From positions 248,001 to 312,000 of the forward strand of contig NZ_CP071463.1 of NCBI RefSeq assembly GCF_017352095.1: a stretch of DNA of 64,000 nucleotides, given 5' to 3'. Every line of letters begins with the position of its first letter. Positions within the stretch are counted from its first letter, which is position 1. The notes under the pieces are model-generated. The model saw only the letters and a program-made list of their open reading frames with translations, ran no database searches and was not told the DNA's origin. A program made the translations under genes and the position numbers. Positions 1-64,000 of the stretch are shown in pieces. The DNA comes from Natrinema longum (GTDB lineage Archaea; Halobacteriota; Halobacteria; Halobacteriales; Natrialbaceae).

Positions 1-2
1 AC

Positions 3-773
3 CCCGGCTTCGTCTCCTACGACGCCTTGACCCACATCGCGGACGGCACGCCGAAGCCGGTCGGCCTGCGCGACGATCTGACGCTCGACCCCGCGACGGT
101 CGAGGACGCGATCACCGACGAGACGGCGGCGTTCGTCGTCAACAGCCCGGCGAACCCGACGGGGGCCGTCCAGAGCGAGGCCGACATGCGCGAGTTCGCC
201 CGCATCGCCGACGAACACGACGTGCTCTGCATCTCCGACGAAGTCTACGAGCACATCGTCTTCGAGGGCGAGCACCACTCGCCGCTGAAATTCGCGGAGA
301 CCGACAACGTCGTCGTCGTCAGCGCCTGCTCGAAGACCTACTCGATGACTGGCTGGCGTCTCGGCTGGGTCGTCGCCTCGAACCGCCGCATCGAGCGCAT
401 GCTGCGGGTCCACCAGTACAGCCAGGCCTGTGCCTCCGCGCCCGCACAGTTCGCCGCCGAGGCCGCCCTGACCGGTCCACAGGAACCGGTCCAAGAGATG
501 GTCGAAACGTTCGAGGAACGGCGCGACCTCGTCCTCGACGGCCTCACCGACGCCGGCCTCGAGGTACCCACCCCCGAAGGAGCCTTCTACGCGATGCCGA
601 AGGTGCCCGAGGGCTGGTGTGAGGAAGTACTCGAGCGCGGCGTCGTCGTCGTCCCCGGCGACGCCTTCGGGGCGAACGGCGAGGGATACGCGCGACTGTC
701 CTACGCGACGGGAACCGAGGAACTGAAAGAAGCGCTCGAGATCATCGACGACGCGACTCGAGCCGTTCGATAG
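3..773 (+). CDS. PLP-dependent class I aminotransferase, 5' end outside window
   Basis: Fold-type I aminotransferase of the aspartate/aromatic group, moving amino groups between amino acids and 2-oxo acids with pyridoxal phosphate. The reading frame is open to the left edge (PGFVSYDAL precedes the first possible start), so the N-terminal third is missing. Visible motifs are the substrate-side NSPANPTGA, the PLP-binding ISDEVYEH, and SKTYSMTGWRLGW, whose Lys should form the Schiff base and whose final Arg belongs to the PLP-phosphate site. The C-terminal small domain is complete, ending in ATRAVR. It is convergent with the FAD oxidase. Substrate cannot be assigned from this fragment. Confidence 0.93.
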   Translation, partial: PGFVSYDALTHIADGTPKPVGLRDDLTLDPATVEDAITDETAAFVVNSPANPTGAVQSEADMREFARIADEHDVLCISDEVYEHIVFEGEHHSPLKFAETDNVVVVSACSKTYSMTGWRLGWVVASNRRIERMLRVHQYSQACASAPAQFAAEAALTGPQEPVQEMVETFEERRDLVLDGLTDAGLEVPTPEGAFYAMPKVPEGWCEEVLERGVVVVPGDAFGANGEGYARLSYATGTEELKEALEIIDDATRAVR

Positions 774-908
774 CGGCTGGACGGCGGATCGCTTCCGACG
801 CCTGTCCAATCGGGAGCGGGCGGCAGCGTCGCCGGGAGTGCCCTCGACGAGCAGAAGCCCCTTTTCTCGAGTGTTCCTGTCATCCGAACCGTGGTGGACG
901 GGACGTTC

Positions 909-2294
909 TCAGCCCGCCGGTTCGATGTTCTGGTTCACGGCGAAGAAGTTGTCCGGATCGTATTTCGCTTTCACTTCCTGCAACCGCTCGTAGTTGTCGC
1001 CGTAGGTGGCCCGGATTCGATCGTCTCCCTCCTCCATCATGAAGTTGACGTACGAGCCACCGGCCGTGTGCGGGTGAACTGCCTCCCAGTAGTCGCGGAC
1101 CCACTCCGTGATCGATTCAGTGGCTGTCGGGTCCGGGTCGACACCCACGATGACCATCGACCAGGTGGCGTCGCGCATACTCCAGGCCGTCTCGTCTTCG
1201 GCGACGTTGTGAACGGCCCCGTCGATGGGATAGAGGTGCATCGACGACTTCGTGGTCGGTACCTCGCTAAACCGCCGGTGTTCGGCGATGGCGTCGTCGG
1301 TCAGTTCGTGCACGAAGTCCCCCTTCCAGTAGTGGTGGTCACCCGGCGGGTACAGATCGTCGAACATGGTCTGGAGCGCCGGATAGGGCATCGGCCCGAT
1401 GTGCTCGAAGAGCGGTTCGGCGACCTCACGGGCCGGTTGGATCACGTCTTCCACCGCATCCGCTGGCCCGAGATAACACCACATGACTCCACAGACGCTC
1501 TCGCCGTGGAGTTCCGACGGGAAGGGATCACCCGGTACCTCGGCAGTCATATAGAAAGCGTAGACGTCTTCCGGTGCCTCCGGCAGCCACTCCCGATACC
1601 AGCGCATCGTGGACTCGAGTTCCTCGATCGGCCAGAATAGCGGTCCGGCGATAACCGTCTCGACTGGATGCAACTGGAACTCGAAGGAAGTGACCACGCC
1701 GAAGTTGCCGCCCCCGCCGCGCAGCGCCCAGAAGAGGTCCTCGTTTTCGTCCGCGCTCGCATGGACCAGTCGGCCGTCTGCCAGCACGACGTCCGCACTC
1801 ACCAGATTGTCGATCGTCAGGCCGTACGTGCGGCTCAAATAGCCGTGCCCACCGCCGAGGGTCAGGCCGCCGACGCCGGTCGTAGAGATGACTCCACTGA
1901 CCGTTGCCAGTCCAAACGCGTGGGTCGCATGATCCACGTCCCCCCAGGTACAGCCGGGTTCGACGTGGACAGTCTTCGCCGCCGGATCAACGCGGATGCC
2001 GGTCATCTCCGACAGGTCGATGACCAGTCCATCGTCGACGGTTCCCAATCCAGGGGTACTGTGACCACCGCCGCGGATCGCCGTTTCGAGGTCGTGTTCG
2101 CGGCCGAACTGGACGGCCGACAGAACGTCCGCGACGTTGGCACACCGGGCGATCAGCCGCGGGTGCGTGTCGATCATCGCGTTGTAGATCGCACGCGCGT
2201 CGTCGAACGCCGGGTCATCGGGCTGGACCAACTCCCCTCGGAGCGTTCCCGCTAACTGTTCGATCTCCGTCTCGTCCGTTGGTGTCGTTGCCAT
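909..2294 (-). CDS. FAD-binding oxidoreductase, berberine-bridge/BBE family
   Basis: A 461-residue flavoprotein of the FAD_binding_4 plus BBE type, likely oxidising a sugar, alcohol or secondary metabolite with O2. The N-terminal PCMH domain shows IRGGGHSTPGLGTVDDGLVIDLS, which holds the His used for 8-alpha-histidyl FAD attachment, followed by VEPGCTWGDVDHAT; the Cys here fits the 6-S-cysteinyl position of bicovalent members. GGGHGYLSRTYGL follows. The C-terminus has the BBE signature YVNFMMEEG...YGDNYERLQEVKAKYDPDNFFAVNQNI. A GGAGG stretch 7 nt before the ATG supports this start. Three TAGCTA-type palindromes lie upstream. No export signal is visible. Confidence 0.9.
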   Translation of the reverse strand: MATTPTDETEIEQLAGTLRGELVQPDDPAFDDARAIYNAMIDTHPRLIARCANVADVLSAVQFGREHDLETAIRGGGHSTPGLGTVDDGLVIDLSEMTGIRVDPAAKTVHVEPGCTWGDVDHATHAFGLATVSGVISTTGVGGLTLGGGHGYLSRTYGLTIDNLVSADVVLADGRLVHASADENEDLFWALRGGGGNFGVVTSFEFQLHPVETVIAGPLFWPIEELESTMRWYREWLPEAPEDVYAFYMTAEVPGDPFPSELHGESVCGVMWCYLGPADAVEDVIQPAREVAEPLFEHIGPMPYPALQTMFDDLYPPGDHHYWKGDFVHELTDDAIAEHRRFSEVPTTKSSMHLYPIDGAVHNVAEDETAWSMRDATWSMVIVGVDPDPTATESITEWVRDYWEAVHPHTAGGSYVNFMMEEGDDRIRATYGDNYERLQEVKAKYDPDNFFAVNQNIEPAG

Positions 2295-2368
2295 GGTTTT
2301 TCCTCCCGTCCTCCAGGTGGAGAGCGGTTCGTGCCCCCAGATGCGTGTGTGGCGTTACCAAGGGTCGG

Positions 2369-2427
2369 GGTAGCTACCGCCCGGTGACTAAGATAGCTAT
2401 CGGATGACATTCCCGCAGCTAGTAGCT
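2369..2427. promoter_or_regulatory. Three regularly spaced TAGCTA-type palindromes
   Basis: GGTAGCTACC (2369-2378), GATAGCTATC (2392-2401) and AGCTAGTAGCT (2417-2427) are each perfect inverted repeats, with centres about 23-25 bp apart. They lie 75-130 bp upstream of the FAD oxidase start. The even spacing suggests an operator array for an unidentified regulator; this is inference. Confidence 0.45.
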
Positions 2428-2550
2428 CGTGTGAACACGCTGCAACCTGGTCAGCTCCTGCAACCGAGAACCGAGAGCGGGTCTCCGTCGTCCCGGAGTA
2501 ACTGGGTGAGTATCACACCGCCGCTTCCCTCCGCCGACACGCCGCCCTCG

Positions 2551-4077
2551 CTACCGCTCCACGATCGTCCCGCCGGCCAGTCCCTCCCATTCCACGCGAT
2601 AGCCCAGCCGCGAGAGGATCGCACTCGAGTCGGTTATCCCGTACTCCTCGAGGATCGCGTTGGCCGCCGCGAGATCGGTTCCGGGATCGATCTCGTCGGC
2701 GAGCGTCTCGAGGACGGCGGGTCGAATCAGGGTCCGACCGACTCGGTCGTGCTCGGGAAACGAGACGTCCGCAAGCGCGTCCGTACTCACGTCGTGGCGG
2801 GCAGCCAACGTCTCAAGGCCGACCACGTCCGCGTCGGGGCGGAGCTCGGCGGGGAGTGCGGCGGCGCTCTCGGCCACGAGTTGGCGCTCGTACTCCCGGA
2901 GGACGTCGGCAACGTCTTTGACTCGCACCGTTCCCGAGTAGGGGATCGCGCGGTGGTCGCGGGCGGCGATCTCCTCGCCGACGCCCAGCGACTCGTCGAC
3001 GGCGACCAGCATGTCCACGTCCTCGAGGCTCGCGAGCTGTGAGAGCTTCTTCGCGACGTACTCGGGCGTCCAAAAGCCCATGATCTCGAAGTAGAGGCGG
3101 AAGTCACCGTACTCGTATTCGAAGGCGAAGTCAGGGATCATCACCCGCGTTCCCGTCGCGAGCGGTTCCGGTTCGCGGACGAGCGTCCAGTCGAGATCGA
3201 GGTTCGAAAACCGGGCGGCGAACGCCGCCTCGACGCCGCTGTCGAACGACACCTCCGCGACCGGCTCCGCGTCGGGGACGCGAACGGGGTCCTCGTCGGA
3301 GAGTTCGAGCGTCCGTTCCGTCCCGCGGTCGTCGATCGTCGCCCCGAGTTGCCACCGGTCGGCGTTCGCGACCGTCCGCAGGAGGCGGGCGAATCGGGTG
3401 CCGTACCGCCGAGTGGCACGAAAGAGGTGTGTCGGTCCCGTGACGACGACTTCCCGTTCCGACAGGTCGCCGTCACCCGCGGCCCCCTCGTCTCGGCGGA
3501 TCTCGTACATCAATCGCAGGCGCTTGATCGCCGAAATCAGCGCCTTCGGGTCGCTCGAGCGGACGCGAACCTCGGTCGCATCGAACAGCGCCGTCTGTGC
3601 GAGCGAGAGGTTGTACTGGGCGATCAGCCCGTCGGGATCCCACCGAGGCTCGACCGCGGACAGGACCTGTCGATCCTCGAGATCCGCATAGAGTGCCGCC
3701 TCGAGGTCGTCGGCCGAGACGTCGAGCGATTCGCCCGCCCGGATGAGCGCCATCGCGCGCTCGTCCTCGGTGACGACGCCGACGGCTTCGGCGGCTTCGA
3801 AGGCGGCCCTGCGGGCCCGTTCGGGGTCGACGGCCGCGTTCGTCTCGAAGACCGCCTCGCGCTCGAGCAGCGCCGCCAGCCCGCGCACGAGTTTGAAATC
3901 GTCGGCGTCGCGCTCGAGTGCGGTCAGTGCGTCCTCGAGAGCCCCGCGCGATTCGCCGACGTGACCCTGATAGGTGCCGATGACCCGGGCGGCGAGTGGC
4001 CGGTGGCTCCGGACCGCGAACTGCGGGTGGTAGCCGCCGCCGGCCCGCGAGACGCGAAGCAGGTCCTTCGTCAGCAT
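2551..4077 (-). CDS. bax1: Bax1-like nuclease (DUF790), partner of archaeal XPB
   Basis: A 508-residue DUF790 protein starting MLTKDLLRVSRAGGGYHPQF, the typical start for this family. Family knowledge: Bax1 is a structure-specific endonuclease that binds XPB helicase and cuts DNA bubbles or forks, a proposed archaeal nucleotide-excision-repair unit. The nuclease-like core is visible at PDFAFEYEYGDFRLYFEIMG followed by WTPEYVAKK, a PD-(D/E)xK arrangement with D, E and K in order. It lies 97 bp downstream of the XPB gene on the same strand, so co-expression is likely. Length is normal for haloarchaeal members. Confidence 0.88.
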   Translation of the reverse strand: MLTKDLLRVSRAGGGYHPQFAVRSHRPLAARVIGTYQGHVGESRGALEDALTALERDADDFKLVRGLAALLEREAVFETNAAVDPERARRAAFEAAEAVGVVTEDERAMALIRAGESLDVSADDLEAALYADLEDRQVLSAVEPRWDPDGLIAQYNLSLAQTALFDATEVRVRSSDPKALISAIKRLRLMYEIRRDEGAAGDGDLSEREVVVTGPTHLFRATRRYGTRFARLLRTVANADRWQLGATIDDRGTERTLELSDEDPVRVPDAEPVAEVSFDSGVEAAFAARFSNLDLDWTLVREPEPLATGTRVMIPDFAFEYEYGDFRLYFEIMGFWTPEYVAKKLSQLASLEDVDMLVAVDESLGVGEEIAARDHRAIPYSGTVRVKDVADVLREYERQLVAESAAALPAELRPDADVVGLETLAARHDVSTDALADVSFPEHDRVGRTLIRPAVLETLADEIDPGTDLAAANAILEEYGITDSSAILSRLGYRVEWEGLAGGTIVER

Positions 4078-4174
4078 CGCGTTCGACTCGGTGTGGCGTC
4101 GGCAAAAGTCGTCCGGACGACCGGCCCCTCACGCCCGTCGGCTCGCCGTCGGAGCGCCCCGGACCGAGCCCGCA

Positions 4175-5605
4175 CTATCGTCTCCGGCTGGCGACGCGCT
4201 CCTCACCGGTATCTTCGCTCACGACTTCGTAGAGCAGCGCCCGCTCCCCGTCGGCCGTCGGCCGCAAGATCCGCCCGAGTCGCTGGGTGAACTCGCGTTC
4301 GCTCCCGCTTCCCGATAGCACGACCGCGACGTTGGCGTCGGGCACGTCGACGCCCTCGTCGAGGACGTTCGAGGTCGCGATTCGGGTGTAGGTCCCCTCG
4401 CGGAACCGCTCGAGGATCTCCCGTCGCTCCGTGGTACCGGTCTGGTGTGTGATCGTCGGAATCAGGAACCGCTCGCTGACCTCGTAGGCGAGGTCGTTGT
4501 GGGCCGTGAAAACGATCGTCCGCTCGTCGCGGTGATCGGCGAGGATTTCGGCGAGGGCCTCGAGCTTGGCCTCGCTGCCGAGCATGATCTCGCGTGCGCG
4601 CTGGCGTGCGAGCAACGCCTCGCGCGCTTCGGGGTCGTTGCCGGACCGCTTGACGAGTTCCTGGTAATCCGAGCCACTGCGCATCTCGATACCCGACGTC
4701 GCCAGGTAGTCCGTGAAGAGCCCCTGATTTCGCTCGTATGCCTCGCGCTCCTCGGGGGTGAGCGAGACCTCGAGTCGCTTGAGGTCGTAGTTGGCGAGGT
4801 GGTCGCCCGCGAGTTCGTCCACGTCGACGCGGTGGACGAGTGGGCCGACGACGGCTTCGATCACCTCGTGTGCGCCGTCGGGACGCTCGAATGTGGCGGT
4901 CAGCCCCAGTCGGGCGGGTGCGGCGAGCAGTCGAGCGATCTCGCGGTACCCCTCGCCGCCGAGGTGGTGGACCTCGTCGAAGACGACGAACCCGAACCGA
5001 TCGCCGACCGAATCGGCCTTCAGATACGCCGAATCGTACGTCGAGACGGTGATCGGCTCGAGGCGCTGTTCGCCGCCGCCAAAGCGGCCGATCGGCGGGC
5101 CGAACTCCCGCTCGAGTTCGCGTTCCCACTGCTCGAGCAGGTCGATCGTCGGGACGACGACGAGCGTCGGCACCGAGAGTCGGTCGATCGCTTCCAGCGC
5201 GATGACGGTCTTGCCGCTGCCGGTCGGGAGTTCGAGGACGCCGGCAGGTGCGCGAGCGATCGGCTCGCGATCGGGGAGGTCGGCCCACCGGTCGGTTTCG
5301 AGCCACGCCTCGAGCGCAGTCGTCTGGTACTCGCGGAGTTCGTACGCCGAATGGAGGCCGGAGACGGTCGCCAGATCGAGGACGCGATCGTCGACGGCGA
5401 CGTCCCGTTTCGTCAGGGCAGCCCACAGGTCGGCGTAGCTCGCGGCGGGGACACGCCAGTCGCCGGTCCGTGGATCCGCCTCGAGGTCGGATACCGACTC
5501 GCGGAGCGACGAGGGAGACACGATCGAGTCCTCGAGGCCGTCGATCCGGACCGTACCGTCCGTATAGCGGAGTTCGATCGCCGCGGAGTCACTGGTCCGC
5601 GTCAC
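4175..5605 (-). CDS. xpb: XPB-type DNA helicase (SF2)
   Basis: A 476-residue archaeal XPB/ERCC3-type superfamily 2 translocase, predicted to open DNA for excision repair with Bax1. It has an N-terminal damage-recognition-like region (about 1-90), motif I ELPTGSGKT (125-133), the DEAH-box equivalent DEVHH (210-214), a RecA2 domain with TIVFTAHND, VLDEGVDVPDANV, and motif VI QRLGRILRP near the C-terminus. The ATG gives MTRTSDSAAIELRY. Bax1 follows on the same strand, the arrangement known from other archaea. No frameshift or missing motif is seen. Confidence 0.93.
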   Translation of the reverse strand: MTRTSDSAAIELRYTDGTVRIDGLEDSIVSPSSLRESVSDLEADPRTGDWRVPAASYADLWAALTKRDVAVDDRVLDLATVSGLHSAYELREYQTTALEAWLETDRWADLPDREPIARAPAGVLELPTGSGKTVIALEAIDRLSVPTLVVVPTIDLLEQWERELEREFGPPIGRFGGGEQRLEPITVSTYDSAYLKADSVGDRFGFVVFDEVHHLGGEGYREIARLLAAPARLGLTATFERPDGAHEVIEAVVGPLVHRVDVDELAGDHLANYDLKRLEVSLTPEEREAYERNQGLFTDYLATSGIEMRSGSDYQELVKRSGNDPEAREALLARQRAREIMLGSEAKLEALAEILADHRDERTIVFTAHNDLAYEVSERFLIPTITHQTGTTERREILERFREGTYTRIATSNVLDEGVDVPDANVAVVLSGSGSEREFTQRLGRILRPTADGERALLYEVVSEDTGEERVASRRR

Positions 5606-5712
5606 GGGTCACAGTCGGGACAGGTGCCACATATACTGTCGGTTCCGGTTCGGTGGGTCGACTCGCCGCGCCGGGGTGTGGAACGCACGGCGTCAGATGG
5701 ACAGGGGCCGTC

Positions 5713-6087
5713 TCAGGCGATCGAGCTGTCCTTGTCCGATGCGGCTGCCAGATGCTGTTTTCCCCACGTTTGCATCGCGTCGATAACCGGTTCGAGCGAT
5801 TCGCCGAGTTCGGTCAACGAGTACTCGACGCGAACGGGTTTTTCGTTGACGATCTCCCGATCGACTAACTGCTTCTCCTCGAGGTCGTCCAGGACGTCCG
5901 AGAGGACCTTGCTCGAGATGCCGCCGATTTCCTCCTGGAGGGCGTTGAATCCCAGCGGCCCGTTGTCGAGCAGCCGGTGGACGACGACGGTGTGCCACTT
6001 CTTCCCGATTAGCGTGGCGGTCGACGTGATCGAACACCAGTCCTCGCCCGCACACCAGACTTCCAGCTGTTGAGTCGACTCTCCCAT
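5713..6087 (-). CDS. HxlR-family winged-helix regulator
   Basis: A 124-residue HxlR/MarR-like regulator. The core reads IGKKWHTVVVHRLLDNGPLGFNAL, then a recognition region ending SSKVLSDVLDDLEEKQLVDRE and the wing VRVEYSLTELGESLEPVI. Cys12 and Cys18 sit just before the DNA-binding domain; family knowledge includes redox- or electrophile-sensing HxlR proteins with such cysteines. A perfect dyad overlaps the predicted TATA element 26-32 nt upstream of the start, suggesting autoregulation with an essentially leaderless transcript. It is divergent from a thioredoxin-reductase-like gene carrying related dyads, the probable target. Confidence 0.88.
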   Translation of the reverse strand: MGESTQQLEVWCAGEDWCSITSTATLIGKKWHTVVVHRLLDNGPLGFNALQEEIGGISSKVLSDVLDDLEEKQLVDREIVNEKPVRVEYSLTELGESLEPVIDAMQTWGKQHLAAASDKDSSIA

Positions 6088-6116
6088 ATGGCGGCGTTGG
6101 CGGTGGACGGCCTTAT

Positions 6117-6133
6117 AGTTACCTACTGTAACT
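6117..6133. promoter_or_regulatory. Putative HxlR operator overlapping its own TATA box
   Basis: AGTTAC-ctact-GTAACT is a perfect 6-5-6 inverted repeat. On the minus strand it covers the TATA-like ACTATAA (about 26-32 nt before the HxlR ATG), so a bound dimer would block TBP/TFB. Confidence 0.6.
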
Positions 6134-6289
6134 CACTTACGTTATGTAGTTGGGTTTCCCGTCCCCTGACGGCGCGATCCGCCGCCTCGGTCGGCCGACG
6201 ATACCGTCGTTCGACGTGACGTTCACCCTCAGTAATCAAAAACGTTCGGCGATCCCGTCCGGCGATTTCGGACCACGACTTACCGATCC

Positions 6290-6349
6290 GTAACCGGGTC
6301 ACCGTCCTGTTAGCTGAACGTTATACGTGTGGGGTCGTAACCAGGTTAC
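6290..6349. promoter_or_regulatory. Tandem GTAAC-N3-GTTAC dyads and TATA box of the thioredoxin-reductase-like gene
   Basis: GTAAC-cag-GTTAC (6337-6349) is a perfect dyad lying between the TATA-like TTATACG (6321-6327) and the ATG at 6351, so it covers the expected transcription start. A second, one-mismatch copy GTAAC-cgg-GTCAC lies at 6290-6302, 47 bp upstream centre to centre. Both share GTAAC half-sites with the dyad in front of the divergent HxlR gene. Confidence 0.6.
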
Positions 6350-6350
6350 A

Positions 6351-7397
6351 ATGAGTGACTCCGAACGGAAGACTCGCGATGCGACCGGAACCGACCACCG
6401 CTACGAGGTCGTCGTCGTCGGCGGCGGCCCGGCGGGATTGACGACCGCGCTGTACGCGGCACGACTCGGCCACGAAACCGCGGTCTTCGACCGCGGCGGT
6501 GGACGGGCAGCGATGATGCAGGACACGCACAACGTCATCGGCACCCCCGAATCGGTGTCGGGCAACGAGTTCCTCTCGACCGCCGTCGAGCAGATCGAAT
6601 CCTACGGTGCGGACTACCGACGGGAGTTCGTCACGAACGTCGAGCGGACCGGGGAGTCGTTTACACTCGAGACGACCGACGGCTCGGCCGTCGCGGACAG
6701 GGTCGTCCTCGCGACCGGTTTCTCCGACGAGCGGCCCGACCCACCGTTGCCCCGAACCGGGCGCGGACTCCACTACTGTCTCCACTGTGACGCGTACATG
6801 TTCGTCGACGAGCCGGTGTACGTGATGGGCCACGGCGAGAGCGCGGCCCACGTCGCGATGATCATGCTCAACTTCACCGACGAGGTCGACCTGCTACTCC
6901 GGGGCGACGAACCGACCTGGAGCGACGAGACGGCACGGCTGCTCGAGGGCCACCCCGTCGACGTCGTCGACGAGGACGTGACCGGCGTCCGAAACGGCGA
7001 CGACGGCTGGCTCGAGGCCCTGGAGTTCGCCGATGGGACGATCCGCGAGTACACCGGCGGCTTCGCGATGTACGGAAGCGAGTACAACAACGGGCTCGCG
7101 GTCTCCCTCGGCGCGGAACTGACGGACGACGGCACGGTCGCCGTCGACGATCACGGCCGAACCTCGGTCGACGGGCTGTACGCCGTCGGCGATCTGACGC
7201 CGGGACACAATCAGGTCTCCGTCGCGATGGGCCAGGGCGCGAAGGCGGGAATCGCGATCCACAAGGAACTCCGCACGTTCCCGAAATCGCTCGCCGAACT
7301 CGAGGCCGAGGGTGCCGTCACCGCGAGCGACGTTCCAGCGATACCGGACGGGTTACGGAGCCAGGCCGCCGACCACTCGACGGCGGACGGAGACTGA
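6351..7397 (+). CDS. Thioredoxin-reductase-like NAD(P)/FAD oxidoreductase
   Basis: A 348-residue two-dinucleotide-binding flavoprotein. FAD motif VVVVGGGPAGLTTALYAARLG, a CLHCD motif matching the CxxC redox pair of low-molecular-weight thioredoxin reductases, a second nucleotide-binding region around YVMGHGESAAHVAM (a degenerate GxGxxA), and a C-terminal FAD motif GLYAVGDLTPGHNQVSVAMGQGAKAGIAIH. It probably passes electrons from NAD(P)H to a small thiol protein or acts as a stress-induced reductase. ATG 6351 is preferred over the upstream in-frame GTG 6327 because the TATA box and operator dyad occupy that interval. Likely controlled by the divergent HxlR protein. Confidence 0.88.
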   Translation: MSDSERKTRDATGTDHRYEVVVVGGGPAGLTTALYAARLGHETAVFDRGGGRAAMMQDTHNVIGTPESVSGNEFLSTAVEQIESYGADYRREFVTNVERTGESFTLETTDGSAVADRVVLATGFSDERPDPPLPRTGRGLHYCLHCDAYMFVDEPVYVMGHGESAAHVAMIMLNFTDEVDLLLRGDEPTWSDETARLLEGHPVDVVDEDVTGVRNGDDGWLEALEFADGTIREYTGGFAMYGSEYNNGLAVSLGAELTDDGTVAVDDHGRTSVDGLYAVGDLTPGHNQVSVAMGQGAKAGIAIHKELRTFPKSLAELEAEGAVTASDVPAIPDGLRSQAADHSTADGD

Positions 7398-7423
7398 TCG
7401 AAACGGATCGCGGGTCGTAGCAG

Positions 7424-8839
7424 CTACCCCATTTTCCCGGATAGCACCTTCGCGGCGACCAGCACCGGATCCCACGTGGTGTTGAACGGCGGCGCGTACG
7501 CGAGGTCGTAGTTTTCGACGTCGGCGACGGTGGCCCCCTCAGAGAGCGCCGCGACGACCGCGTGACTGCGGTGGACTGCACCCTCGCCGTACTCGCTGAC
7601 GAGGCTCGCACCGAGGACCCGTTCGGAGTCGCGGTCAGCGGTCAGCGTGATCGTGACGTCCCCGCCCTCGGGGTAGTAGCCCGCGCGGGATTTCGCGGTC
7701 ACGGTCTCGCTCACCGGATCGAACCCGGCTTCGCGGGCTTTCTCGGGGTCCAGGATCCCGGTGCGTGCCGCTTCGACGTCGAAGGCCTTGACGGCGGCCG
7801 TGCCGGCGATATCGCCACCCTCGGTCGGCGTCCCGGTAACAGTCTGGCCGATCGCACGTCCGTGTCGGTTGGCGGTCAGCGCGAGCGGCACGTACGCCGG
7901 CTCGCCCGTGACGACGTGGGTCGCCTCGGCACAGTCGCCCGCCGCGTAGACGTCCGGCGCGCTCGTCTCGCGGTAGGAATCGGTGGCGATCGCACCGGTG
8001 TCACCGAGTTCGATACCCGCGTCCTCGGCGAGCTTCGTTCGGGGACGAACGCCGGTTCCGAGCAACACCATCTCGACGTCGATCCGGTCGTCCGCGGTGA
8101 CGACGGCTTCGACGCGGTCTCCCCCTGCCAGCTCCAGGACGTCGGCATCGAGGTGGAGTGCGACGTCCTCGTCTCGAAGGTGGTCGGCGACGTACTCGCT
8201 GGTTTCGTCGCTGAACCCCTTCAGAACGCGGTCCCCGCGCTGAAAGAGATTTACTTCGAACCCGTTCGCTGCCAGCGCCTCGGCCATCTCGACGCCGATG
8301 TAGCCGCCGCCGACGACACCGACGGGGCCGGTACAGTCCTCGAGGTAGCGACAGGCCGGCCCTCGATCCGGTTGCTGGAACGATTCGCCGTCGCGAGCGC
8401 GCGCGACGTACTCGCGGAGTTCCTTCCCGTCGCTCATCGAACCGAGCGTGTACACTCCCTCGCGGTCCGTGCCGTCGATCGATGGCACCACCGACTCCGC
8501 TCCCGTCGCGATCAGCAGGTGGTCGTAGGGCTGGACGACTGTCCCGGCATCGCCCTCGGCGGTGACCGTCCGATCCGCGGTGTCGATGTCGACGACTTCG
8601 TGTCCCGTTCGGAGATCGATGTCGCGTTCCTCGCGAAACTCCTCGGGAGTCACCGAAACGAGTTCCTCGAGCGACTGGATTTCGCCTTTGACGTAGTAGG
8701 GCAACCCGCACGCGCCGTAGGAAACCCACTCCCCCTTTTCGAAGACGACGATGTCGCGGTCGGGATCGTCACGTTTCGCCTTGCTCGCTGCGGACATCCC
8801 CGCTGCGTCACCGCCGACGACGACGAATGGGTCGCTCAT
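7424..8839 (-). CDS. CoA-disulfide reductase / NADH oxidase family flavoprotein
   Basis: A 471-residue member of the single-cysteine pyridine nucleotide-disulfide reductases. The FAD motif is VVVGGDAAGMSAASKAKR; the redox Cys44 sits in SYGACGLPYYV, diagnostic of CoA-disulfide reductases and NADH oxidases/polysulfide reductases. The NAD(P)H motif is VGVVGGGYIGVEMAEALAANG, the second FAD motif DVYAAGDCAE, and the C-terminal dimerisation domain ends FNTTWDPVLVAAKVLSGKMG. It would reduce CoA or other low-molecular-weight disulfides, or O2, with NAD(P)H. Convergent with the preceding oxidoreductase, both being thiol/redox enzymes. Exact substrate is not decidable from sequence. Confidence 0.88.
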   Translation of the reverse strand: MSDPFVVVGGDAAGMSAASKAKRDDPDRDIVVFEKGEWVSYGACGLPYYVKGEIQSLEELVSVTPEEFREERDIDLRTGHEVVDIDTADRTVTAEGDAGTVVQPYDHLLIATGAESVVPSIDGTDREGVYTLGSMSDGKELREYVARARDGESFQQPDRGPACRYLEDCTGPVGVVGGGYIGVEMAEALAANGFEVNLFQRGDRVLKGFSDETSEYVADHLRDEDVALHLDADVLELAGGDRVEAVVTADDRIDVEMVLLGTGVRPRTKLAEDAGIELGDTGAIATDSYRETSAPDVYAAGDCAEATHVVTGEPAYVPLALTANRHGRAIGQTVTGTPTEGGDIAGTAAVKAFDVEAARTGILDPEKAREAGFDPVSETVTAKSRAGYYPEGGDVTITLTADRDSERVLGASLVSEYGEGAVHRSHAVVAALSEGATVADVENYDLAYAPPFNTTWDPVLVAAKVLSGKMG

Positions 8840-8971
8840 ACCACCACTGTGAACAGTGAGCTATATAAGAACTAACCGGGCGTGTACGGACGCCCCCGGA
8901 GCGCTCGTCGTCTGTAATTCGAACGCCACCGGCAAGCGCCCGTGGCATCCCGTCGGAAATCCGACTCGGCG

Positions 8972-9550
8972 TTACTGTCGCCGGAGCAGGATCGCCACAC
9001 CGGTGGCGAGGAGTCCGATCGCGCCGACGACGGCGGCGACCGTGAGATCGGATCCCAAGCCAGCCGCCTGCGTCCGGTTCTCGTCCGTGTCCCCGTCCGA
9101 CGCTTCGTCGGCGGTAGCGTCACCGGGGTACTCGAGGTCGGTGTGGTCGTGGACGGTCGTCTCGAAGTGCGTGTGCACGTCGGTTCCGTCGAGGCTCCCC
9201 TCTAGGTGGACGACGTAGTCGCCGGGATCCGTGAAGACGACCGGCGCTTCGTAGACCCCCGGTTCACCGTGCTTTTCGCTGACCTCGAGGGCTCGCTTCT
9301 CGTGGTCGCCCGTCTGGACGGAGACGGTCAGGTTCGCGGCGTGGGTTTCGACCGGATCGCCCGATTCCGCGTCGACGACCGAGAACTCGAGCCACATTCG
9401 GTCGCCGGTGACCAGCGGTTCGTCCGCGCCGCCGAACGTTATCTCGTTCCCGTCGATAGCCCGTGTTTCGTGGGCGACGGCGGGGCCGACGGCTCCAACG
9501 AGCAGTACCGCGATCGTTCCGACGACGACCAGTCGTCTAGGAAACATCAT
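8972..9550 (-). CDS. Secreted membrane-anchored protein with beta-sandwich domain
   Basis: The frame is open further upstream, but MMFPRRLVVVGTIAVLLVGAVGPAVAHE is a clear signal peptide, so I place the start at 9550 (192 residues). The mature part is a beta-rich extracellular domain (DRMWLEFSVVDAESGDPVETHAANLTVSVQ; PGDYVVHLEGSLDGTDVHTHFETTVHDH) resembling YtkA/CopC-like immunoglobulin folds, followed by a low-complexity acidic linker and a C-terminal membrane helix AAVVGAIGLLATGVAILLRRQ. It probably sits on the outer face of the membrane. His-rich stretches could bind metal, but function is not established. Confidence 0.75.
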   Translation of the reverse strand: MMFPRRLVVVGTIAVLLVGAVGPAVAHETRAIDGNEITFGGADEPLVTGDRMWLEFSVVDAESGDPVETHAANLTVSVQTGDHEKRALEVSEKHGEPGVYEAPVVFTDPGDYVVHLEGSLDGTDVHTHFETTVHDHTDLEYPGDATADEASDGDTDENRTQAAGLGSDLTVAAVVGAIGLLATGVAILLRRQ

Positions 9551-9761
9551 TACACGATAGCGGAGGACGCATCGAACGGAAACGATTCTGGTTCGATTCG
9601 CGAACGCTGCCCCGCCGCGAGGACATCGAGACATCGCAACGCACGGAGTCACGTGGCTGGTGCGAAGCAAACGGCCCGAGATACCGTCGATCGCCCTCGT
9701 AACGGGATGGATGCGACCGATCGCTGGTGAGCAGACTCCGACGGACCGACGAACGCGAGTG

Positions 9762-10496
9762 CTACCACTCGAGGTCGTCGGCGAGTTCGTCGAACGCGCT
9801 GGCGACGTCCTCGTACCGGTCGGTCGAATCGAACCGGAACCGAGTCGGTTTCTCGGGACTCAGTTTGCCGACGAGTCTGGAGCGGACTGTCTCCGAGCCG
9901 GTCTCCCATTCGAGGCGGATCTCGCGACGGTCGTCGTCGAGGGCGACGCCGGCTATATTCGTCAACGCGTGGCAACCCTCCTCGAGACAGAGATGTGGCG
10001 GTGAGAGTTCGTAGTGGTGGCCGTCGGCGTCCCAGTCGACGAGGGGGCCAGCCGGAAGGAGTGTTGCGGCTTCGGTTTCGACACTGCCGCGGATCGCGGC
10101 CTCGACACCGGAACTGACGGTCGTCTTCACCTCGAACGTTCGGTGGTCCGGGACGTAGGTGAGCAGTCGCTGCCCGTCTCGAAACGCGTCCAGACGCCGT
10201 AGCGAGACGAACCGATGGAACGAATGGTCCGACAGTAACGCCGAAAGACTGCTCCTGACGTCGTCGACGGTCCCCCTGAAGCGATCGTCGCTCACGCGAG
10301 CGAACGCATCGCGGAGAGACGCGACGAGAGCAGGGTGGTCGTCGCCCAACTGCGCTTCCTCGATCCAGATGTCGACGGTATCAGCGTGGTCGAGTATCGC
10401 GTCGATCGCGGCGTTCGTCGCGCGAATTTCGGCCGCCTGGTCGCCCGTCACGACCAGGACGTGCGTCGGATCGAATCCGGAATTCTGTCGAGTCAT
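9762..10496 (-). CDS. Conserved haloarchaeal protein of unknown function
   Basis: A 244-residue soluble acidic protein (MTRQNSGFDPTHVLVVTGDQ). No catalytic motif, signal peptide or membrane segment is recognised. Features are an N-terminal alpha/beta region, a central part rich in charged helices, and a Cys pair in LCLEEGCHAL that could bind metal. It has consistent haloarchaeal codon use and a sensible ATG start, and is flanked by unrelated genes, so context gives no function. Confidence 0.7.
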   Translation of the reverse strand: MTRQNSGFDPTHVLVVTGDQAAEIRATNAAIDAILDHADTVDIWIEEAQLGDDHPALVASLRDAFARVSDDRFRGTVDDVRSSLSALLSDHSFHRFVSLRRLDAFRDGQRLLTYVPDHRTFEVKTTVSSGVEAAIRGSVETEAATLLPAGPLVDWDADGHHYELSPPHLCLEEGCHALTNIAGVALDDDRREIRLEWETGSETVRSRLVGKLSPEKPTRFRFDSTDRYEDVASAFDELADDLEW

Positions 10497-10663
10497 CGGT
10501 TACTGGATTCCACCACCGACGTACCTGCCCTTCGCCGTCCAGCGTCCTAACGGCTGCGATGGGTGGCGTGGCTGTCGTCTCGGGTCGTTCGACCGTTCCG
10601 CCGAGCGAAAGTGACGGTCCGAGGATGAGTGACGCCGGATGCGCGTCTCGTCAGGAACGCGAT

Positions 10664-11761
10664 TCAGCTCCGTTCTTCCTCGGAGAACCGCCACGGGCTC
10701 TCGGCTTCGGTCGGGGACTCGTCTTTCGCCAGCGGCACGTTGTGATACAGTTGCTCGAGGTGGTCCATCGTGTAGCTGACCGAGTAGCGTTCGACGGCCC
10801 CTCTGGTCTCGCGGTCGGTCGACAGACAGGTCTCGATCGCGTCGACCATCGACTCGAGATCGCCGTATTCGAACCGCTCGCCGTTCTCGGAGCCGATCGT
10901 TTGGTCGAACGGCGGGACGTCGGCGGCCGCGACGGGCGTCCCGCAGGCGTTGGCCTCGAGCGTCGAGAGCCCGAGGGTGTCCGCGGTCGAGGCGGTGACG
11001 AACGTGTCGATCGAGGAGTAGAAGATCGGCAGTTCCTCGCGGGGGAGGAACTCCCGGAGTTCGACGTTTTCGGGGGCGTTGCGCTCGAGACAGTCGCGAT
11101 ACGGTCCCTCGCCGACGACGACGAAATCGTACTCCGGCAACGCCTCGGCGGCCCGCAGAATCTCGCTGACGTTCTTCTCCATGCTGAGTCGACCGCTGTA
11201 GCCGATGACCCGCCGATCGGGGTACCAGTCTTCCGCGGTCGGCTGAAAGAAGTCCATGTCGATCCCGACCGGTAGCTGGACGTGTTCGACGTCGCGGTCG
11301 ATTCGCTCCGTCGACGCGGTCACGACGTCGAAACTCCCGAGGAAGCCGTTCTCGACGGGGACGTACAGCTTCGAGAGCAGCCCCGCGATCGACTCGAGTT
11401 TGATGCTCTGGTGGAAGTACTCCTCGAGGGGCGTGTGATGGGTGTAGATCGTCGGTAGGTCGTGTTTCCAGGCGTAGTAGCGGCCGAGAACGCCGATCGG
11501 GGCGGGGCCGTGACAGTGGACGATATCGAGGTCGGGAAGCGTCGAGGCACGGCGGGTCAGCGGGATCCGGTAGCCGGCATAGAAGGGATTCGGGAGCGAT
11601 CTGACCGGGACCTCACGTTCGTCGGGGTCGTAGTCGCCGTCGGGGTAGACGACGTAGACCTCGTGTCCTTTGCGTTCGAGCTCCTCACGCCAGAGCTTGA
11701 TCGTATACGTTACGCCGTCGATCTCTGGGAAATAACTGTCCGTAAAGAATCCGATCTTCAT
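10664..11761 (-). CDS. GT4-family glycosyltransferase
   Basis: A 365-residue GT-B fold glycosyltransferase. The N-terminal acceptor domain starts MKIGFFTDSYFPEIDGVTYTI, typical of GT4 enzymes that act on lipid-linked sugars. The donor domain has IGYSGRLSMEKNVSEILRA, VVVGEGPYRDCLE and TADTLGLSTLEANACGTPVAA, the nucleotide-sugar site. No membrane helix is visible; it likely works at the cytoplasmic face of the membrane. Its start directly abuts the stop of the other glycosyltransferase (11762), implying translational coupling. With the neighbouring sulfatase-like proteins it suggests a surface glycan or glycolipid pathway. Confidence 0.9.
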   Translation of the reverse strand: MKIGFFTDSYFPEIDGVTYTIKLWREELERKGHEVYVVYPDGDYDPDEREVPVRSLPNPFYAGYRIPLTRRASTLPDLDIVHCHGPAPIGVLGRYYAWKHDLPTIYTHHTPLEEYFHQSIKLESIAGLLSKLYVPVENGFLGSFDVVTASTERIDRDVEHVQLPVGIDMDFFQPTAEDWYPDRRVIGYSGRLSMEKNVSEILRAAEALPEYDFVVVGEGPYRDCLERNAPENVELREFLPREELPIFYSSIDTFVTASTADTLGLSTLEANACGTPVAAADVPPFDQTIGSENGERFEYGDLESMVDAIETCLSTDRETRGAVERYSVSYTMDHLEQLYHNVPLAKDESPTEAESPWRFSEEERS

Positions 11762-12745
11762 TCAGGCCACCTCCTCGTATAGCGACTGATACTGGTTCGC
11801 AACCGTCGAGAGCGAGAACTCCTCGCTTCGCCGTGCCGCGTTCGTTCCGAGCCGATCCCGAAGCGTCGGATCTTTGAGCCGGTTCAGCGCCGCCTCGAAC
11901 CCACCGACCCCCGAATCGGCTACCTTCAGGCTATCGTCCCCGTCCTCGAGCCACGAGAACGTCTCGATGTCCCGGACGAGGACCGGTTTGCCGGCGGTCA
12001 TCGCCTCCAGCAGCGCGATCCCTTCGTTTTCCTCGTGGGTGGGGAAACAGAAGACATCGCCCGCTGCGAACGCCCCGCGAATGTCGTCTACGTAGCCGGT
12101 GAACGTACAGTTGTCCGGCGAGTTTTCGATCAGCCTCGTCGTTTCCGTCCCTTTCAATGAAAGGTCCAGCGGGCCGAACCACGCGAAGTCCAGTTCGGGC
12201 ATTCGGCGGGCCAACTCGACGAACGTCTCCAACCCCTTGCGCTTGATGACGTGGCCGACGAGGAAGACGGTCGGCGGATCGAGGTCGTACCGTTCGCGGT
12301 ACTCGGCTTCCAGGGACTCGAACCCCTCGAGTTTCTCGCGGTCGACGCCGTTCGAAATGACGGTCGTCGGCGCGTCGGTGTAGGTTTCGATCAGCCGCTG
12401 ATTGTACGCCGACGGACAGACCAGCGCGTCGGCCAGCCCGTAGGCCCGTTCGAGGTAGGGTTTCAGCGGTTTGGCGAGGGCGTTCGTGAACCGAAAACTG
12501 TCCCCGAAGTCCTCCGCGGTGACGTGGGTGTTGGCGACCACGGGAACCCCGCGAGCGCCCGCCCGCCTCGCGTACCAGACCGAGCGTGGTCCCATGAGAT
12601 TACAGTGGAACACGTCGGCCTCGAGCGTCGGCTCGGTCGTGTACTCGATGTCCAGCCGATCCAGCATCTTCCGCTGGTGGACGACAGACTCGTGAATGCC
12701 GCCGGTGACGCGGTCCTCGAATTCGAAGTAGTGACTGATCTTCAT
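11762..12745 (-). CDS. GT4-family glycosyltransferase
   Basis: About 327 residues from the ATG at 12745 (MKISHYFEFEDRVTGGIHESV); an upstream in-frame start at 12790 adds a Ser/Arg-rich tail and is less likely. GT-B fold with AYGLADALVCPSAYNQRLIE, VFLVGHVIKRKGLETFVELAR and the donor-site EX7E motif in THEENEGIALLEAMTAGKPVL. Predicted to transfer a sugar from a nucleotide donor to a lipid or glycan acceptor. First of two directly adjoining glycosyltransferase genes. Confidence 0.9.
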   Translation of the reverse strand: MKISHYFEFEDRVTGGIHESVVHQRKMLDRLDIEYTTEPTLEADVFHCNLMGPRSVWYARRAGARGVPVVANTHVTAEDFGDSFRFTNALAKPLKPYLERAYGLADALVCPSAYNQRLIETYTDAPTTVISNGVDREKLEGFESLEAEYRERYDLDPPTVFLVGHVIKRKGLETFVELARRMPELDFAWFGPLDLSLKGTETTRLIENSPDNCTFTGYVDDIRGAFAAGDVFCFPTHEENEGIALLEAMTAGKPVLVRDIETFSWLEDGDDSLKVADSGVGGFEAALNRLKDPTLRDRLGTNAARRSEEFSLSTVANQYQSLYEEVA

Positions 12746-12833
12746 GTCGAATTCCGATCCCGATCGAGACGGTCGATCACTCGAGATCACCGGCCCGAAC
12801 CGGTGCTCGCCCGTCTCGGTCGAATTTTCGGCG

Positions 12834-13694
12834 TTACTCGACTTCGAGCCACGGGACCTCCATCAGCGGCGGAATGTGGGTTTCGATGTGGTGTTCCCAG
12901 ACGCCCTCCTCGCCGAAGGCCTCCCCGTGGTCGGCGGTCACGACGACCCGTCCGTCCAGTTCCTCGACCAGGTCGGCGACGGACTCGAGTGCGATCCGGA
13001 GGTTCTCCTCGTACAGCGCCAGTGCCGCCTCGCGGGTCCCGTTCTTGACGAGGTCCGCCGGGTCGAGCTCGAGCCAGAGGCCTGCTTTTTGTGCGAGTTC
13101 GCTCCCCTCGAGCGTGTTCTCGACTTTCGGCCGGATCGTATCGCCGAGCGACGAGAGGGTGCCGCCGCCCTCGCCGTCCGACTGTTCGGCTTCCTCCTGT
13201 TTGCGGATCCCCTTCTGGATCTGTTTGAGCTTCTGTCCCTTCCCCCGGGAGAGATAGGGCGCGTGGGGCTGCATGTAGTGAATCACCGTCCGTTCGGCCC
13301 GCTCGACGGCCTCGGGATTGTTTCGGAACGCGTCACCGAGGCTGTCGGGCGGAACCGTTCCGAGGTCGTCGTCCCAGCCGGTCTTCCAGACGTCGAAGAC
13401 GTTGCTGATGTGATCGGACGCCGACCACTCGTAGTCGCAACTCGCGCCCCACTTGAGTTCGTTGAGCGGAATGCCCAGGTCGTTGATGAAGGGGTTCCCC
13501 GAAAAGTACGCGATGTCGTGTTCGTCGGTGAACGTCCGGTATGCCCACTCCGGCGTCGACGACCCCGTGCTCCAGCGCTTTTCGAGCGTGCCGTCGAGAT
13601 ACTCGTCGTAGACCTCGCTGAACACGTCGTATCGACACGCATCCAGCACGAGACAGTAGTCCCACTCCGATTCGAGGAAGTGCTGGTCGTCCAT
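12834..13694 (-). CDS. Sulfatase-like / alkaline-phosphatase-superfamily protein
   Basis: A 286-residue protein of the sulfatase-like part of the alkaline phosphatase superfamily. Metal ligands are suggested by LVLDACRYD (Asp18) and VVTADHGEAFGEEGVWEHH near the C-terminus; the nucleophile candidate lies in TGSSTPEW (Thr47 or an adjacent Ser), where Cys-type sulfatases would show CxPxR. It therefore probably handles phosphoester or phosphoglycerol groups instead of using formylglycine. No clear transmembrane anchor. It lies 88 bp upstream of the glycosyltransferase pair on the same strand, suggesting glycan decoration or trimming. Confidence 0.82.
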   Translation of the reverse strand: MDDQHFLESEWDYCLVLDACRYDVFSEVYDEYLDGTLEKRWSTGSSTPEWAYRTFTDEHDIAYFSGNPFINDLGIPLNELKWGASCDYEWSASDHISNVFDVWKTGWDDDLGTVPPDSLGDAFRNNPEAVERAERTVIHYMQPHAPYLSRGKGQKLKQIQKGIRKQEEAEQSDGEGGGTLSSLGDTIRPKVENTLEGSELAQKAGLWLELDPADLVKNGTREAALALYEENLRIALESVADLVEELDGRVVVTADHGEAFGEEGVWEHHIETHIPPLMEVPWLEVE

Positions 13695-13824
13695 TAGTTG
13701 GCGCTACCTTTCGATTCGACCACTGTATTCTTATTGGTTCTTGAAAGTCACCGGAACTGGCCGAAACCACCGATCATTCACCGACTACGCGGTCGATTTC
13801 GGCGTCCGGCTCGGTCGGTGACTC

Positions 13825-13905
13825 ATACGGTCTACTGTACGTCAGTACCGGTGGGACCGGGACCGCCTTGCGGTCCCACCGGTACATCGGTACAGCAAAC
13901 CGTAT
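13825..13905. repeat. Stop-abutting palindromic repeat, copy 1
   Basis: An 81-bp nested palindrome. Outer arms ATACGGTCTACTGTAC (13825-13840) and GTACAGCAAACCGTAT (13890-13905) match at 14 of 16 positions; inner arms GTACCGGTGGGACCG (13845-13859) and CGGTCCCACCGGTAC (13871-13885) pair perfectly around an 11-nt loop. Its right end overlaps by one base the TGA of the following minus-strand sulfatase gene. Related copies lie at 20653-20732 and 59384-59464, with a half copy at 27138-27165. No T-tract follows, so ordinary archaeal termination is not obvious. Confidence 0.85.
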
Positions 13906-15482
13906 CACTCGAGATAGCCGAGTTCGCGAAGCCGCTCCTGTGTCTCCTCGTCGGCCTCGGCCAGGGCATCGGCTTCGTCCCTGTCCGCCTCGGTCGGGTC
14001 GTCCCACGCGCCGCCGACGGCGTCTTCGAAGTTCGCGAGCGCCCGTTCGGTCGCGGCGACGGTCTCGTCGTCGGACGGCTCGATGGCCGATTCCTCGTCC
14101 GGATCCGCGTCGAGCCGATACCCTTCGTCCGGGATGCGGTCCGCGCGGACATACTTCGCGTCGGTACTGCGGGCGGCGCGAAGCCTCGCGTACGCGCGAT
14201 GATCGTCCGCGAGTTCGATGCCCGCCTCGCTGGCCTTCTCCTCTAAGTGATGGAGTTCGATGACCGGCTGTGCGTACTCGACGAACCCGTAATCGGCGTC
14301 CCCGTCCCCCTCGAGGACGGCCTGCTGGCCGGGATCGGGATCGGCCGTGCCGTCGAACGCCCGATACTCGCTCGAGAGCAGCGATCGCGTCGGGTCGCGA
14401 GCGACGGGCTCGCCGTCTGCTGCCCGAGTGACGACGGTCTCGGGGTCGACGTCGAGTGCCTCGAGGACCGTATGATAGCAATCGAGCAACTCGACGAGGT
14501 CGTCGCGCCGGTCGGCCTCGAGTTCCGGGTGTTTCACCAGCAGCGGGACGTTGATCAGTTGGTCGTAGAGGGCGAACTCGTGACCGTAGAGGTCGTGTTC
14601 ACCGTGGAGTTCGCCGTGATCGGCACAGACCACGACGGTCGTCTCGTCCCACTGTCCGGTCTCGCGCAGCCACTCGAACAGCCGGCCGAGTTCGGCGTCC
14701 ATGTGTGCGATCTCGGCGTCGTACAGCCCGCGGATCGCCTCCCACTCGTCGTCGTCGATCGCCCGCGCTCCGGAATTGTACTCTTTGGAGTTCTGACAGA
14801 CGTCGTCGGGATCGACGCCGGGTGCGAACTCCTCGCGGTACTCCTCGGGCGGGTAGTAGGGGAGGTGGGCGTCCATCAGGTTGACGAACGCGAACCAGCC
14901 CTCGTCGCTCCCGCTGTCGTCGATGAACGACTTCGTGCGGTCGATGACCGAAGGTGTCTTCGAGTCCGCGCCCTCGCCGCTGGCGAGTTTGGCGTGGGCT
15001 TTCGCTCCGAGGTGGACGATCGTCGAGGCGAGGTCCCGGAGGTATTCGTTGTCGTTGACGGTCTGCCACGCGCTCGCCAGCGGGCCCGAGAGGACATCGC
15101 GGGGAAGGACCTCGAAGAACGAGTCGTGGTGGTCGAACCCGTCGGTGAGCCCGGTGTAGGGCGTGATCCAGGCGTTCGAGGAGTAACAAGCGGTGTCGTA
15201 GCCGGCCGTCGACAGCACTGACGCGAGGGTCGTCGCGTCCTCGAGGTAGGGACTCCCCTGGTCGGCACCGTGCTGGCTCGGATAACGGCCGGTGAACAGC
15301 GAGGCGTGGACGGGCAAGGTCCACGGGGCGGGGGCGACTGCTGACTCGAAGACCGTCGCCTCCTGGGCGAACCGAGAGAGTTCGGGCGTCGTCTCCCGCT
15401 CGTAGCCGTACGGACCGAGCCGGTCCTTTCGGACCGTATCCAGCACGACGAAGAGGACGTTCGACTGGCGAGTCGGCTCCAT
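13905..15482 (-). CDS. Sulfatase-family hydrolase/transferase with Thr at the nucleophile position
   Basis: A 525-residue arylsulfatase-like protein. Metal site LFVVLDTVRKDRLGPYGY (Asp15), nucleophile region PAPWTLPVHASLFTG where Thr55 replaces the Cys/Ser of formylglycine sulfatases, and a second metal site CADHGELHGEHDLYGHEF. Thr is the nucleophile in LtaS-type phosphoglycerol transferases, so a phospho-group reaction on surface glycans is a reasonable inference. No signal peptide or membrane helix is visible. The stop codon lies at the edge of palindromic repeat copy 1. It is the first gene of the minus-strand glycan cluster and is divergent from a flippase-like gene. Confidence 0.86.
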   Translation of the reverse strand: MEPTRQSNVLFVVLDTVRKDRLGPYGYERETTPELSRFAQEATVFESAVAPAPWTLPVHASLFTGRYPSQHGADQGSPYLEDATTLASVLSTAGYDTACYSSNAWITPYTGLTDGFDHHDSFFEVLPRDVLSGPLASAWQTVNDNEYLRDLASTIVHLGAKAHAKLASGEGADSKTPSVIDRTKSFIDDSGSDEGWFAFVNLMDAHLPYYPPEEYREEFAPGVDPDDVCQNSKEYNSGARAIDDDEWEAIRGLYDAEIAHMDAELGRLFEWLRETGQWDETTVVVCADHGELHGEHDLYGHEFALYDQLINVPLLVKHPELEADRRDDLVELLDCYHTVLEALDVDPETVVTRAADGEPVARDPTRSLLSSEYRAFDGTADPDPGQQAVLEGDGDADYGFVEYAQPVIELHHLEEKASEAGIELADDHRAYARLRAARSTDAKYVRADRIPDEGYRLDADPDEESAIEPSDDETVAATERALANFEDAVGGAWDDPTEADRDEADALAEADEETQERLRELGYLE

Positions 15483-15602
15483 TACTGGCGTTACTCACCT
15501 CCACGCAAATAAATCGATTGAACTACCCGGACGGCCGACCGTCACGCCGCGTTCGCCGACGTCGATCAGACGTTTCAAGTTCGATGACGATTCATACCAG
15601 CC

Positions 15603-16622
15603 ATGGACGAGCGAAACCGGCGGGCATTCCTCATCGGAGCGTTCGGGGCGATTGCGGTCTTCGCCGTCCTGCTTTTCCTCGTCGGCGCACGGAGCGTCAT
15701 CGACACGTTGCTCTCCGCGACCCCATCCCTGGTCGCCGCCACGTTCGCCCTCGCTCTCTGTTGGCTGGCCGCCTGGAGCCTGATGCTTCGAACAGTGCTC
15801 GCCGCTCTCGACGTCGAGATCCCCCTCGTCAAGTCGTTTTTCGTCTACGCCGGTGCCGTCTTCGCCAACAACGTCACGCCCTTCGGGCAGGCCGGCGGCG
15901 AACCGATCGCGGCCCTGCTCGTCTCGAAGGTGTCCGACGCCCGCTACGAAACCGGACTCGTCGGGATCGCGACCGTCGACGTCCTCAACGTGATCCCGTC
16001 GATCTCGCTCGTCCTCGTGGGCGTCGGCTACTACGCGACCACCGCAGCGATCGGGGAGCGCCTCGAGACGGCCGTCGGGTCGGCGATCGCACTGATCGGA
16101 GCTATCGTAGTCGTCATGGTGCTCGTCTGGCGGTACCGGGATGGACTCATCGATCGTCTCCCGGCGATCATCGCCCCGCGTCTCGGCCGGCTCGGCCTCG
16201 ATCGCTTCGATTCGGAGACGCTCGAGGAAGACCTGACGGATCGGATGGGCAGGTTCTTCGAAAACATCGAACGCGTAGCGACCGATCGGTGGCGTCTCTC
16301 GGCGGTGATCGGGCTGTCGCTGTGTGGCTGGCTCTTCCAGACGGCCGCACTCTTGATCGCGTTCGCCGCACTGGGACAGACCGTCCCGCCGTACGTCCTG
16401 CTGTTCGTGATCCCGCTCGCGAACCTCGCGGGTGCAGCCCCGCTTCCGGGCGGACTCGGGGGGATCGAGGCCGCGTTCGTCACGCTGCTCGTCCCGACCA
16501 CCGGCGTCCCGGCGTCGACGGTTACCGCGGCCGTACTCATCTTCCGGGGTGCGATCTACTGGATGCCGGTCCTGATCGGCGGGCTCTCGGTGTCGGGCTT
16601 TGGCGTTCGGGCACTGCGGTGA
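15603..16622 (+). CDS. UPF0104 / LPG-synthase-TM (YbhN-like) membrane protein
   Basis: A 339-residue integral membrane protein with about eight hydrophobic helices, starting MDERNRRAFLIGAFGAIAVFAVLLFLVG. Signature features of the UPF0104/AglD-type lysylphosphatidylglycerol synthetase membrane domain are FVYAGAVFANNVTPFGQAGGEPIAALL and the C-terminal PLPGGLGGIEAAFVTLL. Family members act as lipid-linked substrate flippases or as membrane modules of glycosyltransferases. It is divergent (120 bp) from the sulfatase/glycosyltransferase cluster, so a role in moving a lipid-linked glycan is plausible but unproven. Confidence 0.85.
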   Translation: MDERNRRAFLIGAFGAIAVFAVLLFLVGARSVIDTLLSATPSLVAATFALALCWLAAWSLMLRTVLAALDVEIPLVKSFFVYAGAVFANNVTPFGQAGGEPIAALLVSKVSDARYETGLVGIATVDVLNVIPSISLVLVGVGYYATTAAIGERLETAVGSAIALIGAIVVVMVLVWRYRDGLIDRLPAIIAPRLGRLGLDRFDSETLEEDLTDRMGRFFENIERVATDRWRLSAVIGLSLCGWLFQTAALLIAFAALGQTVPPYVLLFVIPLANLAGAAPLPGGLGGIEAAFVTLLVPTTGVPASTVTAAVLIFRGAIYWMPVLIGGLSVSGFGVRALR

Positions 16623-16655
16623 GTCGGGCTCGCCGGACCCGTCGGACCGTCGTCG

Positions 16656-17057
16656 CTACTCCTCGAGGACCGCCGTCACCTCGAGTTCCAGGAGGTAGTC
16701 GGGATCGGCGAGGCTGTCGGCCCCGATCAGTGCCGACGCCGGGAGCGCGTCGTCGCCGTAGAAGTCGACGACGTGGGGGTACGCTTCCTCGACGAAGGCG
16801 TCACAGTCGAGCGCGTAGATCGTCTGTCGAACGACGTCGGCTGGATCAGCGCCGGCCGCAGCGAGCGATGCCTCGACGTTCGTCAGCGTCTGCTCGATCT
16901 GTTCCGCGTAGGTCTCACCGACGACGAGACCATCCGAATCGCGGGCGGTCGTTCCGGCGACGTGGATCGTCTTTTCGCCCGACGAAACGACTACCTGCGA
17001 GTAGAGATCGTCTACTGGATCGGCGATACCCTCCGGGTCGATTCGATCGTGTCCCAT
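16656..17057 (-). CDS. RidA/YjgF-family protein without the deaminase arginine
   Basis: A 133-residue chorismate-mutase-like Rid protein, normally a trimer. It has IHVAGTTARDSDGLVVGETYAEQIEQTLTNVEASL and a C-terminal LLELEVTAVLE strand. In true RidA imine deaminases the conserved PARS segment carries the catalytic Arg; here the equivalent reads PASA, so 2-aminoacrylate deamination is unlikely. It may bind another small metabolite. Convergent with the flippase-like gene. Confidence 0.85.
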   Translation of the reverse strand: MGHDRIDPEGIADPVDDLYSQVVVSSGEKTIHVAGTTARDSDGLVVGETYAEQIEQTLTNVEASLAAAGADPADVVRQTIYALDCDAFVEEAYPHVVDFYGDDALPASALIGADSLADPDYLLELEVTAVLEE

Positions 17058-17222
17058 ATCGGGCCTCTCCCCCGCCCCAGGTTATATGTTACCAATCATG
17101 TGGAAGTAGTCGCGAACGGGATCGGCGTCGTCGGAGAGGGGCGTCACGACTGTCTCGTCGATGTCGCCCTCCCCGAGCAGTTAACCGCTTGCGGATCCGA
17201 GTGTGGCCGACGATCCGAACGC

Positions 17223-17714
17223 ATGTACCGAGACGGCCACGCCGGATTCAACGCGCTCCTGTACGCGCCGTTCGTACCGCTGATAGCCGCCAGCCACTCG
17301 CTCGAGGCGGCTCTCTGGGGTGGTGTACTCGTCCTCGCCACGGCGACCCTCCCCGACATCGACAACGGAATCGACCGAGTGGCTCACCGCGGGCCGACGC
17401 ACACCGTCTGGTTCGCCCTCCTGATTGGGTTCGTCGCCGGGACGGGAACAGTGCTCCTCGCGCGCTCGAACGTCGGGATCGATGGTAGTTTCGAGTTCGG
17501 GTTCGTCCTCGGGGTCTGTGGCATCCTCGCCCACCTCGCGGGCGATCTCGTGACGCCGATGGGGATCACCCCGTTCGCACCACTCTGGCGGGCCCACGTC
17601 ACGCTGGACTGGTTCGCGTCCAAGAACGGTCGGATCAACCGCGCGTTCCTGCTCGTCGGATCGATCGCGCTGTCCGCGTCGATGAGTCTGGCGATCTGGC
17701 AGCCGATCTCGTAG
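17223..17714 (+). CDS. DUF457/YdjM-type membrane-bound metal-dependent hydrolase
   Basis: A 163-residue membrane protein, starting at ATG 17223 (MYRDGHAGFNALLYAPFV). The frame stays open far upstream, but that part overlaps the RidA gene and has no membrane-protein character. Motifs of the family are DIDNGIDRVAHRGPTHTVWF and HLAGDLVTPMGITPFAPL, with His/Asp residues thought to bind metal. Biochemical function of the family is not settled. A second, diverged DUF457 gene lies convergently downstream. Confidence 0.82.
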   Translation: MYRDGHAGFNALLYAPFVPLIAASHSLEAALWGGVLVLATATLPDIDNGIDRVAHRGPTHTVWFALLIGFVAGTGTVLLARSNVGIDGSFEFGFVLGVCGILAHLAGDLVTPMGITPFAPLWRAHVTLDWFASKNGRINRAFLLVGSIALSASMSLAIWQPIS

Positions 17715-17761
17715 TCGTCGCCGTGCCCGCGCCGAGATCGACCGATCCGTTGCCACGGGCG

Positions 17762-18214
17762 CTAGTCGCCCGATCGAAACGCGTCGGTTCGCCACGCGAG
17801 AAGCCCGACCGACGCCGTCCAGAGGACGACCGTCGCGGTCGGTCCGTGTACCGGGAGCCCGGGACTCCAGTTCGTCTCGAGCGGGAATAGCGGGTCGATT
17901 CCCATCGGAGAGAGCGCGTCGATAACGAGATGTGACCCCAATGCGAGAGCGACGGCGGCCGCGATCTCTCGACTGCGAGCGATCGCGTAGCTGCCAGCGA
18001 CGACCGCCAGCACGAACAGGGGCGTGTGAGTGATCCCGCGGTGGACGAACGGCTGCCCCCACTCCGAGAGAAAGAGGAAATCCACGTCGGGAACGAGCCC
18101 GAACACGATTCCGAGTCGCGGATCGGCTCCAGTACCCCCTCGAACGAGTGCGTAGCCGACGATCGCGTGGGTCGCGAACGCTCCAGCGAGGAACGCGAGC
18201 CGTCCCGGCCCCAT
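17762..18214 (-). CDS. DUF457-type membrane-bound metal-dependent hydrolase, second copy
   Basis: A 150-residue membrane protein starting MGPGRLAFLAGAFATHAIVG. The long in-frame extension to 18844 overlaps the DedA gene and is low-complexity, so it is rejected. Family motifs are VPDVDFLFLSEWGQPFVHRGITHTPLF and HLVIDALSPMGIDPLFPL, the same DxD/HRGxTH/HLxxD pattern as the neighbouring DUF457 gene. Probably a divergent duplicate. Function unknown. Confidence 0.82.
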   Translation of the reverse strand: MGPGRLAFLAGAFATHAIVGYALVRGGTGADPRLGIVFGLVPDVDFLFLSEWGQPFVHRGITHTPLFVLAVVAGSYAIARSREIAAAVALALGSHLVIDALSPMGIDPLFPLETNWSPGLPVHGPTATVVLWTASVGLLAWRTDAFRSGD

Positions 18215-18334
18215 CACGATTCCCTTCGGACGGCTCCCGAAGATAGCTTGTGGTTCGCGGCGGGGAGACCAGACGTATCGCACGCACTCGGAGAGACCAA
18301 TAGTACTTACACCACGGGAACAGTACCGACCGCT

Positions 18335-18856
18335 ATGCTCCCGCTGCAACTCGAGGACACGCCGCCCCGGCTCGAGTCGCTGTTCACGTCGGAGTTCGCG
18401 TTCGCAGTGTTGTTCGGGATCTGCGTGCTCGAGGGGGCGATGTTGCTCCGCTTTATGCCGAGCGAACTCGTCGTCCCGGCCGCACTCGCCCTGATCGGCT
18501 CGTCGATGCCCGAGTCGATCACGATCGTCGCCGTCGCGGTCGTCGGCACGACGATCGGTCAGTGCGGGCTGTTCTATCTCGTCCGTCGGGCCGGTCGCGA
18601 GTACGTCCTGCGAAAGCGCTGGTTTCCGATCACCGAGTCGCGACTCGAGCGCTTCGACGGCTGGTTCGACCGCTGGGGCGCACTCGCGGTTCCGGTAAGC
18701 AACACGTTGCTGTTCGTTCGCGGACTGGCCACCGTGCCCGCCGGCCTGTCCGAGATGGAGTGGCGTTCGTTTGCCGTCCTGTCGGCGGTTGGGTCGCTTT
18801 CCTTTCAGTCGATCCTCGCCGCGCTCTACCTCCTCGGGGGCCACCTGCTCGCCTAG
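18335..18856 (+). CDS. DedA/VTT-domain membrane protein
   Basis: A 173-residue polytopic protein of the DedA (SNARE-associated/VTT) family. It shows FAVLFGICVLEGAMLLRFMPSEL, the E/G-rich re-entrant motif, then VGTTIGQCGLFYLVRRAGREYV and the R-containing FVRGLATVPAGLSEMEWRSF. DedA proteins act in lipid flipping or membrane homeostasis, in some cases of polyprenyl phosphates. ATG 18335 gives a normal length; the further upstream open frame overlaps the DUF457 gene in antisense. The downstream gene is convergent. Confidence 0.82.
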   Translation: MLPLQLEDTPPRLESLFTSEFAFAVLFGICVLEGAMLLRFMPSELVVPAALALIGSSMPESITIVAVAVVGTTIGQCGLFYLVRRAGREYVLRKRWFPITESRLERFDGWFDRWGALAVPVSNTLLFVRGLATVPAGLSEMEWRSFAVLSAVGSLSFQSILAALYLLGGHLLA

Positions 18857-19018
18857 ACGGGGATCGCGTAGTCCTTCGCTCGGATACCAGCGACTCTCGC
18901 GGTCGTCTCGAGAACGGTGACGCTCGAGCGGTCCCAGAAACGAGGTCGTGTCGAGGTCGTCTCGCCCGATTCGAGCGACCCCGTGCCTACCCGGACGACC
19001 GAGAAGCGAGCGCGGGCA

Positions 19019-20503
19019 TCAGTCGCCGCCCCCTCGGTAGACGGGCAGCCGGAACCTGATGCCGGCGTCACGGAGTTGCCACCTGATCTCCATGGTGAGC
19101 CACGTGAGTCCGCTCACGAGCGCGATCCCGATGGCGGCGAACTCCGATTGGCCCATCCAGACGGGCGTCGCAAAGAGGAGTCCGTTGTAGATCCGGTGGG
19201 GCAGAACGGATTCGATGAGATCGCCGAGGAATCCGAGCGGATCGATGTCGAACCCGCCGCCACCGCTATCGCCACCGCCGCCGGTGTCGGCTTCGGTCCG
19301 GGACTCGAGGCCCAGCGCCGCCGCGCTCTGGCCGCCCTCGCTTTCGGGACCCGTCTCGAGGCGTTCGGCCTCGTAGGGCAGCGTCGAGCCGACCTCCCAG
19401 ACGATATCACCGGTGGCGTTGACCTCCATCACGCGATTGCCGTGGGTGTCGGTGATCAGCGTGTTGCCGTTGGGGAGCCGGTCGGCATCGCGGGGCCACT
19501 GGATCCGATCGTCTTCCCACTCCCAGGTACGATTCCACTCGCCGTCCTCGCGCTGGAACTCCTGGACGCGTCCGTTCTCGGAGTCGGCGACGACGACGGC
19601 GGGGCCGCCCTCGCTCTCGGGGATGTAATCGGGGTTGTGCTGTTCGTACTGCACGTCGTACTCGTTTTCCGCCCCGAGCGTCCAGTCCTCGAGCAGGCCC
19701 TCCTCTCGGTCGAGGAAGACGACCTGGTCCTGGTTCCGGAGACTGGCCATGATCGTCCCCTCCAGTTCGCCCTCGTCGATGTATTCGACGTCGTTGACGT
19801 GGGCCCAGTCTTCCGGATAGGGGCCGCCTTCCTCGACGGGGAAGTCGCTCTGGGCGTCCCAGAGCCACTCGACGACCTCCGTCTCGGTGTTCACGACGAA
19901 CACCTGATCCGCGACGATGTCGGCGACGACGACGTGGCTCTCGTTGATGCGGTCCGCGTCGTGCCACTCCCCGGCGGTCTCCTTGTAATCGTAGCGCTCG
20001 TAGAGCACCTCGACCTCGCCGGTCTCGAGGTCGGCCCGTTCGATGACGTTTCGCGCACAGGGCGGATCGGAACAGGCCGGTCCCTCGGTGTGGATCGTGT
20101 CCGTCGCGGTGTACTCGACGGTCAGCGGGTCGTCTTCGACGGGGTCGACGTCGAAGTACTTCGTTCGCGTGTTGTTGTAGTAGAGCACGTCGCCGTCGGG
20201 TTCGTAGGCCGTAATCGTTCCGGCACGGCCCGATTCGGTGACGACGGTATGGTTGTCCGTCTCCGGTGCGTTCGGAACGGCTTCTTTCGACGCCGTCGAA
20301 ATCCCGCCCGACGACGCGCTGACGACGACGGCGGCCGACACGAGGACGATCGCTACGAACGCGATTCGGAGTCGGTTTCGCGACAGTGCCGACCGGAACC
20401 GAGCGAGCGATGGACGCGATCCCTCGGTCACGATTCGATCACCGGCGAGCACGTGAGCACCGTTGTGCGGACCATTTGGTTCTGGTTCATCGATCGGACA
20501 CAA
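19019..20503 (-). CDS. Arylsulfotransferase (ASST)-family membrane-anchored protein
   Basis: About 494 residues if the TTG at 20503 is used; GTG at 20431 (VTEGSRPSLARFRSAL) is an attractive alternative, so the start is uncertain. An N-terminal helix (IAFVAIVLVSAAVVVSASS) is followed by an extracellular beta-propeller with blade repeats such as WHDADRINESHVVVADI, WAHVNDVEYID and WPRDADRLPNGNTLITDTHGNRV, matching the Arylsulfotran family. A Ser/Gly-rich linker and a C-terminal helix close it. Family members move sulfate between phenolic compounds, but many archaeal relatives may only bind ligands. Two Cys in EGPACSDPPCARN could pair outside the cell. Confidence 0.82.
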   Translation of the reverse strand: MCPIDEPEPNGPHNGAHVLAGDRIVTEGSRPSLARFRSALSRNRLRIAFVAIVLVSAAVVVSASSGGISTASKEAVPNAPETDNHTVVTESGRAGTITAYEPDGDVLYYNNTRTKYFDVDPVEDDPLTVEYTATDTIHTEGPACSDPPCARNVIERADLETGEVEVLYERYDYKETAGEWHDADRINESHVVVADIVADQVFVVNTETEVVEWLWDAQSDFPVEEGGPYPEDWAHVNDVEYIDEGELEGTIMASLRNQDQVVFLDREEGLLEDWTLGAENEYDVQYEQHNPDYIPESEGGPAVVVADSENGRVQEFQREDGEWNRTWEWEDDRIQWPRDADRLPNGNTLITDTHGNRVMEVNATGDIVWEVGSTLPYEAERLETGPESEGGQSAAALGLESRTEADTGGGGDSGGGGFDIDPLGFLGDLIESVLPHRIYNGLLFATPVWMGQSEFAAIGIALVSGLTWLTMEIRWQLRDAGIRFRLPVYRGGGD

Positions 20504-20652
20504 GTATTTTTTCTAACTCGTTTCCGCCCCGAATCGACAGCGACGACGCGGTTCGGGGACCGCGTTCAGGCGGCGGACTGGCAGTCAGCGTTGGCCCGGC
20601 CGCGACCCGCAGTGGGGCGGGGGGCCGGGACCCAGTGCCAGCAGCCGGTCTC

Positions 20653-20732
20653 AGACGGTCTCCCGTCCGTCAGTGCCGGTGGGACCGGGACCGCCCTGCG
20701 GTCCCACCGAAAATAGGGACAGCAAACCGTCT
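20653..20732. repeat. Stop-abutting palindromic repeat, copy 2
   Basis: An 80-bp copy of the element at 13825. Outer arms AGACGGTCTCCCGTCC (20653-20668) and GGACAGCAAACCGTCT (20717-20732) pair at 13 of 16; inner arms CGGTGGGACCG (20677-20687) and CGGTCCCACCG (20699-20709) pair perfectly. The right end overlaps by one base the TGA of the Usp gene. Confidence 0.85.
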
Positions 20733-21610
20733 CAGTCACGTTCGGCCGTTCGTCTCGTGGTGAGGACCGGCACCGGCGACGTCTGGATCACGCGCTCGCT
20801 AAAACTGCCGAGCAGGTGTCGATCGAGTCCGGTGTGACCGTGGGTCCCCATCACGACGAGGTCGATCCCCTCCGCGTCGGCGTAGGCGGTGATCTCTCGT
20901 GGTACCGAACCGGTCGATACCGTCGTCGTCACGGGATCGGCCCCCGCTCGTCTCGCGATCGCTTCGGCCTCGTCGAGGACCTCCTGGACGTTCTCCTCGA
21001 GTTGTTCGGAGAGTTGGGACGACCCCGAGGCGATCGTTTCCGGCAGTTCGTCGACGATCGATAGCAGGTGGAGCGTCGCGCCGTGTCGGGTTGCGATCGA
21101 CGCGGCCCGTTCCACTGCGGCCGTCGCGTGGTCGCTGCCGTCGGTCGGAACGAGCACGTCGGCGTAGGGGTAGCGCCGTGTCGCGTCGTCGGCCCCACGG
21201 ACGGTCACCACGGGAACCTCGCTCCGATTCACGACGTAGTCGGTGACGCTTCCGAGGACGTACTCGCTGATCCCGCGTCGCCCGTGGGCCCCCATCACCA
21301 CGAGATCGACTTCGTCGACGGTGGCGTGGTCCGCGATCGTTTTTCGCGGATCGCCCTGAACGACGGTCGTGGTAGCGGAGACGCCACGATCCTCGGCGAG
21401 TGCGGCGGCATCCGAGAGGATCTCGTCGCCTTCACGCTCGAGGACGTCTACGACGTCGCCGCCGAGTTGCGTTAGACTCGGTTCGTTCGTGTCCGCAACG
21501 TAGAGCACGTTGACGGTCGCATCCCGATCGGCGGCGATATCCAGTGCGTGCTCGAGCGCCGCCCTCGCGGAATCGCTCCCGTCGGTCGGGACGAGCAGTC
21601 GAGTGGTCAT
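20732..21610 (-). CDS. Tandem universal stress protein (two UspA domains)
   Basis: A 292-residue protein with two UspA domains (about 1-140 and 145-292). Each starts with the LVPTDGSDSA/LVPTDGSDHA strand and ends with an ATP-binding GxxGx9GS motif, GAHGRRGISEYVLGS and GTHGHTGLDRHLLGS. Such ATP-binding Usps are cytosolic stress proteins. Monocistronic on the minus strand; its stop codon forms the edge of palindromic repeat copy 2. Confidence 0.93.
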   Translation of the reverse strand: MTTRLLVPTDGSDSARAALEHALDIAADRDATVNVLYVADTNEPSLTQLGGDVVDVLEREGDEILSDAAALAEDRGVSATTTVVQGDPRKTIADHATVDEVDLVVMGAHGRRGISEYVLGSVTDYVVNRSEVPVVTVRGADDATRRYPYADVLVPTDGSDHATAAVERAASIATRHGATLHLLSIVDELPETIASGSSQLSEQLEENVQEVLDEAEAIARRAGADPVTTTVSTGSVPREITAYADAEGIDLVVMGTHGHTGLDRHLLGSFSERVIQTSPVPVLTTRRTAERD

Positions 21611-21725
21611 GGAACGAGGTTCAACACCGACCCGCTTACATGTACTGGACGCTGCCCGTCGTGGCCGCTCAGCTGTCGCGGAAGCGATCGGAGAAAAGGC
21701 AGAAGCGACGGAGCGGTACCGATCG

Positions 21726-22025
21726 CTAGGCTGATTCGATATGGATTTCGCCGCCGGCAGTGACCGTTACCAGACAGTCGCTGTATTCGAACGTGACGGA
21801 ACCGCCCGAGCGGAGACCGTTCGCACGCGGTTCGAACAGCCGCTCGAGCGCGTCGGCGTTGATCGAGTAATGCAGCGGCTCGATCTCGGTGACGGCTTCG
21901 TTGCGAAACGTTGCGACTGCCTCCGCTACGGCAACGCTGAGCGGTTCGTCGTCGAGTCTATCGTATTGCACGGAATACTGATCCCCCATTTCGGTCGCCG
22001 GTGATCGTGAACTCATCTCTGTCAT
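21726..22025 (-). CDS. HalOD1 output-domain protein
   Basis: A 99-residue single-domain protein matching the haloarchaeal HalOD1 output domain: LSVAVAEAVATF, EIEPLHYSINADALERLFEPR, then VTFEYSDCLVTVTAGGEIHIES. Starts at residues 1, 4 or 13 are all possible. In haloarchaea this domain usually sits at the C-terminus of two-component or sensor proteins; alone it is common near sensory genes. The neighbour is a large PAS/GAF regulator on the same strand. Confidence 0.85.
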   Translation of the reverse strand: MTEMSSRSPATEMGDQYSVQYDRLDDEPLSVAVAEAVATFRNEAVTEIEPLHYSINADALERLFEPRANGLRSGGSVTFEYSDCLVTVTAGGEIHIESA

Positions 22026-22034
22026 ATATGTTGT

Positions 22035-22051
22035 ACGTACCCCCAGTACGT
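22035..22051. promoter_or_regulatory. ACGTAC-N5-GTACGT dyad
   Basis: A perfect 6-5-6 inverted repeat lying 10-26 nt upstream of the HalOD1 start, where a core promoter would be expected. It could be an operator for that gene; no regulator is assigned. Confidence 0.4.
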
Positions 22052-22132
22052 CCGTGGGAAGTCATTCTCTCGTTCACGAGTTGTTGTAAAGAGTCTGGTC
22101 GTTAACTGTATAACGGGTCTCGAAGGGGATGG

Positions 22133-25100
22133 TTAATCAGTTAACTCCTCACCGGTCGTCCCCTCGAACAGGGCCGCGAACAGCTTTCGCTCGGCCGACC
22201 GGACGTGTTTGTGAAACGCGGGCGGGGAAATGTCCAGCGAGCCGGCGATTTCCTCGCCGTTTGCCTGCCGGGGCCACTCGAAAAATCCGCCGTGGTAGGC
22301 CGTCTGGACGACCTCCCGCTGCCGATCCGTAAACGTCTCGAGCAAGGTGTTGCGCGCGGGGCCGTCGATCGTCTCGGGATCGTTCGTGCGTTGCTCGCGT
22401 CTGGCGACCATCGAGACCGACGGGCCGCTTCGGGTGATATTGGCCAATACGTCGCGGACCTCGACGGCGTCCGGGACGTCGACGATCGCGCGACCACCGG
22501 ATTCGTCGGCGACGAACTCCCGTAACCGCGCGCCGTGTGAATCGGCGATCGATCCGAGAAACGGATCGGTGAGCTGTATCTGGAGCAACGTTTCGTCCTC
22601 GTGTTCGGCGATCGTCGACACGCCACTGATCCCCTCGAGTGTGGTCTCGTCGATGGCGGCCACCGATCCGTCGGCGGCTCCCTCGACAGCGGCGAAGACG
22701 AGCTGCGAGCCGTTGGCGCGGACCGTCGCCCCCTCGTAGGTGACGGCTCTCTCGAGCGAGGCCGCGAGCTGACAGAGGGTCGCATCGGCCGCGACCTCGA
22801 GTTCGACCTCGGTGTAATTGTCGCCGACCAGCGCGTTCTTTCGCTTGACGGCGTCGATCGCGTACGCGATCGTTTCGCCGAGTTCGCTCAGCATCGATCG
22901 AAGCGTCTCGTCGAACCCGTCCCGCTTCTCACCGTAGATCGACAGGACGCCATAGAGGAACCCATCGTAGACGAGGGGCACTGCGAAGACGGACTGGAAA
23001 TTTCGCGACAGGGCATCGCTCCGCCAGTCTCCGTCGTGTACCGATTCCGCGACGTTCTCGACGTAGACCGGCGTTCGGGTGCGAGCAGCCCGCCCCGCCG
23101 GTTCGGCGGCCGAATTATCGACCGTCGTCACCGTCACGGCATCGAGATACCCGCGCTCGAAACCGGCGTGGGAGCGTGACTGGAGCCGATTGCCACTGGG
23201 GTCTGGCTCGCCGATCCAGGCCAGCGAGCACGCCTCGAGTTCGGCGAGGCGCTCGGGGATTCCGCGTTCGATCTCGGTGCGGGATTCGGCCAGCAAGAGG
23301 AGCTGTTCGAGATCCTGTCGAACCCCGTTAGCGTCGTTGAGCCGCTCGAGATGTTGATTCTGCCGTTTGAGCTCCTGCTCGCGGTCGTGGAGTCGGCGCG
23401 TCCGGCCGATCCGATCGAGTGCGGCCTCGGCCGCCGTCGCGAACAACTGGGCGAGCTCGACGGTTTCGTCGTCGTACTCGCCGACCGTCGTCGAGAGCGC
23501 GACGAGAACGCCGTGTTCACCCAGCGGGACGTAGAGGCCACTTCGGGCGGCGGTCCCCTCCTCGTAGACCCGACCGTCGGATCTCACGTCGTCGTAGACG
23601 ACGGCGTCGCCGGTCACGAACGACTCCCAGGTGATGCTGTCGTTTGGCTGGAGCCGCGGCGGCGGGCCGATGGCCGATTCGAGGGCCGACGCGGCCGCCG
23701 CCGGCTCGAGTTCGTTGTTCTGCTCGTCGAACCGATAGACGACGCTGTCGAGTTCGAGGACGTGGGTTGCGACGTCGACGATGTACTCGCAGGCCTCGTC
23801 TTTCGATTCGACGGTCAGCAGGTGACTGGTCGCCTCGTGCAATGCATTGAGCGCCTCCTGATACTGCACCCGTTCGGTCACGTCGTTCGCGATGCCGATC
23901 ACGCGATCGACGGTATCACCCTCGCCGTCCGTTATCGGCCGATACCACGTCTCGAGCACGCGATCGGAGATCCGTCTGCGTGAGTGGACGGCCTCCCCTT
24001 CGAGGGCCGTCCTCGCGTCGGCACACGCCTCGTGGTAGTCCTCCAGCACGTCGAAAAACGACTTGCCGACGACGTCTTCGGAGTCGAAGCCGAGGTTTTC
24101 GAGTCCCCGTCCCTCCGAGAGCGTGAGCGTCCCGTTCTCGTCGAGAACGAACAGGATGACGGGGACGTTCTCGACCAGCGTCTGTAACCGCTCGGTCCGC
24201 TTGGTCAAGTCCTGTTCCCGCTCGACACGTTCGGTGACGTCCCGCCAGTAGACCGAGAGTCCCGAGGGGGAGGGATAGATCCGTGCTTCGACCCAGCCGC
24301 CGTAGGGGTCGAAGTACGTTTCGACCGTCCGGGGCTCCTGGTCGTCCATCGCCGCGACGGCTGCCGTCTCGAACGCCGAGCCCTCCATTTCCGGGAACAC
24401 ATCGAGAACCTTCCGACCGAGCAGCTCCGAGCCATCGATATCGAGCAATTCGAGTGTCCGATCGTTGACGTACGTAAATCGCCTGTCGGCGTCGAGGGCG
24501 TAGAAGGCGTCGGTAACGCGTTCGAAGGACTTGCTGAGCTCCTGTTCGATTCGGTGATACGTCGTGATGTCTCGAATCGAGGCGACGATCCCGTCGACGG
24601 TCCCGTCTCCGAGTCGATTCGTGAGGACGGCCTTGTGAACGTACCAGGTGTCGTCCGCGTGTTGACACGTGTATTCGACGGTCCGCGTCGAGCCGCGCTC
24701 GGCCTCACAAACGTCCTCGAACGCGTCGGCCACCGTCTGCATGTCGTCGGGGTGGACGTAATCGAGCATGTGCGCCCCGCGCATTCTGGACGAATCGAAC
24801 CCGCCGACGCGTTCGACCGCCGGACTGACGTACGTGACCTCACCACCCTCGTCGAGGATGACCAACAGGTCCGAGGACTGTTCGATCAATGCCTGGTACC
24901 AGTCCACGCGACGGTCGTCCTCTCGTCGCATCGAATCGTACTCGAGAGCCTGCCGAAGCCGATGTGCCACCAGTGGCGGCTCCTGAATCGTGCTCGTGGC
25001 GATCACGTCGGTGGCACCGTCCGCTCGGAGTTGTGCGACCGATTCGTTGGTGGCCGGATCGACGGCGTACACGATCGGACACGTCTCGCCGAGCGCGGCC

Positions 25101-25300
25101 AGAACGTCCCGGTCGTCGGTCAGGACACAGTCTGCCGTGTCGATCCGCTCGTCCGTGAGTTCGGACGCCGACGACACGGACCCCGTGACGGTGACCGACT
25201 CGTCTGCCAGCCCCGCCGTGGCCGTCCGGAGCCAGTCGGACGTGCCGACTACAAGGGTACGAACCGGGGTCGTCTCGACGCCCTCGAGACCGCGAGCCAT
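22133..25300 (-). CDS. Bacterio-opsin-activator-type PAS/GAF/HTH_10 regulator
   Basis: A 1055-residue sensor-regulator. In order: an N-terminal receiver-like fold (about 1-120), three PAS domains (about 135-255, 260-375, 380-495), two GAF-like domains (about 500-645 and 690-830), the BAT GAF/HTH-associated region (840-985), and a C-terminal HTH_10 DNA-binding domain with FTDRQREVVQTAYHGGFFEWPR and a SPPAFHKHVRSAERKL recognition region. Family knowledge: Bat-type proteins sense oxygen, light or redox and activate transcription. It is cytosolic with no membrane segment. The target is unknown. Confidence 0.9.
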   Translation of the reverse strand: MARGLEGVETTPVRTLVVGTSDWLRTATAGLADESVTVTGSVSSASELTDERIDTADCVLTDDRDVLAALGETCPIVYAVDPATNESVAQLRADGATDVIATSTIQEPPLVAHRLRQALEYDSMRREDDRRVDWYQALIEQSSDLLVILDEGGEVTYVSPAVERVGGFDSSRMRGAHMLDYVHPDDMQTVADAFEDVCEAERGSTRTVEYTCQHADDTWYVHKAVLTNRLGDGTVDGIVASIRDITTYHRIEQELSKSFERVTDAFYALDADRRFTYVNDRTLELLDIDGSELLGRKVLDVFPEMEGSAFETAAVAAMDDQEPRTVETYFDPYGGWVEARIYPSPSGLSVYWRDVTERVEREQDLTKRTERLQTLVENVPVILFVLDENGTLTLSEGRGLENLGFDSEDVVGKSFFDVLEDYHEACADARTALEGEAVHSRRRISDRVLETWYRPITDGEGDTVDRVIGIANDVTERVQYQEALNALHEATSHLLTVESKDEACEYIVDVATHVLELDSVVYRFDEQNNELEPAAAASALESAIGPPPRLQPNDSITWESFVTGDAVVYDDVRSDGRVYEEGTAARSGLYVPLGEHGVLVALSTTVGEYDDETVELAQLFATAAEAALDRIGRTRRLHDREQELKRQNQHLERLNDANGVRQDLEQLLLLAESRTEIERGIPERLAELEACSLAWIGEPDPSGNRLQSRSHAGFERGYLDAVTVTTVDNSAAEPAGRAARTRTPVYVENVAESVHDGDWRSDALSRNFQSVFAVPLVYDGFLYGVLSIYGEKRDGFDETLRSMLSELGETIAYAIDAVKRKNALVGDNYTEVELEVAADATLCQLAASLERAVTYEGATVRANGSQLVFAAVEGAADGSVAAIDETTLEGISGVSTIAEHEDETLLQIQLTDPFLGSIADSHGARLREFVADESGGRAIVDVPDAVEVRDVLANITRSGPSVSMVARREQRTNDPETIDGPARNTLLETFTDRQREVVQTAYHGGFFEWPRQANGEEIAGSLDISPPAFHKHVRSAERKLFAALFEGTTGEELTD

Positions 25301-25374
25301 ACCGCTTCGTCGGCCGGGACGAATAAAAAGTTCGCGTCGATCTCCGCTTCAGGGATCGGGGGTCACGTCCGATA

Positions 25375-27042
25375 CTAATAGCCGATCACGAGCCCGTCCT
25401 TGCGCGGCTCGGTCGCCCCGGCGAGGGTCGCTCCTCGTCGACGAACGAGCTGTGCACCGCCGAACATGACCGGGGGGAGGACCCGAACGTCGTGTCCCGT
25501 CCGTGCGAGTTCGGCCGTATTCGGCAGTCGTTCTTCGACGCCGAGCGTTCCCTCCTCGCGGTATCGCCAGCGTGGTGCGTCGAGTGCGGCCTGTGGCGAC
25601 AGCCCGTAGTCGACGACGTTCGAGAGCACCTGGACGTGACCCTGGGGCTGCATGTAGCCGCCCATGACGCCAAACGCCATCCAGTCGTCGTCGCCCAACT
25701 TCGCGATCGCGGGCACGAGCGTGTGAAACGGGCGTTTGCCCGGCTCGAGGCTGTTCGGATGGTCGGGATCGAGCGAGAACGACGCCCCGCGATTCTGGAG
25801 CGCGATGCCGGTGTCGCCGGCGACCAGGCCGCTCCCGAAGCCGGCAAAGCGGGAGTTGATGTAGGAGACGAGGTTGCCCTCGTCGTCGCCGACGGTCAAG
25901 AGCACGGTGTCCGAATCCTCGGCGCTCGCGTTCGGAACCCCGATCTCGGGGTCCCGTATCGGCTCCGGCTCGATCGCCCGCGCCCGCTCTCGAGCGTAGG
26001 CTTTCGAGGCGAGGGGCGGGACCGACTCGAAGGCCGGATCCGCGACGTAGTGGTGGCCGTCGACGAACGCGAGCTTCGTCGCTTCGGCGAAGGCGTGGAC
26101 CCGTTCCGACGAGTCGTAGTCGTGTCCCCCCGCGTCGATCGCCTCGGCGATGTTCAGCGCCTCGAGGGCGATCAGCCCCTGGTTGTTCGGCGGGAGTTCG
26201 TAGACCGTCGCGCCGTTGTAGCTCGTACTCACGGGGTCGACGAACTCGGGTTCGAACGCCGCGAGATCGTCTTTCGTCATGAAGCCGCCCGCCGCCCGAA
26301 TCTCCGCGACGATCTCGTCGGCGATCGCTCCCTCGTAGACGACGTCGGCCCCGCTGTCGGCGATCGTTTGCAACGACTCGCCGAGGTTCGGCAATCGAAC
26401 CGTCTGCCCCGGTTCCGGGCTCTCGCCGTCGAAGAGGTACGCCTCGCGGGCGTGATCGTCCACGAACAACTCCTCGGCGCTCGACCAGTGGTGGGCGATC
26501 ACCGGCGAGACGGGATACCCCTCGGTCGCGTATTCGATCGCGGGCTCGAGAACCGTCGCCAGCGATTTCCGCCCCAGTCGCTCGACGGTCGCCTCCCAGC
26601 CCCGAGCGGTACCGGGGACCGTCACCGCGTGGGGCCCGAGGAAGGGCATCCCGAGCTCGTCCCCGCTCGCGTCGCCGTCGACGGCGTAGCCACGGGACGC
26701 GGGGTAATAGCGCTCGGGATCGTCGTCGGCCTCGAGAGCGCTCCTGACGGCGTCGATCGTCGCGTCGGTCGGGGCACCGCCACAGGAACGCATCGCGCCG
26801 ACTTCGCCGTCGGCGGTCCGATAGAGTGCGAAGACGTCGCCGCCCAGCCCCGTCGAGGTAGGTTCGACGACGTTCAACGCGGCTGCGGTCGCGACCGCGG
26901 CGTCGAAGGCGTTGCCGCCGTCGCGGAGGATCGAGATGCCGGCCTCCGCCGCGAGCGGTTGGCTCGTCGCAACCATCCCGCGGGCGGCGTAGACGGTCGA
27001 GCGCCGCGAGTCGAACCGATCCAGGTCCACTGAGTCGTCCAT
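25375..27042 (-). CDS. Gamma-glutamyltransferase family protein
   Basis: 555 residues from ATG 27042 (MDDSVDLDRFDSRRSTVYA). N-terminal substrate part with GMVATSQPLAAEAGISILRDGGNAFDAAVATAAALNVVEP and STGLGGDVFALY; the N-terminal nucleophile of the mature small subunit should be the Thr in SDTVLLTVGDDEGNLVSYINS, consistent with autocleavage in this Ntn-hydrolase family. The conserved PGKRPFHTLVPAI follows. No signal peptide is apparent, so a cytoplasmic role is possible. The substrate may be glutathione-like gamma-glutamylcysteine, the haloarchaeal thiol, by inference. Confidence 0.9.
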   Translation of the reverse strand: MDDSVDLDRFDSRRSTVYAARGMVATSQPLAAEAGISILRDGGNAFDAAVATAAALNVVEPTSTGLGGDVFALYRTADGEVGAMRSCGGAPTDATIDAVRSALEADDDPERYYPASRGYAVDGDASGDELGMPFLGPHAVTVPGTARGWEATVERLGRKSLATVLEPAIEYATEGYPVSPVIAHHWSSAEELFVDDHAREAYLFDGESPEPGQTVRLPNLGESLQTIADSGADVVYEGAIADEIVAEIRAAGGFMTKDDLAAFEPEFVDPVSTSYNGATVYELPPNNQGLIALEALNIAEAIDAGGHDYDSSERVHAFAEATKLAFVDGHHYVADPAFESVPPLASKAYARERARAIEPEPIRDPEIGVPNASAEDSDTVLLTVGDDEGNLVSYINSRFAGFGSGLVAGDTGIALQNRGASFSLDPDHPNSLEPGKRPFHTLVPAIAKLGDDDWMAFGVMGGYMQPQGHVQVLSNVVDYGLSPQAALDAPRWRYREEGTLGVEERLPNTAELARTGHDVRVLPPVMFGGAQLVRRRGATLAGATEPRKDGLVIGY

Positions 27043-27137
27043 ACCTATAGCGAAACGCCGACGCTCAAAATAGTAGTCCCCCGCCACGCGTCGATCGTCG
27101 GGACGACCCGGACACCCACGGCGGTTCGCGATTGCGC

Positions 27138-27165
27138 CGGGACATCTGTACAGCGGACCGTCTCA
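27138..27165. repeat. Half copy of the stop-abutting repeat
   Basis: CCGGGACATCTGTACAGC followed by GGACCGTCTCA closely matches the right half of copy 1 and again includes the TGA of the adjoining minus-strand gene (27163-27165). The inner hairpin and left arm are absent. Confidence 0.65.
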
Positions 27166-28215
27166 CTCGAGGACGAGGGGCGCGTGCTCGAGTCGGTAGC
27201 CATCGTCGGTCTCGTGGACCGCGCTCACTTCGCGCAGCCGAATCCCGCGCTCCATCTTCGTGACGACCGGCGTCTCGTAGTAGTCCGCGTCGTACTCGAA
27301 TCCCTTGCCCTCCTCGCGGCGGCGGTCGACGAACTCGCGGTGGCGCTCGAGACGCGCTCGGCCGATCGATCGCGACAGCGCCGGGACCGCCTCGACGCCC
27401 TCGTCGAACACCTCGAGAAAGGCGTCCTCGAGTTCGTAGCCGACCGAATCCCGACCGGCACACATCGCCGCGAGCGTGGTCGTCCCGGTCCCCCAGAACG
27501 GATCGAGGACGGTATCGCCGTAGGCCGAATACATACACAGCAGGCGGTAGGGAATCTCGAGAGGGTACGCGGCGGACCGTTCCCGGAGGTCGTCGTCCGT
27601 CGCGTCAATCGCCTGTAGCTCGCCCCTGACGTCGGTCCAGACGTCGGTAAACCAGCGGTTGCGTTCCTCCCAGAAGTAGGCGGCCTCGTAGCGCCGGTCG
27701 GCCCCCGGTTCGAACGAGCGGCTCTCTTCGCCCTTCCGAAACACCAGGATGTACTCGTGTTCCAGGGTGACGTAGGCGTTAGGCGGAATCATCCCGCTGC
27801 CCATGAACTTGGCCGCGCTGTTGGCCGGCTTTCGCCAGAGGATATCCGGGAGCGGATCGAATCCCCGCCGCTCGAAGGCCTCGAGCACGCGGGCGTGGTT
27901 CGGATAGACCCGGAAGCTCCCGTCGACCGACCGGGTCGCATCGCCCACGTTGATACACGCGATGCCCCCGTCGACCAGCACCCGCTCGAGTTCGTCCCAG
28001 ACGCGGTCGAGCTGGGCGTGCATCGCCTCGAACGCGTCGCGTCCGTCGCCGGCCGCCAGCGCCTCGCCGACCGCCGGGTCGAGCTCCGTGAAGAGATCGT
28101 CCCACATCTCGATCATCGGATACGGCGGGGACGTGACGACGAGTTCGACGGAGTCGTCGGTCACCTGCGATAGGTCACGAGAGTCACCGACGAAAACGCG
28201 GTGGGTCGTCTCCAT
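27163..28215 (-). CDS. Beta-class site-specific DNA methyltransferase, orphan
   Basis: A 350-residue DNA amino-methyltransferase. Catalytic motif IV VTSPPYP (27-33) precedes the SAM-binding motif I LDPFWGTGTTTLAAMCAGRDSVGYELE, the beta-class order shared by many N4-cytosine and some N6-adenine enzymes. No nuclease gene is adjacent, so it is probably a regulatory or protective orphan. A candidate identity is the conserved haloarchaeal CTAG methylase (Zim); this is a guess from family size and ubiquity. Its stop codon lies in a half copy of the palindromic repeat. Confidence 0.9.
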   Translation of the reverse strand: METTHRVFVGDSRDLSQVTDDSVELVVTSPPYPMIEMWDDLFTELDPAVGEALAAGDGRDAFEAMHAQLDRVWDELERVLVDGGIACINVGDATRSVDGSFRVYPNHARVLEAFERRGFDPLPDILWRKPANSAAKFMGSGMIPPNAYVTLEHEYILVFRKGEESRSFEPGADRRYEAAYFWEERNRWFTDVWTDVRGELQAIDATDDDLRERSAAYPLEIPYRLLCMYSAYGDTVLDPFWGTGTTTLAAMCAGRDSVGYELEDAFLEVFDEGVEAVPALSRSIGRARLERHREFVDRRREEGKGFEYDADYYETPVVTKMERGIRLREVSAVHETDDGYRLEHAPLVLE

Positions 28216-28406
28216 TACGTTACCCTGTCGGCGTCACTCCCTTAGCCTATTGTGGTTCGCTCTCCTCTCGGGACAGGGAACCGTAGCAGGCCCTCGCAGG
28301 ACTCGAGTGGACGGACACTGATCGCCGAAAAAACGGGCCACGGAACCGATGGGGGTACGCGAGACCACGCTGTTGCCGTCCGCTCACTCGAGTCGGTACC
28401 GTCCGC

Positions 28407-28937
28407 TTACTCCTCGTCGATCTCCTCGTCCGTCTCGTCCGCCGCCGCCGGTGTTTCGTCCGTCTCCTCCTCCGTCTCGCCGCCCGTCGCCGGTTCGAAC
28501 TCCTCGATCGGTTCCCACTCCTCTTCGGCGTCGGAGGAGAGCCGACGGCGGAGAACCACCGCCCCTGCGACCGCACCCAGTACGAGGAGGAGCCGTGGCA
28601 GTCGCCGCGAACCCGAGTCGCTCTCCTCGGTTTCGGTCGTCTCGGCCATCTCCTCGCCGCCCTCCTCGGCCGTCTCCATCACGTCCTCGATGAGTTCCGG
28701 TTCCTCGAGGGACGACTCCTCGAGTTCGGGCGACTGTCGACCTGCCAGGAACCCGACGGCCGCGCCGAGACCGAACAGCACCCCTGCGAGCGGAAGCCGG
28801 CTGCCGGATCCTCCCCCCTCCGATTCCTCGACCGCCTCGAGGATCGATTCGCGCATCGGGGAATCCATTCCTTTACTGATCGCTTCTTTGACGATGAGTT
28901 CGGACAGCGTTTCGTCTTGTTGTTCCATCTCCGGCAT
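28407..28937 (-). CDS. Acidic two-helix membrane protein, unknown function
   Basis: A 176-residue haloarchaeal protein with a charged N-terminal helix (LSELIVKEAISKGMDSPMRESILEAVEE), a membrane segment LPLAGVLFGLGAAVGFLAGR, a Glu-rich linker, a second segment LPRLLLVLGAVAGAVVLRRR, and a long Glu/Asp-rich tail. Topology would place both termini on one side. No enzymatic motif. The following region upstream (28938-29372) has no gene. Confidence 0.65.
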   Translation of the reverse strand: MPEMEQQDETLSELIVKEAISKGMDSPMRESILEAVEESEGGGSGSRLPLAGVLFGLGAAVGFLAGRQSPELEESSLEEPELIEDVMETAEEGGEEMAETTETEESDSGSRRLPRLLLVLGAVAGAVVLRRRLSSDAEEEWEPIEEFEPATGGETEEETDETPAAADETDEEIDEE

Positions 28938-29372
28938 AATCCGCTACAACCACACCACCGTACATAGTTCTGTCCACCGTTTCCACAGTGGGCTACGCTC
29001 GTCGTCCCCGACGGAGTGATCATTCAATCGGTCCGACAGTATAATCGGTTATTACGGACGCTCCCACTAGCCGACACCGATCGAACGGATCTATTACGAA
29101 CGGGCGAGAACGGGATCGAGACGGCGTCTCACTGTCCGTTCTCCGAAATACCGTCCCTCTCCTGTCCGATCGATGTCCACCGAGAGCCAGGTGCGCTCCG
29201 CGAGACGGAGACCGTGCGCTCGGTTGCGGTTCCGATGGGATGTGTCGCTCCGGCTATCGATCACGCCGGTAACGTGGTAGTACCCCGGCCGATCGCAGAC
29301 GGCCGGCGCGCTCCGAGCCGGCCGACGAAAGGCTCCCATAACGAAAGGGACTCCCCGGAATGGGGTCATGAT
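28938..29372. other. Intergenic region without a recognised gene
   Basis: 435 bp between divergent genes. An in-frame extension of the downstream plus-strand gene runs through it but lacks protein-like composition. I see no RNA gene or repeat here. Confidence 0.5.
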
Positions 29373-30017
29373 ATGAGCGTTATCCGCCAGCCACGGGCCC
29401 TCGGTCGAACGACGCGGCGACGCGTCATGGGCACCGCTGCCGCGCTCTCGACCGCGGTCATCGAAACGATCGCAGTCGGCTGCTGGTTCGCTCTCGTCGT
29501 CGGCTCCCGGACGACGTCGACTGCACTCGCGGGGCTCGGACTCCTCTTCTGTGGCGCGCTCTCCAGGGCAGGGATCTTCGGCGTCACCGTTACCCACCCC
29601 GGAGACGTGTTGCAGCCACGCCGGCTCGCCGTAGCACTCCTGTTTACGGCCGGCTGGATCGTCTGGCTCCTCGTCGCCGAACTGGTCGGGGGCGTGGCCG
29701 GCGTTACCCTCGCTTCCGGTCTCCTCGCCGGCATCCTCAGCGTGCAGTTCGCCCTCGAGCACCGCGTTTTCAGCCGCTCGTCGGGGCCGCACATCGCCGA
29801 GACGCCGATCGTTTCGGGACTGTTGCTGGCCGCCGGCGGCTCGACGCTGCTCGCTACCGCCTGGTTTTTCGACTGGGGACTCTCCACACCGCCGCTCTCG
29901 GTCGGGGTCACGACGGTCGTCGTTCTGATCGAACCCCTGCAGATCGGGGTGGTCGTCTTCGGTCTCTTCGCGTTCCTCGCACACTACCACCGGCTCCGGC
30001 GGTTCCTCGACCCCTGA
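29373..30017 (+). CDS. Multi-pass membrane protein, unknown function
   Basis: 214 residues from ATG 29373 (MSVIRQPRALGRTTRRRVMG), with about six hydrophobic segments such as AVIETIAVGCWFALVVGS, LAVALLFTAGWIVWLLVAELVGG and VSGLLLAAGGSTLLATAWFF. The longer open frame from 29016 is rejected because its first 119 residues are Arg/Pro-rich and lack structure. No known transporter motif is recognised. Confidence 0.6.
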   Translation: MSVIRQPRALGRTTRRRVMGTAAALSTAVIETIAVGCWFALVVGSRTTSTALAGLGLLFCGALSRAGIFGVTVTHPGDVLQPRRLAVALLFTAGWIVWLLVAELVGGVAGVTLASGLLAGILSVQFALEHRVFSRSSGPHIAETPIVSGLLLAAGGSTLLATAWFFDWGLSTPPLSVGVTTVVVLIEPLQIGVVVFGLFAFLAHYHRLRRFLDP

Positions 30018-30035
30018 CCGTCTCGCCCGTCCCGA

Positions 30036-30629
30036 TCACTTCCCCGCCGCGCCCACGTTTTGATCGCTCTCGAAGGAGTCCGGATCCGGCTCGATCGCGG
30101 CGTACTGGACCGCTCGCCGCCCCAGCGTTTGGACCCGCTCCTCGAGTTTCGGGTCGACGAACTCGCCGTCCTCGACGGCCGCGCTCGCGTTCGGGATCGC
30201 CGCCTCGTGGGGGATCACCCACGCGTTCAGCGCCCGACAGACCGACCGCATGTGCTCGAGGGCCGTCACGGGGAAGGCCCCGCCCGAGACAGCCAGTAAC
30301 CCGACCGTCTTGTCTTCGAACTCGTCGAAGCCACAGTAATCCATCGCAGTCTTCAGCGGCGAGGCGTACGATCCGTGGTACATCGGCGAGCCGAGCACGA
30401 TGGTGTCGGCGTCGCGGACGCGCTCGGCCAGCACCTCGGCGTCGCCCGCCGCCTCGCGGTCGCGATCCGCGTCGAACGTCGGGAGTTCGTACTCGCGGAG
30501 ATCGAGCAGTTCGGTCGTCGCGCCGGCGTCCTCGGCGGCCGAGAGGACGGACTCGAGTGCGGTCCGGGTGTAACTTCCCTCGCGGAGACTGCCACAGAGT
30601 GCAGCCACGTGAACGTCGCTCTGGCTCAT
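30036..30629 (-). CDS. NADPH-dependent FMN reductase family protein
   Basis: 197 residues from ATG 30629 (MSQSDVHVAALCGSLREGSYTR). Flavodoxin-like fold: phosphate loop GSLREGSYTR, then LGSPMYHGSYASPLKTAMDYCG and TVGLLAVSGGAFPVTALEHMRSVC, all typical of the azoreductase/chromate-reductase-type FMN reductases. It reduces FMN or quinones with NAD(P)H in the cytosol. The in-frame extension to 31076 overlaps the divergent Gate-domain gene and is discarded. Divergent spacing to that gene is only 55 bp, so promoters are shared. Confidence 0.9.
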   Translation of the reverse strand: MSQSDVHVAALCGSLREGSYTRTALESVLSAAEDAGATTELLDLREYELPTFDADRDREAAGDAEVLAERVRDADTIVLGSPMYHGSYASPLKTAMDYCGFDEFEDKTVGLLAVSGGAFPVTALEHMRSVCRALNAWVIPHEAAIPNASAAVEDGEFVDPKLEERVQTLGRRAVQYAAIEPDPDSFESDQNVGAAGK

Positions 30630-30684
30630 ACCCCTCCGGACGACCGGAAGCGGGAAAAGCCACCCGAAACGATCGCTCGTTGAT

Positions 30685-31740
30685 ATGAACCTGCCGGAGA
30701 CGGTCTCCGGATTCGATACCCATTTTTCGCGGGACGGCAAACCCCTCGTCGTGCAGTCAGTCCTGCCCGTGCTCCTCGAGGAAGCGCTCCCGCGCGTGCT
30801 GACGATCGCGGTCCTGATCGGTGCGGGCGTCGGGCTGGCAAACCTCGCCGTCGAGTACGGACTCGTCGCAGTCGTCGCGCGCGTCGGACGATATGTGACG
30901 GAGCCGGCGAACCTCCCGTCGGAAGTCGGAACCGCCGTCCTCACGAACGCGGTCTCGGTGACGGCGGGATACGGCATGCTCGCGGAGTTTCGCGAGGCCG
31001 GCCTCCTCGACGATCGCGCCACCCTGATCGCCGTCGTCATCAACACGTTCTTCGGCTTCGTGCAGCACATCTTCACCTACTACGGGCCCGTTCTCGTCCC
31101 GATTTTGGGCCTGCAGGTCGGCCTCATGTACGTCGGCGCGCGGGCCGGCATCTCGCTGGCCATCACCCTCGTCGGCCTGCTGGCCGGTGCCCTCCTGTTG
31201 CGTGGTTACGAGTACGACAGCGGTGCCCTCGAGCCGGACCTCCCCGACGAAGAACCACGAACGAACCGCGACAAACTCCGCGAGGCCGCCGAGAGCACCT
31301 TCGATCGCCTGCGTTCGATCGTCCCGCGACTGGCAGTGGTCTACTCGCTCGTCTTCCTCGCGCTCGAGTACGCCGATCGGATCCTCGCGGCGTTCGCGTC
31401 GGTCGGGATCGACGATCCGGGTGCCCTCCTCGAGCCGATCGCCGGCCTGCTCGGGCTGCCGGCAGCAGCGGTGCCCGTCATCCTCGTCTCGCTGGTCGAT
31501 CCGACGACCGGCGCGATCACCGTCGCCCCCCTGATCGGTGACGTGTTGACGCCGTCGGAAGCGGTGATCACGCTGCTCGTGGGCAGCCTCGTCTCGCTGA
31601 CGATCGGGACGGTCAAGCGGTCGATCCCCTTCCAGTTCGGGATCTGGGGAGCGGCGTTCGGAACGAAAGTAATCGTCGTCAACGTCTGTCTGAAAGCCGC
31701 GTTCATTCTCGTGGCGATCGGCGTTTTCTTCCTGGTCTAG
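30685..31740 (+). CDS. Nucleoside-recognition (Gate) domain membrane protein
   Basis: A 351-residue integral membrane protein with about eight helices. Two Gate-type halves are visible: VLLEEALPRVLTIAVLIGAGVGLA with SEVGTAVLTNAVSVTAGYGML, and later PAAAVPVILVSLVDPTTGAITVAPLIGD with KRSIPFQFGIWGAAFGTKVI. Related proteins resemble the gates of nucleoside and ion transporters (SpmA/FeoB/CNT-like). Substrate unknown. The start at ATG 30685 follows a compact divergent promoter region. Confidence 0.8.
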   Translation: MNLPETVSGFDTHFSRDGKPLVVQSVLPVLLEEALPRVLTIAVLIGAGVGLANLAVEYGLVAVVARVGRYVTEPANLPSEVGTAVLTNAVSVTAGYGMLAEFREAGLLDDRATLIAVVINTFFGFVQHIFTYYGPVLVPILGLQVGLMYVGARAGISLAITLVGLLAGALLLRGYEYDSGALEPDLPDEEPRTNRDKLREAAESTFDRLRSIVPRLAVVYSLVFLALEYADRILAAFASVGIDDPGALLEPIAGLLGLPAAAVPVILVSLVDPTTGAITVAPLIGDVLTPSEAVITLLVGSLVSLTIGTVKRSIPFQFGIWGAAFGTKVIVVNVCLKAAFILVAIGVFFLV

Positions 31741-31766
31741 GGCGGACGAACCGACTGCGACCGGTA

Positions 31767-32165
31767 TCAGGCGGTCGCCGCTGTCGGCTTCGACGTTCGG
31801 AGGCTCCCGTAGACGCCGGCCAGCGAGAGGATCGCGATGAGCGCACCGGAGACGCCGTTGACGCCCAGTACCAGCTCGCGGCTCACGTCGAAGAGAACGA
31901 TCGGCGCGACCGCGATCCAGACGCCAAGCACTGCGAGCAGTGCCGCGAGGACCACGTTCGGGCTGTGCGTCGTACTGACCCGATACGCCTGTACGGACGC
32001 GATGAGGGCGACGACCGCACCGACGAGGACGTTGTGGATCCCCATCGTATCGGTGATCGTGAAGACGGCCGAGGAAACCATGACGAACGCACCCAGCGCT
32101 GCGGTCAGTCCGGCCGTCCGTTCGACTAACACGGCTGCACCGTCCGCGGATCGTGTCCGGCTCAT
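31767..32165 (-). CDS. SPW-repeat-like four-helix membrane protein
   Basis: A 132-residue membrane protein with four hydrophobic segments (TAALGAFVMVSSAVFTI, IHNVLVGAVVALIASVQAY, VVLAALLAVLGVWIAVAPIVLF, VNGVSGALIAILSLAGVYG). The helix ending GVWIAVAPIVLFD resembles the SPW repeat signature (W followed by a Pro-containing turn), and the N-V-G repeat pattern fits two SPW units. Function of the family is unknown. Convergent with the Gate-domain gene. Confidence 0.65.
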   Translation of the reverse strand: MSRTRSADGAAVLVERTAGLTAALGAFVMVSSAVFTITDTMGIHNVLVGAVVALIASVQAYRVSTTHSPNVVLAALLAVLGVWIAVAPIVLFDVSRELVLGVNGVSGALIAILSLAGVYGSLRTSKPTAATA

Positions 32166-32450
32166 ACCTAGTTGTAATGCGATCGATATATTTCAGCGCG
32201 TCGGTCGGTTTTATACCCTGGGAACGGTGTTTCCGTTCCTCAGTGGCTGCCCGACCACCGAGCCGACGAGTCGTCGGCCAAGACGCCGAGGCGTCGATTC
32301 GTCGCCAGAATCGACTCGACGGTCGCTCGAGCATGGCTCGCTCGCACTCGAGTCCCGCCACCGCGAGCCATCCGTACTACTGACATGACCCCCGACCCGC
32401 AACACTGATTACCGATCCGATGGACACCCCCGTTCCGAGGTGGGAGTTAC

Positions 32451-33494
32451 ATGAACGGTACCGCTCGAATGCAGTTATCCCTGCTCTGGCGGATGCTCGT
32501 CGCACTGACCGTGCTGACGGTCGTTTCGATACTCATCGCCGGCACGGCGATCCTCGTCGGCGGATTCCTGTCCTGGCTCGTCCTCCTCGTGGCTGCGTTC
32601 GTCCTCGGGATACTCCTGTTGCCGGTTCCCGGGGACGCCTACGGACTGCTCTCGACCGTGCTCGCGAACCCGATTCCCATCGTCGTCGCGACCGGCGCGG
32701 TCTTGTTGCCGGTCCTGTACTACTGGCCCGTCCGTGAGGAAATCCGACAGTTTCGGGCGGAACTGGGGGAATCCGGTGCCCCCGCGTCCGAGACCGATCC
32801 CGACATCGCCGCGATGACCCGTCGGCTCGCCCAGCAGACGGCCATCCCGGAGCCGGACGTCTACGTCGCCGACCGCCGGCGTCCCGAGTCCTACGCCGTC
32901 GGCGGCCGTCTCGACGGGACGATCATCGTCACGACCGGGCTGGTCAGTCGGCTCTCGGCGGCCGAACTCGAGGCCGTGATCGCCCACGAACTCAGCCACC
33001 TCGTCAACGGCGATAGCCGGATCATGGATCTCGTGCTCACGCCGCTGCTCGTCGCCGAACACATCGGATCGGACGAGCCACCGACGCGACGGCTGCTGCT
33101 CAGCCAACCCCTGGCCTACGTCGCCTATTTCGTTCTCTGGGCGCTGCTGACGGCCACCACCACCGTCCAGCAACTGTGCTGTCAGTTCGGTATCGCCGTC
33201 CTCTCGCGTGGCCGGGAGTTCGCCGCCGACAGGGCCGGCGCGGAACTGACCGGCTCCCCGAGCGACCTCGCCAGCGCCCTCGAGACGCTCGACGACGGTC
33301 GCGAACGACCCAGCGAGGACAAACGCACCTGGGCGAAGTCCGCCAGCGCGCTCGACATCCTCCCGCGGGAGACCCCGGCCGGATCGTGGGACCTGTTCCG
33401 AACCCATCCCAGTACCGACGAGCGCATCGCCCGCCTCGAGGGGCTGGTTCTCGAGCAGGTGTCCGACGGCCGGGACGGCTCTCGTCGCCACTGA
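32451..33494 (+). CDS. htpX: HtpX-like M48 zinc metalloprotease
   Basis: A 347-residue membrane protease. Two N-terminal membrane hairpin segments (LVALTVLTVVSILIAGTAILVGGFL, LVLLVAAFVLGILLLPVPGDAYG) precede the catalytic HELSH (179-183) with NGDSRIMDL, and a third zinc-ligand Glu is likely in GREFAADRAGAELTG. It degrades misfolded membrane proteins at the cytoplasmic face. GAGGTG about 8 nt before ATG 32451 supports the start; ATG at residue 7 is an alternative. Confidence 0.9.
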   Translation: MNGTARMQLSLLWRMLVALTVLTVVSILIAGTAILVGGFLSWLVLLVAAFVLGILLLPVPGDAYGLLSTVLANPIPIVVATGAVLLPVLYYWPVREEIRQFRAELGESGAPASETDPDIAAMTRRLAQQTAIPEPDVYVADRRRPESYAVGGRLDGTIIVTTGLVSRLSAAELEAVIAHELSHLVNGDSRIMDLVLTPLLVAEHIGSDEPPTRRLLLSQPLAYVAYFVLWALLTATTTVQQLCCQFGIAVLSRGREFAADRAGAELTGSPSDLASALETLDDGRERPSEDKRTWAKSASALDILPRETPAGSWDLFRTHPSTDERIARLEGLVLEQVSDGRDGSRRH

Positions 33495-33511
33495 TACGTC
33501 CGAACGTCGCC

Positions 33512-33550
33512 GCACACCGACGCGAACGACAGCGGTGGGAGTGGCGTGTC
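33512..33550. repeat. 39-bp dispersed repeat, copy A
   Basis: It begins GCACACCGAC and ends GTGTC, with CGACAGCGGTG in the middle, and matches 33 of 39 positions with 50831-50869. Both copies lie shortly after the stop codon of a plus-strand gene (18 bp after htpX here). Confidence 0.6.
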
Positions 33551-33583
33551 CTCTGGCTCCTCTCGACGAAAAGCGACGAGTGG

Positions 33584-34750
33584 CTACTCGAGGATGGCGT
33601 TTAACTCCGTCACGAGCGTCTCTTTCCTGCTGGCGGGGACCGTCGTCGAGAACTCGGCGGCCGAAAGCGCCGAGCGGTCGATCCCGGTCTCGAGCAAGCG
33701 AAGTCCCTCGGCAACGACGGCACGATCGCCGACCGTCGCGACGCGGTTGCGAGAGGTCCAGAGGTCGACGTTCTGCCGGCGTGCGTCCCGGCGGCTGACG
33801 CTGGGCAGGACGTAGCCGTCACAGCCGTCGATCGGGGCGAGGACGTCCGTCGTCCCGTCCGTGACCGTCCGTCGCAGTTTTACCACCTGGCCGTCCGTCA
33901 CGAAGGTGTCCCACTCCGACCCTCCCGAGACCGTCGGTGGCCCGGCCAGCGCGCCCGGGTCGCTCACGTCGACGCTGGCGAGATCCGCGTGCCGCCAGTC
34001 GGCCACGACGGGGGCGTCGCTGTCCTGTAGTATTCGCCGTTCGAACGCCGGCGTGTGGTAGCCGATCGCGTCGTCGTCGATCGAGACGCGACCGACCTGT
34101 CGGGCCGTCTCGAGCAGGTCGGTTCGCTGGGCGAGCGCTGCGGGCCGGACGAGCGGCGGGAACAACACGAAGTAGAGCCGCGCGCCGGGGCGGACGTGCT
34201 GGCAGGCGCGATAGAGCCACGCTTCCGTGTGCTCCGGATACCAGGGCGGGTCGAAGAAGACGACCGGAAACGTCGACTCGAGGGGTAACGGTTCGTGGAC
34301 GTCGGCCTGGCAAAAGCGAAGGGAGTCGAGATCGGTTTCGAACCGCGTTTCGAAGAGGTCGTTGCGGTCGACGAGCGTCACGGGAACGCCACGTCGGGCG
34401 AGGCGGGCGGCGACCGTCGGCGCGCCGAGACAGAGGACGGAGTTGCCCGCATCGCGAAGCGTGGCCGCGATATCGGCCACGGAATCGTCGGTGAAGTACC
34501 ACTCGAAATCGAGCGGGTGGAGTTCGGGCGTCCGGACGGCTTCGGCGGCGTCGACCGATGCGGGGTCGCCCTCGGGGAGTTCGTCGGCGAGACCCAGGTG
34601 TCGTAACCGCTCGTAGGCGACCGTCGGAAATGCACCACGGGTATCGCGAAGGACGCTCCTGACGGTCGCTCCGGGAGTCGTCGCGACGGTGGTCAGTCGA
34701 TCGTCGAGCCGACGGTAGTATGCGGTGTCGCTAGTGGTGTGCTCGGTCAT
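33584..34750 (-). CDS. Putative SAM-dependent methyltransferase with DPPWY motif
   Basis: 388 residues from ATG 34750 (MTEHTTSDTAYYRRLDDRL). An N-terminal helical region comes first, then a Rossmann-like core: SVLCLGAPTVAARLARRGVPVTLVDRN where a SAM-binding motif I is expected (LGAP instead of GxGxG), followed by FPVVFFDPPWYPEHTEAWLYRACQHVRPGARLYFVLFPP. DPPW(Y) is the catalytic signature of amino-methyltransferases acting on nucleic acids or proteins. The ~150-residue C-terminal part is unassigned. No companion nuclease nearby. The in-frame upstream extension to 34864 is Arg-rich and excluded. Confidence 0.7.
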   Translation of the reverse strand: MTEHTTSDTAYYRRLDDRLTTVATTPGATVRSVLRDTRGAFPTVAYERLRHLGLADELPEGDPASVDAAEAVRTPELHPLDFEWYFTDDSVADIAATLRDAGNSVLCLGAPTVAARLARRGVPVTLVDRNDLFETRFETDLDSLRFCQADVHEPLPLESTFPVVFFDPPWYPEHTEAWLYRACQHVRPGARLYFVLFPPLVRPAALAQRTDLLETARQVGRVSIDDDAIGYHTPAFERRILQDSDAPVVADWRHADLASVDVSDPGALAGPPTVSGGSEWDTFVTDGQVVKLRRTVTDGTTDVLAPIDGCDGYVLPSVSRRDARRQNVDLWTSRNRVATVGDRAVVAEGLRLLETGIDRSALSAAEFSTTVPASRKETLVTELNAILE

Positions 34751-35131
34751 CGGTGATGTGGAAATTTGAGCTGCGTTCGACGGAACGGTGCTACCGTGGC
34801 GGTGTGCCAGCGGACCGCTGTGGCCCGCGCGGCGATCCGCCCGACGCACACGATCGGAGTTCAATTCAATTACAGTTAAAATTTTAGTTTAATAACACGA
34901 ACTGGGAACCCCGTCCGCCGCGGTCCACATCCGAGTGACGGCCTCGCTCGGTTCGTCGGGTCGTCGTGGTGTCTCGAGGGTCCGTCGTCCGCTCGACTCT
35001 CCCCCACGCGGGCTCGGCGTCACGGTCTCGAGGGAGTGGGGTCCCCACTGCCGGCGGACGACCGGGATGGGACGATAGGAGTTGTTGCGGCCGTCAACAA
35101 CGTTATTCGGGTTCGGGCCCTATCCCTGTTA

Positions 35132-35350
35132 ATGAACGCAATCAGTTCCCCACTCGAGGGAGTCTCGTCGCGGAAGGCGACGCTTCACTGCTTCGAGTGC
35201 GGTCACGAGAGTCCCATCGGCGGCGACTGGCTCGTCCGCGCCCACGACGACCGACTCGAGTACGAGTGCCCCGACTGTCAGACGACGATCGATTCCCGAC
35301 CGACCAGCGCCGATTCGACCCCGAAGCGGACGGAGACGCTCTGTTGCTAG
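35132..35350 (+). CDS. Small zinc-finger protein
   Basis: 72 residues from ATG 35132 (MNAISSPLEGVSSRKATLH). CFECGHES and YECPDCQTT give two CxxC knuckles, a classic zinc-ribbon microprotein. The open frame further upstream is not protein-like. Haloarchaea carry many such small zinc-finger proteins, several linked to motility, biofilm or stress in Haloferax; no specific function can be set here. Confidence 0.78.
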   Translation: MNAISSPLEGVSSRKATLHCFECGHESPIGGDWLVRAHDDRLEYECPDCQTTIDSRPTSADSTPKRTETLCC

Positions 35351-35636
35351 CCGGACCGTCGATTCGCGCCGTCCCGTTTGCGGCCGTTTCGACGGCGTCC
35401 CGCCGTCGCGAGCCGTCTCGAGGAGTCGTCGCACATCGACCGACGTCCTCGAGGAACGGCCACTGTTCGCGTCGTTTCGCTCCTCGAGACGCTCCCTCGA
35501 GTGGCGACGTGATCGAGAACCTCGTTCGGGGCCGATCGGCGGCTCTCGCTCGTCGTGATCGTCACCGGAACGTGACTTTCAGCCGCGCTATCTCTTTAAA
35601 TAGCCGATTCGGAAGGGATATAATCGCGCTCTCGTG

Positions 35637-35765
35637 ATGGATGGTATGGTTCGCTATTCGGCCGAGCGCTGTTCCGACTGCGGGAGTAAACAGAAGCGCC
35701 GAGCCGACAACACCGTCTGGTGTCCCAACTGTGCCCAATTCCTCTCACCCGGAGTGAATTCGTAA
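35637..35765 (+). CDS. 42-residue CxxC/CxxC zinc-finger microprotein
   Basis: ATG 35637 to TAA 35765, MDGMVRYSAERCSDCG..., with a first CSDCG knuckle and a second WCPNCAQF knuckle. Upstream lie two AT boxes, TTTAAATA at 35595-35602 (about 39 nt before ATG) and ATATAATC at 35618-35625, giving a credible promoter. The four-Cys spacing and promoter support a real gene despite its size. Confidence 0.72.
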   Translation: MDGMVRYSAERCSDCGSKQKRRADNTVWCPNCAQFLSPGVNS

Positions 35766-36052
35766 CGGGCGGTTACTACGGCATCCTCGGCTGACGGTAC
35801 TCCCCGAGACGCGACCTCGCGGTCGTCTCACGGACATCGATTCTTTCTCGAGATCAGATCGAAACCCGGCTCGTCGGAGTGTCACCGCGCGCGACTCGCG
35901 CGTGGTCCCCCGCCATCGGTCGCCGCCCGGCGACAGTCGATCCGAGTCACATCGGTAGCACGGCCTCCGCCGCGTCCCGCCGTCGGTGTACGAATGCGAC
36001 CTGCTATCCCGTGTCTCAGCAGTCATATACGTTGACATCTCCGAGGGAGTAC

Positions 36053-36217
36053 ATGAACGGCGACGACGACAACAGTTCGGAGCTCTCGATAGAGAGCCCC
36101 TACTTCCTGTTTCGCCTCTTCGAATCTGACGTCATCGCGGCCGAAATCGACTGGGAAGACGAGAAATTCGTCTTCTATCCGGTCAACACGCTTCCCGACG
36201 GTCACACCGGACCCTGA
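36053..36217 (+). CDS. 54-residue acidic microprotein
   Basis: MNGDDDNSSELSIESPYFLF..., ending TLPDGHTGP. The TATA-like ATATAC at 36025-36030, 23-28 nt before the ATG, fits a leaderless transcript. The composition is acidic with a hydrophobic centre (YFLFRLF), as in folded haloarchaeal microproteins. No motif or partner is recognised. Confidence 0.6.
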   Translation: MNGDDDNSSELSIESPYFLFRLFESDVIAAEIDWEDEKFVFYPVNTLPDGHTGP

Positions 36218-36420
36218 CGGGTTCGTCACCCGGAGCGTGGCGTCGCGGGGCGTCTCGCGATCTCGCTCGTCGGAGGTGCCGAGTCGGCTCCCCGTTCCAC
36301 GTCGTTTCGCGTCGCGGTCTCGGATCGTGAGGCGGCACGGGCAGCGCGACGCGACAGAACAGCGGACGGTCTCGAGGGACTGACGCGTTCTTTATCGTCT
36401 CGAGGAGGCTACGGAGCGAC

Positions 36421-36612
36421 GTGAGCGAAGGTGACGAAGACGAAACGGTGATGGCCGCGTGTACGGCGTGTGAGTCCGTCTTCGCAGCGAAGGAGACCGC
36501 CAACGGGACGATTCTCCCGATCGGTCGACCGCAGGGCTGCCAGTGTGGCTCGACCGATTTCGAGCCAGTAACTACCCCCGACGACCGACTGTCGAAGCGT
36601 GCCTCGGACTGA
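36421..36612 (+). CDS. 63-residue zinc-ribbon protein
   Basis: GTG start at 36421 (MSEGDEDETVMAACTACES). Cys pairs CTAC and CQCG form a likely zinc ribbon. The acidic N-terminus is typical of haloarchaeal proteins. It is one of several adjacent zinc-finger microproteins. Function not known. Confidence 0.72.
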   Translation: MSEGDEDETVMAACTACESVFAAKETANGTILPIGRPQGCQCGSTDFEPVTTPDDRLSKRASD

Positions 36613-37057
36613 TCGATCCAGGCAGTCACTCCGCGCGGGTTTTCGACGGTGTGCCATCTCTCGCGGCCGACAGCCACGTCTGACTCCACAAGCGCGTTCC
36701 GGAGGAGGCCTCCCCCGTCGCGGGATCGGCGGCCACGAATGCCGCGACCTCGGCGGTCGTGAGCCTCGAGTCGGCACCGCCGGTGGCGAGCGACTGCCCG
36801 CGGACCGACGCCGACTCGAGTTTCCCCGTCTCCGAAACCCCCTTGCTCACCGTGTTCCCCCTCGAGTCCCCCTTCTCACCACGATTCCCTCTCCCCCGTC
36901 CCCCTGCTCACCGCGATTCCCTTCCCTCGAGCGAGGGGCTCCGATCCGAACTCGGGGCCCGCGGGCGGTGGCTGCCGATCGCGTCGCGGGCGGGTCGTGT
37001 GGGGCCGAGCGATCGCGTGGACTCCCCTTCGGAGACCGCCGATCGGGAGCCGCCGCT
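36613..37057. other. Intergenic region with weak minus-strand ORF
   Basis: 445 bp. A 74-codon GTG-started minus-strand frame (36626-36850) exists but has no motif and no clear promoter. A C/T-rich stretch near 36840-36930 repeats TCACC-n-GATTCCC-like units. No RNA gene is seen. Confidence 0.4.
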
Positions 37058-37198
37058 TCAGGTGAGCCGCGCGCCCTCGTCGTCGAGCGCGAGCGCGCAG
37101 TCGTCACAGAGCCACCAGCCGATCAGCGGATCGCGTTCGGGAAGCACCGCGCCGCAGTCGGGGCACCGCCTGGGCTCCTCGTCTCGAGTCCCGGTCAT
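37058..37198 (-). CDS. 46-residue zinc-finger microprotein, translationally coupled
   Basis: MTGTRDEEPRRCPDCG... continuing to WWLCDDCALAL and ending ARLT. CPDCG and CDDC form a four-Cys zinc site. The ATG (37196-37198) overlaps the TGA of the upstream wHTH gene as ATGA, a standard translational coupling signal. It may therefore work with that regulator. Confidence 0.78.
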   Translation of the reverse strand: MTGTRDEEPRRCPDCGAVLPERDPLIGWWLCDDCALALDDEGARLT

Positions 37199-37686
37199 TC
37201 GTCCCCCTCGGGGTCTCGAGGGGCGGCCTCGCCCGTTCGGGAGGGACCGTCTCCCGCCCGTGACGCGGGCTCGTCAGCGGCGTGGGACGTGGCCGCGCAG
37301 GCTTCGAGGAGGGCGTCGGTGCGCCGCGCGAGCAGGCTCCGCCCCGCGTCGGTGGGGGTGTAGTCGCTCGTGCGCTCGTCGACCCGGCGGCTGACCAGCA
37401 GGTCGCGGCCGACCAGCGCGGCCAGGGTCGACTGGAGCTGGACGTGGTCGACGTAGGGGTAGGTGCGCTCGAGGGCGTGCGTGATCGCGCGCTGGTCGGT
37501 GGTGTCGGCCTCGCCCTCGAGGCGGGCGATCGCCGCGAGCAGGTCCCGCTGGAAGGCGGTGAGCTCGATCCAGGTAGGGCTGTCCTCGTGGCTCGGGGCT
37601 GTCGTGCACTGGGTGTCGCGGTGGTCGGGTGGCGATGCGTCCGCTCGAGCGGGGGTTTCACAATCCCGCGAATCGTCGTCGAACAT
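37195..37686 (-). CDS. PadR-like winged-helix regulator
   Basis: 163 residues from ATG 37686 (MFDDDSRDCETPARADAS). A disordered acidic N-terminus is followed by a wHTH: WIELTAFQRDLLAAIARLEGEADTTDQRAI, recognition region DHVQLQSTLAALVGRDLLVSRRV and wing YTPTDAGRSLLARR. A Pro/Glu-rich tail ends the protein. It precedes and overlaps the 46-residue zinc-finger gene, suggesting a two-gene regulatory operon. Target unknown. Confidence 0.78.
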   Translation of the reverse strand: MFDDDSRDCETPARADASPPDHRDTQCTTAPSHEDSPTWIELTAFQRDLLAAIARLEGEADTTDQRAITHALERTYPYVDHVQLQSTLAALVGRDLLVSRRVDERTSDYTPTDAGRSLLARRTDALLEACAATSHAADEPASRAGDGPSRTGEAAPRDPEGDE

Positions 37687-37913
37687 GGCTTGTGTGCCTG
37701 CGTACGCGAGCCACGCGGACCCGGTGTCTGTAGCACCGGACCGCATTTTCGAGAGATTCGACGAAGAGTCGACTCTCTGCGAAGCCCGCGGTTGCTATTT
37801 CTTCTCGAGGCGATATAAAGCCTTCTACGATATTGTAGAGTTTTATCTACGTTATCGTCTAACCACTCGAGCGTTCCGAACGATGTAAGAAGCCGGTCAG
37901 AAACGGATAACTG

Positions 37914-38177
37914 ATGCGTAAACCCGGTGACTGGATGCAGAATCCGACAGATGATCGGATTCTCGAGGTTCTGAATACCGGGTTAGAGCTCGGCCCGACC
38001 ACGATCGGGAGAAACATCGATCGCGATCGAACCGGCGTCAGTCGGCGGCTGTCCAAGTTAGTGGAGTACGGGCTCGTCGACCGAGTCGATGAAGGCTACT
38101 ACGTTATCACCGATCTCGGGGAGCAATATCTCAATGGGGAGCTTGATGCGGACGGACTCGAGTCGGATGCTAATTGA
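37914..38177 (+). CDS. PhiH1-repressor-like winged-helix protein
   Basis: An 87-residue wHTH: MRKPGDWMQNPTDDRILEVL is the hallmark start of haloarchaeal PhiH1-like repressors; GPTTIGRNIDRDRTGVSRRLSKLVEYGLVDRV forms the DNA-binding helices, and YYVITDLGEQYLNGELD the wing. Such proteins are frequent on proviruses and integrated elements. It lies at the left side of the lower-GC island. An imperfect dyad TCTAC-n6-GTAGA (37824-37839) lies upstream. Confidence 0.85.
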   Translation: MRKPGDWMQNPTDDRILEVLNTGLELGPTTIGRNIDRDRTGVSRRLSKLVEYGLVDRVDEGYYVITDLGEQYLNGELDADGLESDAN

Positions 38178-38504
38178 ATAGTTCTCCTTCACAAGCATTC
38201 ACCACTGCTTTCGTCGTGTTGCAGTCGTAGCAATCAGCTGCGTTCGATCGCGTCTCGTCAATACGACAATCGCCGTTGGTTCTGATTCGTACACTTGTCC
38301 ACACGACCCCGGAAATCCTAGTGTCTCGACTAACGGAATGGGTATCTCGACCCTCTATCAGTGGAAGTCGTCGTTCATCCAGCAGAGAACATGGTTCCAA
38401 ACGATGTACCGACTCGAAATAAACACACGACGATCTGGATCTCGTATGCATATCGAGAATCTAATTTTGACGACGGACAACCAAAGGGGAGCGGAGGCTT
38501 CCAA
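38178..38504. other. Intergenic region at the left edge of the R-M module
   Basis: 327 bp of lower-GC sequence with only short frames lacking motifs. No attachment-site copy of the tRNA-Trp 3' end and no repeat was found by eye. Confidence 0.4.
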
Positions 38505-39383
38505 TCAGACTACGTCGGAAATGCGCGAGTAATCAATAGCTTGTGTTCGTAACTCGATACTGTCGTCATACGCGTTGTAGATACTCTTGTCGATCTTCCC
38601 CCCATCTCGACCGTCATAGTGCATTTCATGCCACCAAATATGCTTCAGACACTGTGCATCGTTGAGGCCACCGATGTCAGTCGTGACCTTGAACAGGACC
38701 TCGGCAAAGTGGAGATCATCTAGTGCCGGCATCTCTGGGTCTGGGTTACTCGGCGACGGGTATTCGTTCGGGAAGACGATCACATCAGGGATGACACGAC
38801 CGTTCTCCGTACGGGCACCTGCTGGCGGGTCGCGGATAATCATATACCGTGGGTCCTCATCTTGGTTTAGTCCCCATCGCACTGCTCGGTTGATTACCTC
38901 GTTCAGCCGAGATGCGGGAGATTTGGTATTGCGAGCGTTCCGCTCGCTCCACAACATCAGGGTGTCAGTATTGGTTGGAACGAGCAGGTGACCGATACTC
39001 TGCCCTTCACCGCCCTTCACGTCCATCGCAAAGATCTCTCCAGTGTTCTTGAGTCGACCTTTGAAATCGATACGTTCACTCCCACGCTGATCGGTGAACG
39101 AGAGGTATCCTTGCTCCTCGGCGGGTTCCAAGAAAACTTCGCGGACAATGTCCTCGTTATCCGCGCCGTGTGACTGTCGGAAGCTTCCACCGAGTGAGAA
39201 GACCGCATCTTTGAGTTCGCGTTGGTAGTCACCGGCGTCAATGTTCCAATCCTCAAATACCTCTGGGTGCTCATTCCCGAGCGATTTGATGAGTTCCTTC
39301 ACCTCATCCAAGGTCTGTTCACGCTCGTCGGTACCTAAATCGGTAAATCCGAGTGTATCTGTCCAAGGGTTATTGTCAGTCAC
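38505..39383 (-). CDS. Putative PD-(D/E)xK restriction endonuclease
   Basis: 292 residues starting GTG at 39383 (MTDNNPWTDTLGFTDLG). The predicted catalytic core is RIDFKGRL...IFAMDVKGGEGQSIG, with Asp106, Asp121 and Lys123 in the PD-(D/E)xK pattern. The rest has no known domain, as is usual for type II enzymes. Context is decisive: 204 bp downstream of an active beta-class DNA methyltransferase and in the same direction. Local GC is lower than the flanking core, suggesting transfer. Recognition site unknown. Confidence 0.75.
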   Translation of the reverse strand: MTDNNPWTDTLGFTDLGTDEREQTLDEVKELIKSLGNEHPEVFEDWNIDAGDYQRELKDAVFSLGGSFRQSHGADNEDIVREVFLEPAEEQGYLSFTDQRGSERIDFKGRLKNTGEIFAMDVKGGEGQSIGHLLVPTNTDTLMLWSERNARNTKSPASRLNEVINRAVRWGLNQDEDPRYMIIRDPPAGARTENGRVIPDVIVFPNEYPSPSNPDPEMPALDDLHFAEVLFKVTTDIGGLNDAQCLKHIWWHEMHYDGRDGGKIDKSIYNAYDDSIELRTQAIDYSRISDVV

Positions 39384-39587
39384 ATAGAATCCCGCACACT
39401 GCGACGGGATAACCTATGAATCCGTGATCAGCTAGGCATAGTCACTCACCTATGTGACGAAGAAAATATAGTTGTACTTCTGTACTCTATAATACATTAT
39501 ATCTTGTAGGACGAGTATCGCTTACTTTTCATAGAGGTCCTCTGAATCTCTTCGATTGCGATTCTCTAAAGTGAGAATATTAGCTGT

Positions 39588-40370
39588 TCAGAATTCAGTT
39601 AATGAGCGTTGCTGTAACGACGCGAGCCGCTCAGCGACAACTTCACGGAATTCCTCATTCAGTTCGTAGCCGATACACTGACGGTCAAATTCGAGAGCGG
39701 AAACCGCGGTTGTCCCACTTCCGAAGAACGGATCAAGCACCGTCTCGCCGGGATCCGTCGAGACCTTGACGATGCGGTTGATGAGCGAGGTTGGGTAGGG
39801 GGCCTTATGTAACACGTTCTGACCCGCAGTCCCTCGCTTCACCGGGTGCCGCCACAGATTACCGAGACGGTGTTTTTCCGTGACAGCAGGGTCTTCGAGA
39901 CCGTTTTGTCCCTCTTCTTCTCGGAATTTGTGGTTCTTCGACTTTGATAGGTAGACGACGTATTCCTTCTTGTTCACCACGTTGCGATCAGTCATGCCAG
40001 CGATGGCGGTCGGCTTGTACCAAGTGACCATATCTTGGAGTACGAACCCAATATCCTCGGCCCGTTCAGCGATATGGTATGGCAGGAATTGGAGATCGCC
40101 CCGCTCCATTACGGTGTCAACAACTACCCACATCGTTCCGTCATCACGCAGTACATCGTAGCACTCACTCCAGACAGCCTCCATCCGGTCGTGGTAGTGT
40201 TCGTACGACTCATCGGCCGTCCCGATTTGATTCTCGTGTCCGTAGTCTTTGAGATCCCAATAGGGTGGTGAGGTGATAACCGACTGTACGGTCCCGTCCT
40301 CGACCTCAGTCATCTCTTCGCTTGTACTCCAGTGTACTTCGAGGTCGTCGATTTCGTCTATGTCGAGCAT
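39588..40370 (-). CDS. Beta-class DNA methyltransferase of the R-M module
   Basis: A 260-residue DNA amino-methyltransferase. Motif IV VITSPPYWDLKDYG (TSPPYW at 33-38), then DGTMWVVVDTVMERGDL, KKEYVVYLSKSKNHKF, and SAM-binding motif I LDPFFGSGTTAVSALEFDRQCIGYELN (DPFFGSGTT at 213-221). The order is beta class, typical of N4-cytosine and some N6-adenine enzymes. Its ATG immediately follows the stop of the upstream paralogue, so both should be made together. Protects DNA from the downstream nuclease. Confidence 0.9.
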   Translation of the reverse strand: MLDIDEIDDLEVHWSTSEEMTEVEDGTVQSVITSPPYWDLKDYGHENQIGTADESYEHYHDRMEAVWSECYDVLRDDGTMWVVVDTVMERGDLQFLPYHIAERAEDIGFVLQDMVTWYKPTAIAGMTDRNVVNKKEYVVYLSKSKNHKFREEEGQNGLEDPAVTEKHRLGNLWRHPVKRGTAGQNVLHKAPYPTSLINRIVKVSTDPGETVLDPFFGSGTTAVSALEFDRQCIGYELNEEFREVVAERLASLQQRSLTEF

Positions 40371-41117
40371 CTATCCACTCACCTCTTCACGTAGCACAGT
40401 CACATCAAGTGGCTCAGCAACGCGCTCCTCATCGGAGACCATATCTTCAATTTCGTTTGTCCAGAGTGTATAGACGGTCTCGCTTTCGTTGGTGCCCACG
40501 AGAACGCACCGACGGAGCGCCTCACGGAGAGGGATTGGCTCAACTTCATCGACCTCTTGGTTATCGGTCTGCGTGCGATCTTCATCTAGCCAGACGTTGC
40601 CTGGGTCCTTGCCGTCAGGGTTGTATCGACGGACCTTGGTGTTGTGGTAGGCGCTGTTACCTTCCTTGCGTTCGCCGCCCCACTCGTTGCCCTCGTATAC
40701 GTGTGCCACACGGATGTCGTCCTTGTGGAACTGATATTCGCGTTTATCTTTCACGAAGAACAGGATTTCATCATATGCCGATTCCATATCGGCTCCACGG
40801 TCTTCCCATCGGTGGACTGTTATCGTGTTCTTCAGGGTGAGTCCTGATTCTTCTCTGGCGTAGTCAGCTACTGCCATCGCAATAGGCCACATACGGCCGT
40901 CTCGGTACGCGTTCGGCGCGACGACCCATAGCGTCTCGGTCGGGTCCATGCGCTCGTAGATAGCGCTCCAGACTCCCTCCGTCGCGCTAAGAACATCTTC
41001 CTGGGTGTCAGCATCTGACACCACTCTTTCGAGATCAACGAGGTACATCTGATTGGTCTCTCGTTTACCCTTTGGGGCACTTGACTGTTGCATCATCTTC
41101 ACAGATAGGTAGGACAT
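40371..41117 (-). CDS. Catalytically dead methyltransferase paralogue
   Basis: About 248 residues from ATG 41117. It aligns by eye along the adjoining active methyltransferase: ETLWVVAPNAYRDGRMWP with GTMWVVVDTVMERGDLQ, YDEILFFVKDKREYQF with KEYVVYLSKSKNHKF, GNVWLDED with GNLWRHPV, and CVLVGTNESETVYTLW with VKVSTDPGETVLDPFF. Catalytic TSPPY is replaced by VDLER and the SAM motif DPFFGSG by TLWTNEI, so it should neither bind SAM normally nor catalyse. A non-catalytic DNA-binding or scaffold subunit is the best inference. ATG 41117 lies 26 nt from a TATA-like TGTATAC, preferred over the TTG at 41168. Confidence 0.8.
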   Translation of the reverse strand: MSYLSVKMMQQSSAPKGKRETNQMYLVDLERVVSDADTQEDVLSATEGVWSAIYERMDPTETLWVVAPNAYRDGRMWPIAMAVADYAREESGLTLKNTITVHRWEDRGADMESAYDEILFFVKDKREYQFHKDDIRVAHVYEGNEWGGERKEGNSAYHNTKVRRYNPDGKDPGNVWLDEDRTQTDNQEVDEVEPIPLREALRRCVLVGTNESETVYTLWTNEIEDMVSDEERVAEPLDVTVLREEVSG

Positions 41118-41181
41118 TACCAATGCATAGGCGCTTGGGTATACATCGCTTATCAGCAATCCATGCAAACCCCAGGACGAG
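41118..41181. promoter_or_regulatory. Divergent promoter of the R-M module
   Basis: 64 bp between the dead methyltransferase (minus) and wHTH regulator (plus). The minus-strand TATA-like TGTATAC spans about 41138-41147; a weaker plus-strand CTTATCA lies about 29 nt before ATG 41182. The boxes are nearly adjacent, so one bound regulator could control both directions. Confidence 0.5.
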
Positions 41182-41418
41182 ATGGGGCTAACACTGACAG
41201 ATGCGAAGCGCAGGATACTCGCCTTACTTGATGAAGAGCCCCGCCACGGCTACGCACTCGCCAACGTCCTCGGCAGACAAGGTCCTACGGTGTACGAACA
41301 TCTACAGGAACTAGAAGAGGCCGGGTATATTGAGGGAAAGCAAGAAGGGCGACGGAAGATTTACTCGCTTACTGAGCGCGGCAAGCTCACTCTACAAGCT
41401 GAACGCGCCGGTGAGTGA
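41182..41418 (+). CDS. Small PadR-like wHTH regulator of the R-M module
   Basis: A 78-residue protein that is almost entirely a winged helix: LTDAKRRILALLDEEPRHGYALANVLGRQGPTVYEHLQELEEAGYIEGKQEGRRKIYSL. The HGYAL element and wing resemble PadR. It is divergent from the methyltransferase/nuclease operon, the position of controller proteins in restriction-modification systems, so timing of nuclease expression is a plausible role (inference). Confidence 0.85.
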   Translation: MGLTLTDAKRRILALLDEEPRHGYALANVLGRQGPTVYEHLQELEEAGYIEGKQEGRRKIYSLTERGKLTLQAERAGE

Positions 41419-41585
41419 ACCGATTACCTGATACAGTAGACCTGATTGGAAGATGTAGAATATCTAAGCAAGGTTTCTGAAGTTCCAGATTACCTCCGGT
41501 CGTTGTTTCGACTGTTTCCTGTGGAACAGAGCTTTCGACTGGAGACGGACAGAAGTGGAGGAGGAATGCTGTGATTTTTGGGTGC

Positions 41586-41641
41586 TGTCGCCTTGGCGAC
41601 ACCCGCCAAGGGGTCGTTCGCGCGAAGTGCGAAACGACCCC
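41586..41641. repeat. Two strong adjacent hairpins
   Basis: TGTCGCC-tt-GGCGACA (41586-41601) and GGGGTCGTTCGC-n7-GCGAAACGACCCC (41610-41641, one bulged base). They sit in 725 bp without a convincing gene (41419-42143) between the wHTH regulator and a membrane protein. They could be a terminator, a remnant mobile element end or an RNA structure; nothing decides between these. Confidence 0.55.
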
Positions 41642-42143
41642 GCAGGTGTTGCGGTGCGATCACGGTTCTGACCCCGCCCTCGAGAAACTGGTTCCAACCA
41701 GAGTTATCTAAGCAGCGATGGTATTCGACCGAGCGTGTAGCACACGGCGAAAACGAGAGTGGTGCTACCACGTGAGCCGGTTCCACGTTCTGCGACTGCG
41801 TCGACGAATCCGAATTCAGTCCCGCTACCGGGAGTCACGTCCGCTCGAGGCCACGGCGTTCGGTCGAATCGCTCCCCGACTTCGCCCACTTCTCGAGGCC
41901 TTCACTCGCGATCATCCCGACGTTCTCGAAGCTATCCGCGTTCAGTCGACAGCAAATCCGATCCATCTCGTTCCTCGAGACTCGCTGTAGCCATCGAGCG
42001 TCGCAACAACGCCGAATCGTTTCCGGCGAAAAACTAGACCGTGCTATTGCGACACACAGCACGTGTTGAACAACATGTCTGTCCTTGCTTTGCGGTTCCG
42101 AACACCTCGAGTGGCGGCACGAACGCGTCCCGACAGTCGGCAT

Positions 42144-42713
42144 CTATTTCTCCTCGGTTCGGTTCAAACGCACACCCAGTACAGCGGTAGCGACGGCTAA
42201 CAAAACCATCCAGACGACTATTGCCGCACCGATGGCGAATAGGAGATTGGGCCCAGCGAGGGCAACAAAGACATCCAGATACCGGACTATGTAATGGGCT
42301 ACCCAGAGAAAGAGGAGCCCCGCAATGATGTAGAGTCCTGTTCCGACTGCCCTTCTCGGAGACTCCTTTCGTACAAGGAACGCGAACGTGAGCACGGTGA
42401 TGACCGGGAATGGAAGTAGCGACTCCCACTGTAAGTTTATAATTGCATAGCTCACGTATCCAGCGACCAGCGCAGTCCCGACCGCTGCGATCGTCACCCA
42501 CACGTCTGTTGGCAGATACCCGTCATCGGATGGCGGTGCTCCCGCCCCCGCCTTCCCGCTCGAGCCGTCTGTCGCCACTTCCTTCGCGGCAGTTGCCTCA
42601 GACTGACCGCTGCCGCATTCAGGGCAACTGTGCCCGCTCTGGACGGTCACACCGCAAGCCTGACAATCCCATATCATCTTTGATTCCTCCGAGAGCGATT
42701 CATATTCGCTCAC
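42144..42713 (-). CDS. Zinc-ribbon membrane protein
   Basis: 189 residues from GTG 42713, or 177 from ATG 42677 (MIWDCQACGVTVQSG). The N-terminal zinc ribbon has CQAC and CPECGSG; four hydrophobic segments follow (VWVTIAAVGTALVAGYVSYAI, LLPFPVITVLTFAFLV, GLYIIAGLLFLWVAHYIV, LLFAIGAAIVVWMVLLAVATAVLGV). Typical of small haloarchaeal membrane proteins in accessory DNA. Function unknown. Confidence 0.72.
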   Translation of the reverse strand: MSEYESLSEESKMIWDCQACGVTVQSGHSCPECGSGQSEATAAKEVATDGSSGKAGAGAPPSDDGYLPTDVWVTIAAVGTALVAGYVSYAIINLQWESLLPFPVITVLTFAFLVRKESPRRAVGTGLYIIAGLLFLWVAHYIVRYLDVFVALAGPNLLFAIGAAIVVWMVLLAVATAVLGVRLNRTEEK

Positions 42714-42802
42714 CTATGCCTATTGAAAAACGTCTTGTGGGGACCAGCTGGCGGTGTTGTCCCTATCTTCTTCGAAGTCGGATCCGAGAGGTCGAGTGAT
42801 AC

Positions 42803-43758
42803 GATCGAACGGCTGTGTTGAATCGCCATACGGCGGTGGATTTCACTGTTTGACGGCCCGCTTGATGTTATAGACGACACACATCAGGGTAATTTCACGG
42901 AACTCTCGATACCAGGTACGCGCTCGCACGGCGTAGCCGAGCGAGCGCTTGATTGCGGAGTTCACGGTTTCAGTCATTGATCGCTGAGCGTACCGATTGT
43001 CGTCAATACGAGCGTTGTGAGCGTGATCGTATGGGGCGAAGATCCGATGTTTGATCAGCGGGCGAATGTCGAGTTCACGGAGCTGGTCGCGGAGCGCTTG
43101 CTTATCGTAGCCCTTGTCAGCGGCAAGGGACCGGAGATCGCCCGCATTCCGGCGGGCGATCTGCTCACAGAGGTCCGCGTCGCTTCCTTCTAACGTTGTT
43201 GAACAGTGGAGATCAAGAACGGCTTGCGTTGCTGTATCGACGAGTTTTGTGACTTTGAGCGTTTGAACGCGGTAATTCGTTCGGTGGCAGTAGTGGCGGC
43301 TCGCACGATCACGTTCGTAGAATGTTGCGTCGATAGCAGCGTGTTCAGAGGGGTTGTGCAGCTGCGCCGAGTGGCGCAGCAGCACTCGACAGACACTCAT
43401 CTCGATCCGATCAAACGACTTACACAGCGTAGATGGATCGGGGAGATCGGCCACGTCAAGGCCGATCTCCCCTGTTATTTGCGGCATTTCCTTCAACAGA
43501 TCGATCGTCATCCGGTAGGACGTATCGAGGTAAATCCGGAGGCAATGCAGCGAAATGAGGGCATAGTCGGCGAATCCGCCGCCACCAGTCGGGGCGGCGG
43601 ATTCGCCTCGTTCACCCGTAACTCTTTGTGCAATCGAGACGCAACGCTCGGTGAAGCGGGAGATTTGTGTCATGGACAACCAAATTTCCCCGCTTCAACT
43701 CCTTCGATTTACTGACCTTCCCCGACGCCGTCTAGTGATTCAACGCAGCCGATCGAAC
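42803..43758. mobile_element. Complete IS5-family insertion sequence with 8-bp target duplication
   Basis: The element spans 42811-43750 (940 bp). Terminal inverted repeats begin GGCTGTGTTGAATC on the left and, read inward from the right, GGCTGCGTTGAATC. Both flanks carry the direct repeat GATCGAAC (42803-42810 and 43751-43758), a perfect 8-bp target duplication as expected for ISH1-type members of the IS5 family. A single intact transposase fills it. An intact duplication indicates fairly recent, untouched insertion. Confidence 0.92.
42843..43679 (-). CDS. IS5-family transposase
   Basis: A 278-residue DDE transposase. Catalytic residues are suggested at Asp117 (AAIDATFYERD), Asp188 (SLAADKGYD) and Glu237 (RSMTETVNSAIKRSLG). 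The N-terminal region holds the helix-turn-helix, and SLGYAVRARTWYREFREITLMC is the usual IS5 C-terminal signature. Full length and intact, so the element is probably still active. Confidence 0.93.
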   Translation of the reverse strand: MSMTQISRFTERCVSIAQRVTGERGESAAPTGGGGFADYALISLHCLRIYLDTSYRMTIDLLKEMPQITGEIGLDVADLPDPSTLCKSFDRIEMSVCRVLLRHSAQLHNPSEHAAIDATFYERDRASRHYCHRTNYRVQTLKVTKLVDTATQAVLDLHCSTTLEGSDADLCEQIARRNAGDLRSLAADKGYDKQALRDQLRELDIRPLIKHRIFAPYDHAHNARIDDNRYAQRSMTETVNSAIKRSLGYAVRARTWYREFREITLMCVVYNIKRAVKQ

Positions 43759-43892
43759 ATATTCTTGATTTATTCTTCCAGGAATAAAGCCTTCCTCATA
43801 TAATTTAGACGTTACGTCAGGATATGGATTTACGTTCTCGATCTCGTAGTAGCTCCCTCTGGCACAAATAGACTGTCCCCGTCCGAGTGGCG

Positions 43893-44112
43893 GTGTTCAG
43901 ATAAGGACTGAAAAGTGAGGCGGAGCGTTTTCCGAGTGCTCTATGCCCGAAAACGCTCGCTTCAACGGTTGTTTAGACGAGATCAACTTAGACATTGTCG
44001 AACGAGAAGTGACACATGTGTTTCTCGAACTGTTTTAGCAACGCCGAAGCAGAAACCGCCGACGAGCGGATCAGATCGTTCAGCTCCGCATGGAATCAGC
44101 TTATTTGAACAC
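43893..44112. mobile_element. MITE-like deletion derivative of an IS6-family element
   Basis: Ends GTGTTCAGATAAG and, inverted, GTGTTCAAATAAG form terminal repeats. Inside, ATG 43943 opens MPENARFNGCLDEINLD..., the conserved start of haloarchaeal IS6-family transposases, stopping at codon 32; in another frame FSNAEAETADERIRSFSSAWNQLI ends at TGA 44108, a plausible C-terminus. The middle is missing, leaving about 220 bp mobilisable in trans. Confidence 0.75.
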
Positions 44113-44394
44113 TACCCCGAAAACAAGGAAAGATATTATAGTCAATGAAAGGAATACTTTGTATTTATTGGAGTATAGTACCTCCATAGCGTCACTAGAG
44201 GCATATACGAATAATGACATCACACCAATCAATATATACAACGTAGATAAGATTGGCTCAACTGTTATGAATGCTATTGCTAGTAAGACCATTCCAATTG
44301 CCACTAGTGCTGTGGATAGTTTTCGCATACGATCGTTCTGAGTGAATCCCATGTAGTTTTCTGTGATTTCAGATATTGTATTCTTATTTAACAC
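44101..44394 (-). CDS. Small three-helix membrane protein, candidate immunity partner
   Basis: A 97-residue AT-rich gene. Helices LSTALVAIGMVLLAIAFITV, ILSTLYILIGVMSLFVYAS and VFLSLTIISFLVFGVVF. It lies just downstream of the Cys-rich precursor gene on the same strand, a usual place for bacteriocin immunity or export helpers; that is inference only. Base composition matches the precursor, unlike the flanking core, so both probably arrived together. Its 3' end overlaps the IS6-derived remnant. Confidence 0.6.
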   Translation of the reverse strand: MLNKNTISEITENYMGFTQNDRMRKLSTALVAIGMVLLAIAFITVEPILSTLYILIGVMSLFVYASSDAMEVLYSNKYKVFLSLTIISFLVFGVVFK

Positions 44395-44495
44395 TATGGG
44401 ACATAGATGTTTTGATTAGATAATATGACCCATTTATAAATCAAATATCGTAAGAAGTTTTATCAATTCATCGGGCTATGAATTATAGCGTAGTG

Positions 44496-45458
44496 TCAGA
44501 AACAACCTCCATAGCTATCATTAATTTCGCCCACATCATCCCAGTCATTTAAGAGAATTCTCTTATCATTTGAAGGTTCATATTCAGAGCATGATGTGTC
44601 ATGATCTTCATAGAAGTTTTCATTTAGAGAAACTTTTGCATCTGTACAACCATGGTCTGGTAAACATCCGTGATTAATTAAATAAGTGAGTCCGCCAAGG
44701 CCTGCGATGCACCCGACACACCCGAGAGGATTACCCATTGCACAACTAGTACATCCCGTAATGACTCCTGTAAATGAGGTTATGGTCTGAATGACACACC
44801 CAATATCACTCAGGGAATTATTCCAGACACAGGCATCAACAACACAACAATTGGAATCGGATGCCGCGCTGGTGAATTTCTGATCACCTGTTTCTGATTT
44901 AATCTGTTCAGAAAAGTCGTTCTCTTTCACTACCACTTCCCTAGTAGATGACGAATGGTTCACTTGACCACCATTCTCATCCTCGTTCGGTTTATATATC
45001 GAAGTACTCCCACTATATCCAAAGAAAGTATAATTCAAATCAGAATTAACCTCGGATTCTTTAGCTTTCTCAAATATTTGAATAGCCGCGTTTGTTTGTA
45101 AACTGTTTTTGGTCGTATTATCTCCAATCCAAGACAAGAAAGCATCTTTTCGATCTTCAAACTGATTATGCAGTTCGATTACTGCCCATTTATACGACCC
45201 TGACTGAGTCGAAGTTTTTCCACATCTTGCACCCGACCAATCTGGTGTCCAATTTCTTCCTTTAGCTTCCTGAAGGACCTGCTTGAAACCGATCTCCTGC
45301 TTGGCCTCTCTAAGAACCTGTTCAATCTTGCTATTTTCTTCATACGTTTCGACATCCACATCACTTGGATCTTTACTCCTTGCTTGAACGGAGCTGGCGC
45401 CCACGATCCCAATGCCTGATGCTGCACCGACTGACTTGAGGATTTTTCTTCTCCTCAT
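44496..45458 (-). CDS. Tat-exported Cys-rich halocin C8-like precursor
   Basis: A 320-residue protein. The N-terminus MRRRKILKSVGAASGIGIVGASSVQA is a Tat signal (RRxK-type twin Arg). Residues 30-200 form a polar, charged propeptide region with one Cys. Residues 204-271 are a compact hydrophobic Cys-rich segment with CCVVDAC, DIGCVIQTITSF, ITGCTSCAMG, GCVGCIAGLGG and GCLPDHGC; about a dozen Cys in all after 200. Halocin C8 is similar in layout: Tat precursor, N-terminal immunity part, C-terminal Cys-rich peptide containing ITGCSAC. Strongly AT-rich relative to neighbours. Homology is inferred from layout and short motifs only. Confidence 0.68.
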   Translation of the reverse strand: MRRRKILKSVGAASGIGIVGASSVQARSKDPSDVDVETYEENSKIEQVLREAKQEIGFKQVLQEAKGRNWTPDWSGARCGKTSTQSGSYKWAVIELHNQFEDRKDAFLSWIGDNTTKNSLQTNAAIQIFEKAKESEVNSDLNYTFFGYSGSTSIYKPNEDENGGQVNHSSSTREVVVKENDFSEQIKSETGDQKFTSAASDSNCCVVDACVWNNSLSDIGCVIQTITSFTGVITGCTSCAMGNPLGCVGCIAGLGGLTYLINHGCLPDHGCTDAKVSLNENFYEDHDTSCSEYEPSNDKRILLNDWDDVGEINDSYGGCF

Positions 45459-45709
45459 AATCTATAATATTTCTACAGGTATACAATACTATCTTATTAA
45501 AAAGTATTAAAATTCACTCTAATTACCTAATCCAAGGTGCGATGTTAGATAGTAATTAAACATCGTGTAGATGTGTCTTAGATACGCTCTGTTATTTCTC
45601 TGTCCATTATGCAACCCGAACGACAATGCAGATATGCTCATTACGATCGCCGTCGCAGAACAACGCCAATCATTCCGGCGCGGTCTGCCGGGGGCGTCCT
45701 ATTGACCGT

Positions 45710-45802
45710 TTAAAAGGCATAATCGTGGTGCTCCGACGTATTTTCGGCGATTTTGTGTTCGATGGTCTCCCGATCAGCGTAAATAAACACGTCGTGGCTC
45801 AT
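45710..45802 (-). CDS. 30-residue ORF coupled by ATGA overlap
   Basis: MSHDVFIYADRETIEHKIAE..., ending DYAF. Its ATG overlaps the stop of the preceding frame (ATGA). Possibly the last member of the small-gene operon or a truncated remnant. No motif. Low certainty. Confidence 0.4.
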   Translation of the reverse strand: MSHDVFIYADRETIEHKIAENTSEHHDYAF

Positions 45803-46083
45803 ACGTCCATCTCGATTCCGAGTGCGTAGAGAATTCGTCTCGTCCGCTCGTTGGTGACGGTCGTAATCCTAAACCCGAGAACACGGCCATGCTGCGACGG
45901 TGAGGTAACGAAGCGCCCCGTCGGATAGTCCGACGTCGCTTCGTCGAGCCGCCCCTCTGCATCGTCTGGCTCGCAGCCGAATCGGGACTGTCACAGGCCG
46001 ACGATCGTGTCTCGATCGGCCGGGCGGTACCGCCGAACGCCGAAGACGACGGGTCCGGTTCTGAATAGGTCGTGTTTGCTCAT
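45799..46083 (-). pseudogene. Small gene interrupted by an in-frame TGA
   Basis: From ATG 46083 the frame reads MSKHDLFRTGPVVFGVRRYR... for 30 codons, meets TGA (45991-45993), then continues without shift for 63 more codons, ending YALGIEMDV and TGA at 45799. The second part stays protein-like (RVLGFRITTVTNERTRR). The terminal stop overlaps the next ATG. A nonsense mutation, or two short genes; the first fits better. Confidence 0.55.
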
Positions 46084-46156
46084 TGCTGTCGGTCGGTTCG
46101 TGGCCGGTTCTACCCGTTCGGCCTCGTCGACGCTGTCTGGAATTTTCCGGGCAGGT

Positions 46157-46339
46157 TCATTGATTTCGCCCTCCGCCCATGTACGCGCGGACCCGCTCCG
46201 CCTCTTGGCGAGCTCTCCAGCCGCGGAATAGCAGATACGCGAAGACAATCACGGTGAGCCAAATCATCGGTCCGAGGACATCGAGCCCGCGCATGAGCGG
46301 GACTGTAATCGTACCGGGCGCCGCGCTCTCGACGACCAC
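46157..46339 (-). CDS. Small membrane protein of the tRNA-Trp-adjacent operon
   Basis: 60 residues from GTG 46339. One clear membrane helix (LGPMIWLTVIVFAYLLFRGW) and a basic C-terminal tail (RARQEAERVRAYMGGGRNQ); the frame is open upstream and another hydrophobic stretch (GVGIAGFVVVES) could belong to it. Resembles small virion or plasmid membrane proteins in size and layout. Function unknown. Confidence 0.55.
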   Translation of the reverse strand: MVVESAAPGTITVPLMRGLDVLGPMIWLTVIVFAYLLFRGWRARQEAERVRAYMGGGRNQ

Positions 46340-46402
46340 GAATCCGGCGATACCGACGCCGCTCGCCGCTCTCCCAGTGGCGCATATTCGGGAACCGCGG
46401 GC

Positions 46403-46690
46403 CTATGTTGTACGATGCCTTTCGCTCGCCGCGCCCACGGCCCAGATATCCCACTCGTAGAGTCGCTCGGCGTTGATCCCGTCCGACAGCCGAGGTGCGA
46501 ATCCCGACTTGCTATAGCTCACCTCAAGGAGCCAGGGCTCGCCATCGACTTCGGTCGTGATTTCGAGGTAGCCCTCGAAGGGCGGTCCGAGCATCACCGA
46601 CGACAGCGCGTCGTACGGACCACGACCCCAATCGGGCCACTTCCAGCGGCCCTCGATCTCATGTGGTGTCGTCTCGATCTGCGACATCAC
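46403..46690 (-). CDS. Hypothetical protein of the overlapping small-gene operon
   Basis: 95 residues (GTG 46690 or ATG 46687). Beta-rich and Trp-rich (GRWKWPDWGRGPYDAL, YLEITTEVDGEPWLLEVSYSKSG). Its start overlaps the stop of the upstream gene, indicating translational coupling. No family recognised. Confidence 0.65.
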   Translation of the reverse strand: MMSQIETTPHEIEGRWKWPDWGRGPYDALSSVMLGPPFEGYLEITTEVDGEPWLLEVSYSKSGFAPRLSDGINAERLYEWDIWAVGAASERHRTT

Positions 46691-47076
46691 GCATCCCCGG
46701 CCTCAGCGAAATTGGCAAGCGTCGATTCCGCGTCGTCGTCACTCTCGTTATCATCGGTGCCGAAGGAGTTTGTCGACGGGTCTGGATGGTGAACGACTTC
46801 GATGTCTTCGATCTGGGCGCTGATCGTGTTCGCGGGCAACCGTCGGTGACACCAGTGAACGTCTTTCTTCCGACAGACGAGCCAGACATCCCGCTCGCAA
46901 GCGCGGTCCGACAACTCCACGATCACCGTCTGTGAGCCCGGTTGCTTGAGGTGGTCTCGGTACCGCCGCTCGAAGTCGACGGAATTCCACGCGATCGCGG
47001 CCGGGTTTGACTCCCTGTTTTCGGCGGCGGCCTCTGCGGCGTTTCGGCCCCGATTGGCATTGTCGGCAACGCTCAC
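46687..47076 (-). CDS. Hypothetical protein with Cys/His cluster
   Basis: 129 residues from GTG 47076, overlapping the upstream TGA as GTGA. The central ELSDRACERDVWLVCRKKDVHWCHRRLPANTI contains three Cys and two His that could bind zinc; the N-terminus is Ala/Asn/Glu-rich and the C-terminus acidic. No family recognised. Part of a tightly packed minus-strand operon. Confidence 0.65.
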   Translation of the reverse strand: MSVADNANRGRNAAEAAAENRESNPAAIAWNSVDFERRYRDHLKQPGSQTVIVELSDRACERDVWLVCRKKDVHWCHRRLPANTISAQIEDIEVVHHPDPSTNSFGTDDNESDDDAESTLANFAEAGDA

Positions 47077-47192
47077 AGCAACTCACCACGAACACGGCGA
47101 ATCTCACGAAAGCAGTCGGGACACAGCGGTCGGGTCGTGGAGACGGTCGCCTCGCACTGTGGGCACTCGTCCCGTTCGGCGAACCGGGTCAC
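47073..47192 (-). CDS. 39-residue zinc-finger microprotein in overlapping operon
   Basis: GTG 47192 to TGA 47073: MTRFAERDECPQCE... then LCPDCFREIRR and GELL. CPQC and CPDC make a zinc site. The start overlaps the upstream stop (GTGA) and its own stop overlaps the next start (GTGA), so four-nucleotide overlaps flank it on both sides. Confidence 0.75.
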   Translation of the reverse strand: MTRFAERDECPQCEATVSTTRPLCPDCFREIRRVRGELL

Positions 47193-47317
47193 ACTGGATC
47201 ACCTCCAGAGGTCTCGATCACCTCACTGACGTCGTCGGTCAATCGGGTCACTGGATGATCCATTGGCGTTCGGCTCTCGACGTCGAATAGCCGACTCGCT
47301 GGGACGAACCCAATCAT
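47189..47317 (-). CDS. 42-residue microprotein in overlapping operon
   Basis: From ATG 47317 (MIGFVPASRLFDVESRTPM...) ending SGGDPV. Its ATG overlaps the stop of the 79-residue gene and its own TGA overlaps the GTG of the next. No motif. Credibility comes from the exact overlap on both sides. Confidence 0.65.
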   Translation of the reverse strand: MIGFVPASRLFDVESRTPMDHPVTRLTDDVSEVIETSGGDPV

Positions 47318-47553
47318 CGCTGCGCCTCCTCGCCGTCGACTAGTGCCGGGCGGACCCGGTTCGAGCCCGTACGCTCGAGTCGGCGAGAACACCCTCGCTT
47401 GTGACCGGCTTCCGACTGACCGTCGAGCAACAGAGTACAACGGGCACCGCATTCGCCACAGCGGAACTCGCGGCTTTTCGTCGGCAGTGGTGTGAGCCCC
47501 CGGTTGATTCGGAGACGATTCGCTTCCGTTTCGGAAAGCGTCACGCTGACCAC
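47314..47553 (-). CDS. 79-residue zinc-finger protein, first gene of the overlapping operon
   Basis: MVSVTLSETEANRLRINRGLT..., with CGECGARCTLLLDG and GHKRGCSRRLE giving four Cys and a His for zinc. It starts 66 bp from the tRNA-Trp 3' end, in the same direction. Probably the leading gene of the small-protein operon running to about 45.7 kb. Confidence 0.7.
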   Translation of the reverse strand: MVSVTLSETEANRLRINRGLTPLPTKSREFRCGECGARCTLLLDGQSEAGHKRGCSRRLERTGSNRVRPALVDGEEAQR

Positions 47554-47619
47554 CTCGTCAGGTATAGATTCTTTCTAACAGATTTAATTCGTACGAAGCC
47601 GCAATAATTAAGGTCAGAG

Positions 47620-47795
47620 TGGGGTCGGAGGGATTTGAACCCCCGATCTACTGATATCTCCGGTGCGCCTCGGAACTCCAGAGGGTCATCACACGGACAC
47701 TGATCAGGTGTCCGATCAGTATATCAGTCTGGAGTGTCGTCCCGGGCGCCGTAGCCTCTGGAGTCAGCCGCCATGCCTGGCTTGGCCACGACCCC
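47620..47795 (-). tRNA. tRNA-Trp (CCA) with 102-nt intron
   Basis: Acceptor GGGGTCG pairs with CGACCCC, discriminator A at 47620, T arm with GGTTCAAATCC. Anticodon loop CTCCAGA with anticodon CCA and stem GCTGA/TCAGT. Exon 1 is 47795-47758, intron 47757-47656 (102 nt), exon 2 47655-47620. The intron holds a GTGATGA C-box and CTGA boxes, matching the archaeal pre-tRNA-Trp intron that guides 2'-O-methylation of its own tRNA. The bulge-helix-bulge splice site could form around the anticodon. Confidence 0.95.
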
Positions 47796-47852
47796 TCGAG
47801 TCTCCGTTGGGCCATCGTCCCTAAAGTGGTTTCGATTCGGCACAGAATCGCG

Positions 47853-48755
47853 CTACAGCCACGGGGCCCGGCCCGCGGTGTCCGTCCCGTCGTCGCTGGG
47901 ATACGGGTCGGACTCGCCACCCTGGTCCCCAGGCGCGGGCTCGCCCGCGTCGGCCCCGGCACCGTCGGCCATCGCGTCCAGCTGGGCCGTCGCGTCGGTC
48001 GGGGGCTCGTCCGCCTCGTCGTCGGACTCCCGGAACGGGAAGTCGACGGCGAAGACGGCGGCGACGAGCAACGCGGCCAGTGGAGCCTGGCCGAAGGCCA
48101 TCCCCAGCAGGGACAGCGGGAGCAAGCCGAGCGCGACCGCGCTCCCGAAGCGGAACCGATCGATGTCCATGAACTCCCGGAGGTAGGGCCCGGTGAGGGC
48201 GATCCCGAGCGCGAAGCCGACGCCGACGGCGGCGGCCAGCGTCCCGTGGGCGACGAGGGCGGGATCGGCCATCACCGAGAACGTCGCCCCGGAGGGGTCG
48301 ATGCTCGCGACCAGCCCCAGCCCGATAATCACGACGGGGTTGGGGAGGTACTCTCCGATCGTCGCGCTGGCGGTCTGGGCCGCGATCGCGAGGATGACCA
48401 GCGCCGCGAATCGGGTGATGGTGGCGTCGTCGAGGACGCTGCCGATCGCCGGTGCGAGGGCAGCCTGCACTGCCGCGAGCAGTATCAGCGGCACTCCAAC
48501 GAGCAAGACGACGGTCGCCTGTTCGCGTGGCGTCCCCTCCATCTCCGCCAGAATGACGGCGACGGTCGCGCTCCCACCGAAGATCAGGAGCCCGACCTGG
48601 ATCGCACCCAGGGGCTCGTCGAGTGCACCGGCTAAGATCAACGCGGGGAAGACACCGTCGACTAACGGTAACATCATCACCAGCGCCAGGAGCCTGGCGT
48701 CGCCGCCGACGATGCGCTCCATCTGGAGCGCGACCGGATGCCGTGACGTACTCAT
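47853..48755 (-). CDS. Haloarchaeal multi-pass membrane protein with acidic tail
   Basis: 300 residues starting MSTSRHPVALQMERIVGGDA. About seven hydrophobic segments, for example LLALVMMLPLVDGVFPALILAG, ATVVLLVGVPLILLAAVQAAL, PNPVVIIGLGLVASIDPSG and APLAALLVAAVFAVDFPF, then a C-terminal tail of Asp/Glu/Gly residues. A conserved haloarchaeal membrane family of unknown function, probably DUF5794 (from memory). No transporter motif seen. Confidence 0.7.
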   Translation of the reverse strand: MSTSRHPVALQMERIVGGDARLLALVMMLPLVDGVFPALILAGALDEPLGAIQVGLLIFGGSATVAVILAEMEGTPREQATVVLLVGVPLILLAAVQAALAPAIGSVLDDATITRFAALVILAIAAQTASATIGEYLPNPVVIIGLGLVASIDPSGATFSVMADPALVAHGTLAAAVGVGFALGIALTGPYLREFMDIDRFRFGSAVALGLLPLSLLGMAFGQAPLAALLVAAVFAVDFPFRESDDEADEPPTDATAQLDAMADGAGADAGEPAPGDQGGESDPYPSDDGTDTAGRAPWL

Positions 48756-49279
48756 CGGTCAGGGCCGATGGCCGTGACCCGAGGCCAGTGGGCGATATGA
48801 CGGGCAGTCCCGTACCGACCGGTGTGGAGACCAGTCGATCGCATTCGGCGTAGGGCCTCGAGCTGTGAGTTTACCTGTAAAATTCCCGAACGCGGCGTCG
48901 ACGGAGTCGGAACTCGTCATGCCAACGGTTCGGAACGCGGCTGCACTCACAGCGTACATACCTACAGGAACGGGGGGACCGTCAATAAACGTTGTGTGAG
49001 ACGGGATTTCACGACCCGGTAGTGTTCCGGCAGTAGCGTCCAGATCCGTGCGGAAATGCACAGGTCTGGACCGCATGCGTGGACTCGAGCCGACGGTCCG
49101 CCCGCGTCCCGAGATTGTACCCGTCAGCCGCGAAACCGGTCGGACCGCCCCGCGAGTCCGACCGAGGACGGGCGCGACGGTCACCACTGCGGGGCGAATC
49201 GCCCGTTGACGGCCCCGTCAACCGTTCACACCCGTATTTATCTCGCAACGCTTTTTGCACAGGGGGCCGGACGGCTTAC
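48756..49279. other. Long upstream region of guaB
   Basis: 524 bp without a convincing gene. It includes a 12-bp-arm hairpin CCAGATCCGTGC-n6-GCACAGGTCTGG at 49040-49069 and an AT-rich GTATTTATC about 40 nt before the guaB ATG, the likely TATA element. A regulatory RNA or long leader is possible but unproven. Confidence 0.4.
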
Positions 49280-50782
49280 ATGGCGAACGACGTTCCAGAG
49301 CACGAGCCCTATTCTTCGAAACTGCAGGTACCGGAAGCGCTAACCTTCGACGATGTCCTTCTCCGCCCCAAGGAGAGCCGCGTCGAACCCGACGACGCCG
49401 ACCTCACGTCGAACGTCTCGAGAAACGTCGAGGTCTCCGTCCCCATCCTCTCGGCGGCGATGGACACCGTCACGGAGAGCGACATGGCGATCGCGATGGC
49501 CCGCCACGGCGGCCTCGGCGTCCTCCATCGCAACATGAACATCGACGAGATGGTCGAGGAGATCGGTCGCGTCAAGAGCGCCGACGAACTCATCATCCCG
49601 CTGGATTCGGTCGTCACCGCCGACCCCGAGATGACCGTCCGCGAGGTCGACGAACTGATGGCCCGGCAGGGCGTCGGCGGCGCACCCGTCGTCAACACCC
49701 GCGGCGAGGTCCTGGGGATCATCTCGAGTACCGACATCCGGCCCCACCTCGAGGTCAACGAGGACGACCAGGTCACCGAAGCCATGACCGACGAGGTCAT
49801 CACGGCCCACGAGGACGTCGACTCCCGCGACGCGTTCGAGATGATGTACGACCACAAGATCGAACGCGTGCCTGTCGTCGACGACGAGAACCTCCTCGTC
49901 GGCCTCGTGACGATGCAGGGCATCCTCCAGCGCCGCGAGTATCAGGAGGCCGTCCGTGACGAGGACGGTCGCCTTCGCTGTGGCGTCGCCGTCAGCCCGT
50001 TCGAGCAGGACCGCGCGGAAGCCGCCGACGAGGCAGGCGCGGATGTCCTCTTTATCGACACCGCGCACGCGCACAACCTGAACGTCATCGACGGCGCACG
50101 CGAGATCAAGGAGGCCGTCGACGCGGATGTCGTGGTCGGAAACATCGGCACCCGGGAGGCGGCCGAGGACCTCGTCGAGTTCGCCGACGGCCTGAAGGTC
50201 GGGATCGGCCCCGGTTCGATCTGTACGACGCGAGTCGTCTCGGGGTCGGGGATGCCCCAGATTACGGCCGTCGCGCAGGTCGCCGACGTCGCCGCCGAAC
50301 ACGACGTGCCGGTCATCGCCGACGGCGGTATTCGCTACTCCGGCGACGCGATCAAGGCGATCGCTGCGGGCGCGGACGCGGTCATGCTCGGCTCCTACTT
50401 CGCCGGCACCGACGAGGCACCGGGTCGCGTGGTCACGATGAACGGCAAGAAGTACAAGCAGTATCGGGGCATGGGCTCGGTCGGCGCGATGAAGTCCGGC
50501 GACAGTGACCGCTATCTCAAGGACGAACCCGACGAGGAAGACGAGTACGTCCCCGAGGGCGTCGAGGCCGCGACCCCCTACAAGGGCACGCTCAGGTCCG
50601 AGCTCCACCAGCTCGCGGGCGGCATGCAGTCGGGCATGGGCTACGTCGGCGCGGAGACGATCCCCGCGTTCAAGGAGCGCTCGGAGTTCGTCCGCGTCTC
50701 CTCGGCCGGCCAGGCCGAGAGCCACGCCCACGACGTCGTCATCACCGACGAAGCGCCGAACTACTCGCCCGACAGCGAGTAG
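49280..50782 (+). CDS. guaB: IMP dehydrogenase
   Basis: 500 residues from ATG 49280 ([21 protein letters not shown]). Catalyses NAD-dependent IMP to XMP, the first committed step to GMP. TIM-barrel strands begin [13 protein letters not shown]; two CBS domains lie around residues 95-210 ([21 protein letters not shown] and [12 protein letters not shown]...[15 protein letters not shown]). The active loop [18 protein letters not shown] carries the nucleophile Cys315, and the flap includes [16 protein letters not shown]. The upstream in-frame extension to 49079 lacks IMPDH character and is rejected. Confidence 0.97.
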
Positions 50783-50830
50783 CGACCGTCGCCGCTGAAC
50801 GGTACCCTCTCGGAGCCACTGACAGTCACT

Positions 50831-50869
50831 GCACACCGACTCACACGACAGCGGTGCGAGTAGTGTGTC
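50831..50869. repeat. 39-bp dispersed repeat, copy B
   Basis: 33 of 39 positions match 33512-33550. Arms ACTC/GAGT and CACAC/GTGTG can fold into a hairpin. It lies 49 bp after the guaB stop, again at the 3' side of a plus-strand gene and before a convergent gene. Confidence 0.6.
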
Positions 50870-50885
50870 GATCGTCTCAGTGGCT

Positions 50886-52526
50886 CTATAATTCCGTCCG
50901 CCGGATCTTTCCGGTCGTCGTCGTCGGCAGTTCGTCGACGAACTCGATCTCGCGGGGGTACTCGTATTCCGCCAGCCGCTCCCTGACGAGGGTACGGATC
51001 TCCGTCCGTAACTCGTCCGATCCCGCTTCCTCTGGGACCGGCTGGACGACCGCTTTGATGATCTCACCTCGCGTATCGTCGGGCACGCCGACGACGCCGA
51101 CCTGTTCGACGGCCGCGTGCTCGAGGATCGTCTCCTCGACTTCCCGCGGGGCGACGCGGTAGCCGCTCGTGATGATGAGGTCGTCGTCGCGGGAGACGAA
51201 CCAGACGTACCCCTCTGCGTCGCGTTTCGCGAGGTCCCCGGTGAGGTGCCACTCCCCCGCGGTCACGTCGGCCGTCTTCTCGGGGGCGTTCCAGTACTCC
51301 TCGAAGAGCACGGGGTCGTCGCCGCGCCGAACGGCGATCTCGCCGACCTCGCCCGGCTCCACGGCCTCGCCGTCGTCCGGATCGACGACAGCGACATCGT
51401 GTCCGGGAACGGGTTTCCCCATACTTCCGGGCTTCGCGGGGAACCACTCGCGACAGTTCGTGACCAGCAGGTTCGCCTCCGTCTGGCCGTACAGTTCGTT
51501 GACGGCCGTCCCCGCCAGTTCTTCGTCGGCCCACTCGAGGATCTCGCTGGTCAGCGGTTCGCCGCCCGAGCAGATCGCCTCGAGCGAGAGGTCGTAGCGG
51601 TCGGTCGGCTCGTCGACCCCCATGAGCATCCGGATCGCGGTCGGCGGGACGAAGGCGTTCGTCACGTCGAATTCGGCGGCGATCTCGAACGCGGTTTCGG
51701 GATCGAACGACCCCATCGGGGAGCCGACGACCGGCCGGCCGTAGTGCCACGCGGGGAAGACGAGATCGCCCAGCGCGCCGATCCACGCCCAGTCGGCGGG
51801 CGTCCAGTAGACCGACTCGCCCCTGAGGTCCCGTTCGAAGTACATCGAAAACGCCGGACAGTGACCGATCCAGACGCCGTGGGTGTGGAGGACCCCCTTC
51901 GGATCGCCGGTACTCCCGCTCGTGTACATGATGATCGCCGGGGTGTCGGCGTCGGTCTCGACGACGTCGTACTCGCTCGAGCGATCGTCGACTGCCCCCT
52001 CGAAGGTGTGGACGCTCGCCTCGCCGACGCGCTCGTCCGCCGGCTCCGCGTCGACGACCAGGACGTGTTTCAGTGTAGGGCAGTCCGGCGCGACGGCGCG
52101 GATCGTCTCCCACTGGGCCGCGTCGACGACGGCGACTCGAGCCTCGCTGTCCTGCAGGCGGTATCGCAGGGCACCGTCGCCGAACAGCACCGACAGCGGG
52201 AGCGACACCGCCCCGCGCTTCCAGCAGGCGAGGTGGGTGAGGACGTTTTCGGGTTTCTGGGGCACGACGACCGCGACCCGGTCGCCACGATCGACGCCCA
52301 TCGACTCGAGGGCGTTGGCGACGGCGTTGGACCGCCGGTCGAGGTCGTCGAAGGTGTACGTCTCGCGGCGACCGTCCGGGGACGCCTGGAAGAGCGCCGG
52401 TCGGTCGCCGTCCGGGTGTTTCCTCACGAGATCGGTCGCGGCGTTGAACGCCGCCGGAACGTCCCACGCGAACGATTCGCGCGCCGCGTCGTACGAGTCC
52501 GCCTCGAGCGTAACGTACCACGTCAT
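50886..52526 (-). CDS. AMP-forming acyl-CoA synthetase (acetyl/medium-chain type)
   Basis: 546 residues from ATG 52526 (MTWYVTLEADSYDAARESFAWD). Adenylation domain with the P-loop-like IMYTSGSTGDPKGVLHTHG, ELYGQTEANLLVTNCREWFP and WHLTGDLAKRDAEGYVWFVSRDDDLI hinge; the adenylating Lys lies in TTGKIRRTEL. It activates short or medium carboxylates to acyl-CoA with ATP. It ends a minus-strand cluster after a sodium:solute symporter, suggesting uptake then activation of the same acid. Confidence 0.92.
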   Translation of the reverse strand: MTWYVTLEADSYDAARESFAWDVPAAFNAATDLVRKHPDGDRPALFQASPDGRRETYTFDDLDRRSNAVANALESMGVDRGDRVAVVVPQKPENVLTHLACWKRGAVSLPLSVLFGDGALRYRLQDSEARVAVVDAAQWETIRAVAPDCPTLKHVLVVDAEPADERVGEASVHTFEGAVDDRSSEYDVVETDADTPAIIMYTSGSTGDPKGVLHTHGVWIGHCPAFSMYFERDLRGESVYWTPADWAWIGALGDLVFPAWHYGRPVVGSPMGSFDPETAFEIAAEFDVTNAFVPPTAIRMLMGVDEPTDRYDLSLEAICSGGEPLTSEILEWADEELAGTAVNELYGQTEANLLVTNCREWFPAKPGSMGKPVPGHDVAVVDPDDGEAVEPGEVGEIAVRRGDDPVLFEEYWNAPEKTADVTAGEWHLTGDLAKRDAEGYVWFVSRDDDLIITSGYRVAPREVEETILEHAAVEQVGVVGVPDDTRGEIIKAVVQPVPEEAGSDELRTEIRTLVRERLAEYEYPREIEFVDELPTTTTGKIRRTEL

Positions 52527-52599
52527 ACCACGACGTACCACGAAGGTCGGGATAAACCGTCGGACGAGTCACAGTCGACGGACCCGATGCGACTCGAGT

Positions 52600-53103
52600 T
52601 TAGAGGCGAGGGAACCGCGGTGTCTCGACGACCACGTCCACGCCCTCGAGTCGCGGATCCGACTGCAGGTCGGTCACGAGCTCCCGCTGTGGATCCGCGG
52701 TCCGCGACTGGGAGAGGGTTCGTTCCTCGTAGTCGCCGTCGCGTGGCTGCCAGCCGACGACGAGTCGCGCCCGACGCAGCCGCGTCCCGGTGACGAGGTG
52801 GAGTTTCTCGAGGGCCTCGAGCGGGACGGCGATGTTCCGATCGTCGAACGCCGCGATCGCGTCGGGGGGCAGGTCCGCGATCCGCTCTCGGTCGCGCTCG
52901 CCCATATCAGCCCGCAGGAGCAGCGATCGGTACGACTCGCCGACGAAACACCACAGGAGGCGCTCGTCGGTCACCACCAGCTCCCAGAACTCGAGCGAGT
53001 TCGGTCGCTGGCGAAACCAGTGTGTCAGTCGGGCGATGATCGTCTCGGTTGGCATTGGGTCCTCGCTTCCGTCGGCCGCGAGTCGGGTTCGGTGGTCGGT
53101 CAC
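52600..53103 (-). CDS. Hypothetical protein between symporter and acyl-CoA synthetase
   Basis: 167 residues from GTG 53103, or 151 from ATG 53055 (MPTETIIARLTHWFRQ). A compact soluble alpha/beta protein (LEFWELVVTDERLLWCFVGESYRSLLL), possibly with a PH-like fold from its strand pattern, ending VVVETPRFPRL. It lies 6 bp from the symporter stop if the GTG start is used, indicating the same operon. Function unknown. Confidence 0.65.
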   Translation of the reverse strand: MTDHRTRLAADGSEDPMPTETIIARLTHWFRQRPNSLEFWELVVTDERLLWCFVGESYRSLLLRADMGERDRERIADLPPDAIAAFDDRNIAVPLEALEKLHLVTGTRLRRARLVVGWQPRDGDYEERTLSQSRTADPQRELVTDLQSDPRLEGVDVVVETPRFPRL

Positions 53104-53109
53104 GGGCGA

Positions 53110-54702
53110 TCAGCGCTCGAGCAGTGCGTGGAGGTCCGCGGGGAGGTCGTCGCCGTCCTGGGTCAGGATCGAGACGCCGACGAACAGGACGATCGCGACG
53201 AGGAGCGCGACGGTTCCGACCGGGAACACGTCGGGGTAGGGGTAAACCCCCATGACCAGCGTCACCAGCCAGTCGACGTTGGCGGCCCCCGCAGCCTCCG
53301 GGATCGCGCTGAAGACGATGTTCACGACCAGGCCGCCCAGGAGGGCGGCGATCGCCCCCCACTTCGTCGCACCCTTCCAGTTCATCCCGAAGACGACGAC
53401 CGGGACGAAGGCGGCGGCGAAGAAGCCCCAGCCGATCGTCCCGAGGATGCCCACCAGCGCGTCGGAGAAGTAGACGACGCCCGTCGCGAGCACGGTGAGG
53501 CCGGCCAGCGCCGCCTGCGTGACGCGCAGTTCCGTCCGGTCGTCGTCGATCGGCTGGCCCATCGCTCTCGGGATGTCCCTCGAGATGGCCGCCGCGCCGA
53601 TGTTGAGGAACGAATCGCTCGTCGACATGATCGCAGCCAGCAGCGCCGCGAGGATGAGCCCGGCGACGATGCTCGGCGTGTACTCGAGGACGAAGACGGG
53701 GCCGACCTCGCTCGCGCTGAACGTCTCCTGAATCTCGCCGGCCTCGACCATCGAACGCATCGAGAGCCCCGCCGAGAAGGCGATCAGGCTCGAGACGGCA
53801 TAGGAGAGGGCGGCGATCGGCGCGCCCCACTTCAGGATCTCGAGGTTGCGGCTCATGTAGAACTTCGTAATGAGGTGGGGCTGTCCGGCGGCACCGACCG
53901 AGAACAGGATCCACCACGCGACGCCGACGAGGACCGCCGTGGTCGCCCCGCCCATCGCGCCGAACGGCGAGACCAGCGCCGGATCGGCGGTCGCGAGGTT
54001 GCGAGAGATGGCCCCCATTCCGCCGCCGAAGGACATGGCGTACGCGAAGACGAACACCGCGCCGGTGATCATCGTCAGCGCCTGCAGGAAGTCGGTCCAG
54101 ACGCCGGCGATCATCCCGCCGAGCATGCTGTAGAGCAACAGGATGAGCGCGCCACCCAGCAGGCCCCAGATGACGGGCACGCCGAAGATCGCGCGCATGA
54201 CGAACTGCAACGCGGCGAGGTTCGTCGCCAGATAGGCGATCACGCCGACGACGACTGCGAGACCGGTGAGTCCACGCACCCAGTCGCTTTCGTAGCGGAC
54301 GTACATCCCGTCGGCCAGGGTCAACACGTTCCGGATGTCCGCGAGCAGGCGCAGCCGTTTCGCGAGGACGACCCAGGTGAGCAGGAAGCCAAGCGGTGCG
54401 GTAAAGAAGATCCACAGCGGCGTCGTGCCGAACGCGTAGACGAGTTCGGGACCACCGACGAAGCCAAAGCCCGACTGGATGACCGAGAAGGCGGTCATCG
54501 CGAGCACCCAGGTCCCGATGCTCTTGCCGGTGATGAGGAAGTCGCCGGTCGTCTGTGTCCGCATGTATCCCCAGATACCGATCAGGACGACGATCAGCAG
54601 GTACACCGTTCCGAACCCGAGGATGATCGGATCGTCCGCGACCGGGATCCCGCCGGTCTGTAGCGGGACGGGCGGGAGCGTGGTTGGTTCAGTCATCGTC
54701 AT
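53110..54702 (-). CDS. Sodium:solute symporter (SSS family)
   Basis: A 530-residue transporter with about 13 membrane helices. Family signature GLILAALLAAIMSTSDSFLNIGAAAISRDI is clear, and the early TGKSIGTWVLAMTAFSVIQSGFGFVGGPELVYAFGTTPLWIFF matches the substrate/Na region. Likely imports a monocarboxylate (acetate, propionate, lactate or pyruvate), judged from the adjoining acyl-CoA synthetase. The start overlaps the small membrane protein gene by 14 nt. Confidence 0.9.
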   Translation of the reverse strand: MTMTEPTTLPPVPLQTGGIPVADDPIILGFGTVYLLIVVLIGIWGYMRTQTTGDFLITGKSIGTWVLAMTAFSVIQSGFGFVGGPELVYAFGTTPLWIFFTAPLGFLLTWVVLAKRLRLLADIRNVLTLADGMYVRYESDWVRGLTGLAVVVGVIAYLATNLAALQFVMRAIFGVPVIWGLLGGALILLLYSMLGGMIAGVWTDFLQALTMITGAVFVFAYAMSFGGGMGAISRNLATADPALVSPFGAMGGATTAVLVGVAWWILFSVGAAGQPHLITKFYMSRNLEILKWGAPIAALSYAVSSLIAFSAGLSMRSMVEAGEIQETFSASEVGPVFVLEYTPSIVAGLILAALLAAIMSTSDSFLNIGAAAISRDIPRAMGQPIDDDRTELRVTQAALAGLTVLATGVVYFSDALVGILGTIGWGFFAAAFVPVVVFGMNWKGATKWGAIAALLGGLVVNIVFSAIPEAAGAANVDWLVTLVMGVYPYPDVFPVGTVALLVAIVLFVGVSILTQDGDDLPADLHALLER

Positions 54703-55198
54703 CCCCCGCGTCGGCCGTTCCGTCGCGGCCGTCCCCCCGGGTAGCCCTGTCGATTCGCCGTGGAGTGAGCGGGAGGTCCGCCCGTTGCTGTCGGTCCCGT
54801 GCCTCGCTGATGATGTCGTCGACGATCGCCTCGCTACCGATCCGATCGAAAATCAACGAGTAGTAGATCGCCGCCAACGCGGGAGCCAGCCACAGGAACG
54901 CGAAGTAGACGAGCGTGGGCCTCGGAACGCCGAGCGCGTACGTATAACTCGTCACGCCGGGGTTCCACAGCAGCCAGATCCCGGCGAGCCCGAGGACGAA
55001 CATCCCGGCGAGTCCGGCGACGAGGCCGGTGTATGGCTCGAGCAACGAGCCGCGATGCTCGATCGACGCCGACGCGACGACGGCCAGAATGAACGCCGCC
55101 GCGACGAACGAAAACGTTCGGTACAGTCCCATACTCGCGGTGACGAGTGCGCCCACTGCGAGAAGCCCGATCGCCGTCATCATCGTGTTTCGTGGCAT
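54689..55198 (-). CDS. Small membrane protein paired with the SSS symporter
   Basis: 169 residues, four hydrophobic helices (MTAIGLLAVGALVTASMGLY, VAAAFILAVVASAS, LVAGLAGMFVLGLAGIWLLWN, LVYFAFLWLAPALAAIYYSLIF) and an acidic C-terminal tail. The gene overlaps the symporter start (14 nt), the pattern of small accessory subunits of SSS transporters. Exact family not identified. Confidence 0.72.
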   Translation of the reverse strand: MPRNTMMTAIGLLAVGALVTASMGLYRTFSFVAAAFILAVVASASIEHRGSLLEPYTGLVAGLAGMFVLGLAGIWLLWNPGVTSYTYALGVPRPTLVYFAFLWLAPALAAIYYSLIFDRIGSEAIVDDIISEARDRQQRADLPLTPRRIDRATRGDGRDGTADAGDDDD

Positions 55199-55638
55199 CG
55201 CTACACCCCACCTGCCCTCGGAAGGGCCCCCGGTTCCTCCCCCTCGACCTCGCCTGTCCGTGGACGCGTGTGAGTCGAACTGGTGGCGACCGTCGCGCCT
55301 CCGCGAGCGCCCCGGCCGATGCGGTCAGTACTGGCCACGATCATGTATAAATTGTGGGATTGTGGATGATTATTTTACTAGCTACTGATATCACAGAGCG
55401 AAGCGAGCCCCCCACTTTTATTGCCGTTCGGGCGGCGTCGTCGACCGCCGTCGTCGACCACCGGCGGAGCGATCGGTAACAGTCGCTATCGGCCCTACCG
55501 CCCTCGGTAACCGCCACTGTGCACGCGCTCACCGGCTGCCAGCGAACGGGACGGTGGCCGCGTGGCTGCACGCGACCCGTTACTCGATGACGAGAAGACA
55601 GGGCGGCGACGATCGAGGACGCGGCGCGGTCCCGACGG
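55199..55638. other. Intergenic region before the symporter cluster
   Basis: 440 bp without a recognised gene. The AT-rich ATGATTATTTTACTAGC near 55365-55385 could hold a promoter. Nothing else stands out. Confidence 0.4.
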
Positions 55639-56250
55639 TTAGACGTCCATCGGCGGCGTCGTAAACGCCCCTTCGTCGATTCCGGGATCGTACTCCTCGA
55701 TCGCGGCTTTGACGATCGCGAACACGCCGGTCTTGCTCCACCGCGCCGTGTTGATCTGGAGGTCGTAAAACGCCTGGTCGTCGATATCGATCTCGTAGTA
55801 GGACTGGTATCGGCCGGCCTCGCTGACCTCGCGGACGCGCATCTCCGCCTCGGTTTCGACCCGATCGTCGATCCGCTCGAGTCGGACGTGTTCGGGTGCG
55901 TCGAGCCAGATGCGCAGATCCGCGCGGTCGCCCGCGAGCCACCCCGCGAGCCGGGACTCGAGGATGAACGGTTTGTTGGCCATCCCCCATTTCTCGGCGA
56001 TCTGCTGGAGGCGCTCGTCGAGCGCGCGGTCGATCTCGTCGGACTCGTCGGCTTTCGCGGTGAGCTGATTGAGGTTCATATCGCGATCCGCGGCGAGTTC
56101 GCGGAAGATGTCCCCGCCCGAGACGTACGGACAGCCGATCGCGTCGGCGAGCCGTTCACAGAGCGTGGTCGCACCACAGCCCGGCGGTCCGGAGACGGTG
56201 ATGAAAAGCGTCGTGTCGATCTCCGCGCTCGAACTGTCTTGGACAGCCAT
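55639..56250 (-). CDS. cmk: Cytidylate kinase
   Basis: 203 residues. Phosphorylates CMP/dCMP with ATP. P-loop LFITVSGPPGCGATTLCERLA, where the usual Walker A Lys is replaced (GCGATT); as I recall archaeal CMP kinases often lack it. YVSGGDIFRELAADRDMNLNQL, ESRLAGWLAG and RLERIDDRVETEAEMRVREVSEAGRY follow, fitting the NMP-binding and lid regions. Cytosolic nucleotide salvage. Start at 56250 gives MAVQDSSSAEIDTTLF. Confidence 0.88.
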   Translation of the reverse strand: MAVQDSSSAEIDTTLFITVSGPPGCGATTLCERLADAIGCPYVSGGDIFRELAADRDMNLNQLTAKADESDEIDRALDERLQQIAEKWGMANKPFILESRLAGWLAGDRADLRIWLDAPEHVRLERIDDRVETEAEMRVREVSEAGRYQSYYEIDIDDQAFYDLQINTARWSKTGVFAIVKAAIEEYDPGIDEGAFTTPPMDV

Positions 56251-56330
56251 ACGTTGATGCTCTCGGTCCCTCGTGAAAAGGTTCCGGCTACGGACCGCCG
56301 GGCGGGAACTCGTCGCACGCCGGCGACGAG

Positions 56331-56810
56331 CTACCCGAGCGTGAACGTGTTCTCACACTCGGTACAGGTCAGTCGGAACGCCCCCTCGTCGGTGAGCTCG
56401 AGCCCGTGGCCGAGCTCCTCCTCGCACTCCTGGCAGTAGACCAGCGACTCGAGTTCCTCCCAGTCGTGTTGCGATTTGGGCGCGCCGAAGGCGAAGCCGA
56501 CGACCCGCTCGTCGGTATCGTTGTAGCCCGTCTGGAAGTCGCCGGGCTCGAACCGGATCACTTCACCCTCGTCGACGACGACCTCACCCTCCTCCGTGTC
56601 GAACGTCGCGGTCCCCTCCTGCACGTAGAAGACTTCCTCCTGGTCGTAGTGGGTGTGCATCCCCCCCGAGAAGGATTCGTCGGGCTCGAGTTCGAAGTAG
56701 TTCATCGCGAAGTCGGTGAAGCCGAGCGCGTCGGAGATCGGCCGTCTGACTGAGTGTACCTCCATCGGGTTGACTTCGATGTCGACGTCGTCGATCGCGA
56801 CTTTTTCCAT
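56331..56810 (-). CDS. Cupin protein with C-terminal zinc ribbon
   Basis: 159 residues. Cupin motif 1 GGMHTHYDQEEVFYVQEG supplies metal-binding His residues; motif 2 VIRFEPGDFQTGYNDTDERVVGFAFG lacks the last His. A C-terminal ribbon with CQECEEELG and CTECENTF is fused on. It may bind a small ligand or metal and sense it. No pathway can be set from neighbours. Confidence 0.85.
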   Translation of the reverse strand: MEKVAIDDVDIEVNPMEVHSVRRPISDALGFTDFAMNYFELEPDESFSGGMHTHYDQEEVFYVQEGTATFDTEEGEVVVDEGEVIRFEPGDFQTGYNDTDERVVGFAFGAPKSQHDWEELESLVYCQECEEELGHGLELTDEGAFRLTCTECENTFTLG

Positions 56811-56961
56811 GGTTTTACATTCGGCGTTCTATTCAAAAATCCTCTGGACGGGGAGGAGTGGGTGATGCGGGGGGCGATGGGTGCAACGTCGACCCTCGGC
56901 GGCTGGCCGCGATGTCGATCGAAGAGTAACGCATACGGTCGTCCGACCCTGAGGGCACCAC

Positions 56962-57477
56962 GTGAACCGCCGTACGCTACTTCGAACTGCCGGGGTAGCC
57001 GCGACCGTGGGGCTCTCCGGCTGTCTCGAGGCCCTACAAGAGCACTACCAGGGGAGTTTTCAGGGGCTCGTTCCCATCGAGATCCACAGCGAGGCCGACC
57101 GCCACTTCGATCTCACGCTCGAGGCCTACGAACCCGGCACGAACCGCCAGACCTACGACGAGAGTTACACGGTCACGGCGAACCAGTCGGCGTCACCGCC
57201 CCATCTCGAGGCGACCGAGCAGAACTTCCGCGTGGTCAAGTACGGACGGGAGGGCGACGAGGAGACCTTCCGAGAGACGACGATCACGCCGAGCACGAAG
57301 TTCGTGAACATTCGGATCACGAACGACGATCTGATACTGGACGTCGATCGGGGGACGGAGACGGAAGCGAACGACCCGAACGCGACGGCCTCCCCGACCA
57401 CGGCCGAGTCCGGTTCGAACGGGACCGAACCGATCGACGGCAACGGCGAATCGTCCGACACCGACACTGCCGATTGA
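56962..57477 (+). CDS. Tat-exported lipoprotein
   Basis: 171 residues. MNRRTLLRTAGVAATVGLSGCLEALQ is a Tat signal with a lipobox (LSGC), so the mature protein is lipid-anchored at Cys21. The mature part is one beta-rich domain (FDLTLEAYEPGTNRQTYDESYTV; STKFVNIRITNDDLILDVDRG) followed by a Ser/Thr/Asn-rich acidic linker. Function unknown; the fold recalls carbohydrate-binding or extracellular stability domains. Confidence 0.85.
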   Translation: MNRRTLLRTAGVAATVGLSGCLEALQEHYQGSFQGLVPIEIHSEADRHFDLTLEAYEPGTNRQTYDESYTVTANQSASPPHLEATEQNFRVVKYGREGDEETFRETTITPSTKFVNIRITNDDLILDVDRGTETEANDPNATASPTTAESGSNGTEPIDGNGESSDTDTAD

Positions 57478-57549
57478 GCCCTGCTCTCGCGACGGTCCCG
57501 TGGCAGCGACCGCCGATAGACCGAGACGTCCGTTCGATCGACGATCCCG

Positions 57550-59301
57550 TCAGGGGTACGGATGGAAATCCCGCTCGAGCCGTGGCTCGAAGCCGAGATC
57601 CGCCGGGACGGTCCGTGCCCGCTCGCCGAAGAACGGCGTGTCGGTGAACAGCGGTTGGGCACCGGGAACGACGACCCGAACGGCCTCGAAGCCGATGTCG
57701 GCGACGTCGCGGGTCGTCAGCCGCGCCCCGTAGGGCGTCAGTCCGGCAGCGGCCACCCGCGAGCACAGCGTCTCGAGCCGATCGAGACCGGTCGGAACGG
57801 GATCGGGACCGACGTTGGCCGCCGGAACCGTCCGATCGGTGTCGACGAACGCCCGCCCAGCGGCCGGGCGGGACGCGTACTCGCCGATCGCACCCCCGGC
57901 CTCGTCGGCCGCTTCGGGCCCGAGGTTCCGCAGTTCCATCCAGTTTTGCAGCGCTTCTTCGAGCGCCGACGTCGCGGCCGCCTCGGCATCCAGGTCGGCC
58001 GCGGAGCCGACGGCGAATGCCGGCCACGGCTCCTCGCCGGGCGATATCGCGTCGCCGTCGGCGTCGCGGTGCACGGCGACGGCAACGACCGGGACGTCGA
58101 TGTCCTGCGTGACGAGCAGCGGCGTCACGGATAGCCCTTCGCTTCGAGCGCGTCGCTCGAGGCGTTCGAACGCCGGCGTCGCGACCGACAGCCCCAGCGG
58201 GTCGAACGTCGAGTACCACGCGAGCATCGTCGCGTCGCGCTCGATCACCTCCGTCAGCCCGGAAATCAGCGCGTCGACCGTCGAGGAGCCAAGTCCCAGT
58301 CCGGTCGTGATCGCCGGAACGAGCGAGTCGCCGGGCTGGGGAAACTGGACCGCCGCGGCGGGGAGGTGCGTCGGGTCGCCGGTCGCGAGGTTCTCGCCTG
58401 GCACCCAGCGGTGGTCGGCGCTCGACTCGTAGGCCGGCGCGTCGTCCGGGCGGACGAGGGCCGTCGGGGCCACGGCGCTCTCGAGGTCGTCCTCGCTCGC
58501 GTGGACGAAGTCGGCCTCGCGGTAGACGCCGGCACAGTAGCGCTCGAGTCCCTCGCCGACGGCTTTCATCAGCGCGGCGTTCCAGTCGTCGGCCACGCCA
58601 GCCGCCTGTCGCGGCGCGCTCGCGTCGCTGTAGGCGGTCGTCTCCGCGACCGTCGCCAGGTAGTAGGGGGCGGGGAACGACTCGATCTCGCCGATGCTCG
58701 CGATCGCACCGACTCGGTCGTCGATCGCCCCCTCGGCGTGTTCGACGGCGGCGTCGAGTTCGAGGGCGTCCGCGTCCCGATCGAGGGATCGGTCACGGTC
58801 CGTCTCCGCACACGCACAGCCGGGAACGGGCAGGAGCCGCCGCCGGGCGTGTGGCACTTCGCGAACCTGTCCGATGATCGACCCTTCAGCCCCCGAGAGG
58901 ACGCGAACGCACTCCCGGCCGGCGACCGCACCGGCGAGTCGCGCTGCACTGCGGTCGGCCTGTGGGCCGTCGGCTCGCTCCTCGAGGTTCGACGCGACGC
59001 GAGCGCGGAGACAGTCGAAACAGCCGGTCGCGGGTGCGAATCCGGAGATGGCGGCGTCGACGGCTTCGATGGGGTGGCCGCCGACCCCGCCGATCTCGAC
59101 GGCGATCCAGGGCGTTCCGCCGGACCGGGCGGCCTCGGTTGCCCGTTCGAACGTCGCCGACCCCGCGACGTCGCTGACGACTGCGAAGCGGGCGTCGTCG
59201 AGTTCCGCTGGAGCGGCGTCGCGGACACCGATATCGACATCGTCGAGCGCGGTGACGACCGCCTCGCGAACGGGATCGTCACCCACGACGTGGACGTGCA
59301 T
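57550..59301 (-). CDS. YcaO protein with fused leader-binding-like N-terminal domain
   Basis: 583 residues from ATG 59301 (MHVHVVGDDPVREAVVTALDD). The N-terminal ~200 residues resemble the ThiF/ocin-type partner domain of azoline cyclodehydratases and include CFDCLRARV and later CACAETD Cys pairs for zinc. The YcaO domain follows with LMKAVGEGLERYCAGVYRE, ALISGLTEVIERDATMLAWYS and ATSALEEALQNWMELRN (E-rich ATP-Mg site), and the C-terminus ends HPYP, a short form of the Pro-rich tail. ATP-dependent cyclodehydration or thioamidation of peptides is the family chemistry. No precursor peptide gene is adjacent. Confidence 0.85.
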   Translation of the reverse strand: MHVHVVGDDPVREAVVTALDDVDIGVRDAAPAELDDARFAVVSDVAGSATFERATEAARSGGTPWIAVEIGGVGGHPIEAVDAAISGFAPATGCFDCLRARVASNLEERADGPQADRSAARLAGAVAGRECVRVLSGAEGSIIGQVREVPHARRRLLPVPGCACAETDRDRSLDRDADALELDAAVEHAEGAIDDRVGAIASIGEIESFPAPYYLATVAETTAYSDASAPRQAAGVADDWNAALMKAVGEGLERYCAGVYREADFVHASEDDLESAVAPTALVRPDDAPAYESSADHRWVPGENLATGDPTHLPAAAVQFPQPGDSLVPAITTGLGLGSSTVDALISGLTEVIERDATMLAWYSTFDPLGLSVATPAFERLERRARSEGLSVTPLLVTQDIDVPVVAVAVHRDADGDAISPGEEPWPAFAVGSAADLDAEAAATSALEEALQNWMELRNLGPEAADEAGGAIGEYASRPAAGRAFVDTDRTVPAANVGPDPVPTGLDRLETLCSRVAAAGLTPYGARLTTRDVADIGFEAVRVVVPGAQPLFTDTPFFGERARTVPADLGFEPRLERDFHPYP

Positions 59302-59383
59302 ACCTCTAGCTGCTGGCGCGGGCGGCAAAAGCGCCCCGCTCGAGCCGCGACGGTGTGGCCCCGAGAGCGAGGCAGTGCCCCCC

Positions 59384-59464
59384 ATACGGTTTGCTGTCCC
59401 GATCTCCCGGTGGGACCGCAGGGCGGTCCCGGTCCCACCGGTACTGACGGACGGGAGACCGTCT
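59384..59464. repeat. Stop-abutting palindromic repeat, copy 3 (inverted)
   Basis: 81 bp. Outer arms ATACGGTTTGCTGTCC (59384-59399) and GGACGGGAGACCGTCT (59449-59464); inner arms CCGGTGGGACCG and CGGTCCCACCGG. Loop orientation is reversed relative to copies 1 and 2. It again ends one base inside the TGA of a minus-strand gene, the antiporter. Confidence 0.85.
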
Positions 59465-60702
59465 CAGTCCTCGACGGGCGTCGCCGAATCGAGGTAGACG
59501 AGTTCGTCCCTCGCCTCGAGCAGGCGCACGCCCCAGGTGACGGTGATCGGGACGAGCGCGGTCGTGAAGACGGCGATGAAGACGAGGATCGAGAACATCG
59601 ATTGGTCGATGACCCCGGCCTCGAGGGCGACCCTGGCGATGATGATTTCGACCGTCCCGCGGCCGTTCATGCCGAAGCCGACGACCAGTCCCTCGCGAGA
59701 GGAAAGCGACGTCGGCAGCGAGAACAGCCAGGAGCCGATGATCTTGCCGAGGAAGGCGATCACGACCAGCGTGGCGAGCACGCCGAGCGAGTCGGAGAAC
59801 ACGTCGAACGTGATCTGGAAGCCGACGGTGACGAAGAAGACCGGCGCGAACAGCCCCATCGCGAGGTCGTACATCACCGTGTGCATGTGCTCGTAGAGCC
59901 CCGGCTCGACGTCGGCCTGCCGGAGGAACATCCCCGCCATGAAGCCGCCGATGATCATGTGCAGGTCCGCCAGCGTCGCGAGTTGCGCGAACAGGAGGGA
60001 GACGAGCAGGGCGAACGTAAACGCCGTCGTTCGATCGACGAAGCCGTATCGCTCCCGCTGGCGTTCGATGTATCGCCACGCGATCGGCAGGAAGCGATAC
60101 CCGATGACGAGCGTCACCGCGAAGAACCCGATCGCCTGCAGGAGGATCCGCCCGATCTCGGTCGGATCGAGCGTGCCCGCGGTCACGTAGCTGTCGACGC
60201 CGGCGAACGCGATGAGCACCCCCACGTCGGAGGCGAGCGCGCCGCCGAGTAACACGTTCGCGATCCGCGTATCCAGAAGCTCGAGGTCGGCGAGGATTCG
60301 CGATTTCGTCGCCAGCGAGGTCGCGGCCATGGCGAGCCCGAGAAAGAGCGCCGCGCCGACGGAGACGCCGAGCCAGACGCCGGCCGCGTAGCCCAGTCCA
60401 AAGGGGATGACGAAGGCACCGAAGGCGATCAGCAGCGATTGGGGGCCGAGTTCGAACAGTTCGCGGAGATCGACCTCCATGCCGACGTAGACCATCAGGA
60501 GGAAGATCCCGAGTTCGGCGAGGACCGAGAGCAGCTCCGACGGTCGCAAGAGTCCGAGCAACGCCGGTCCGAAGGCGATCCCGGCGAACAGCTCGCCCAT
60601 CATCGTCGGGTAGCCGAGGCGCTCGGCGAACGCGCCGAACACCCACGCGACCGACAGGACGAGCAGGAGACTGAGGATGTCGATCGAGACGGCCTCGACC
60701 AT
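59464..60702 (-). CDS. CPA2-type cation:proton antiporter
   Basis: 412 residues, about 12 membrane helices. MVEAVSIDILSLLLVLSVAWVFGAFAERLGYPTMMGELFAGIAFGPALLG is the typical KefB/Na-H exchanger start; ALASDVGVLIAFAGVDSY holds the paired residues of the transport site, and VGFGMNGRGTVEIIIARVALEAGVI matches the conserved GMNGRG region. Exchanges Na or K for protons, relevant to salt and pH balance. The stop codon lies in palindromic repeat copy 3. Confidence 0.9.
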   Translation of the reverse strand: MVEAVSIDILSLLLVLSVAWVFGAFAERLGYPTMMGELFAGIAFGPALLGLLRPSELLSVLAELGIFLLMVYVGMEVDLRELFELGPQSLLIAFGAFVIPFGLGYAAGVWLGVSVGAALFLGLAMAATSLATKSRILADLELLDTRIANVLLGGALASDVGVLIAFAGVDSYVTAGTLDPTEIGRILLQAIGFFAVTLVIGYRFLPIAWRYIERQRERYGFVDRTTAFTFALLVSLLFAQLATLADLHMIIGGFMAGMFLRQADVEPGLYEHMHTVMYDLAMGLFAPVFFVTVGFQITFDVFSDSLGVLATLVVIAFLGKIIGSWLFSLPTSLSSREGLVVGFGMNGRGTVEIIIARVALEAGVIDQSMFSILVFIAVFTTALVPITVTWGVRLLEARDELVYLDSATPVED

Positions 60703-60866
60703 CGCGGTTACCCTCCCTCGTCCGGGATCGAATGGTTGGATCGTCGTTTCGGTTCGTCGTCTCGAGAGCAGTGACTCCAGTTCGGGTGGGGCATCGTAGT
60801 CGGGTCAGGTCGAATCGACGGTTCAAGAGTACTTCACTGGTGTGGGTACCGACACACTCGTCGGCG

Positions 60867-62348
60867 TCAGTCGTCGGTGCTGGCCTCTCCCACCTCGAGG
60901 TTGTCGCCCGGTCCGGGGGCCATCGGTTCGTCGGTGACGTCGGCGTCCCGCCACGTTCCGCGGCGGTACCAGCCGTAGGCCAGCGCCGCACCGACGACGT
61001 TCGAGACCGCGAAGGCGACCCAGATCCCCCGGTAGTCGTAGGCCGTCGCGAGGCCGTAGGCGATCGGGAGCCGCACGAGCGCGTAGATCACGATGACGAT
61101 CGCGGCCGCGGTCAGTGTCTTGCCGGTCCCCCGGAAGCTTCCGTTGTAGGCCCGCATCACGCCGATGAAGCCGAAGGAGGGAGCGACGTATCGAATGAAC
61201 GTCGTCCCGATCTCGATGACTTCGGGATTGTCGGTGAACGCGGCGGTGATCGGCTCCGCGGCGAGCCACGCCACGACGCCCAGCGCCCCGAGGACGACGA
61301 GCATCGTCCGGGCGGCGAAGTCCGCCGCGGCTTTCGCCCGGTCGGGTTTGCCCGCGCCGACGTTCTGACCGGTCATCGTCTCGACGCCGCGGGCGACCGC
61401 GATCGCCGGCAGGAAGATGACCGAGAAGACGCGGGTCCCGATCCCGTAGGCCGCCACGACCGTGTCCGGGAAGAACGCGACGATCACCAACAACAGGTTG
61501 ATCGACAGCGCCCGGCCCATCCCCTCGATCGAGGCGGGGAAGCCGATGCTCACGAGCTTCTTCGCGAACGAGAGGTCGGGCCGCATCTGGGCCAGTCGGA
61601 TCCGGACGCCCCGGACGCCGCTGAACATGATGGCCAGCCCGACCACGAGCGCGAGCGAGCGCGAGAAGACCGTCGCGATCGCCGCGCCCTCGATCCCGAG
61701 TTCGGGGAACGGCCCCCAGCCGAAGATCATGAACGGGTCGAGGATCACGTTGAGCAGGACCGAGCCGAACATCACGAGCATCGGCGTGATCGTGTCGCCG
61801 TAGCCCCGCATCAAGGCGATGAAGACGAAGAAGCCGAACATGAAGGGCATGCCAAGCGAGATGACCTGCATGTAGTCGGTCGCCAGCGGCAACACGGCCT
61901 CGGAGGCACCGAGCAGGCCGAGCAGTTCCTCGACGAAGACGTAGCCGACGACGCCGAGTAGCAGCGCCGCGAGCAACGACAGCGCGACGGTCTGGGAGGC
62001 GGCGTACTCGGCGTCGGACTCCTCGTCGGCACCGATATACTGGGCGACGAGGACGCTCCCGGCCACCGAGAGCCCCATCCCGACCGAAATGAGCAGAAAG
62101 ACCATCGGGAACGCGAAGCTGATCGCCGCCAGCGCCTCGGTGCTGTACTGGCCCAGCCAGAACGTGTCGATGAGGTTGTACGCCGTCTGCAACAGGTTCG
62201 TTACGATGATCGGCAGCGACAGGTAGAACAACGGTTTCGCGATCCCGCCCGACGTGAGGTCGAACTCCTCGCGGCCCTTGAACAGTCCGGAGAGTGGGTC
62301 CAGGATTTGCCGTTCGATCCAGCCGACGAGGCGATCGAGCAGGCTCAT
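60867..62348 (-). CDS. MATE-family efflux transporter
   Basis: 493 residues with 12 hydrophobic helices in two similar halves. MATE hallmarks are GGIAKPLFYLSLPIIVTNLLQTAYNLIDTFWLGQYSTEALAAISFAFP and later GFPASIEGMGRALSINLLLVIVAFF with GVETMTGQNVGAGKPDRA. Exports drugs or metabolites using Na or proton gradients. The ATG overlaps the TetR stop by 4 nt, so it is co-translated and likely controlled by that repressor. Confidence 0.92.
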   Translation of the reverse strand: MSLLDRLVGWIERQILDPLSGLFKGREEFDLTSGGIAKPLFYLSLPIIVTNLLQTAYNLIDTFWLGQYSTEALAAISFAFPMVFLLISVGMGLSVAGSVLVAQYIGADEESDAEYAASQTVALSLLAALLLGVVGYVFVEELLGLLGASEAVLPLATDYMQVISLGMPFMFGFFVFIALMRGYGDTITPMLVMFGSVLLNVILDPFMIFGWGPFPELGIEGAAIATVFSRSLALVVGLAIMFSGVRGVRIRLAQMRPDLSFAKKLVSIGFPASIEGMGRALSINLLLVIVAFFPDTVVAAYGIGTRVFSVIFLPAIAVARGVETMTGQNVGAGKPDRAKAAADFAARTMLVVLGALGVVAWLAAEPITAAFTDNPEVIEIGTTFIRYVAPSFGFIGVMRAYNGSFRGTGKTLTAAAIVIVIYALVRLPIAYGLATAYDYRGIWVAFAVSNVVGAALAYGWYRRGTWRDADVTDEPMAPGPGDNLEVGEASTDD

Positions 62349-62983
62349 TCGCCTGCCTCCGTCGCATCGTCGCTATCACCTGATCCCACGTCTCCACCGT
62401 TCGAGCCGTCTGCCCGCAGGGTGTCGTCGATGTACGCGTGGACGTAGCGCTTCGTACACTCGGGCGATCGATCGACCGCGGCCGCCCGCGTCTCCGCGCC
62501 GTTGAAGATGGTGACGAGGAAGTCGGCCGTCTCTTCGGGGTCGACGTCCGCGCGGAACTCCCCCGTCTCGAGTCCGTCCGCGACGAACCCCGCGATGCGG
62601 TCCCGAAGAGTGTGATCGAACTCTCGCAACCGCGCTCGATAGGCCTCGTTGTACGGCGACTGGGCCTTGATCTCGAGAATCGCCGTCCGGAACTCCTCGG
62701 CCGACTCCTCGTCGGACGGCGTCAGCAGTTCGTCGATGTACTCGTGGAGCCGCTGGGCCGCCGTCTCGCCGGGGACGGTTTCCGTTCGCGCTTCGAACTG
62801 ATCGAGAAGATACTCCAGAAACGACTCGAGGAGGTCCTGTTTGCCCTCGAAGTGGTAGTGAAGCGTGCCCTTGGTCTTGGTCGATTCCGCGGCGATATCC
62901 TGCATCGTCAGCTCCGCATACCCGTGCTTACAGAGTGCTCGATACGTTGCCTCCATCAGATCGTCGGTCGTCTCGTCGGTCAT
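62345..62983 (-). CDS. TetR/AcrR-family regulator
   Basis: 212 residues. N-terminal HTH: LMEATYRALCKHGYAELTMQDIAAESTKTKGTLHYHFEGKQDLLESFLEYLL, a standard TetR domain; the C-terminal helical ligand domain ends in an acidic Gly-rich tail. A palindrome 24-37 nt upstream of its ATG fits an autoregulatory operator. It is the first gene of the operon with the MATE pump, the usual repressor/efflux pair. Confidence 0.93.
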   Translation of the reverse strand: MTDETTDDLMEATYRALCKHGYAELTMQDIAAESTKTKGTLHYHFEGKQDLLESFLEYLLDQFEARTETVPGETAAQRLHEYIDELLTPSDEESAEEFRTAILEIKAQSPYNEAYRARLREFDHTLRDRIAGFVADGLETGEFRADVDPEETADFLVTIFNGAETRAAAVDRSPECTKRYVHAYIDDTLRADGSNGGDVGSGDSDDATEAGE

Positions 62984-63006
62984 TCAACTGGTATCTACAC
63001 GTACTT

Positions 63007-63020
63007 ACTGACTGGTCAGT
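63007..63020. promoter_or_regulatory. TetR operator candidate
   Basis: ACTGAC-tg-GTCAGT, a perfect 6-2-6 palindrome inside TGACTGGTCAGTCA, 24-37 nt before the TetR ATG, overlapping the expected TATA/BRE position. Strongly suggests autorepression of the tetR-MATE operon. Confidence 0.75.
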
Positions 63021-63235
63021 CAAAAGCCCTTCGCCACCGGACGATCGTGTTCGGTCGACGAACGACCCACGTGGTACTCGAGGGCGATAGACCGCGTCGA
63101 CAGCTCCCGTCGGACAACACACCCGCCGACGGCACCCATTGAAACGGGTCACACACCGATCGCACTGCCGTCCTGGGTCGGGTGTACAGTGACGGTCAGT
63201 GGCTCCGATCGCTGAGAGACCACTGCGGGGAGCGC

Positions 63236-63685
63236 CTACCCCTGCTCGCGCAGTCGCTCGAGGACTTCTTTGGCGTTTTCCACGGCCCGTTCCTTCTTCG
63301 CGGGGTAGGCCTCGACCTTCCCGCGGAAGGTGATGCCGTCGCCGAGGCGGACCTCGTCCTGAAAGGCGGCTTGCTTGTCGAGGCGCAGGAAGAGTTCGGT
63401 GTTTTCGGTGACCCGCTCGTCGAGTTCGTCGATCAGATTGTCGAAGGACTCGAGGTCGGCCAACCGCGAGAGGACGTAGCGGACGTCGTCGGCGTTCTCG
63501 ACGCGAGCCGAGAGCACGAGGATGCGGTCGCCGTAGTGGCCCTCGCTCTCGGCGCGCTCGATCTCGAAGGGGTCGTCGTCGCCGTCGGGGAGGAAGGTTC
63601 GCAGCGCCTCCTCGACGCGTTTTTCGTCCTCGGTGGCGTAGCAGAACGTCCGTAAATCGACGTAGTGAAGCGGGATCTGTGGCAT
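63236..63685 (-). CDS. COG1325/DUF54 RNA-binding protein
   Basis: 149 residues. MPQIPLHYVDLRTFCYATEDEKRVEEALRTFLP and SEGHYGDRILVLSARVENADDVRYVLSRLADL match the archaeal RNA_binding (DUF54) family described as a predicted exosome-associated protein. Single domain with a ferredoxin-like strand/helix pattern; C-terminal VEAYPAKKERAVENAKEVLERLRE. Probably cytosolic RNA metabolism. Gene length is normal for the family. Confidence 0.82.
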   Translation of the reverse strand: MPQIPLHYVDLRTFCYATEDEKRVEEALRTFLPDGDDDPFEIERAESEGHYGDRILVLSARVENADDVRYVLSRLADLESFDNLIDELDERVTENTELFLRLDKQAAFQDEVRLGDGITFRGKVEAYPAKKERAVENAKEVLERLREQG

Positions 63686-63760
63686 CTGCGGTTCGAAAGT
63701 GGCTGGGTGTGGCGCGGTAGTGACGGGTGCGTGGCGCGAGAGACGACCCGCGAGTGGTGG

Positions 63761-63967
63761 TTACTCCTCGTCTGCGTCGACGTCGGCGTCGTCGGCTGCC
63801 TCGAGGGCGTCCTCGGGGACGCCGGCCTCCTGGCCGTCCTCGAAGCTGATGGTGTAGGTGACGTCGCCGAACATCGACTCCATCGTCTGGGAGACGGTGC
63901 CGATTTGGCCGTCGAACTCGCTGTGCTCGTCGTGCAGGACGACTTTGTCGTCTTCCTCGAAGCTCAT
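63761..63967 (-). CDS. Small SH3/KOW-like acidic protein
   Basis: 68 residues. EEDDKVVLHDEHSEFDGQIGTVSQTMESMFGDVTYTISFEDGQEAGVPEDAL has the strand pattern of KOW/SH3-like barrels (an entry Gly, then paired strands), followed by an acidic tail. A conserved small haloarchaeal protein of unknown function; could bind nucleic acid or protein. Confidence 0.75.
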   Translation of the reverse strand: MSFEEDDKVVLHDEHSEFDGQIGTVSQTMESMFGDVTYTISFEDGQEAGVPEDALEAADDADVDADEE

Positions 63968-64000
63968 GGTCGATGATTCCCCGCCGCCGCGTAAAAAGGG

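Follow-up and report, generated by a model that had tools for sequence, protein, structure and literature searches.

Production of halocins is, to our knowledge, reported as almost universal in haloarchaea, and among the few halocin genes known to us that of halocin C8 is the best described. A survey of archaeal toxins published in 2019 by Makarova and others reportedly added members to the halocin C8 family and put forward numerous predicted toxins of archaea, and parts of the wider family treated here may already be contained in it. The precursor of halocin C8, ProC8, is composed of HalI and HalC8 (models PF22862, Hac8_like_N, and TIGR04449), and HalI is reported to be its immunity part (PMC11509114). 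For other haloarchaeal antagonists the activation of a secreted precursor by a protease has been shown (PMC12893001). The locus described here lies in a stretch of 64,000 nucleotides of the Natrinema longum genome (contig NZ_CP071463.1, positions 248,001 to 312,000), called the window in the following. A first-pass annotation of this stretch had proposed what may be a new microhalocin system, possibly with immunity. A secreted halocin-like precursor and an adjoining candidate immunity protein could indeed be recovered, the halocin C8-like peptide of that proposal could not.

Both reading frames were found where they had been placed, on the minus strand and in the same direction (Table 1), with 101 nt between the precursor gene and the gene of the three-transmembrane (three-TM) protein, which starts with GTG and encodes three hydrophobic segments. 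The sequence TTTATAAA in this intergenic region is a possible promoter element of the three-TM gene. By inspection the precursor has the RRRKILK motif, the hydrophobic stretch and the SVQA site of a Tat substrate, and every cysteine position listed in the first-pass annotation was correct, with cysteines 79 and 319 to be added. Measured by what defines a microhalocin, the Tat export signal is present, and the region from residue 202 comprises 119 amino acids and lies above the limit of 10 kDa unless it is trimmed. Searches of Pfam and NCBIfam gave no significant match for either the 320-residue precursor or the 97-residue protein.

Table 1. Features of the gene pair in the window (positions of the 64,000-nucleotide stretch).
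Feature	Position	Strand	Evidence
Tat-exported precursor, 320 aa	44496..45458	-	open reading frame; relatives in other haloarchaeal genomes; full-length homologue with 43% identity
Tat signal peptide, residues 1-26 (RRRKILK ... SVQA)	45381..45458	-	direct reading of the sequence
HalI-like pro-domain, residues 33-134	45057..45362	-	profile-profile match to C8-like pro-domains, P 5e-10; AlphaFold
Polar low-confidence linker, residues 136-201	44856..45053	-	pLDDT mostly <40
Cys-rich C-terminal toxin candidate, residues 202-320, 12 Cys	44499..44855	-	Cys conservation; kinship with short type, P 7e-8
Possible TATA box of the three-TM gene, TTTATAAA	44433..44440	-	read in the 101-nt intergenic region
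Three-TM protein, 97 aa, candidate immunity protein	44101..44394	-	homologues adjoin the precursor in L066 and L078; family-wide linkage of small TM reading frames

The base composition of the two genes (GC 0.417 for the precursor gene and 0.350 for the three-TM gene) contrasts sharply with that of the flanks (about 0.65), as had been noted. Taken by itself it does not show a recent transfer into this genome, and low GC was rejected as proof of one, because it is common to all family members: precursors range from 42 to 48% in hosts with 62 to 68%, the canonical halocin C8 gene having 62%. A tRNA-anchored island was rejected as well, there being no tRNA between 34 and 50 kb in the window. Several other features surround the pair. 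An IS5-family element (42810-43750, transposase 42843-43679) is absent from a conspecific genome, and the matches on its two sides overlap by 9 bp, which resembles a target duplication. A protein of 189 residues (42144-42713), which has four TM segments and, at its N-terminus, a putative zinc ribbon, is encoded in a stretch conserved in the conspecific locus with 96.5% DNA identity. A lower-GC stretch (38505-41168) holding adjacent N6/N4 DNA methylase genes (39588-40370 and 40371-41168) and a reading frame of 292 amino acids is possibly a restriction-modification locus.

Part of the earlier description of the protein as a halocin C8-like precursor holds for the pro-domain, in a remote sense. 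When compared without the signal peptide, the pro-domain profile of the family matched that of halocin C8-like pro-domains with a probability of 96.6% (P 5e-10, score 65), where 200 column shuffles reached at most 14.4 and the reversed profile 14.5. Dropping the three members that diverge most left a probability of 94.4%; the window sequence paired with its nearest homologue gave 38%, and the window sequence by itself 10%. Against a set of three canonical ProC8 sequences, themselves closely related, it was 4.8%. As the link weakens with fewer sequences, the relation seen in these profiles must be called remote, and it depends on the broader C8-like set. The model PF22862 (gathering score 27 bits) found no match at an E value of 10 in the window genome, nor in the family members. 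AlphaFold predicted a strand, a helix-loop-helix and three strands, most of residues 37-107 having a pLDDT of about 80-89, and a stretch resembling W-[IMLN]-G-N-[DNS]-T is kept across the family. Foldseek yielded no match with E below 1 for the pro-domain model among solved structures, and a search of solved structures with the family gave nothing meaningful. The full-length model, calculated from a two-sequence alignment, was poor (mean pLDDT 43.5) and was left out of the fold search. With a combined pro-domain profile HalI-like pro-domains were detected in 67 of 392 genomes. Behind them, at 40 further loci, stand C-termini of halocin C8-like, short C..CxxC..CxxC, double short and some other types, and these loci also include proteins consisting of the pro-domain only, some of them devoid of a signal. 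One such signal-less stand-alone protein, 147 amino acids long, follows a C8-like precursor at a distance of about 180 nt (locus L143, 1014-1457 and 1638-2435) and closely resembles the pro-domain of this neighbour.

The C-terminal peptide showed no profile link to halocin C8. TIGR04449, which requires more than 24 bits, matched neither the window protein nor six relatives nor anything else in the whole window genome, whereas HalC8 itself scored 57-61 bits. Comparison of the Cys-rich region with the halocin C8 domain by hhalign gave probabilities of 0.3-1%, at or near the level of shuffles (score 12.2 with shuffles up to 16.8; with larger sets 15.5 against 13.1 and a probability of 1%). The string ITGCTSC, which had been likened to ITGCSAC of halocin C8, is present; its local match is at chance level (p=0.07 in composition-preserving shuffles, a test whose floor is attained by genuine C8-like members), and it occupies residues 233-239 in the middle of the Cys-rich domain, its HalC8 counterpart being located at the mature N-terminus. 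The sequence used as a query, which we take to be mature HalC8, matched one haloarchaeal genome at 100%. The Cys-rich domain of the window family is instead related to the short C..CxxC..CxxC type (94.6%, P 7e-8, score 47, 60 shuffles not exceeding 12.7), which in turn matches the double type with 96.5%, and none of these three types matches the halocin C8 domain in profile-profile comparison. The region is thus best placed, on its sequence, in a second Cys-rich superfamily which has no detectable relation to HalC8 and is also borne by HalI-like pro-domains. Since all three types stand apart from the HalC8 domain, the HalI-like module carries at least two Cys-rich modules without detectable relation. 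Cysteines 221, 236, 250, and 265 are invariant among 12 aligned members, and the number of cysteines in the region is even in all 12 (8 to 14), these being related sequences whose counts are not independent. The four members that lack cysteine 239 are also the four that lack cysteine 247, a joint loss suggestive of a disulfide linking the two.

The small membrane protein is a regular companion of the precursors. In 244 kb of family loci 12 reading frames of 80-140 amino acids with at least three TM segments were counted, and ten of these, three of which come from near-identical loci, are situated directly 3' of a family precursor or its remnant; elsewhere such frames occur about once per 100 kb. 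Conservation of the partner beside the toxin gene across genomes, a property by which toxin-immunity pairs are recognized, is therewith seen at ten family loci. Exceptions are L070, which has no such frame, L074, where it has 65 amino acids only, and L076, whose partner of 108 amino acids falls just below the criterion. The homologous TM gene of Natrarchaeobius and the precursor gene there are convergent, the partner being kept even where the orientation changes (L066). Homology among the TM proteins joins the window with L066, and L067 with L068 and L072, in agreement with the toxin subclades, while the remaining partners of different subclades mostly have no sequence homology. Two genomes encode TM proteins of type A with no precursor nearby. 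Several precursors of the short and C8-like types likewise have a small TM reading frame downstream; in one C8-like case the partner is a relative of the L075 partner (E 1.5e-5). An export role, which the first-pass annotation had offered as an alternative for the three-TM protein, finds no support, as the precursor carries a Tat signal itself. Two proteins sharing EYTGxNRCxxCT and RGYLVPGTPxLTK (L070, 6613-7527, and L107, 3345-4136) directly follow a window-family precursor and a C8-like precursor, respectively, and possibly represent a shared accessory protein.

Of 125 genomes in the taxonomic family, 16 gave matches to the precursor, several of which are broken or incomplete; a full-length homologue of 43-44% identity was found in Natrarchaeobius chitinivorans AArcht7. 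A scan of genome contigs returned one locus only, and a search of viral contigs and plasmids yielded no relatives. Broken homologous precursors are those of L071 (internal TGA), L076 (split frame), and L077, and the L066 precursor has a stop right behind its ATG, ahead of an ATA codon. Of the precursor the conspecific genome has approximately the last 75-80 codons, a truncated pseudogene with two stops; the three-TM gene is kept there, 89% identical and free of stops. An immunity gene is expected to show such a pattern, in which it is retained although the neighbouring toxin is lost. The dN/dS of the three-TM gene between the two strains was 0.056/0.095, with too few substitutions to prove selection or constraint. 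At the conspecific breakpoint (L078, 9798-10502) another Cys-rich reading frame on the opposite strand is followed by a 68-residue two-TM protein, which suggests that one toxin locus recombined with another.

What the computation shows is a pair of genes, the relation of its pro-domain, a different kinship for the Cys-rich domain, and a conserved linkage. Cleavage, killing, a membrane target, and immunity are inferred. The explanation we favour, with some reserve, is a two-gene antagonism locus encoding a Tat-exported, proteolytically released microhalocin-like toxin and its cognate three-TM immunity protein. The Tat pathway would export a folded precursor with a disulfide-held C-terminal domain, which the HalI-like pro-domain at the N-terminus would hold in an inactive state or prevent from harming the producer. 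A protease outside the cell would then cut the polar linker (residues 136-201, the likely cleavage zone), as halolysins do with other haloarchaeal precursors (PMC12893001). The freed Cys-rich hydrophobic peptide of at most about 119 amino acids, probably a helical hairpin, would kill related haloarchaea, most likely at the membrane, and the adjacent three-TM protein, possibly driven by its own promoter, would protect the producer. The arguments for this toxin-immunity assignment are the pro-domain relation, the even cysteine counts with the paired loss of cysteines 239 and 247, the linkage of the TM proteins and the fit of their types with toxin subclades wherever TM relatives exist, and the broken precursor next to an intact TM gene in the conspecific genome, with further precursors broken elsewhere. 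Counted against it are the remoteness of the pro-domain link and the miss of PF22862, the mostly nonhomologous partners across subclades with the exceptions L070 and L074, the precursor-less type-A proteins, and the weak dN/dS.

A toxin could also be protected against by the HalI-like pro-domain itself, as in halocin C8, leaving the three-TM protein another role, for example in maturation. The relation of the pro-domains, the reported immunity function of HalI in ProC8 (PMC11509114), and the signal-less stand-alone protein just downstream of a C8-like precursor, whose pro-domain it resembles, speak for this arrangement, which we nevertheless hold to be rather unlikely in view of the strong linkage of small TM proteins to the family, of the intact TM gene that outlives a broken precursor, and of the poor fit of toxin-specific immunity with one type of pro-domain serving two Cys-rich modules without detectable relation. 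Less probable still is a secreted Cys-rich protein not involved in antagonism, acting for instance in a surface structure or in signalling. Relatives of the gene are accessory and narrowly distributed, as such a role would allow, but patchy distribution, frequent breakage, low GC, the linked TM protein and the HalI-like pro-domain jointly resemble a toxin locus. In Haloferax HFX_0892 the active fragment released is N-terminal and has two helices, its N-terminal 45 amino acids being those that kill (PMC12893001), and the pro-domain of the window protein likewise opens with two helices. By analogy the helix-loop-helix might be the bioactive part here; we regard this as very improbable, since among HalI-like proteins it is the Cys-rich part that is variable and has even cysteine numbers, and since the activity of HalC8 sits in the C-terminal part. 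That the mature peptide might be a true halocin C8 homologue, as ITGCTSC, the Tat signal and the HalI-like pro-domain could be taken to mean, is scarcely credible given the missing TIGR04449 match, the shuffle-level profile scores and the chance-level pairwise match set out above.

Beyond the putative toxin-immunity pair of the window, it is conceivable, and for the time being a tentative thought, that HalI-like pro-domains are a shared, exchangeable escort or self-protection module of a polymorphic family of Tat-exported haloarchaeal peptides with at least two unrelated Cys-rich toxin folds and two layers of immunity, one provided by the pro-domain, which in some cases stands alone as a protein, the other by a toxin-specific small membrane protein. 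As predicted from its sequence, the window family is a novel variant of archaeal Tat-exported peptide toxins outside the current Pfam and NCBIfam models, and its genes are therefore unannotated. Two questions are opened by it, whether archaeal peptide toxins have dedicated small membrane immunity proteins and which role the HalI domain plays once the toxin module behind it is swapped.

Compared with known systems, the window protein shares with ProC8 the Tat signal, a length of about 280-320 amino acids, a helix-loop-helix pro-domain of remote kinship, and a hydrophobic Cys-rich C-terminus behind it. It differs from ProC8 by a Cys-rich domain with no detectable relation to HalC8, by a much lower GC content of the family genes, and by a separate small TM partner, none being present beside the three canonical-type HalC8 loci inspected (L018, L019, and L023). 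Comparable too are the precursors which combine a HalI-like pro-domain with the short C..CxxC..CxxC module (L012, L146-L148, L153, and L157-L159) and likewise matched no model in Pfam or NCBIfam. They are related to the window family in pro-domain (P 1e-15) and Cys core (P 7e-8), the window family being extended by a CC motif on the N-terminal side and, on the C-terminal side, by a tail of some 50 amino acids that contains two further cysteines. In class II bacteriocin pairs of bacteria the toxin gene adjoins that of a small hydrophobic immunity protein which varies with the toxin. The window locus resembles these pairs in its gene arrangement and is set apart from them by Tat export, an archaeal host and a HalI-like pro-domain.
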